Below, piece after piece: positions 1-30,087 of a stretch of DNA of 30,087 nucleotides (position 1 is its first letter; every line of letters begins with the position of its first letter). This DNA comes from a virus. The notes under the pieces are model-generated. The model did not search any database and was not told where the DNA came from. It worked only from the letters and a program-made list of their open reading frames with translations. The DNA lies in IMG/VR virus record IMGVR_UViG_3300031774_000090, positions 1-30,087 of that record; one strand, written 5' to 3'. The translations under genes were made by a program, and so were the position numbers.

Positions 1-202
1 GAATTGCCTTCTTCACATCTTCCTCTTTTCCTTTTATCGCATGACGACAAATGTACTTTATAGCATTTCCCTCAGCAAACAAGAGTTTATTTTCATTTAT
101 AAACTCAGCAGGCTGAATGGCCATATTACGGTAGTGTTTCCCACCTACCTGTTCTTCTAAGGATTTATAAGTTGTTCCTTTAAACATATCTTTATTTGTC
201 AT
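1..202 (-). CDS. DUF3310-family phage protein, partial (C-terminus cut by window edge)
   Basis: About 67 residues are visible, reading from the ATG at 202-200 to the window edge. The visible part carries the signature of the DUF3310 family (called SaV-like in some annotations): GGKHYRNMAIQPAEFI, then ENKLLFAEGNAIKYICRH, then a KGKEEDVKKAI-like stretch. The family is common in phage replication regions, and its biochemical role is not firmly known. The start codon overlaps the stop of the upstream helicase gene as ATGA (202-199), so translation is probably coupled and the gene is the next member of the replication operon. The C-terminus lies outside the window, so the full length cannot be judged. 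Confidence 0.85.
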   Translation of the reverse strand, partial: MTNKDMFKGTTYKSLEEQVGGKHYRNMAIQPAEFINENKLLFAEGNAIKYICRHAIKGKEEDVKKAI

Positions 203-1707
203 ATTATATAAGCTCGATCAAAATTCTTAGGATCTAACACATGCAATTCACGCTTCGCTCTCGTCGCACCAGTATAAAATAATCTATGTAATTCATCTGG
301 ATCATGACTAAAAGTTTCAATCGCGGCACCTGTTAAGTCCTGCATAAGTAATACTTGATCAGCTTCTCCTCCTTTCGCTCCGTGTATTGTTGACATTTTT
401 ATACGAGGATTTTTATTAATTTGCTCACCATTCGCCCTCATATTTCGAATGTAAGTTTCTGTCATTGGATCTAGTCCTTCAAATGCTTGATACCAAACAT
501 TATCAGTAATTAAACCATGATCCGCTCTACAATCTCTCATCAAATATTTTGTATCTGAATGTAAAGTTTTACCTTTTTGAAACCCAGGTAAAACATTGGA
601 TCCCAAATACTCATATATATTTTTAATTTCTAAATGATTTAATTGTGCATCTTTACGCCACGCTTCCCAATTATTTAAAGCTAATAATAATTTTAAAGGT
701 ACCGAATTTATACCTTTATATTGAAAGTACCATCCTTGAATCTCACACAAATCTTTTGCGTCTTCTAAAAAATAGTTGGCTGAAGATAAAACTAACCATT
801 CACCTTTACTCATATCTACCTGAGTAATATCAGAATATCTTTTTAGGATTCCTATCTCTTCTCGAGGTTTATAATCTTTGTCAAATCTATTTTGTACCTT
901 ACCTATAATTTTTTGTGATAGCTCATGTATAGGTCCACCAGGAATTCTATAAGATTGATCTAAGGTTTGAATGTCATCCACTTCTTCTTTTAAAGCTATA
1001 AAATGATCTACATCTGCACCAGCCCATTTAAAAATAGCTTGGTCATCATCACCTGCAATATAAGTTTTGCCTGCGCGACTCCATATTTTTCTTACCATAT
1101 CCCATTGTAGTAATGATAAGTCTTGAGCTTCATCTATAAATAAAACTTCAAACTTGTTTAAAGTTTCTTTATTTAAAAAGTCTTCTAATAAATCTGTAAA
1201 ATCTCTTAGTCCTTTTTCTTTTTTAAATCGTTTCAATTCTTCTGCTAATAAAAATAATGTTCCTCTTTCTATATCTAAAATATTTTGTCTTGAATCATAA
1301 TACTCTAACAAGTCCATACGTTTAACTCTAGCTGTATTAATAATGGTTAAGTACTCATTGTCTGAATTAAATGTACCATCTTCTGTAGAATACTTTGCAG
1401 TCTTAATTGGTATGCCACATTTCTGTCCAAATTCTTTATAGTCTTCTTGCTTCATCATTTTTTCTTTAGTCATCCCTAATTGATTAAATGCGTAAGAGTG
1501 TAAAGTTCTAAAAAATGGAAGATCGTTTTCTATATCTAAATTAAATTTTTCAGCAGCACGTGTGGCTGCTTCTGTTGCAGCTTTCTTTGTAAAAGAAAAG
1601 TAACCTATTTGTCTAGGCCTTATCCCATCTTTTAGAAATTGATCTACTAAGTTTAACAACGTTGTTGTCTTTCCTGTCCCTGGGGGTCCTAGTATTATTG
1701 TTTTCAT
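199..1707 (-). CDS. Superfamily 1 (UvrD/Rep/PcrA-like) DNA helicase
   Basis: This 502-residue protein has the SF1 helicase motifs in order. Walker A is GPPGTGKTT (residues 7-15), motif Ia is FSFTKKAA (37-44), a conserved FRTLHSYAF lies at 66-74, and motif II is IDEAQD (191-196). Motif III is AGDDDQAIFKWAGA (218-231), motif IV is LDQSYRIP (249-256), motif V is around STIHGAKGGEAD, and motif VI is near YTGATRAKREL close to the C-terminus. At 502 residues it is shorter than bacterial UvrD (about 700), in the range of compact phage helicases. It should unwind DNA with ATP during replication or recombination. It follows the primase and a small gene in one minus-strand operon and overlaps DUF3310 by ATGA. 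The replicative role is inferred from context. Confidence 0.93.
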   Translation of the reverse strand: MKTIILGPPGTGKTTTLLNLVDQFLKDGIRPRQIGYFSFTKKAATEAATRAAEKFNLDIENDLPFFRTLHSYAFNQLGMTKEKMMKQEDYKEFGQKCGIPIKTAKYSTEDGTFNSDNEYLTIINTARVKRMDLLEYYDSRQNILDIERGTLFLLAEELKRFKKEKGLRDFTDLLEDFLNKETLNKFEVLFIDEAQDLSLLQWDMVRKIWSRAGKTYIAGDDDQAIFKWAGADVDHFIALKEEVDDIQTLDQSYRIPGGPIHELSQKIIGKVQNRFDKDYKPREEIGILKRYSDITQVDMSKGEWLVLSSANYFLEDAKDLCEIQGWYFQYKGINSVPLKLLLALNNWEAWRKDAQLNHLEIKNIYEYLGSNVLPGFQKGKTLHSDTKYLMRDCRADHGLITDNVWYQAFEGLDPMTETYIRNMRANGEQINKNPRIKMSTIHGAKGGEADQVLLMQDLTGAAIETFSHDPDELHRLFYTGATRAKRELHVLDPKNFDRAYII

Positions 1708-1834
1708 ACTTTTTTAGTTTCCTTTCCGCTATCTCTAGCTGTATCTGTGTTAATTCTAACTCTTCTGTTAGTTCTTGTATCATTAATCTAAATCTTAAAT
1801 GCCAATTGACGCCTACGTCTTTAGAATATTTCAT
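1613..1834 (-). CDS. Small charged coiled-coil-like protein overlapping the helicase start
   Basis: This is a 73-residue protein of unknown function. Its ATG (1834-1832) overlaps the primase stop as TAATG, which strongly suggests real, coupled translation. Residues about 15-45 are rich in E, L, Q and K with a heptad-like pattern (ELTEELELTQIQLEIAERKL), so a short coiled coil is likely. The C-terminal part is basic and polar. The last 95 nt run inside the helicase gene in a shifted frame, so the same DNA encodes the helicase Walker A region. No family was recognised. It may be an adaptor between primase and helicase, but that rests only on position. Confidence 0.65.
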   Translation of the reverse strand: MKYSKDVGVNWHLRFRLMIQELTEELELTQIQLEIAERKLKKYENNNTRTPRDRKDNNVVKLSRSISKRWDKA

Positions 1835-3351
1835 TAAAAGTTTTCTTGTTGATAAGGTTCTTTAGAAGTAGATGCTTCTATTTTTTTCATTGTCTTAATT
1901 TTAATCAATCTTGGTGTCTGTTTTTTAATTGTCATTCTCACTTCCTCTACAAATATATCTTCTAATCTTTTAATTAAATTTCCAGTTTTAATTTTATCCA
2001 TGTCCCAGTTATTCTTTTTTAAGAAACTGTAAAAATCTTCCATTCTAAAATATGTAAACTCTCCATCATTAAAAGGTAATTTATTAAATATATCATCCCA
2101 TGTTCGTGCTGATTGTCTATTAGTTGTCCAATCTTGCAAGAGTCCTGTTACTTCATTAATAGGATCTAAAGATTCTAATGGCTCTACTTCTTGTAAGTTA
2201 GTCATCATTGGTTTTAAAAAATGTTGTTTCCAATCTTTAGGTTTAGGTACGGGTACAATTTTATTTGCTTGATCTAAACAAGCTAATGCAAACATACCTG
2301 GATTGTAAAGTTGCTCTGATTTTAATTCGATTCTTTTTTTATCTACATCTAAAAACCATTGAGGAGGATTAGAAGTGTATTTAGTTAAACTTCCAAGAAC
2401 TGGCATTTCTTCTTCGCCGAATCCTACACCAAATCTTTTTGTTCTGCATAATCCTGATTGACATACAGAATTAATAGGTGCATCCTTACATCTATATTTA
2501 TCATAACCCTTTCTGTTAACAGATTTTATTAACTGTTGAACTTCATTGTTACTTAATGGTGGGTCCATGAACTTCATATTTGCTTTTACAATTTCATCTT
2601 CCCATGTGTCTGGTCTAGATTGTTTATAATAAACAGCTACATTAAATAATGCATTGTTTCTCGAACCTTCACCAAAACCTATCACTGCTAATTTATTTAA
2701 GCAGGGCGGTCCCAAGGGGAAGGATTCTTCTTTCTTTCTCTCTGCAACTCGAATTCCTTCAACATCTCCTTTGGTGCAACTATACTTATCATACGCAGTA
2801 TAAAACTGCTCAAGTGTAAGAGCATCACCGTTATCATGAATCGCATATCTTAGTCCTTTCGTTTTATTGTAGTAGGGTAAATTTAAAAAGTTACCAGTGT
2901 CCCCACGTTCCACTAATATCTCTGTTTGTTTTGGAAATATTTCTGATCCTTCATAACCAAGTATGATGGACATGTCTTTTAATTTTGATTGCATCAAAGA
3001 TGCTGGAATGTTTTCTTTTGTAAATAAAAATACGTGTGCGCCGCCTGATTTACTACGGCAAACTATTAAGGGGAGTTTATGATCCCTAATACTTTTAATG
3101 AGGCCAGTGTGATTAAAGTTATATTCGTCAATATCAATACAGCCCCACCTACAATCATTAGTATCTGTGATAGGGATAATTCCCAGGGCTGGACCTTTTC
3201 CTTCAAGATGATTGGTCCAAAGTTCGTCGGTGACTGTTTTTCGAACAATAAAGGCTTTACCTTGTTGTTTACCATTTTCTCCTCTGTCACCGGGCTGATA
3301 TTGTCCATATGCTATTGTTAATCCACTAAAAATTTGTTTGAACTTGTCCAT
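1834..3351 (-). CDS. Archaeo-eukaryotic-type primase (AEP, TOTE-like) with PriCT-like and Cys-rich regions
   Basis: This 505-residue protein has an N-terminal AEP polymerase domain. The metal-binding DxD motif is WGCIDIDEY (D73, D75), followed by CRSKSGGAHVFLF (98-110), which supplies the conserved H106 of the sxH motif. The sequence most resembles AEP domains of the TOTE-associated kind. A PriCT-like helical region follows (about 210-285), with GSRNNALFNVAVYYK at 229-243. Four cysteines, C217, C288, C297 and C302, could bind Zn or an Fe-S cluster. The C-terminal 190 residues are not assigned. It probably makes primers, and possibly longer strands, at phage forks. It is preceded by a GC hairpin after the upstream gene and is coupled by TAATG to the next one. 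Confidence 0.82.
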   Translation of the reverse strand: MDKFKQIFSGLTIAYGQYQPGDRGENGKQQGKAFIVRKTVTDELWTNHLEGKGPALGIIPITDTNDCRWGCIDIDEYNFNHTGLIKSIRDHKLPLIVCRSKSGGAHVFLFTKENIPASLMQSKLKDMSIILGYEGSEIFPKQTEILVERGDTGNFLNLPYYNKTKGLRYAIHDNGDALTLEQFYTAYDKYSCTKGDVEGIRVAERKKEESFPLGPPCLNKLAVIGFGEGSRNNALFNVAVYYKQSRPDTWEDEIVKANMKFMDPPLSNNEVQQLIKSVNRKGYDKYRCKDAPINSVCQSGLCRTKRFGVGFGEEEMPVLGSLTKYTSNPPQWFLDVDKKRIELKSEQLYNPGMFALACLDQANKIVPVPKPKDWKQHFLKPMMTNLQEVEPLESLDPINEVTGLLQDWTTNRQSARTWDDIFNKLPFNDGEFTYFRMEDFYSFLKKNNWDMDKIKTGNLIKRLEDIFVEEVRMTIKKQTPRLIKIKTMKKIEASTSKEPYQQENF

Positions 3352-3375
3352 ATATTACATTCTCATTTCTTTGTA

Positions 3376-3397
3376 AAGGGGCCATTGCTGGCCCCTT
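3376..3397 (-). terminator. GC-rich hairpin, probable terminator or attenuator after the 256-aa gene
   Basis: AAGGGGCC (3376-3383) and GGCCCCTT (3390-3397) form a perfect 8-bp stem with a 6-nt loop. This is very GC-rich for an AT-rich genome. In the minus-strand transcript it starts 10 nt after the stop of the 256-aa gene and is followed by a short TTTA tract. It sits before the primase. Partial termination here would give more of the upstream protein than of the primase and helicases. Confidence 0.6.
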
Positions 3398-3406
3398 AAA
3401 ATAAAT

Positions 3407-4177
3407 TTAGTACGGAGTACTATCTTTACTTTTCTCTTCCACATCTGCTTTTGTTTGCACGTTTCCTTTTGAGACACTCTTATTAAAATCTTTTGCACTT
3501 AAGTACAAAGATTTATCTTCCTGTCCCATTATTCTGTCTTGTGTAACAGACCATCCATACCAAGAACCTTTATCGTTCTTTTGTAATACAGATGCTAAGT
3601 TATACACAACCCCATGCATAGGAGGGATGGCAAAACCACCTTTTCCATCAGGTATTTGTATGGTTTTCATCATAGAATTCCATTTTTTACTGACGTTAAG
3701 TTGCGTCGATTTCATTGTAATCAACGCTGGTGTCATTCCTCCAGCTTTTGTTTGAACCAAAACATAATAAGAAGCTGTCTCTTCTAAATAGTTACCATTA
3801 GGTAATCTAATTTTAGATCCATCTCTCTTACCAGTTTGAATTACCGGACTGTTCGGTAAATGAGAAGCCACAGGAGCACCTGGGCCATCCCCTCTATCCG
3901 ACCATTCTGGATAATCCTTTTTGTAATAACAAGGAATAACCTTGATACCTTTCTTACCATCGAATAATTCGCTGGTAACAGTATTATAAATCATGCCTGG
4001 TTTAGCACCATCTATAAACTTCGCATCACCATCAGTTACCTGAGGTGATAGTTGTCCTAAGATTCTGACAAACGGTAACGCCATATCTTCTTGCGTCATG
4101 TTTTCAAAACCTTGTTGCAGGTCGTCGCCAAATAAGGCTACGGATCCTGATGTTTTAGCTGTCATATCATTAGCCAT
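3407..4177 (-). CDS. Conserved marine phage replication protein, possible ssDNA-binding protein
   Basis: This 256-residue soluble protein is of uncertain function. It starts MANDMTAKTSGSVALFG and has a beta-rich core with blocks such as LPFVRILGQLSPQV, GIKVIPCYYKKDYPEW, PALITMKSTQLNVSKKW and GSWYGWSV. The C-terminus is polar (EEKSKDSTPY) but not the strongly acidic tail typical of SSB or T7 gp2.5. Proteins of this look often sit in phage replication modules beside a primase, and the ssDNA-binding role is inferred from that place. A GC hairpin directly after the gene could raise its level over downstream genes, which would suit a binding protein needed in large amounts. A recombination-associated protein is an alternative. 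Confidence 0.6.
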   Translation of the reverse strand: MANDMTAKTSGSVALFGDDLQQGFENMTQEDMALPFVRILGQLSPQVTDGDAKFIDGAKPGMIYNTVTSELFDGKKGIKVIPCYYKKDYPEWSDRGDGPGAPVASHLPNSPVIQTGKRDGSKIRLPNGNYLEETASYYVLVQTKAGGMTPALITMKSTQLNVSKKWNSMMKTIQIPDGKGGFAIPPMHGVVYNLASVLQKNDKGSWYGWSVTQDRIMGQEDKSLYLSAKDFNKSVSKGNVQTKADVEEKSKDSTPY

Positions 4178-4194
4178 TATACATTCTCCATTAG

Positions 4195-4755
4195 TTATTT
4201 CCGGCTTATTTTAGTTTTATCTTTAATCCATAGACTAAAGCAATCGGCAGGCATGTCGAGGCCGGCCTCAACACGCTCCCGATATAGAGCTGTTAATGTA
4301 TTCCAAGACACATCAGATTTCTGTTGTGGCTCATATCCATTTTCAGCTGCAAGGTCCAACAGTTGTTTCGCCTTGTCATCTTCCCCCTTACCAAAGGTAA
4401 CAGAAACATTGTTTTTAATAATATCTCCTAACCCGTTAGTACGAAGCCATTGTAGAGCTGCTTCCCTTTTGACATCATCTTTAGGTACTGTTGCTCTGAA
4501 TTCTTTTTTAACAGATACTTTAGAACCATCAGCTAATTTTATTTCTGATAATCCTTGTTCAGCTAGTAATTCTGGAATTACATTTGAACTAATATAATCT
4601 GCTTCATTCTTTTTATTTTTTAATTGCTCTTCTAACTGCGCAATCTCATCTTCTTTCTGTTTTAATTTAACACACTCTGATGCAATTGTGTTTACTTCTA
4701 CATTATCTAAAAGATCTTTTGAATCTTCTAACATCATTTTATTTACTTCACTCAT
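4195..4755 (-). CDS. Conserved phage protein, coiled coil plus small alpha/beta domain
   Basis: This 186-residue protein has an N-terminal coiled coil (about 25-55, LKQKEDEIAQLEEQLKNKK). A conserved domain follows with blocks GLSEIKLADGSKVSVKKEF, ALQWLRTNGLGDIIKNNV and SVTFGKGEDDKA, then VSWNTLTALYRERVEAG. I recognise the pattern of a widespread phage family found beside putative ssDNA-binding proteins in short-tailed phages, but I know of no proven function. The gene ends 17 nt before the 256-residue protein and starts 2 nt after the stop of the preceding one, so it belongs to the early/replication operon. A replication accessory or nuclease-inhibitor-like role is possible but not shown. Confidence 0.75.
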   Translation of the reverse strand: MSEVNKMMLEDSKDLLDNVEVNTIASECVKLKQKEDEIAQLEEQLKNKKNEADYISSNVIPELLAEQGLSEIKLADGSKVSVKKEFRATVPKDDVKREAALQWLRTNGLGDIIKNNVSVTFGKGEDDKAKQLLDLAAENGYEPQQKSDVSWNTLTALYRERVEAGLDMPADCFSLWIKDKTKISRK

Positions 4756-4757
4756 TG

Positions 4758-5165
4758 TTATCCTTTCTGATAGAGATCGAAATTAATTGGATAGTATTTA
4801 GCCTCTCGTCGATCCCATTTCAAGAGATTAAATTTACCGTTTGTGTTATCACTTACTATTGCACAAGAAATTCCTATTACTGCAGGATCTCCTGTTAATA
4901 ATACGTAATCTTGTTCTCTAAAATCTCTTAAGTTTTTTTTCATTTTAAAAACAAAAGGACTAGAACTAAATATTATTTGAGAATCTGGACCAAAGTTAGG
5001 CAAACAAATTACTAGATAACCAAAATCCGATGCACCTAATATATTTATATTAGCGGGTGGATGTTGTAATACATACACAAAATTTTCTTTAGGGTTTTCT
5101 TCTTTAAAAGATAAAAAATCTGCCAAAGACTTAGGTTTATACAATTCAAATATTTTATTTTTCAT
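4758..5165 (-). CDS. Conserved marine phage protein, first gene of the replication operon
   Basis: This 135-residue protein is of unknown function. Conserved-looking blocks are NINILGASDFGYLVICLPNFG, SQIIFSSSPFVFKMKKNLRDF, YVLLTGDPAVIGISCAIV and GKFNLLKWDRREAKYYPI, which suggests a compact beta-rich domain with no signal peptide or membrane segment. It is the promoter-proximal gene of the leftward operon. Its ATG at 5165 lies about 20 nt downstream of the expected start site of a face-to-face promoter pair. Proteins with the same blocks occur in other marine phage replication regions as far as I recall. First position in the operon suggests an early role. Confidence 0.75.
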   Translation of the reverse strand: MKNKIFELYKPKSLADFLSFKEENPKENFVYVLQHPPANINILGASDFGYLVICLPNFGPDSQIIFSSSPFVFKMKKNLRDFREQDYVLLTGDPAVIGISCAIVSDNTNGKFNLLKWDRREAKYYPINFDLYQKG

Positions 5166-5184
5166 AATACTTTCTATTATTCTC

Positions 5185-5215
5185 TTGACAGACTATATAA
5201 TAGTGTTTATATAAT
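5185..5215 (+). promoter_or_regulatory. Rightward sigma70-like promoter of the SNF2 helicase operon
   Basis: A perfect TTGACA (5185-5190) is followed by TATATA (5208-5213, spacer 17) or TATAAT (5210-5215, spacer 19). The start site would be near 5220, leaving a leader of about 20 nt with a weak purine-rich ribosome site (AGAAAGAAGA) before the ATG at 5240. Each promoter has its start site inside the other's -35 box. Confidence 0.62.
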
Positions 5216-5221
5216 TGTCAA
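5194..5221 (-). promoter_or_regulatory. Leftward sigma70-like promoter of the replication operon
   Basis: On the minus strand a perfect TTGACA (5221-5216) is followed after 16 nt by TATATA (5199-5194). The predicted start near 5187 lies about 20 nt before the ATG of the 135-aa gene at 5165. The site overlaps the rightward promoter completely. Confidence 0.6.
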
Positions 5222-5239
5222 CTAGAAAGAAGAACAAAA

Positions 5240-6712
5240 ATGAAAATAAAAGATTATGAGGAAATGGTAAGATATCTTACTAATTATAAGTTTAAAACTA
5301 AACCTTATAAACATCAGATTAAAGCTTTAGAAAAATCTGTTGATGAAAAAAATTATGCGTACTTTATGGAAATGGGTACGGGTAAATCAAAAGTATTAGT
5401 CGATAATATGTCTATGCTTTATGATAAAGGCAAAATAAATGGCGCGCTAATTATAGCACCAAAAGGTGTTTATAACAATTGGTTTAATCAAGAAATACCA
5501 ATACATTTAGCTAGTCACATACAACCTAAAATGGTACTCTGGACTGCTTCAACATCAAAAGCAAAGGATAAAGAGTATCAATCATTATTCGAAACTGGCT
5601 ATGACCTTCACATCCTTATTATGAATGTTGAGGCTTTAAGTACAGACAAAGGTAGATTGTTTGCAGGTAAATTTTTACGCGCACACAAAGCTTTAATGGC
5701 TGTGGATGAATCTACTACAATCAAAACTCCTACAGCTAAAAGAACTAAAGCTATTGTAGCGTTAGGAAAAGAAGCTTATTATAAAAGAATACTTACAGGT
5801 TCCCCTGTAACTAAATCTCCTTTAGATTTATTTAGTCAATGTGCTTTTTTAGATGAAGAATTATTAGAATCAGGTTCTTACTATTCTTTTAAAAATAGAT
5901 ATGCAGTTATGAAAACTCATAATTTTGGTGGGCGTAGGGTACAATTAGTACATAGTTATCAAAGATTAGATGAATTAGCTGATATATTAAAAGGTTTTTC
6001 TTATAGGGTTTTAAAAGAAGAATGTTTAGACCTGCCAGATAAAGTATATATAAAGAGAGAGGTAGATTTAAGTAAAGAACAAAAAGAAGCTTACGCTACT
6101 ATGAAATCCGCGGCCCTCGCTTCTTTGAAGGGTAAAATGGCTACCGCGCCTCACGTTTTAACACAAATGATGCGTTTGCATCAGATCACATGTGGGCATT
6201 TAAAAAATGATGATGGTACTACAACTGATCTTAAAAATGGTAGGACTGATGAACTCTTAGACTTATTAGATGAAGTAGAAGGCAAAGTTATTATTTGGGC
6301 TAACTATATTCATGACATTGAAGCTTTAATTAAAGTAGTAAGTAAAGAATATGGAGAAGAAAGCGTAGTTCAGTATTATGGTGCAACACCAGCTAAAGAA
6401 AGAGCAAAAGCTATTAAAGAATTTCAGGACCCTAATTCTAAAGTTAAATATTTTATAGGTAATCCTCAAACTGCAGGGTACGGAATTACGTTAACTGAAG
6501 CAGGTACAGTAGTTTATTTTTCTAATGGATATGATTTAGAAAAAAGACTACAGTCAGAAGACAGAGCACACAGAATAGGTCAAAAGAAGTCGGTAACATA
6601 CGTAGACTTTATAGCACCAAAAACTGTAGATGAAAAGATTGTAAAAGCTCTTCGTAATAAAATTGACATAGCTAGTAAAGTAATGGGAGAAGAATTAAAA
6701 TCATGGATTTAA
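5240..6712 (+). CDS. SNF2-family (SWI2/SNF2-like) superfamily 2 DNA helicase/translocase
   Basis: This 490-residue ATPase has the SNF2 motifs in order. A Q-like KPYKHQIKAL (21-30) comes first, then Walker A MEMGTGKS (43-50), motif II AVDEST (154-159, DEST rather than DEAH) and motif III LTGSP (185-189). The C-terminal RecA domain has IIWANYIHDIEAL, GNPQTAGYGITLTEAG (407-422) and the typical QSEDRAHRIGQ (438-448). The length is usual for compact phage SNF2 proteins with no extra nuclease or reader domain. It should translocate on duplex DNA and remodel protein-DNA complexes or forks. It heads the only plus-strand operon, reading away from the primase operon and towards the late genes. Confidence 0.93.
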   Translation: MKIKDYEEMVRYLTNYKFKTKPYKHQIKALEKSVDEKNYAYFMEMGTGKSKVLVDNMSMLYDKGKINGALIIAPKGVYNNWFNQEIPIHLASHIQPKMVLWTASTSKAKDKEYQSLFETGYDLHILIMNVEALSTDKGRLFAGKFLRAHKALMAVDESTTIKTPTAKRTKAIVALGKEAYYKRILTGSPVTKSPLDLFSQCAFLDEELLESGSYYSFKNRYAVMKTHNFGGRRVQLVHSYQRLDELADILKGFSYRVLKEECLDLPDKVYIKREVDLSKEQKEAYATMKSAALASLKGKMATAPHVLTQMMRLHQITCGHLKNDDGTTTDLKNGRTDELLDLLDEVEGKVIIWANYIHDIEALIKVVSKEYGEESVVQYYGATPAKERAKAIKEFQDPNSKVKYFIGNPQTAGYGITLTEAGTVVYFSNGYDLEKRLQSEDRAHRIGQKKSVTYVDFIAPKTVDEKIVKALRNKIDIASKVMGEELKSWI

Positions 6713-6912
6713 TAATTTTAAATGATGGTCTGTATACTTTAATTCCGGTAACAAAAAAAATTTTACAAGGGGTAGAAATACTAAGTGAAATTAGTTGTTT
6801 TGATTTGTGTGATATACTTCGTTTACATTTAACCACATACTATGAAGCACCTTTTAATGTTCATATGATGAAAGATGGTAGTGGTGATTTTTATGGATGT
6901 ATATGTCATTAA
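6703..6912 (+). CDS. Small hypothetical protein in the SNF2 operon
   Basis: This 69-residue protein of unknown function begins MDLIILNDGLYTLIPVTKK. Its ATG (6703-6705) overlaps the last 10 nt of the helicase gene, and a GGGAGAAG ribosome-site-like stretch lies upstream inside the helicase. It has four cysteines (CFDLC in the middle and GCICH at the end), so a metal site is possible but unproven. Another small gene starts within its last codons, continuing the overlapping pattern. No family was recognised. Confidence 0.55.
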   Translation: MDLIILNDGLYTLIPVTKKILQGVEILSEISCFDLCDILRLHLTTYYEAPFNVHMMKDGSGDFYGCICH

Positions 6913-7076
6913 AAAAATTAGGTAATTCTAAATGGGGTGGTTCAAGATTAGAATCTAAGTTAATTAAAAAATACGCTGATCAATGGTGTCGAGATAATGG
7001 ATATCCTATTCAACAACGTCAACATCTTATTAAAAATATAAACAAATTTAAAATGGGATTTTCTAAGACAAGCTAA
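6903..7076 (+). CDS. Very small basic protein at the end of the SNF2 operon
   Basis: This 57-residue frame is read from the ATG at 6903 to the TAA at 7074-7076. The product starts MSLKKLGNSKWGGSRLESKL and is lysine/arginine-rich (QQRQHLIKNINKFK), so nucleic-acid binding is plausible. It overlaps the previous gene by 10 nt, the same overlap seen between the helicase and the 69-aa gene. No family was recognised. It could be a remnant of a longer DNA-binding protein. Confidence 0.5.
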   Translation: MSLKKLGNSKWGGSRLESKLIKKYADQWCRDNGYPIQQRQHLIKNINKFKMGFSKTS

Positions 7077-7093
7077 TTTTTACGCAAAATTAG
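7073..7093. terminator. AT-rich hairpin between convergent operons, weak terminator candidate
   Basis: CTAATTTT (7073-7080) and AAAATTAG (7086-7093) form a perfect 8-bp stem with a 5-nt loop (TACGC), exactly where the plus-strand operon ends and the late minus-strand operon ends. The stem is AT-rich and no clear T-run follows on either strand, so this is mainly a positional argument. Confidence 0.3.
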
Positions 7094-7101
7094 AAATGAG
7101 G

Positions 7102-7479
7102 TTATATGTCTTGTAATCCCGTTTCGCGATTCAAATATTTATATTCAATTTTGTGAATATCAAAATCTTCCATGATTTTCTTACAAATGTCTGTGTGATT
7201 GAATTCTCCACAACTATAAACATCAAATTGCATTAATGCTGGATGTGGTTCATCCCAAATATGCATGGCAATGTGTGAAGTTTCTATAACAGCTACTGCA
7301 GTAATACCTTTATTGCCTGGCATACTACAATACTTAACGTAAGGACCCATAAATATTTTCATATTTATAGACTCAACAAACTCTGTCATCCATTCTTTTA
7401 ATTGTTCTTCGTCGGTCGGAGGTTTTACAGCTTCGGCACGTATAATAAGATGCTTATGCACCAACAAACTGTTTTGCAT
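7102..7479 (-). CDS. speD: S-adenosylmethionine decarboxylase proenzyme (pyruvoyl type, bacterial SpeD/SpeH-like)
   Basis: This 125-residue protein matches the short bacterial AdoMet decarboxylases. The enzyme makes decarboxylated AdoMet, the aminopropyl donor for spermidine. It self-cleaves before a serine that becomes the pyruvoyl group. Here GITAVAVIETSHIAMHIW (58-75) gives candidate pyruvoyl Ser68, His69 and His73, and FDVYSCGEF gives Cys90. The usual family motif is ESH, whereas this protein has TSH with E66 one place further back, so the scissile bond would be Thr-Ser. It is an auxiliary metabolic gene also known from some marine phages. It is the last gene of the late operon, after holin and endolysin candidates, and may raise polyamines for DNA packaging or host upkeep. 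Confidence 0.85.
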   Translation of the reverse strand: MQNSLLVHKHLIIRAEAVKPPTDEEQLKEWMTEFVESINMKIFMGPYVKYCSMPGNKGITAVAVIETSHIAMHIWDEPHPALMQFDVYSCGEFNHTDICKKIMEDFDIHKIEYKYLNRETGLQDI

Positions 7480-7483
7480 AACA

Positions 7484-7969
7484 CTATCCTACTACTTTGC
7501 CGTCTTTCCATTCCATTTCTGGTAGTCCTTCGGTGTATTTTTTTCCGTCAAAGGTCAGCACTTGTTTTCTATTTGAATCTGATTCGTGATAACTTATGTG
7601 AACCCATCCGCCTGCAGGGTCATTGGAATCGTAGTATTCCATGATTAGCTGGTCAAAATCTACGTTATTTTGTAGCCAGTAAGCTGTTTTAATATTTGGC
7701 ACGCCAAAAATTTCTAGGTCGACGGCTTGCCCCTTCGCATGTTGCGAAGTTTTCTTCGAACCAATAGCTTCGCATAACGCTTCGGAACGGTAGCCAGAGG
7801 TAATAGTAACGGGTTTATCAAAATGCGCGCGAAGCGGTTCCAAAACTTCATAACATAAATCTCCTAAACTTTTTATTTCACCAGATCCTGGTGTATTATC
7901 TATGCCTTTTCGCTGCGCTGTCATTGACTTGGTCATCTCTTTTAAACTAAAGTGTTTTGATAGCTGCAT
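7484..7969 (-). CDS. Peptidase M15-type endolysin
   Basis: This 161-residue protein is a zinc peptidase of the M15 type (M15A/Hedgehog-like fold). After an N-terminal HFSLKEMTKS stretch come ITSGYRS (56-62), SQHAKGQAVDLEI (75-87) and GGWVHISY (120-127). H77, D84 and H124 are the expected zinc ligands. The enzyme should cut peptidoglycan cross-links. The ATG at 7969 overlaps the stop of the holin candidate (TAATG). An in-frame TTG at 8032 would run into the holin gene and is rejected. There is no signal peptide, so export needs a holin, which fits the neighbour. A virion-borne lysin is possible but less likely. Confidence 0.9.
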   Translation of the reverse strand: MQLSKHFSLKEMTKSMTAQRKGIDNTPGSGEIKSLGDLCYEVLEPLRAHFDKPVTITSGYRSEALCEAIGSKKTSQHAKGQAVDLEIFGVPNIKTAYWLQNNVDFDQLIMEYYDSNDPAGGWVHISYHESDSNRKQVLTFDGKKYTEGLPEMEWKDGKVVG

Positions 7970-8163
7970 TAATTTATTAACCTTTCTATGGCAAAGAGTG
8001 CAGCTGTTCCCGCAGCCGCTAAGAGAACCCAATAGACTTTATCTATCTTACCGCCCAATTTCTCGACGTCTTCATGTACATGTTTTAAATTTTTCTTAAC
8101 ACCTGAAATGTGTCCGTATAAAGATAAAATGTGTTCTCTAGTTGTTTTAGGTTCTATTGCCAT
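7969..8163 (-). CDS. Single-span holin candidate
   Basis: This 64-residue protein has a polar, coiled-coil-like N-terminal half (HISGVKKNLKHVHEDVEKLG). One hydrophobic segment follows near the C-terminus (VYWVLLAAAGTAALFAIERL, about 43-62). Size, one membrane span and a start-stop overlap with the endolysin make a lysis role likely. Single-span holins and spanin or pinholin types share this layout, and sequence alone does not separate them. Confidence 0.72.
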   Translation of the reverse strand: MAIEPKTTREHILSLYGHISGVKKNLKHVHEDVEKLGGKIDKVYWVLLAAAGTAALFAIERLIN

Positions 8164-8167
8164 GATT

Positions 8168-11100
8168 TTAAGCTCGTTGTTTTAATCGGATTGATTGTTC
8201 TAGCGGTGATAATAACGCCGTTTCAGTTGTTGTCAATCCAGTTTTTTCGTTGATTGGTGCAGAAGCTGTTTCGGTTATAGCTGTTGCGGTTGGTTGTGGG
8301 TCTAGTGGTGGTGTGTTTAAAGAAGCTTCTTTAGAATTGTTTAAAAGATCTATTACTTTTTGATCAAATAATTCCTGCTCATTTTTTTCAGGTACAATAA
8401 TATTATTGTCAGGTACAATTTCCTTTTGATTCTTGTTTTCTAATAATCCTTTTAGTCTTTCTTCTTTTAATTTCATGTTTTCTTCATAAGATTTATTTAA
8501 ATCTAATCCTATGTGATTTGCCATTACTGTTTCTAATTTACCAATAGGGTATACATAATTATAATCAGGTAAAGGTCTGTTATTAAGTTCCGCCTCTCTT
8601 CTAGCTGTTTCATATCTTTTTTCAAATGCTGAACTGTAATAAGTATAAGGAGTAAACTTAGCTCCATACATTATATTAGAAACAAGTTGATCGTTCTTTA
8701 ATCTTTTTAATGATTCAGCAATTTTATAATCTGGAATACCTAAGGTTCTAGCATCCATTACAAACTGTAGTATCTTTTGTTGTTGTCTAAAAGATTCTTC
8801 TTGAATTTGATTAAATTCTTTTTCAATTTGATTAGGTCCTCTTGTTTCCCAATCCGAAGAACGATAAAAACTTTCTGATAAAGTTAGATCTCCTTTAATA
8901 GTTGAAGCAAAGTTACCAGCCTTTTGATTCATAATTTTTAACAAATCAAATTTTTGTATCTTACGACCTGTAAGAGTAGAAATAAATTTTTGCCACGCTG
9001 CATTAGGATCACCTCTTCCTTTGTATATATCATAAGCAATGTCTCCATATTTTTTAGCTTGAAGAATAGTTCCAGGCAAAGCAGTTTGAATAATGTGTTC
9101 TATTCCTTTGTAAATTTTTGTTCCCCATGCATCAGTAGGTGAATAAACTCCATAACCTTCTGTAGTGTTTCCACCTCTTCCCATTAAATCTGTTGGTAAA
9201 GCATCAATGATAGGTTCAATTGCTAAGTTTTGTGTAAAGAAAGGTTCAGCAAACTCTTTAGCTGCTTCATAAATACCTAAAGCTACATTGTTATCTATAA
9301 CTTTAGTATCTTTTTCTCCTATTTGATTTAAGAAAGCTCTCATAGGCTTTTTAAGATAGTCCCATACATCTGCGTAAGAAGAATTGACAAGAGTTAATGT
9401 GTTGTCTTTCATTGGTTGCACTGCCGTGAATCTAGAATTTCTATCATACTCATAGGCAAATGATCTTCTAAACGCTTTTATCATAGCACTATCTACACCT
9501 GTATATTGTTCAAACACTCTATCCATTACTACCCCCGCAGCTCCTAGTGTTAATGTCATCCCCATTAATTTTCTTAAACCATTTTGTTGAATAGCTACAT
9601 TAGTAGATGAAGCTTCTCTTAAAGCTGTTCGTGCAGCTACCCCTGTTAATCTTAAAATTTCTGAAGGCCATGAGATAAAACTTCCAATTGGAGTCATTCT
9701 TATAACTCTTACTGCTTCAGGTACCAAACTATATGTTGGCATTAAGTTTCGAGCATACCATGCAGCAAACTCATCCACTGCATCGTCATAAGTTTTAGTT
9801 TTGTTTGTAATTTTAGAAACAGGATTGTACTTTTGACCCGTTACTAATTCTTCTTGTTTAATTAATTCTTTTTTATTACCTTTAAAAATATTGTTTAGGT
9901 TATTTCTATTCCATACGTAAGCATATTCTTTCCATACGTTATCTCCTGCTTGATAAAACTGAGTAGCTCTATCTATAAATTTAGTTTTTAAACCACCACT
10001 CATCCATCTATCAATTATGTTAGGATTTTCATTAAGTTTTTTAATGACCGCTAACATTTCTTGAGCTTCAATACTTTCATCTAAGTATCCAAGTTTAATT
10101 CCTTTACCCACTCTCTCCACAAAAGCTTGATTAGTAATTTTTTTACCTGCTCCAGTAATATCATTATAAATAAATTTAAAAGCGTCAGAGACCGAACCCT
10201 TACCACCTATCCATCCATAACCAATTACAAACATAGGAGTGGAAACTACGTTCCTCATTTGTGTATCAAAACTTAATCCCGTTTTACCAAACTGAACTCC
10301 TGTTTTAAATTGCATTAATGCTCTATAAGCATTACTTTTTAATAACATATCTATAATACCTTGACTGCCTCTTAAAGCTTGAATCATTGTAGGATTTGCA
10401 AACATGTCACTTAAATTAGTTCTTAACATTCCCATACCTGGAAGATTACCAATTGGTTCTAGGGTTGTATCCAATGTTCCTTTGTTCTTTTTAAACCAAC
10501 CTTTCTTTAATCCTATTTCTAAAATTTCATCATACATTTTTTTAGTTTCAATGCCTGTAATCATTTCAGTAATGGTTTGAAGAATTTCAGACTGAGCATT
10601 TTTTTCTTCACCTAATAATTTTCTAATTGTTTTAGGTAGTTCGGCTCCAGTAACAATTAGCTTGTCACTTTTTAAAATGTCTTTAGATATTTTGTTTAAA
10701 TACTTAATAGGATCTCCCGCATAAGCTTTAGCATCTACAATCATATTTCTTACAGTTGCTTCGGCAAATAAATTAAGCGCTTGCTTTCGGGATACACCTT
10801 TTTTCTTAAACATCTCAATAGCTTCTTCTTGCATTCCTTTATTTTTCCTTGAAGAAATAAGTTTAAGCATAGCTTTGACTGCTTCCTCTACCACTTCTTT
10901 AGGTGGGTTGTATATAGGATTGGTAGTAATAGCCATAGACTTTCTCATGTAACTATTGATAATAGGAATTAAAGCATTTTGAAAATCACCTTCAGGTAAC
11001 ATTTCTAAATATTTAGACTTAGCTGGTTTTAAATGTTTCTTTAATCCTTCTGCTGACTCTTGTAATTCTTTTGGAAGTTTGTTTTTACTTATTTGATTTT

Positions 11101-12874
11101 TTAAATATGCAACTACTAACTGCATTTGATTTTCTATTTCTAAAGGAGACACAGCTTTCTTATTAAACAATCCATTTTGTGCTTTAACTAAAGTGTAAGC
11201 TCTTGCCTCTAAGTCTTGAAGATATTTATTAACAACTCTATTTTCTGATTTAATATTAAGCCCTGCTTGTTCTTGCAGTTTATAAATTGCATTAGGAGTT
11301 CTAAATTCTTTAGTAAGGTAGTTAACTGGTCTTGCAATCTTAGCTAGTCTTGCTTTTAAAGGATTGGCATTTGTTGTAGTAAATAATTTCCATTCATCAA
11401 AAGGAGGTATCTCTCCTTTGTTTTTAAAACCTATTCCTTTTTTACTAATAGTTACTCCTCTAAGTATAGGCTCTATTGCTTTAAACATAGCAAGCTTACC
11501 ACCTTTTCTTAAACCTTGTGCTACTAATCTTGATGTTCCCGGTACAATACTCTTACTATACATTAGAGTTGGTGTTGTATATTTAGTAAACGGAACTCTC
11601 ATACCTGATAAAGGTACCTGACCTGTAGCGATCTTACCTAATGGACTAATCACCGTAGCATTTGCCACTTTTCCTCCATAGTTAAATAATCCACCGGCAG
11701 TTTTTAAACCATATTTTAAACCTAAAGGAGCAGCTCTTCCAACTAATCCCCACGTTGCTCCAATTTTAGTTCCTTCATAACCAAATCTAATTTTGTTTTT
11801 TAATCTAGCTAGTGCTAAGTCTCTACCTCTTTTACCTTCTTCACCTTCAAACATTATTTCAGGATTGTCGACTAGTCCCCAAAAATCTGGAGCGTCAATA
11901 GTATCTCCTTTGTTACCTACTACAAATTCAGCAGCACCAAAACTCGCTGCATTAAATCCTACACTTAAAGCTGCTTTAGTGCTGTAACGTACAGCTTTAT
12001 TACTTAATTTAGAAAGTTTACTTTTTAATACTAAGTTTAAAGGTCTAAGTAATTTAGCGGCAAGCCCAAAAGGTACCCCATACTCTGCTAATGTTTTAGT
12101 AACTTGTTCACCCATAGTATTGGGATCTCTAAAGCCACCCCCTTCATACATTTTATTATAAAGGTTATCTAATTTTTGTGTGAGTTCAAATTTTTCATCT
12201 AGGGCTAAGTCAAGAGGAATAGTTAAAAGTTGTCCCATAGAATATCCAGCTTCTAACAAACCATTCATAGCTTGAGCCGTTAATCTATTTTTTCCTATAT
12301 CTTGATATATATTGTTTCCAGTAGTGGTATCTACATATGTTGTGTCATTAATTTTAATTATGTTTGCATTAACTAACATTAGTTGGTCCGCAATTTCTGT
12401 TTTTTTCTTGTCACTAAAACCAGCCATACTTAATGGTTGAGAATCATCTCTTACGGATAAAGGTCCACCCGTTGCAAAGATAAGAGCATTAGTAAATCCA
12501 CTTGTTTTAGGATTTTCTTGTGCTTCTAATTTAATGTCTGCTGTTTTAACTAAGTCTTTTAGATCAGGGGTATCCTCCGATACTACTTTCTTAATTATTT
12601 TGTCAGCTTCTTTAGTAGTTAGTTTAATTTCAGGAAGTTTGGTGTCGTATTTAGGAAAGTCTTCTTTTCTTTCATTATCTTCTATTAATTCGTTTCTTCT
12701 TTTATTTGTTTGATAATTTGATTTTGCACTTTTAAAAATATCTGTATAAATACTAACAATACTTTTAAGAGAGAAATCTAGTTCTTGATTTTTTTTTACT
12801 TGATCGTAAAATTCTTTGGAAGAACCTGGATTTTCCAGTTTCCATTCTTCATAAGGGGGTAATTTTTCTGCCAT
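8168..12874 (-). CDS. Very large internal virion / DNA-ejection-type protein
   Basis: This 1568-residue protein is the largest in the window. It is mainly helical and lysine-rich, with Gly/Ala-rich amphipathic stretches and one fairly hydrophobic patch near residue 1110 (MTLTLGAAGVVM). It starts LPPYEEWKLENPG, and a similar IPPFDEWKLF recurs near residue 490, which suggests repeated modules. No polymerase, nuclease or lysozyme motif was seen. Size, place after other virion genes and place before lysis genes match the large internal or ejected proteins of short-tailed phages, and the region around FISWPSEILRLTGVAART recalls large polyvalent phage proteins. A tape-measure protein is less likely because no long continuous coiled coil is apparent. 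Confidence 0.6.
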   Translation of the reverse strand: MAEKLPPYEEWKLENPGSSKEFYDQVKKNQELDFSLKSIVSIYTDIFKSAKSNYQTNKRRNELIEDNERKEDFPKYDTKLPEIKLTTKEADKIIKKVVSEDTPDLKDLVKTADIKLEAQENPKTSGFTNALIFATGGPLSVRDDSQPLSMAGFSDKKKTEIADQLMLVNANIIKINDTTYVDTTTGNNIYQDIGKNRLTAQAMNGLLEAGYSMGQLLTIPLDLALDEKFELTQKLDNLYNKMYEGGGFRDPNTMGEQVTKTLAEYGVPFGLAAKLLRPLNLVLKSKLSKLSNKAVRYSTKAALSVGFNAASFGAAEFVVGNKGDTIDAPDFWGLVDNPEIMFEGEEGKRGRDLALARLKNKIRFGYEGTKIGATWGLVGRAAPLGLKYGLKTAGGLFNYGGKVANATVISPLGKIATGQVPLSGMRVPFTKYTTPTLMYSKSIVPGTSRLVAQGLRKGGKLAMFKAIEPILRGVTISKKGIGFKNKGEIPPFDEWKLFTTTNANPLKARLAKIARPVNYLTKEFRTPNAIYKLQEQAGLNIKSENRVVNKYLQDLEARAYTLVKAQNGLFNKKAVSPLEIENQMQLVVAYLKNQISKNKLPKELQESAEGLKKHLKPAKSKYLEMLPEGDFQNALIPIINSYMRKSMAITTNPIYNPPKEVVEEAVKAMLKLISSRKNKGMQEEAIEMFKKKGVSRKQALNLFAEATVRNMIVDAKAYAGDPIKYLNKISKDILKSDKLIVTGAELPKTIRKLLGEEKNAQSEILQTITEMITGIETKKMYDEILEIGLKKGWFKKNKGTLDTTLEPIGNLPGMGMLRTNLSDMFANPTMIQALRGSQGIIDMLLKSNAYRALMQFKTGVQFGKTGLSFDTQMRNVVSTPMFVIGYGWIGGKGSVSDAFKFIYNDITGAGKKITNQAFVERVGKGIKLGYLDESIEAQEMLAVIKKLNENPNIIDRWMSGGLKTKFIDRATQFYQAGDNVWKEYAYVWNRNNLNNIFKGNKKELIKQEELVTGQKYNPVSKITNKTKTYDDAVDEFAAWYARNLMPTYSLVPEAVRVIRMTPIGSFISWPSEILRLTGVAARTALREASSTNVAIQQNGLRKLMGMTLTLGAAGVVMDRVFEQYTGVDSAMIKAFRRSFAYEYDRNSRFTAVQPMKDNTLTLVNSSYADVWDYLKKPMRAFLNQIGEKDTKVIDNNVALGIYEAAKEFAEPFFTQNLAIEPIIDALPTDLMGRGGNTTEGYGVYSPTDAWGTKIYKGIEHIIQTALPGTILQAKKYGDIAYDIYKGRGDPNAAWQKFISTLTGRKIQKFDLLKIMNQKAGNFASTIKGDLTLSESFYRSSDWETRGPNQIEKEFNQIQEESFRQQQKILQFVMDARTLGIPDYKIAESLKRLKNDQLVSNIMYGAKFTPYTYYSSAFEKRYETARREAELNNRPLPDYNYVYPIGKLETVMANHIGLDLNKSYEENMKLKEERLKGLLENKNQKEIVPDNNIIVPEKNEQELFDQKVIDLLNNSKEASLNTPPLDPQPTATAITETASAPINEKTGLTTTETALLSPLEQSIRLKQRA

Positions 12875-12883
12875 AAGATCATG

Positions 12884-13984
12884 TTAAACCTGCGGTAACA
12901 CAAGTTCTACTCCGTATTTTACATTAAATTCATCAACATCTTGTTGAGTCGCAATATTAGAAAATTCAAGTAGAGCTTCATCACTGGATGCAAGAAGTCT
13001 AATAACATCATCGGGAATTTCTTTAGGTAATCTTTGTCTTAGTTGTTCAAAGGTTAAAGGAGCAGAAGATCCTACTGCAGGCGTTTCCTCTACAACTTCT
13101 TCTGCCATTTCCGAACCTTGAGGAGTAATAACTTCTTCACTCATCGCTGCAGTTAAACCACCATTAGCATAACCAGTTGTTAGGCCACCATCTTTTTGTC
13201 CACCAGCAGCTCGGTTAATTACTCTGTTCCAATCAAATTTAGGATCACTAGATGGTATACCTTGAGCTTTTACTTCTGCTTGAATAACTGTTTCCCAGAA
13301 CTGACCTGCTCTGCCTGATTTTAAGAAAGCAAGTAAGTATTCATCTTTAGGTTCTAACACTCTTAGGGCAGAGTTAATAATTTCTAATCTATTATTTATT
13401 GCTACTTTAGCGTTAGTTAATTTCTCTGTATTATCTTTTCCGTCAATATTATTTTCTGTAATATATCCAACTAATAATGCTGGATCATTTAAAATCGCAG
13501 TAAGTTGTTGTTTTTCTTCACCAAACTTTTGTAGATCATCAAGTTTTTTACTTAAAGCAAATCCACGGTCCGGTCTGTAATTTCTACTCTTCATGATAGC
13601 TCCAGCTATATCTGTAATAGCATTTTCTTCGTTAGCTAATAGGTCAGCTCTAGCCGCGGTTCTCGCATCAAGACTCGCTGCCATGTCTGTACCTAAATCT
13701 GATAACGCAGGAGCTGCTGATCTTAAAGCTCCGCCAATACCACTTCCTTCACTAGGAGCAGCCATAATATCTGCACCGGCACTTGCTATTCTTAAATAGT
13801 CTGCTGTACTCATTCCTTTTTTCTCGGGTAAGTCTGGTCTAGATTTTCTAACGGCTTCTAAAATTTCCATGTAGTCTTCTACTTCACCACCCATATCATA
13901 GCCTGGTCTTAATTGAGAAATTCCGCCGCCACGTCTTTCGACACGGCCACCTCTAAACATTGGTCGTCTTAAAATTCTGCTCAT
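12884..13984 (-). CDS. Virion-associated protein with GG-motif repeats
   Basis: This 366-residue protein is of unknown function. The N-terminus is Arg/Gly-rich (SRILRRPMFRGGRVERRGGG, then QLRPGYDMGG). An Ala-rich helical part follows (GADIMAAPSEGSGIGGAL), and GGLTTGYANGGLTAAM lies near residue 270. The C-terminal part is acidic (EMAEEVVEETPAV) and ends in a helical domain. Short GG-x(n)-Y-x-x-GG motifs recur in the neighbouring 687-aa protein, so both may act in the same structure. It lies 2 nt from the 247-aa gene in the late operon. A minor capsid or ejection protein is the best guess, from position only. Confidence 0.55.
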   Translation of the reverse strand: MSRILRRPMFRGGRVERRGGGISQLRPGYDMGGEVEDYMEILEAVRKSRPDLPEKKGMSTADYLRIASAGADIMAAPSEGSGIGGALRSAAPALSDLGTDMAASLDARTAARADLLANEENAITDIAGAIMKSRNYRPDRGFALSKKLDDLQKFGEEKQQLTAILNDPALLVGYITENNIDGKDNTEKLTNAKVAINNRLEIINSALRVLEPKDEYLLAFLKSGRAGQFWETVIQAEVKAQGIPSSDPKFDWNRVINRAAGGQKDGGLTTGYANGGLTAAMSEEVITPQGSEMAEEVVEETPAVGSSAPLTFEQLRQRLPKEIPDDVIRLLASSDEALLEFSNIATQQDVDEFNVKYGVELVLPQV

Positions 13985-13985
13985 A

Positions 13986-14729
13986 TTATTTCAATAATCC
14001 TTTAGCCGCCCCTAATAATCCAACACCACCAATTCCTAATCCAAGTAACTGTTGTGTTGTGCTTGGAGGAGGTGTTGATTGCATTTGTGTAGCTGCTGGG
14101 AATCCACCAATTACTGATGCAAGTTGCGGAGCAACTAAACCTAGTTGTGTGTAATCTGCAAAGGCTGTTTCTCTAGCTGCTTCTTGATCCGCTGCTAGTT
14201 GACCTTGATTAATTTGTCTTTGTGTACCACCTAATTGAGTTTGGTATGTACCTAAACCTTGTTGTGCTTGTAGTTGTGCTAGTGCTTGTTGATTAGCTTG
14301 AGCAAAACCTTGTTGTCTTAATTGAGATTCTTGCATTGCTCTAGCCATATCTGCTGACGCTTGATACTCACCCATCATGGCAGCTTCTCTACCACCACCA
14401 AAAGCTCCAGCTCTAACTGCTTGGTTTCTTAATGCACCAAGACCTTTAGCTTGTTCTCTTTCCATAGCTGCAAGAGATGTATCAATTACTTCTTGTTGGT
14501 ATGGACTTTCAAATTGTTGATAAGCTTGTGGACCTAATAAAGTTCCAAGATTAGCTGCTGCTGCAGCTGCTTGTTTTTCTAAAGCTGATTGATCAGCTAC
14601 AAAACCTCTACCTGTATATGTAGAAGTTGGAATACTTTTACCTAATAGGCCTAAACCTTTATTAGTTATACCGAGACCAGCGGCTTCTACAAATGGTTCT
14701 CTAAGTTGTCGTGTTGTAGTAGTTGCCAT
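13986..14729 (-). CDS. Ala/Gln-rich internal virion protein candidate
   Basis: This 247-residue protein is rich in Ala, Gln and Gly. It contains SPYQQEVIDTSLAAMEREQ, then VRAGAFGGGREAAMMGEYQ, then a long glutamine-rich helix (about 135-190) and a hydrophobic glycine-rich C-terminus (LLGLGIGGVGLLGAAKGLL). The glutamine-rich helix with a membrane-like tail would fit a protein ejected into the host envelope. I have seen the AFGGGREA pattern in marine phage structural regions. The ATG overlaps the stop of the 687-aa gene (TAATG at 14729), so the two are probably co-made. Confidence 0.6.
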   Translation of the reverse strand: MATTTTRQLREPFVEAAGLGITNKGLGLLGKSIPTSTYTGRGFVADQSALEKQAAAAAANLGTLLGPQAYQQFESPYQQEVIDTSLAAMEREQAKGLGALRNQAVRAGAFGGGREAAMMGEYQASADMARAMQESQLRQQGFAQANQQALAQLQAQQGLGTYQTQLGGTQRQINQGQLAADQEAARETAFADYTQLGLVAPQLASVIGGFPAATQMQSTPPPSTTQQLLGLGIGGVGLLGAAKGLLK

Positions 14730-16792
14730 TATCCTCTTGCCTCTAAAGTTTTCATTGTGTCATACATAAGATCAGCTCCTTTTTGAACACTTCCACCACC
14801 AGCGCCTCTAACTGCATCAGCAGTCATTACAAATTCGTTTTTAGAAAGTCTTGCAGGTACGTCATCTGCTCTTTCTTTTGCACCCATAGGTACAAATCCA
14901 CCACCTCTTAAATCCATTTCATTACCACCAAGATTCATCAGTCCACCTTCAGCTTTTCCACTTCTTTGTTTATCTCTAAGTTTAGATCTTCTTATAATTT
15001 CTTTAATACCAGGATAGTCTTTTGATTTACCAAATACTTTAATTTCTTTAGGTCTAAATTTAATTACTTTGCCACCTTTCTTCATCCCTCCACTATCAAT
15101 CATATCTAAAGCAATAGTATAAATTTCCATTTGTTGATCGTGTGAAAGATCATAGAATTCTTTTCCATATTGTTCTTCTGCTAATTGTTCAGCTAACATT
15201 TGTGCTCTCATACCTCTGTCTCCACCACCTGCCATAGGACCAATCGCAACACCTTCTTCTTTCATTAAATAATCTGGGGTAATAATTTCTTCTTCATCCA
15301 TTACTTCTACATCATCACTGGGATTTAAATCCATTAGTCCACCACTAGCAACACCTGCTCTAGCTGCACCTAATTCCATTTGTAAGTATTCATCAATACT
15401 CATGATCGGCATGCCTGGTCTTTGTTCATTCATGTCATATTTATAATTTTCATACATATCTAATTCGTCTTGTGTATAAGCAGAAGCTTTTTGTGAAGCA
15501 AAGTTCATTAACATTTCCATTTGTATTTCATTTAATTCTCCCAAAGGTTTACCAAATAAATCCATAGATAAAGAATTTAATTCATCCATTCTACTTGGAT
15601 CAGATACTTGTTCTCCAATTTCTACACCTTCTTCTTTCATTAAATAATCTGGTGTAATAATTTCTTCATCAAATTCCATAACTTCATCATCAACATCACC
15701 ACCTCTAGCTAATCTTAATTCTCTAATAGGTAATGGTTTAATTTTTTGTTCTTCTAATCTTTCTAAACCCTCTTGAGCTGCACTAAGTGAATCGGTAAAA
15801 TCCTCGTAGCTACCTTCCTCGTCTAGGATCCATCTTTTCTTCTTTTTATCAAATTTTCTTTTTCCTTTTTTCTTTCCTTTTTTCTCGTCCTTTGTGACAG
15901 CTCCGGCTAAAGCATAACCAATTCTTCCGCCCTCACTTAAACGATGTCTTGAAATAGCTTGTGCACTTGTTCTTGCACTCTCAGGAGTAATCATCTCCAT
16001 CGCTGCATCAACTCCTAAAATACCTAACCCTGGAGTTTCCATTATATTTTCTGCTTGTAGCATTGCAACCATTTCTTCTAGTGTTTCTTCACCTGTTGCA
16101 AGTCCTGGAAATCTTTCCATAAACTTTTGAAATATTTGATTGTAAGCATCTTCAGCCATTTGACTACCTTGAATCTGATTTAGTCGAGCTTGAGGAACTT
16201 CCGATATTACTTCTGCTGAATCTGCGGTAACCATATCACCCGCTGCATGACGAACTCTACCACCTGTTCTGTATCCATAAGTGTCTAGCATTTCATCAAC
16301 TTCATCCATGTCCCACGTTCCAGTACCTTCGTAGATTGCTCTGATAGCAGATCTTCTTCCTGCTTTATCCGCGATTCCTTGTTCTAATAATTCTCTATTG
16401 TATTTGTCCAATGCGTCTTCATTTAATTCTGCTGCTTTAATTCCTGCGTCTATTGCACCTTGGGCTGCTAAAGTTTTTAAAGCTCCTTGTTTTTGAATAT
16501 AATCTCCAGCTTTTTTAGCATACTCTGGAAACATTCCAGTTCCTTTACCATAATTAGATAGTGCTGTAGGAAGTGCTGCTAAACCTCCGGCTCTTGCAAT
16601 GTCTTTTAAATTTGCCTCATCGTCACTTGCTGCTCTAGCTGCGGCAGCCGTCATAAATCTAGATGCTGTTTGTCCCAAACCTCCAATACCAGCAGGACCT
16701 ACCATACTTGCTGCTATATAAGGTACGAAAGGACGTATTTCCTTTGGTATTATCTTTTTAATTCTTTTACGTATCTTTGAAAAAAATCCCAT
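14729..16792 (-). CDS. Large virion-associated protein with duplicated acidic motif and basic patch
   Basis: This 687-residue protein is of unknown function. It has a basic N-terminus (MGFFSKIRKRIKKIIPKEI) and an Ala/Gly-rich region. A very basic patch near 299-318 (KGKKKGKRKFDKKKKR) could bind DNA. The acidic motif EEIITPDYLMKEEGV occurs twice, at about 376-390 and 501-515. The C-terminus ends with FVPMGAKERADDVPARLSK, then NEFVMTADAVRGAGGGSVQ, a block I associate with marine phage structural proteins. GG motifs (YRTGGRVRHAAG, EGGRIGYALAG, SGGLMDL, EGGLMNLGG) occur along its length. Position suggests an ejected or head-tail junction protein. Confidence 0.55.
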   Translation of the reverse strand: MGFFSKIRKRIKKIIPKEIRPFVPYIAASMVGPAGIGGLGQTASRFMTAAAARAASDDEANLKDIARAGGLAALPTALSNYGKGTGMFPEYAKKAGDYIQKQGALKTLAAQGAIDAGIKAAELNEDALDKYNRELLEQGIADKAGRRSAIRAIYEGTGTWDMDEVDEMLDTYGYRTGGRVRHAAGDMVTADSAEVISEVPQARLNQIQGSQMAEDAYNQIFQKFMERFPGLATGEETLEEMVAMLQAENIMETPGLGILGVDAAMEMITPESARTSAQAISRHRLSEGGRIGYALAGAVTKDEKKGKKKGKRKFDKKKKRWILDEEGSYEDFTDSLSAAQEGLERLEEQKIKPLPIRELRLARGGDVDDEVMEFDEEIITPDYLMKEEGVEIGEQVSDPSRMDELNSLSMDLFGKPLGELNEIQMEMLMNFASQKASAYTQDELDMYENYKYDMNEQRPGMPIMSIDEYLQMELGAARAGVASGGLMDLNPSDDVEVMDEEEIITPDYLMKEEGVAIGPMAGGGDRGMRAQMLAEQLAEEQYGKEFYDLSHDQQMEIYTIALDMIDSGGMKKGGKVIKFRPKEIKVFGKSKDYPGIKEIIRRSKLRDKQRSGKAEGGLMNLGGNEMDLRGGGFVPMGAKERADDVPARLSKNEFVMTADAVRGAGGGSVQKGADLMYDTMKTLEARG
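15249..15292. repeat. Direct repeat copy A inside the 687-aa gene
   Basis: This 44-nt stretch matches 15624-15667 at 43 of 44 positions. It encodes residues of the EEIITPDYLMKEEGV motif. The copies are 375 nt apart, which keeps the reading frame. Confidence 0.85.
15624..15667. repeat. Direct repeat copy B inside the 687-aa gene
   Basis: This is the partner of 15249-15292 with one mismatch. Recombination between the copies would delete or add 125 codons in frame. Confidence 0.85.
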
Positions 16793-16887
16793 ATTATCTT
16801 CCTATTATATTATTGAAAAGCAAGGTCGCAACTCTTGTATGTAAGCTAGTATCAACCATTTTACTTCGTTTTTTCCTTCCAGTCAAT

Positions 16888-17136
16888 CTACTTTATGTTT
16901 GTATCAGTGCCTAATGGAAGCCCAATTACCTTAACATGTACGCTCTTAGATATATGCTCTTGTTTAGTATCTGTATGAGGGCTATTTACATCAGCTTTAG
17001 CTTCTTCTTCTGATAAATATTCTCTTCCAGTTTCTGTATGTACAATAGTAAGTTCTACTCTAGGCTTATATTTTAAGACTGATTTACCATTTATTGTTTC
17101 GTATTTAATTTCTTCTTCTTGTGCTACAATTGTCAT
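16888..17136 (-). CDS. Small conserved late protein of unknown function
   Basis: This 82-residue protein is acidic and beta-rich, starting MTIVAQEEEIKYETINGKSV, with VELTIVHTETGREYLSEEEA in the middle and HVKVIGLPLGTDTNIK at the end. No membrane segment or motif was recognised. Its ATG overlaps the stop of the 114-aa gene (TAATG at 17136), so it is coupled to a small beta-type virion protein. It may be a minor tail or head-tail component. An intergenic stretch of about 95 nt separates it from the 687-aa gene, the longest such gap in the late operon. Confidence 0.65.
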   Translation of the reverse strand: MTIVAQEEEIKYETINGKSVLKYKPRVELTIVHTETGREYLSEEEAKADVNSPHTDTKQEHISKSVHVKVIGLPLGTDTNIK

Positions 17137-17480
17137 TATCTATCCTCTCTATTAATTTCTAGTATTGATGCTACCACATGTAAAGTATTAGCATCTGCTG
17201 CTGTTACTTGAAGTACTTCATTCTCTAACATAATTAAAGGTTCGGTTAAAAGTTGTAAAGTTTCATTACCTGATACCGCTTGTGTTTTAAATAAGTTAAA
17301 CTTGTTACCTGTTGAAGGATCTGCATCAAATAAATCTACAGTAATAGTAGTAGCTGTATTAGTATCTTCTGATACTAAAAGAGATTTTACAATAGCTCTT
17401 GAGTTAGAAGGTACACTATATAAAGTAGTAACTGTACTAGTTGTTAAATCTTTTTTTGCGTTTAAATATATGTTAGCCAT
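17136..17480 (-). CDS. Small beta-sandwich-like virion protein
   Basis: This 114-residue protein is predicted to be all-beta from alternating hydrophobic and polar residues. Blocks are TVTTLYSVPSNSRAIVKSLL, TTITVDLFDAD and LTEPLIMLENEVLQVTA. It resembles the 107-aa protein at 28713-29036 in plan: an N-terminal strand, a VDxY/VDLF strand, PPNSAIEL or TEPLIML, then a GDVLKA or NEVLQV strand. Proteins of this shape are frequent next to tail fibre and nozzle genes in marine phages. A trimerising decoration or fibre-attachment role is a guess. Confidence 0.65.
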   Translation of the reverse strand: MANIYLNAKKDLTTSTVTTLYSVPSNSRAIVKSLLVSEDTNTATTITVDLFDADPSTGNKFNLFKTQAVSGNETLQLLTEPLIMLENEVLQVTAADANTLHVVASILEINREDR

Positions 17481-17481
17481 A

Positions 17482-17649
17482 TTATCCTAGTCCAAACCAT
17501 GTGTATCTTTCAGAATCTTCTTTTAACTGAGTTAAAAATGTAGAGTTAAGTTGTTCTACTATTGAAGAAAAAGATCTATTGATTTGTCTTTGGTTATCTT
17601 CCGTGTATTCTTTTTTTGGTTCTGGTAATCTTACTGCTATCTTTGTCAT
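17482..17649 (-). CDS. Very small conserved late protein (55 aa)
   Basis: This 55-residue frame is read from the ATG at 17649-17647 to the TAA at 17484-17482. The product starts MTKIAVRLPEPKKEYTEDN, continues RQINRSFSSIVEQLNSTFL and ends YTWFGLG. The ATG overlaps the stop of the 745-aa tail protein (TAATG), and one nucleotide separates its stop from the next ATG. That packing makes a real gene very likely. It looks helical and may be a small tail chaperone or connector, but function is unknown. Confidence 0.75.
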   Translation of the reverse strand: MTKIAVRLPEPKKEYTEDNQRQINRSFSSIVEQLNSTFLTQLKEDSERYTWFGLG

Positions 17650-19886
17650 TATCTTCTACCGTCTGGTTTAAGATCAGCTTGAAAAGTTCCAAACCTCCAA
17701 CTTTGTCCTGATCCTGTATTTTCAATTTTAATAGCTGCGTACCTTCCTCGTGCTCTAGTACTAACAAATGTAGTAGAAGTGTCAACTGTAAAAGGACTAA
17801 AGGAAGCTGTGGTATTAGGAGCAGCTGGAAAAGGAGTGACTGATACATTCACTATTGCATTCCCTATTAAGTTTTTAAAATTAGGTAAAAATCTACCCAT
17901 AGATAAAAAATATTCTCCAATACCTTGATCTGTTTGTAATGCAAAATCAAAAGATTCTACAAAAGAAGTTAAAGCTGTAGTAGATCCATCAGGATTAACT
18001 TGATCGGTTCCTATTTCATGTTCAAAAAATACGGTTTTACCTAAGCCAGTTTCTCCACCAATAACTGGAAATGTGCCTGTGCCTGTACTATCAAATGCTG
18101 TTGCATAAGGTTTAGGATAAACTAATGAATCAATCCAAGTTGTTCTAATTGAATTAGTATTAGTTCCTGTATACCAATTACCCATTGGCACTTGTTGATT
18201 AGTTTGACCATAATTATAAACTACATATCTGTTGTTAAAATCTGATCCTGATGTTGGGTACCACCAAGTAACTTCGGTAAATAAATTATTAATTCCTGCA
18301 CAAATTTGTTGTCCTTTAGTTGTATCAGCATCATCATAAACATAGTCTTCAACCGAACACGGTAAAGTATTAACTGTACCATCAAAAGAAAAGAAGCCAT
18401 TGTTAGACATCCAATAAGCAACACCATCTATTTCAATAGCTGCATTCTGTCCAATCAATCCACAGTTTGTACCTACTTGTTCAAATCCAAATGTAAATGG
18501 AGCACCAACAAACTTCATGGTATATAAAGCATTATCAGTCCATACTAGAATATTTTCTTTAGCAGAGATAGCTCCCATAATTTTAGTACCATCTTGTAAT
18601 CTTTGAGAACCAGCTGTGTTTGTTGCTTGAATAGTATAAGTATTTATATTTTCTTGTTCGGAAAATCTAATTAATAAATCTTCTTGAGAAGTAGGAGTGC
18701 CAATAGTGGCCTCAGTTCCAAAATGAATTAAGTGTCTTGTAGTAGGAGATACTAAAGTTAATCTACTTTTATCTGGATTGTTAGTTGTTTCAAAACTCGT
18801 TGTAAGTTGTGATGCTCTTGTTGTTAATCTTGCGGCAATACCAGCATTCCATGTAAATGTTTTACCATTAGCAATAGTTGCAACCAAAACTTCTCCAAAA
18901 CTACTTAATGACCAAAGGCCTGGTTCTAAAGTTGTAGTAGTAGCTACTACTGGATCACCGTAACCAGCCCAGTCTGTAGATTGAGTAACAGTTGTTCCTA
19001 AAGCTGTTGTTGCTGGAGCTGTTGTTCCAGATTGTGATCTACTAACCGTTGTTAAATCACCTGGAGCTGCATCTGTATTTCCAGTGTAACTAATTAATTC
19101 AGAAGTAGCTGCATAATTACCACTTGAAAAATCACCAATTAAAGCTTTACCACTTGTTGAAAAGTTTTGTGAATCAGCTAAAGTAATAGTGGTATCAGCT
19201 GCTACAATACCTCCATTCAAAGTACTTGTTGCAGAACCTTGAACTGTTCCTCCAAATTGTCCTACACCATATCCATAACCATATGTTTGCGCAGCGGGTC
19301 CAACTCTTGAATAAGGTTTAACAGTACAAGTTCCATTATTGTATGGACCTCCTCCTGCTTCTTGAGTTGGAGAGGTAATAGTAAAAGTAGTATTAGTTGG
19401 AACAGTAATAACTTGATAGGGTTTATCTAAAAAATCTGCGTTATCTAAATTTGAACCGGTAGGTTTAGTAAACGCAGAAAAATATATAATGTCTCCTTCT
19501 TTAAAACCATGAAGTGTTGGACCTGTATCGATTGTAATAGAAGTATTTGCTGTATTAGAAGTAACTGTAGAAGCTAGTGCAATCACCGCTCCGTTGGCAT
19601 CTGTATCAAAAGGAGTAATGTCATGAAGACCTCCTTCAAAATAACAAATTAAAAATTTATCCGTCCCAAGAATTACATATCTGTTTCCAGATGTATCAAC
19701 CAAAGCATGTTGTTTTCTAGCTACACCTACAATAGTATCTGGTATTAAAGATTGCCATCCTCCTACTTTTTCAGGAAGACCATATCTAAATCTTACATTA
19801 TCTGAATCTACCCATCGACCTACTGCACCAACACGTGTGTCTTGTTTGTCAACTCCCGGTGCAAATTTAATTTGTTGAAGAGCCAT
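17649..19886 (-). CDS. Large tail protein, nozzle / stabilisation-protein type
   Basis: This 745-residue protein starts ALQQIKFAPGVDKQDTRVGA, then GRWVDSDNVRFRYGLPEKVG and GWQSL. That opening (GVDKQ..., RWVDxxNVRFR, PEKVGGW) is common in virion proteins of marine short-tailed phages that form the tail nozzle or stabilise the tail, as P22 gp10 does. The middle is beta-rich with many T, S and G, and a beta-propeller is plausible (ENILVWTDNALYTMKF, GVAYWMSNNGFFSFDG). The C-terminus ends SWRFGTFQADLKPDGRR. It is coupled by TAATG to the 55-aa gene. No catalytic motif was seen, and the exact tail position is inferred. Confidence 0.7.
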   Translation of the reverse strand: MALQQIKFAPGVDKQDTRVGAVGRWVDSDNVRFRYGLPEKVGGWQSLIPDTIVGVARKQHALVDTSGNRYVILGTDKFLICYFEGGLHDITPFDTDANGAVIALASTVTSNTANTSITIDTGPTLHGFKEGDIIYFSAFTKPTGSNLDNADFLDKPYQVITVPTNTTFTITSPTQEAGGGPYNNGTCTVKPYSRVGPAAQTYGYGYGVGQFGGTVQGSATSTLNGGIVAADTTITLADSQNFSTSGKALIGDFSSGNYAATSELISYTGNTDAAPGDLTTVSRSQSGTTAPATTALGTTVTQSTDWAGYGDPVVATTTTLEPGLWSLSSFGEVLVATIANGKTFTWNAGIAARLTTRASQLTTSFETTNNPDKSRLTLVSPTTRHLIHFGTEATIGTPTSQEDLLIRFSEQENINTYTIQATNTAGSQRLQDGTKIMGAISAKENILVWTDNALYTMKFVGAPFTFGFEQVGTNCGLIGQNAAIEIDGVAYWMSNNGFFSFDGTVNTLPCSVEDYVYDDADTTKGQQICAGINNLFTEVTWWYPTSGSDFNNRYVVYNYGQTNQQVPMGNWYTGTNTNSIRTTWIDSLVYPKPYATAFDSTGTGTFPVIGGETGLGKTVFFEHEIGTDQVNPDGSTTALTSFVESFDFALQTDQGIGEYFLSMGRFLPNFKNLIGNAIVNVSVTPFPAAPNTTASFSPFTVDTSTTFVSTRARGRYAAIKIENTGSGQSWRFGTFQADLKPDGRR

Positions 19887-19896
19887 TAATTAGCTC

Positions 19897-20664
19897 CTAT
19901 GTATTATTTGATTTTTGAATCCAACCTTTACCTGCAATATTAGTATATATTAAAGTAACAGATTGATTGTTTGTTTGTAAATCTAAGTTAGCAGTAAGAT
20001 TTTGATATTTTAAACCATTAAAATTAACAGCACATTTATTAGTTGCAAATCCATTTGCAGCTGAAGCATCCATAATAGTTATTTCATCTCCTGCGACTGC
20101 GGCTGCAGGTAGTGTTATTGTTACCTGATTGTTTTGAGTATCTACAAAAATTTGATCTCCCGCTACAGCTGTGTATGCAGTTACAGTTGCGGAATCTATA
20201 GAAACATGTCCTTTTTTTAAAATTCCACCTAAAGTAGTTAAAGGAGTAGCTCCATTAGAAACTAATAACATATTAGCTTTTTGAGGAACAGGTACATTAG
20301 AAGCTGCTCCTGTAGTTAAAACTTCTAAAGTAAAAAGATCAGTAGCCGAAGCTCCTCTTGTAGTAGCGTCTTCAATTATGTAAACTCTTGTAGCTGTTCC
20401 GCCTGTAGTCGATGCAGGCATTGTTAAAGTTGTATTACCAGTTAAAGTACCAGTTAATTTTAAATATAAATGTTTACCATCCGCGGTCGACGATCCGTCG
20501 GCTAAACTTAAAGTTTGAGTAGTACCTGTAATAGGAACTTCTAGAAAAGCAGTAGCTGCTTCTAAAACTTGTAAATTAGTATTATTAATTGATCCCCATA
20601 GACCAGCTTTTTCACCGGTTGCTACAAGTTCTAATGATAAATCTGTTGAATAAGTTGATGCCAT
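19897..20664 (-). CDS. Tail fibre-like protein sharing a module with the three adhesins
   Basis: This 255-residue protein starts ASTYSTDLSLELVATGEKAG, then LWGSINNTNLQVLE, an opening common to marine phage tail proteins. Residues about 100-140 form a second beta region. The C-terminal part (about 160-252) has YTAVAGDQIFVDTQNNQVTI, then TLPAAAVAGDEITIMDA and QSVTLIYTNIAGKGWIQKS. The same module with the same spacing occurs before the glycine-rich domain of the 477-, 495- and 485-aa proteins. A tail fibre or fibre-attachment role is likely. It lies 10 nt before the 745-aa gene and 1 nt after the 159-aa gene. Confidence 0.7.
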   Translation of the reverse strand: MASTYSTDLSLELVATGEKAGLWGSINNTNLQVLEAATAFLEVPITGTTQTLSLADGSSTADGKHLYLKLTGTLTGNTTLTMPASTTGGTATRVYIIEDATTRGASATDLFTLEVLTTGAASNVPVPQKANMLLVSNGATPLTTLGGILKKGHVSIDSATVTAYTAVAGDQIFVDTQNNQVTITLPAAAVAGDEITIMDASAANGFATNKCAVNFNGLKYQNLTANLDLQTNNQSVTLIYTNIAGKGWIQKSNNT

Positions 20665-20665
20665 A

Positions 20666-21145
20666 TTAGTACGGTTCTATTGGTGTCCAAACCATGTTTG
20701 CTCCTGGTATAATTTCGTTCCACGTTATAATTCCAGTTTCATTTGTTCTTAATGTTAATGGAACTCCTGTAACATTTACTACTGCGTTACCGGTAACTAC
20801 TATACCACTAGCAGTACGCAACGTCAATTGGTTTTGAAGGGTAGATGGATTAATAACCGCACTACCCGAAGCGGCACTTGTTGCGTCCATTGTACCTAAA
20901 GTTAATGGTACTTTAGGAATTGTATCAGGAACAACTGCTGTACCTTCAACAGTAAAAGTACCTACTTGAGCTGTAGCTAATACTAAAGGATCGGGAGAAA
21001 CTATGACATTAATTACAGTTGTCTCTATTCCTACAGGTCCTGCTCTTAAAGTTAAAGGTGCACCAACTACATTTACAATAGCATTCCCCAAAAATGGAGA
21101 ACTAGAAAATGGTTGAGCTGAAAATGCGTCTTGTCCTAATAACAT
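20666..21145 (-). CDS. Beta-repeat tail protein
   Basis: This 159-residue protein is built from about five related units of 22-26 residues. The clearest are GNAIVNVVGAPLTLRAGPVG (20-39) and GNAVVNVTGVPLTLRTNETG (119-138), with weaker ones ending DPLVLATAQVG, VPLTLGTMDAT and NQLTLRTASG. The pattern, alternating hydrophobic strands closed by P-L-x-L, suggests a beta-solenoid or stacked-sheet fibre segment. It sits among tail genes. Its ribosome site AAGGA (21156-21152) lies inside the 3' arm of a long hairpin, so its translation may be controlled. No catalytic motif was seen. Confidence 0.65.
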   Translation of the reverse strand: MLLGQDAFSAQPFSSSPFLGNAIVNVVGAPLTLRAGPVGIETTVINVIVSPDPLVLATAQVGTFTVEGTAVVPDTIPKVPLTLGTMDATSAASGSAVINPSTLQNQLTLRTASGIVVTGNAVVNVTGVPLTLRTNETGIITWNEIIPGANMVWTPIEPY

Positions 21146-21149
21146 ATAT

Positions 21150-21207
21150 AATCCTTAAAAGGAGACAGTAGGGTATGTGGTGGATCTACTGCCTCCATTT
21201 AAGAATT
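21150..21207 (-). promoter_or_regulatory. Long RNA hairpin between the oxygenase cassette and the beta-repeat tail gene
   Basis: Arms 21150-21171 and 21186-21207 pair over 22 positions with one T-T mismatch and two G-T wobbles around a 14-nt loop. The inner GC-rich 11 bp are followed by TTTT in the minus-strand transcript, so it can act as an intrinsic terminator, but the outer arm also contains the AAGGA ribosome site of the next gene. The wobbles pair only in minus-strand RNA, so the transcript of the flanking genes is the one that folds. Confidence 0.7.
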
Positions 21208-21210
21208 ATA

Positions 21211-21867
21211 TCATCGTTTAAACCAAGATGGAAGACCTAAATGAGGACGCTTATCAAACATATTATCTTTAGCTCCCGGAGTTTTACGGTTATTGTAGTG
21301 AAGAAATACTTGTATACATTCTTTCCCTTTAAATTTTTCTCTCCAATGTTCTAGTTCACAGCCAGAATAAACTAGCATATCGCCTTGTTTTAAATCTATT
21401 TTAATACCTTTGGCTTGGCTAGTAGTAGTTATTTTTTTACCATCGGGTATCCCTACATTTTCATTTGGACTTAAATATATAGGCCAGTCATCACCACCAA
21501 GATTCATAGTAGTTGATATTTCACAACTAAATCTATCTTTGTGTCTTTTAAGTTCATCTCCTTTTTTATATATCCTTGCATAAGTATAAGCTGGATATAA
21601 TTTTAATCCTGTTGCTTTTTCCATAGCTGGTTGACATTTAAGCATCAAAGTTTCCATAGCCATATTTGCATATTGAGAATATGTGTTTGGTATTTGACCA
21701 TCTGGTTCTTCATATTGTCCAAGAATATTTTCAAAAGGTGAAAAGTATCTAGTTTGTTTACAAGTATCATAAACTTGTTTTTGCATTAAAAAATAGTTTG
21801 CAACAAAACCTGCTAAGTCTTGTGATATTGCTTGACGAATAACTGTATACTTTTTCTTTTTAAACAT
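21211..21867 (-). CDS. Fe(II)/2-oxoglutarate oxygenase-like protein (oxygenase 1)
   Basis: This 218-residue protein has the facial triad expected for a non-haem Fe(II)/2OG dioxygenase: H109-K-D111 in DELKRHKDRFS and H174 in SGCELEHW. Core strands are EISTTMNLGGDDWPIYL, IDLKQGDMLVYSG and IQVFLHYNN. The residue that would hold the 2-oxoglutarate tail is not clear, and K183 or R194 are candidates. Such enzymes hydroxylate proteins, nucleic acids or small molecules, and the substrate here is unknown. It overlaps oxygenase 2 by 8 nt and is the last gene of a four-gene run before the long hairpin. Confidence 0.85.
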   Translation of the reverse strand: MFKKKKYTVIRQAISQDLAGFVANYFLMQKQVYDTCKQTRYFSPFENILGQYEEPDGQIPNTYSQYANMAMETLMLKCQPAMEKATGLKLYPAYTYARIYKKGDELKRHKDRFSCEISTTMNLGGDDWPIYLSPNENVGIPDGKKITTTSQAKGIKIDLKQGDMLVYSGCELEHWREKFKGKECIQVFLHYNNRKTPGAKDNMFDKRPHLGLPSWFKR

Positions 21868-22495
21868 CTTTAGCCATATCTTTTAACACCGCTGATATAT
21901 TAAAATGAATAAATCTAAAAGGAGCTTTACCATAGTCAACAGAAAATTCGTGTTCTAGATATCCAGGAAAAAACATAAGCAATCCTGGTTCAGGTTTAAA
22001 ATGAATTAATTCTGTTCCGGGCCATACTCCTTTTTGAGGTTTCATATGTAATTTAGTTGTTCTTGCACCGGTTCTCGGTTCGTGAAAAATGGGATAAGAA
22101 GTCTTCTCACTAGCTTTTAAAAAATAAAAACCATTGACGTGAGTGTTCCAATGAATGTGTGCATTATGATGACCACCACCTTTTTTCGCAAACTCTTGTA
22201 CCCACATTTGTTCAAAGAAAGTAGTATATTTACTCATATCAAATCCTGAGTGATCTAAAAACTCCCAACATTTTTGACCAACATAATTTCTAAAATCCAT
22301 AAACTTAGTATCACTCATTAATTGCGTTGAGTGCCACGCTCGACCAAAGTCGCCGTGGGCTTTAAGATGTGCTTTACCTTCTTTACTCTTTCGTGCTTCT
22401 TTAATATATGGATCAGATGCTTTGTTTAAAGATTTAACAAAGTCTGGTTTTGTTTCTGTCCATACAGGTGTTACAAAATAATTATTTATATACAT
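21860..22495 (-). CDS. Fe(II)/2-oxoglutarate oxygenase-like protein (oxygenase 2)
   Basis: This 211-residue protein starts at the ATG 22495-22493, one nucleotide after the stop of the gene before. An in-frame TTG at 22531 would give a 35-nt overlap and is rejected, because homologous proteins begin near the YFVTPVW motif. Metal ligands are in HHNAHIHWNTHVNGFYFL and YLEHEFSV, followed by FRFIHFN, which supplies a likely 2OG-binding arginine about 12 residues after the distal histidine. The layout fits the putative 2OG-Fe(II) oxygenase family whose members start with a TPVW motif (PF13759 type). The substrate is unknown. Confidence 0.83.
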   Translation of the reverse strand: MYINNYFVTPVWTETKPDFVKSLNKASDPYIKEARKSKEGKAHLKAHGDFGRAWHSTQLMSDTKFMDFRNYVGQKCWEFLDHSGFDMSKYTTFFEQMWVQEFAKKGGGHHNAHIHWNTHVNGFYFLKASEKTSYPIFHEPRTGARTTKLHMKPQKGVWPGTELIHFKPEPGLLMFFPGYLEHEFSVDYGKAPFRFIHFNISAVLKDMAKDV

Positions 22496-22496
22496 A

Positions 22497-23132
22497 CTAT
22501 TTAAATGGATATCCCAAATGCCATACGACAAGTGAATATCGTGTTCCTCTCGTTACTGGTTTAACTCTATGCCACAAATGTGAAGGAAATACTACGATAG
22601 AGCCTTTAGGTAATATTTCAGGTACGCTTCTTATATGTTTAGTTTCATCTCTCATATGAGGATCATAATTTCTAAAATCAAATTCTAATTCTCCGCCTGT
22701 GTATTCGGACCCATCTGTTAATTGACAGGTCATAGATAGTTTTCTAACTTTACCATTATCTGGATCACCTTCTTTTCTTTGATAAGGTTTGTCCCAAGGA
22801 TCCGTATGCCAATCATAATATTGATTTAATTTATATTTTGTAAACTGACAAGACTCTGATCTATCCCACTGAAAATTCCATCCAGCATTTTTATTAGCCA
22901 TATGAACATATGGATGTATTTCTTTATAAATCCACGTATCATCTAACCACACTAAATCAGAATTTCTTTTTCTTTTTAAATCTAATACTTCTTCTTTTTT
23001 TAATTTTTTATCCCCATAACCACCCGTTCTAGCTATTACTTCTTCTTTTGATAATGCATATTTAATAACATCATCACAAAACTTAGGGGTTAAAACTCCA
23101 CTAAAATACCAAAAGTAATTAGATAGATTCAT
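22497..23132 (-). CDS. Prolyl-4-hydroxylase-like Fe(II)/2OG oxygenase (oxygenase 3)
   Basis: This 211-residue protein is the clearest oxygenase of the cluster. H109-T-D111 (QYYDWHTDPWDKP), H188 (FPSHLWHRVKPV) and R198 (GTRYSLVVWHLG) form a complete iron and 2-oxoglutarate site. The sheet EYTGGELEFDF lies between them, as in PKHD-type and prolyl-4-hydroxylase-like enzymes. The family hydroxylates prolines or other residues in proteins, among other substrates. It overlaps the motif-less relative upstream by 14 nt. Whether it acts on a phage or host protein is open, and the Gly/Pro-rich adhesins made from the same transcript are possible substrates. Confidence 0.92.
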   Translation of the reverse strand: MNLSNYFWYFSGVLTPKFCDDVIKYALSKEEVIARTGGYGDKKLKKEEVLDLKRKRNSDLVWLDDTWIYKEIHPYVHMANKNAGWNFQWDRSESCQFTKYKLNQYYDWHTDPWDKPYQRKEGDPDNGKVRKLSMTCQLTDGSEYTGGELEFDFRNYDPHMRDETKHIRSVPEILPKGSIVVFPSHLWHRVKPVTRGTRYSLVVWHLGYPFK

Positions 23133-23622
23133 AAGCTGTAGTTAAAATAAAGTTTAAAGAGTCTTTTTGATTGTTAGTTATGTAATACATCTGTGTAGAG
23201 GGAAACATAATAAAATCATTATTTGCTAAAGGTATGTCCCAACTTCTTCCTGCTCTTCTATTAGAATTATAATGTATTCTAACACTACAATCTTTAACAT
23301 TTACTCCATAAAGAAAAGTATAATCAGGAGAATTTCTAAGGTCTACTGGATCAATATTTAATAAAGGAATAGAAACTTCTTTGGGTTTATAAGTATTTCC
23401 CCACGTTTCTTTATTTACTAAAGTAAAACCGTGTTCTAGATTTATATGCTCTCGCATATATGTATTTAACATATCCCAGGTTCTTGAGAATGGAAATTTA
23501 GAATTTTTAATTTGTGATGATAAAATATCTTTTTGAAGTTTGTCTCGATCTATTTCGAAACCTTTAGGCATATTAATAGTGCCATAATGTAAATCTATTT
23601 CAGATAATACTTTCTTGTGCAT
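23119..23622 (-). CDS. Possible oxygenase-fold protein lacking the iron-binding motif
   Basis: This 167-residue protein is of uncertain function. The C-terminal strand pattern is GRSWDIPLANNDFIMFPS, then TQMYYITNNQKDSLNFIL. It lines up with the end of 2OG oxygenases (KGSIVVFPSHLWH, then GTRYSLVVWH in oxygenase 3). However, tyrosine 146 stands where the distal histidine should be, leucine takes the place of the arginine, and no HxD is present. It therefore looks like a double-stranded beta-helix protein without catalytic residues, or an unrelated beta protein. It overlaps oxygenase 3 by 14 nt and may serve as a partner or regulatory subunit. Confidence 0.6.
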   Translation of the reverse strand: MHKKVLSEIDLHYGTINMPKGFEIDRDKLQKDILSSQIKNSKFPFSRTWDMLNTYMREHINLEHGFTLVNKETWGNTYKPKEVSIPLLNIDPVDLRNSPDYTFLYGVNVKDCSVRIHYNSNRRAGRSWDIPLANNDFIMFPSTQMYYITNNQKDSLNFILTTAYESI

Positions 23623-23640
23623 ACCACATACCTTTTTAAT

Positions 23641-24096
23641 TTATGCGTTGTTATCTGTCAAGTCCCAAGACTGGCCTGATTCATTCCACTTATAACCCCA
23701 AGAATGTGTGCCAGCTTCGTTTTGTGAAGTTTGTTCTGCAGTTAATGCTGGAGCTGCACCTATAGGTGAGTCCCAACTAGCAGTTGTAGTATTTTTTACC
23801 CAAGATGCAAAAGGTTTTTGAGGCCAGAAGATTTGATTATCTTCGTCCCAAGTATAACCTATACCTGCATAGTTTCCTCTTAATGCTTTTGAGTTATCAC
23901 CAGATTTATGTTGATTATTATATGTATTGTATGAAGTTTGAATCCACATTGGAGCAGGCCAATTATTATGTCTCTCTAAATATTGTTGTCCTACTGATTC
24001 ATCTTCAACGCCATCAGCATTTTTCATATCATTGTTACCACAAGTTAATACTCCGATAACTTTTCCATTCATTCCTATTTTTGCAAAGTGTGCCAT
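23641..24096 (-). CDS. Tryptophan-rich tail-associated protein common in marine phages
   Basis: This 151-residue protein starts AHFAKIGMNGKVIGVLTCG and contains PMWIQTSYNTYNNQHK, then RGNYAGIGYTWDED, then FWPQKPFASWVKNTTTASW. Tryptophans recur at short intervals, and the protein ends WGYKWNESGQSWDLTDN. The QTSYNT, then NYAGIGYTYD or TWDE pattern is widespread in marine myo- and podoviruses near tail fibre genes. Function is unproven, and a structural or carbohydrate-binding role is plausible. A strong AAGGAG ribosome site lies just before the ATG at 24096, which suits a well-expressed virion component. It sits between the adhesins and the oxygenases. Confidence 0.75.
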   Translation of the reverse strand: MAHFAKIGMNGKVIGVLTCGNNDMKNADGVEDESVGQQYLERHNNWPAPMWIQTSYNTYNNQHKSGDNSKALRGNYAGIGYTWDEDNQIFWPQKPFASWVKNTTTASWDSPIGAAPALTAEQTSQNEAGTHSWGYKWNESGQSWDLTDNNA

Positions 24097-24144
24097 ATGT
24101 TTCTCCTTATATATTAATTTTAAAGTTGTGTAAATGCATAAATA

Positions 24145-25578
24145 TTATTGATATTTATATCTTATAATTACTATTCCCGATCCACCATTTCCGCCAGGCT
24201 GTGTACTAGCACTACAGCCACCACCACCTCCGCCACCAGCACCAAGATTGACCGTTCCTGCGGTTCCGGGACTAGCTGGAGCTTTTCCATTACCACCAGT
24301 TCCACCACCACCTGTTCCACCAGTTCCTGGAGCGCCAGATGCGGGATCCCATCTACGACCGCCACCGCCTCCACCACCATAAACAATTGCTGCTGTAGAA
24401 ATACTTGTTGTAGCACCGTCTCCTCCATCACCAGCTGCACCTGGTCCTGGATAATTTTCTCCATTGTCACCTGCATCAGTTGCACCACCACCTCCGCCAC
24501 CATTTTGAGCTAAAGCTGAACTACACGATACGTTGGCTGTTCCTCCATTTGTTCCTTGTGCTGGAGTTGTTGGAGGTGTATTTCCTGTTCCTGCACCACA
24601 TCCACCAATAGGAGCTGTATAACCGTGACCGCCTCCACCAGATCCACCATTTCCTCCTGGAGTTCCTGCACCACAATAAGGACTGGCTCCAAATCCACCT
24701 GTACCACCACCCGCCGAAGTAATTGATGAAAATACTGAAGCATCTCCTGCAGTTGGTGTTGAACCTGCTACATTAGCAGTTCCGCCACCTCCTACTGTAA
24801 TTGGATAAGCTGTTTGTGACACTGTTACTCTATTTCCTGGAGTGGGATAACCATCTAAAGGGCTTGCTGTATAAGGGTTAAGGGGGTTTTTTACTTCTCT
24901 AAATCCGCCTGCACCGCCTCCACCTGCTCCACCTTCCTTACTTCCACCACCGCCGCCACCACCAGCAACTACCATATATGAAACTACATTTCTACTAGAA
25001 CAACCTGCTACTGTACATACTGTAAAAGTTCCTGGTCCTATAAATTTATGAATTTTGTCATTACCACAAGTACTAATACAGCCACCTGATGCTGCCATAA
25101 ATTCAGCGCCTCTAACATTAGAAGTTGAATCTAAAACGTTAATCCAACCTTGAACGGCATCTATATAAACAAATTGAACGGATTGTCCTTCTGTATTTAA
25201 ACCTACATCGGATGCAACTCCTCCCATTTTTTCGGTGCCGTTTGGTGAAACTGTTACAGCATATGTTTGCCAAGTTCCTGCATAATCTGCAAAAGCTACT
25301 GAACTTCCAGGAGCACCTGCTGGTAAATTAACTGTTATAGTTCCAGCTGTTGTATTTAAAAAATAACCTACACCAGCTGTTGCTGTAAAACCTGAATCTG
25401 AATTTGTTTTAACTGTAGTATCCCACGAAATTTCTCCTGTTCCACCAAATCCTGCAGCAGTTCCTAAATTAGAAATTGTTACACCTGAAGGAATTGTGAA
25501 TGTATCTCCACTATCTCCTAATGTGGTTGTACCACACGCTGTTCTTGGACTAATTTTATTTACTTTTATTTCACTCAT
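24145..25578 (-). CDS. Glycine-rich tail adhesin, paralogue 1
   Basis: This 477-residue protein starts MSEIKVNKISPRTACGTTTLG. A beta module (about 60-155) contains GYFLNTTAGTITVNLPAG and GQSVQFVYIDAVQGWINV. A cysteine pair precedes KIHKFIGPGTFTV and another pair follows it. From about residue 205 to the end the sequence is polyglycine with Pro, Ser, Thr and Cys, including GAGGFREVKNPLNPYTASP, and it ends SGIVIIRYKYQ. The last block matches the glycine-rich domain of phage adhesins and fibre tips. By analogy it may form bundles of polyglycine II helices that bind the host. It is the last of three tandem paralogues in transcription order. Confidence 0.85.
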   Translation of the reverse strand: MSEIKVNKISPRTACGTTTLGDSGDTFTIPSGVTISNLGTAAGFGGTGEISWDTTVKTNSDSGFTATAGVGYFLNTTAGTITVNLPAGAPGSSVAFADYAGTWQTYAVTVSPNGTEKMGGVASDVGLNTEGQSVQFVYIDAVQGWINVLDSTSNVRGAEFMAASGGCISTCGNDKIHKFIGPGTFTVCTVAGCSSRNVVSYMVVAGGGGGGGSKEGGAGGGGAGGFREVKNPLNPYTASPLDGYPTPGNRVTVSQTAYPITVGGGGTANVAGSTPTAGDASVFSSITSAGGGTGGFGASPYCGAGTPGGNGGSGGGGHGYTAPIGGCGAGTGNTPPTTPAQGTNGGTANVSCSSALAQNGGGGGGATDAGDNGENYPGPGAAGDGGDGATTSISTAAIVYGGGGGGGRRWDPASGAPGTGGTGGGGTGGNGKAPASPGTAGTVNLGAGGGGGGGCSASTQPGGNGGSGIVIIRYKYQ

Positions 25579-25580
25579 AA

Positions 25581-27068
25581 TTATTGTCTTTTATATCTTA
25601 TTACTACTACACCTGAACCACCACTACCACCTGTACTAGAAGTTCCCACTCCAGCACCACCGCCACCACCTCTGTTTGTTGTTCCACTTTCACCATCAGC
25701 ATCTCCTCCTGATCTGACTTTTCCTGAACCACCAGTACCACAAGGACTTGCTCCACCACCAGTTCCTTGACCTGGCATTTGATTTGATCCACCGCCACCA
25801 CCAGCATAAGAAAGAGCAGAACCTGTTATAGATGTCGGAACACCAACACCTCCTGCTCCAGCTACATTAGGATTTTGACCTTGACCGCCTACATCTCCAG
25901 CGCCACCACCTCCTCCTCCGGCTCTTATTCCTGGTCCTAAAGATGGAGTTGCATTACCACCATCATTTCCTTGAGAAGGACTTGTTGCAGGGTCATTTCC
26001 ACTTCCTGCTGCCGCAGGTGGATTATTTCCTGATCCACCACCTCCAGAACCACCTGGATTTCCTGCTGTAGGACTACCTCCTGGATTACCTGAACCTCCT
26101 CCAGCTGCTGATAAACCTAATGCACTTGAAACATTTCCTGGAGATTGATTAGTTGGTGCACCACCATTAGAATTAGTTCCTGCTGCGCCACCACCCACTA
26201 CAATTGGATATGATTGTACTGAAAGAGTAATTCCTGAACAAGCTGCTGCTAAAGGACTAGCTGTATATGGAGTAATAGGATTAGTTCGACCCTCCCTAAA
26301 TCCTCCTGCTCCAGCGCCACTTGCTGATGAACCGGATCCACCATCAGCACCGCCACCACTGCCGACAATTAAGTAAGCTGCTGTATTATTAGCTGGTGTA
26401 GGAGATATAGAGGTAACTTGAAAAGTTCCTGGCGCTGTAAATGTATGAATTCTACAATTTCCTGAACAACTAATTGTTCCTCCTGTTGCTTGTATAAAAG
26501 GTGGAGTTCCTGTTTCTGTGTCCTCTGCGTTTTGAACATTAATCCAACCTTGTGTGCCATCAACATAAACTAATGTTAATGCTTGTCCTTCTATATTTAA
26601 AACTAAATCTTGTGCGATACCACCAATTTTTTCTGAACCATTTGGACTAATTGTTAATGTATTTGTTTGAAAGTTTCTTGCATAATCAGAAAAAGCTACA
26701 ATAGCTCCAGCCGATCCTGCAGGTAAATTTGCTGTAGAAGTTCCTCCATCAGTATCTACAAAATAACCTTCACCATTTACTGCTGTAAAAGTTCCTGTTT
26801 TAGGGGTTGTTACCCAATCTACAGTTCCTGTTCTACCTAAACCTACTGCTGTTCCGTTATTAGTTATAGTTGCTCCAGAGGCAATTGTAATTTGACCACC
26901 TGATTGAACTTGTATGTCTCCACCTGATTGAATTTGTTCTGTTACTCCATTAGGAATAATAACTGTATCACCATTAGCTCCTACAGTAATGTTAGCGCCA
27001 CATTTATTGATGATGTTTGAATCATCTGAAACTTTATTTATATTATCTACTTTAATTTTACTTGTCAT
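25581..27068 (-). CDS. Glycine-rich tail adhesin, paralogue 2
   Basis: This 495-residue protein starts MTSKIKVDNINKVSDDSNII. It has a longer N-terminal region than its relatives, with a near-repeat QIQSGGDIQVQSGGQITIAS. The beta module follows (GYFVDTDGGTSTANLPAG, then GQALTLVYVDGTQGWINV). The C-C pair before RIHTFTAPGTFQV is present, but the second pair found in the other two is missing. The polyglycine part carries GAGGFREGRTNPITPYTASP and ATSPSQGNDGG, and the end is SGVVVIRYKRQ. A fibre or adhesin role is inferred from the family. The ATG lies 2 nt downstream of the stop of paralogue 3. Confidence 0.85.
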   Translation of the reverse strand: MTSKIKVDNINKVSDDSNIINKCGANITVGANGDTVIIPNGVTEQIQSGGDIQVQSGGQITIASGATITNNGTAVGLGRTGTVDWVTTPKTGTFTAVNGEGYFVDTDGGTSTANLPAGSAGAIVAFSDYARNFQTNTLTISPNGSEKIGGIAQDLVLNIEGQALTLVYVDGTQGWINVQNAEDTETGTPPFIQATGGTISCSGNCRIHTFTAPGTFQVTSISPTPANNTAAYLIVGSGGGADGGSGSSASGAGAGGFREGRTNPITPYTASPLAAACSGITLSVQSYPIVVGGGAAGTNSNGGAPTNQSPGNVSSALGLSAAGGGSGNPGGSPTAGNPGGSGGGGSGNNPPAAAGSGNDPATSPSQGNDGGNATPSLGPGIRAGGGGGGAGDVGGQGQNPNVAGAGGVGVPTSITGSALSYAGGGGGSNQMPGQGTGGGASPCGTGGSGKVRSGGDADGESGTTNRGGGGGAGVGTSSTGGSGGSGVVVIRYKRQ

Positions 27069-27070
27069 AA

Positions 27071-28528
27071 TTATTGAAATTTATACCTTATTATTACTAT
27101 ACCTGACCCACCGCCACCACCTAATTTATATGTACCAGTTGGACCCGAAGAACCACCTCCGCCTCCACCACCTAAACCAGCTGTTCCGGCTGTTGCAGGA
27201 GTTGGACCACAGTTTCCTGTTCCAGCTCCACCACCACCTGTTCCACCTGCACTTTGTTGTGTACCAGAACTTCCGCCTCCTCCACCTCCAGCGTAAGCTG
27301 TTGGTGATGCTGAAATTTCTGTTGTAACTCCATTTCCACCTACTATTCCTGTTGTACTACAGCTAGGTGCAGCTCCTCCGGCAGCGCCTGCGCCACCACC
27401 TGCACCTCCGTATCCAGCTGTACCACCTGGATTTCCTTGAGAAGGAGATGTTGCGGGAGTATTTCCTGTACCACCTAAATCTGGTCTTTGAGGAGCAGAA
27501 TTTGTTCCACCACCACCTGAACCGCCTGGTTGGCCTGCTCTTCCTCCTACTGGACCTGATGGACTTCCTGGACCAGAACAATCTCTTGATCCGCCACCAC
27601 CACCTCCAGTAGCTACTATAGTATCAAAAATTGAAGGAGTTCCATTTCCTCCTGGATTAGCATCACAAGGCGATGCAGCTCCTCCACCACCTGCTTGAAT
27701 TGGATATCCTTGAACTGAAACTGTAATTCTATTTCCGGGAGTTGGATAGCCACACAAAGGACTGGTTGTATAACCTGTTGCTTGTGGACTTTTAGCTTCT
27801 CTAAAACCACCAGCTCCGGCTCCACCCGCATAATATGATGTACCACCAGCTCCACCACCAGCTACCACCATATAAGAAACTTCATTTTGTGCTGAGCACG
27901 GTGAAAGTCCTGAAACACAAAAAGTTCCTGGATTTACAAAAGTTGCAATTTTAGCATTAGCACAATCTGGTGCTGTAACTAAAGTATTACACGCGCCACT
28001 AACAGTAGCAGAAACAAAAGGAGGGGCTCCTCTAACATTAGATGTTGAGTCCATAGTATTAATCCATCCTTGTGTTGTATCTACATATACAAAAGTTACT
28101 GATTGACCTTTAGTAGACAGTGTTGCACTTTCATTTCGAGAACCAATTTTATCGGTACCATTTGGAACAACCGTAACAGCCAATGAATCCCAAGTAGCTG
28201 CGTAATCCGCCATAGAAATTATATCTCCAGCAGAACCTGCTGGTAAATTAAATGTTATTACGCCTGCTGTTGTATTTAAAAAATATCCTTTTCCGGAAAC
28301 TCCTGTAACAGGAGAATCTCCTGTAGCATATGGAGTTGTGATCCAATCAACAGTTCCTGTTCTACCAAATCCTGATTGAGTTGCTCCTGAAGCTAGTGAA
28401 ACTGTACCACCACAACGACCTAAAGTTACTGTCGTTGCATCTACTACTGCAGTTTTACAAGCTCCACCACCAACTGTTAAAGTTGTGCCGGATTGTTGTG
28501 TTACCTGATCTACTTCTACTTTACTCAT
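27071..28528 (-). CDS. Glycine-rich tail adhesin, paralogue 3
   Basis: This 485-residue protein starts MSKVEVDQVTQQSGTTLTVG. The shared beta module includes GYFLNTTAGVITFNLPAG and GQSVTFVYVDTTQGWINT. Two cysteine pairs flank KIATFVNPGTF. The glycine-rich part includes GAGGFREAKSPQATGYTTSP and ATSPSQGNPGG, and the end is SGIVIIRYKFQ. Additional single cysteines lie within the polyglycine part. The ATG overlaps the stop of the 58-aa gene (TAATG at 28528), so the small protein and this adhesin are probably co-made. The adhesin role is inferred from the conserved C-terminal block. Confidence 0.85.
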   Translation of the reverse strand: MSKVEVDQVTQQSGTTLTVGGGACKTAVVDATTVTLGRCGGTVSLASGATQSGFGRTGTVDWITTPYATGDSPVTGVSGKGYFLNTTAGVITFNLPAGSAGDIISMADYAATWDSLAVTVVPNGTDKIGSRNESATLSTKGQSVTFVYVDTTQGWINTMDSTSNVRGAPPFVSATVSGACNTLVTAPDCANAKIATFVNPGTFCVSGLSPCSAQNEVSYMVVAGGGAGGTSYYAGGAGAGGFREAKSPQATGYTTSPLCGYPTPGNRITVSVQGYPIQAGGGGAASPCDANPGGNGTPSIFDTIVATGGGGGGSRDCSGPGSPSGPVGGRAGQPGGSGGGGTNSAPQRPDLGGTGNTPATSPSQGNPGGTAGYGGAGGGAGAAGGAAPSCSTTGIVGGNGVTTEISASPTAYAGGGGGGSSGTQQSAGGTGGGGAGTGNCGPTPATAGTAGLGGGGGGGSSGPTGTYKLGGGGGSGIVIIRYKFQ

Positions 28529-28704
28529 TAAACTATTACCAACGTTCCTGTTACAGTAACAGTTGCTGGAATAGTTATTGGACCTGCAAGAACCCCGTTC
28601 TCGACAGTTTGAGTTCCATCAATTGTTGCCGCTTGATTATTTATAAATTCATTTGGAGAAGTCTGTCCTCCAACATATTGGATTCCGTTTATTACTGCAC
28701 TCAT
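28528..28704 (-). CDS. Small beta-type tail protein (58 aa)
   Basis: This 58-residue frame is read from the ATG at 28704-28702 to the TAA at 28530-28528. The product starts MSAVINGIQYVGGQTSPNEF and ends GPITIPATVTVTGTLVIV. A perfect AGGAGG ribosome site (28714-28709) overlaps the stop codon of the gene upstream, and its own stop overlaps the ATG of adhesin 3. Both make a real gene very likely. The VENGVLAGPITIPATVTVTG ending is frequent at the C-terminus of phage tail proteins. Its role is unknown, and it may trimerise with or chaperone an adhesin. Confidence 0.8.
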   Translation of the reverse strand: MSAVINGIQYVGGQTSPNEFINNQAATIDGTQTVENGVLAGPITIPATVTVTGTLVIV

Positions 28705-28708
28705 AATT

Positions 28709-28714
28709 CCTCCT
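28709..28714 (-). promoter_or_regulatory. Consensus ribosome-binding site AGGAGG
   Basis: AGGAGG ends 4 nt before the ATG at 28704 and shares bases with the TAG stop of the 107-aa gene. It supports the start of the 58-aa gene and suggests strong translation. Confidence 0.8.
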
Positions 28715-29036
28715 ACGAACTAATTTGGTTAATATATGAAGTAACAATATCTAAACTACTTGCTGTATTTGATACTGCTTTCAATACATCACCTGATTTT
28801 AAAACAATTTTAGCTCCGCCTTGGATTAATTCGATTGCAGAATTTGGTGGAATTACAACACCTTTTGCAAGGTATTTATTTCCACTATTAACAATGTAAA
28901 CATCAACTTCAATTGTAGAAGTTAAAATATTACAACATCTAATTCCAATAACTGCATCATAATTAGCTCCAGTTACAAGTGTAGCTTCACCTGTTCCAAC
29001 GGCTGATTGTAAATCGTTTCTAAAATTTTGTGCCAT
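28713..29036 (-). CDS. Small beta-sandwich-like virion protein, similar in plan to the 114-aa protein
   Basis: This 107-residue protein starts AQNFRNDLQSAVGTGEATLV, with IGIRCCNILTSTIEVDVYI in the middle, then PPNSAIELIQGGAKIVLKSG and DVLKAVSN. The predicted fold is all-beta, with the strand order of small phage proteins that decorate fibres or cap tail tubes. Two adjacent cysteines (RCC) are notable. The gene sits at the head of the adhesin block. It may be distantly related to the 114-aa protein at 17136-17480. Confidence 0.65.
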   Translation of the reverse strand: MAQNFRNDLQSAVGTGEATLVTGANYDAVIGIRCCNILTSTIEVDVYIVNSGNKYLAKGVVIPPNSAIELIQGGAKIVLKSGDVLKAVSNTASSLDIVTSYINQISS

Positions 29037-29049
29037 ATTTTTTTCCTAT

Positions 29050-29433
29050 CTATAATGCCACGGCCATTGCTAAAGCAAAACCGGAGCTTGCTGCTCCTAC
29101 TGGACTACCTGCTGCATCTAAATATACTGCCTTACTTGCGGGCAATGTACAAAATACATCTAATGTATTACCAGTAAAATTTACTGCTGCGTCTGAATTA
29201 GAACTAGTGATGACTTCTGTTCGTGCAAGATTTGCACTGGTTGCATCTAAAGTTCCTCTTCCGACTTCCCAATTATTTGTACCATCTTCATAAGCGGCAT
29301 AGTAAGTTTCATTATTGTTTCCAATACCTGCTGCAAAAGTTTCAAAACCTTGTACGAAACCAGCTAGTGCGAACGCACCAGTTCCTGAAGTAGAACTAGA
29401 TTCTTTAACTCTATCATTTATTACTAACGCCAT
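29050..29433 (-). CDS. Tail fibre attachment or tip protein of marine phage type
   Basis: This 127-residue protein starts ALVINDRVKESSSTSGTGAF, with QGFETFAAGIGNNNETYYAA, EDGTNNWEVGRGTLDATSAN and LARTEVITSSNSDAAVNF. That order, fold plus NNWEVGxGT then LARTxVxxSSN, is common in small phage proteins that bind or cap tail fibres. The C-terminus is hydrophobic (SGFALAMAVAL). No enzyme motif was seen. It is spaced 13 nt from the 107-aa gene and 16 nt from the 160-aa gene. Confidence 0.72.
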   Translation of the reverse strand: MALVINDRVKESSSTSGTGAFALAGFVQGFETFAAGIGNNNETYYAAYEDGTNNWEVGRGTLDATSANLARTEVITSSNSDAAVNFTGNTLDVFCTLPASKAVYLDAAGSPVGAASSGFALAMAVAL

Positions 29434-29449
29434 TTATTTTTTACTCCTA

Positions 29450-29932
29450 TTACGAATTAATACTTAACAAAGCATCAGCTCCAGAAGGTGTTCCTGCAGT
29501 TGGTGCTGGGAAAGTAACTGTAAATGTTCCATTAGAACAAGAAAAATCTGCTCCAAAATCTAAAATTACAACCAATTTATTTGTATCACTTAGATTATAA
29601 ATCGCTGCGCCTCTTGCTGTAAAAGTAGCTGGTGTTGGTGAACCCCAAACGGGATCCGGACTGAAATCAACTGTTGCATAGTCTGCAACATTTGAAACTG
29701 CATTACCTGCTAAATTTTGTGCAGCGTATTGAGTTCCACCTGTTGTAGCAACTTCATAATTAGGTGCTCCACCACCAGACGGTCCTAATAATGCAACTGT
29801 GCTATTAACAGTGTAAGCTCCAACATTTCCACCATTTTCTGTGTACAACGAAATAGTGTAAGTGTCATTTACAAAGTCATGATTTCCTTTCAACAGTTCT
29901 ACTGGGAACGAGTAAGGTACTATATTTGCCAT
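29450..29932 (-). CDS. Beta-rich tail protein of unknown function
   Basis: This 160-residue protein starts ANIVPYSFPVELLKGNHDFV, followed by NDTYTISLYTENGGNVGAYT, ATTGGTQYAAQNL and VWGSPTPATFTARGAAIYN, and it ends PTAGTPSGADALLSINS. The pattern matches small all-beta proteins seen at the start of phage tail fibre regions. A strong AAGGAG ribosome site lies 12 nt before the ATG. Function is probably structural, and a role as a distal tail or baseplate component is possible. Confidence 0.7.
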   Translation of the reverse strand: MANIVPYSFPVELLKGNHDFVNDTYTISLYTENGGNVGAYTVNSTVALLGPSGGGAPNYEVATTGGTQYAAQNLAGNAVSNVADYATVDFSPDPVWGSPTPATFTARGAAIYNLSDTNKLVVILDFGADFSCSNGTFTVTFPAPTAGTPSGADALLSINS

Positions 29933-29953
29933 TTTATTTTTTCTCCTTAATTA

Positions 29954-30087
29954 TTAATAACTTGATGGGGATTCGGATTTTAATTGAGTACGAATAACTC
30001 CATCTTGATATTCATCTCTGCGTCTTCGACCTTGTTGTTCAATCGCATACGACATCAGAGCTTTTTCATAAGCCTGATTATAGTATT
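29954..30087 (-). CDS. Unknown late protein, C-terminal end only
   Basis: Forty-three residues are visible before the stop at 29956-29954, and a second TAA follows directly. The visible part reads YYNQAYEKALMSYAIEQQG, then RRRRDEYQDGVIRTQLKSES and PSSY. It is charged, probably helical, and ends in a serine-rich tail. The rest lies beyond the window edge, so the product cannot be named. It is probably another virion gene because it precedes the tail genes on the same strand. Confidence 0.7.
   Translation of the reverse strand, partial: YYNQAYEKALMSYAIEQQGRRRRDEYQDGVIRTQLKSESPSSY

Follow-up and report, generated by a model that had tools for sequence, protein, structure and literature searches.

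The stretch of DNA analysed here (the window) comprises the 30,087 bases of an IMG/VR virus record and represents an HTVC023P-type pelagiphage contig, with phage 023Pt_psg01 and HTVC023P as relatives and HTVC033P as a more distant one. On its minus strand, three genes for Gly-rich adhesins (G1, G2, and G3) are followed by P5, P4, P1, P2, and P3, and then by further structural genes (Table 1). An earlier note had described a run of three adhesin and four oxygenase genes at this place, and all eight genes were confirmed on the minus strand, as were the tight oxygenase junctions that it gave, i.e., a 14-nt overlap between P4 and P1, an 8-nt overlap between P2 and P3, and a 1-nt gap between P1 and P2, the last of which assumes that P2 starts at ATG 22495 and that TTG 22531 is a mechanical start only. 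P2 homologues in 023Pt and HTVC023P begin at the same Met as ATG 22495. On the adhesin side, the intervals are 2 nt (G1-G2), 2 nt (G2-G3), 48 nt (G3-P5), and 18 nt (P5-P4). The minus strand from 21211 to 27632 showed no terminator-like site, two such sites fall within the G1 coding sequence, and we infer that all eight genes form one operon.

Table 1. Features of the adhesin and oxygenase cassette in the window
Feature	Coordinates	Strand	Match or basis
G1, Gly-rich adhesin, 485 aa, 31 Pro	27071..28528	-	PF21722
G2, Gly-rich adhesin, 495 aa, 28 Pro	25581..27068	-	PF21722
G3, Gly-rich adhesin, 477 aa, 26 Pro	24145..25578	-	PF21722
G3 residues 44-146, attachment domain common to T4 gp10 and a tailspike	25141..25449	-	
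G1 proline motif NTPATSPSQGNPGG, proposed hydroxylation site	27422..27463	-	
G2 proline motif NDPATSPSQGNDGG, proposed hydroxylation site	25956..25997	-	
G3 proline motif NTPPTTPAQGTNGG, proposed hydroxylation site	24541..24582	-	
P5, adhesin companion	23641..24096	-	phrog_7759, MAHFA family
P4, putative pseudo-oxygenase, 2OG fold without metal motif	23119..23622	-	predicted fold
P1, 2OG oxygenase, HxD...H...RxS	22497..23132	-	PF13640, phrog_61
P2, 2OG oxygenase family, HxH...H, start ATG 22495	21860..22495	-	PF13759
P3, "ferrochelatase" phrog_2954, predicted 2OG oxygenase, HxD...HWR	21211..21867	-	motif and predicted fold

All three adhesins match Gly_rich_2 (PF21722) with E values of 1e-12 to 4e-17 and scores of 49 to 64 bits, above the cut-off of 24.3. 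Residues 44-146 of G3 also match T4 gp10 and a tailspike, and G1-G3 are therefore most likely virion attachment proteins; this domain and the place of the genes among tail genes suggest that the adhesins sit on the virion tail and bind a host receptor. No collagen-like G-X-Y repeat was seen on reading the three sequences. For P5, the only matches were to phrog_7759 (function unknown) and, below threshold, to Pfam, and a search for solved relatives found none. A Gly-rich ORF precedes P5 in 383 of 415 cases, and the pair also occurs without an adjoining cassette, in HTVC025P, CRP-143, CRP-207, phiPsal1, zth2-2, MW202674, and Melnitz. Downstream of the cassette (19897-20664, minus strand), a 255-aa protein matches the N-terminal part (residues 1-118) of phrog_31104, the C-terminal part of which matches the adhesins; the 255-aa protein is possibly an attachment partner.

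With regard to the enzymes, the earlier note had counted three intact-looking Fe(II)/2OG motifs and one motif-less relative. The textbook HxD...H is present in P1 and P3 only and P4 is indeed motif-less, but the first motif of P2 is HxH, as in the aligned solved PF13759 proteins, and departs from the textbook triad. P1 matches PF13640 above the cut-off (triad H109, D111, and H188), and its profile matches vCPH, the collagen prolyl hydroxylase of chlorella virus PBCV-1 (5c5t; E 7.5e-4). The solved sequences nearest to P1 are PKHD-type hydroxylases. The link to the adhesins described below is strongest for P3 and not for P1, the prolyl-hydroxylase-like enzyme. P2 matches PF13759 above the cut-off. 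No Pfam or PHROG match was found for P4; its predicted structure (pLDDT 88.9) has the same 2OG fold, with Z of 13-15 to 3bvc, 2rg4, and prolyl hydroxylases and a further match to 5c5t. P4 has no conserved HxD, and an invariant Tyr146 lies near the expected position of the distal His. With a predicted 2OG fold that does not carry the metal triad, P4 would be a pseudo-oxygenase, which may act as a scaffold or regulator.

P3 is named ferrochelatase in PHROGs and GenBank. No Pfam match to it was found at E values up to 0.1, including the ferrochelatase domain PF00762, and its HxD...HWR motif is invariant across 32 sequences (H109, D111, and H174). The predicted structure (pLDDT 91.2) has a 2OG fold; the Foldseek matches listed are 2OG-superfamily chains, led by a P. 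putida prolyl-4-hydroxylase whose structure was determined with EF-Tu, with PHDs also among the best. By VIA-align, many 2OG enzymes, including many that act on small molecules, tie at Z of 14.6-16.3 (SnoN 16.3, PHD2 15.5, and P4H 15.4), and the fold therefore supports the superfamily and not a substrate. A search of the PDB gave no significant sequence match to P3 (best E 0.04, Tet-like). Given the absence of PF00762, the predicted 2OG fold, and the HxD...H motif, we rejected the ferrochelatase assignment and regard P3 as a predicted Fe(II)/2OG oxygenase.

A survey of whether such oxygenases and adhesins co-occur across marine phages, where absence would have counted against the adhesins as substrates, found a Gly-rich ORF no more than 2.5 kb upstream at 160 of the 163 oxygenase-anchored loci with enough upstream sequence, in unrelated phage types, these loci being mutually related and not 163 independent events. 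Broken down by the four oxygenase queries, the counts were 57/59, 33/33, 34/34, and 36/37. In profile searches of the first 213 sequences, the order G(1-4)-P5-P4-P1-P2-P3 was nearly constant, with space in places for additional genes. The block recurs adhesin-first in podoviruses as well as in T4-like pelagi- and cyanophages, and a similar arrangement is found in the more distant HTVC033P. The T4-like phages HTVC008M, Mosig, S-SM1, and S-RSM4 each have a single PF21722 match adjoining a 2OG cluster; in HTVC008M, the cassette is encoded on the other strand and runs convergently towards the adhesin. At loci retrieved with a cyanophage-type P1, G-P5 precedes long oxygenase runs. The module is a transferable block carried by many marine phages. 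In the sister phage HTVC027P (L538, 13093-14754), three other 2OG genes, encoded on the opposite strand, adjoin tail genes, and no Gly-rich adhesin, P5, or P3 was found in the stretch examined; not every 2OG gene here therefore serves such adhesins, and the HTVC027P paper is no guide to the timing of cassette expression, as the cassette was not found in that phage.

Phages that have the adhesin-P5 pair but not the cassette provided a control group, and the Gly-rich segments next to P5 were compared after redundancy removal (413 with and 102 without oxygenases). Proline accounted for 6.8% of residues with oxygenases versus 2.2% without and was the best discriminator among the 20 residues (AUC 0.95). 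GC content differed in the opposite direction (37% in the oxygenase-linked versus 45% in the oxygenase-free group), as did proline in other long ORFs (3.4% with versus 3.9% without oxygenases) and in P5 (4.3% versus 6.7%), which led us to reject GC or a proteome-wide proline bias as the cause. By enzyme, proline was 7.4% with P3-type genes, 3.4% with other 2OG genes only, and 2.0% in the absence of any. When the enzymes were regressed jointly, the largest coefficient was that of P3 (t 5.0), with P1, P2, and P3 largely co-occurring. At a high-proline cut of 4.5%, which was picked after the data had been seen, 170 P3-positive loci were high and seven low in proline, versus 2 and 72 P3-negative loci. 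P3 is thus the best predictor of adhesin proline among the enzymes of the cassette and, on these sequence comparisons, its likeliest prolyl hydroxylase, an assignment that is statistical because P1, P2, and P3 are almost never found apart. The P5-anchored loci include no Gly-free group, and a 2x2 test on them is therefore uninformative.

The difference in proline falls at defined positions. Anchored at QGxxGG, which is kept in both adhesin classes, the P3-positive consensus reads GNTPPVSPPQGNxGG and the P3-negative one roughly GAGGSGTSGQGNAGG; proline at positions -6, -5, and -2 before QG is found in 80, 72, and 83% of sequences with P3-type genes and in about 5% or less without. The motif is present in each of the window adhesins (Table 1). 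The proposal that the oxygenases act on the adhesins is thus strongly backed by comparison, through the co-occurrence, the proline content, and the anchored motif. The GAPGTGGTGG loop quoted at the outset differs from the motif that goes with the enzymes.

We consider it fairly probable that the cassette is a self-contained receptor-binding module in which dedicated oxygenases, chiefly P3, hydroxylate adhesin prolines. The phage would make polyglycine-rich tail adhesins, followed by the companion P5 and an adhesin-dedicated set of Fe(II)/2OG oxygenases; the reaction would take place late in infection, before virion release, and use host 2-oxoglutarate, iron, and oxygen. Within the Gly-rich domain, the GNTPPVSPPQG loop would be the main target, with P3 as the likeliest prolyl hydroxylase, P1 and P2 acting on the same adhesin, and P4 as a non-catalytic partner; the number of enzymes could reflect multiple sites, multiple residues, or consecutive steps. 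The polyproline-II conformation is favoured by 4-hydroxyproline, and hydroxyproline could stiffen polyproline/polyglycine-II segments and add hydroxyls on receptor-facing loops.

Of the alternatives, the one that survives best, although we judge it unlikely, is that the enzymes modify the adhesin or P5 at Lys, Asp, Asn, or Cys, or carry out the first step of a larger modification, and that the proline motif is only a structural feature of the type of adhesin that travels with the module. Several oxygenase families per module and up to 13 ORFs per locus suggest several sites, and Cys and Lys are 4.6-fold and 1.9-fold higher, respectively, in oxygenase-linked adhesins, an enrichment that could possibly reflect disulphides or further modification sites. 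By contrast, Asn does not differ between the adhesin classes, and it is proline that discriminates best and shifts at defined positions beside the shared QGxxGG anchor.

Distinctly improbable, in our view, is that these are auxiliary metabolic genes (AMGs) whose targets are host metabolites, 2OG level, iron/haem, or DNA and which ride in tail-fibre exchange hotspots, even though published readings favour such a role and T4-like phages also have 2OG genes far from tail genes. Sullivan et al. (2010) proposed that cyanophage 2OG genes draw down 2OG and have a part in DNA repair (PMC3037559), Wittmers et al. (2022) classed eight 2OG genes, together with the ferrochelatases that partner them, as AMGs (PMC9599517), and a 2024 time series took phrog61 and phrog2954, which were enriched in seasonal viruses, as AMGs (PMC11561400); the available parts of these three sources contain no adhesin link for these genes, while other papers or supplements may. 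The genes studied here are the same as those taken for "2OG + ferrochelatase" partner AMGs in pelagiphages (PMC9599517) and in cyanophages (PMC3037559), but unlike in that reading, in which they serve host metabolism, they are adhesin-linked here and the ferrochelatase is re-read as a 2OG oxygenase. The fold and motif of P3 are not those of a ferrochelatase, the adhesin-P5-oxygenase order is kept across phage types, and a passenger gene would not produce the covariation seen between adhesin sequence and enzymes. In the T4-like Melnitz, moreover, the 2OG genes lie far from the adhesins, there is no phrog_2954 match, and adhesin proline is 2.4-2.5%.

Relatedness among the loci was taken into account on a P5 tree, on which the P3 state changes at least 11 times, with few of these changes on supported branches. 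In independent contrasts, proline rose by 2.8 percentage points for each P3 (slope, p = 6e-4). Of the independent pairs, 10/11 agree, with many branches weakly supported and 2/11 pairs resting on contigs perhaps cut before P3; well-supported branches leave three independent pairs (on average 2.2 agree and 0 oppose), too few for significance. Shared ancestry only, i.e., one proline-rich adhesin lineage that picked up the cassette with no joint function, is the least probable reading, for although most loci are related, the contrasts and pairs still agree, and the pairs span phages of the same host species (HTVC025P versus HTVC023P-type) and have T4-likes on both sides. HTVC025P was isolated on HTCC1062, its adhesin is low in proline, and a cassette was not found in it.

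Apparent exceptions were also followed up. Bellamy was first scored as oxygenase-free with 7.7% proline, the fetched stretch ending at 46,611; a search of the whole record found phrog_2954 at 48,431-49,087 and PF13640 matches at 47,388-48,323, so that this apparent exception is an overlooked cassette and the prediction held. Whole-record searches of the 72 apparently cassette-free records, many of which are fragments, found phrog_2954 in Bellamy only and PF13640 in Bellamy, Melnitz, and one 104-kb contig only, other 2OG families being sought in the fetched stretch. The other two high-proline oxygenase-free outliers (L507 and L436), in whose records no PF13640 or phrog_2954 was found, owe their proline to GPT or GPQ/GIQ repeats of collagen-like type, which lie outside the Gly-rich domain; the proline motif is absent from that domain. 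A collagen-like substrate was rejected, as reading of G1-G3 showed no G-X-Y repeat and these repeat-bearing outliers are oxygenase-free. The loci themselves (L507:3809-7736 and L436:3646-5988) encode collagen-like tail proteins, some fused to a Gly-rich domain.

In the gp38 adhesin of Salmonella phage S16, polyglycine-II helices resemble polyproline-II and variable loops have been proposed to bind the receptor (PMC6851490). The adhesins described here are like this polyglycine-sandwich protein in having a glycine-rich receptor-binding domain, a likeness that is putative, but differ from it in that the PF21722 domain is part of a protein of about 480 aa with a gp10-like domain and proline motifs. 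S16 gp38 has no oxygenase link that we know of. P3 is predicted to share a 2OG fold of about 200 residues with the HIF prolyl hydroxylase PHD2 and with the P. putida prolyl-4-hydroxylase that acts on EF-Tu (4iw3 and 4j25), both of which hydroxylate Pro in a folded protein, but identity is only 10-18% and other 2OG enzymes fit equally by VIA-align. vCPH, matched by the P1 profile and the P4 model, is likewise virus-encoded and carries out prolyl hydroxylation, but its virus is eukaryotic and its substrate collagen-like. A literature search for tail-fibre hydroxylation by phage oxygenases found no description among the papers listed. Protein prolyl hydroxylation and virus-encoded prolyl hydroxylases are already known; phage receptor-binding proteins matured by hydroxylation would, to our knowledge, be new.

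If these genes edit adhesins, the metabolic-manipulation readings of phage 2OG and "ferrochelatase" genes would change, at least one protein-family name would need correction, and the long-standing question of the role of the many phage 2OG oxygenases would come down to one mass-spectrometry experiment on a named peptide. A broader version, which we put forward only tentatively and think doubtful as a whole, is that, in a horizontally exchanged module, arrays of distinct oxygenases with their pseudo-oxygenase write a hydroxylation pattern on polyglycine adhesin tips, that marine phages diversify receptor recognition through their set of enzymes in addition to sequence, and that the "ferrochelatase" genes taken as metabolic markers in ocean viromics are adhesin prolyl hydroxylases.

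Further observations concern other genes at these loci. In five T4-like loci (L242, L225, L216, L217, and L006), one Gly-rich adhesin and P5 are followed by between 11 and 13 oxygenase-family ORFs, most of them arranged in tandem. Genes labelled "DNA endonuclease V" within cassettes (L001:7722-8204, L006:15249-15737, and L007:14219-14698) link by profile to 2OG families, and this label is probably a second misannotation. Elsewhere in the window (7102-7479, minus strand), an S-adenosylmethionine decarboxylase-like gene (phrog_3125) adjoins the endolysin gene.
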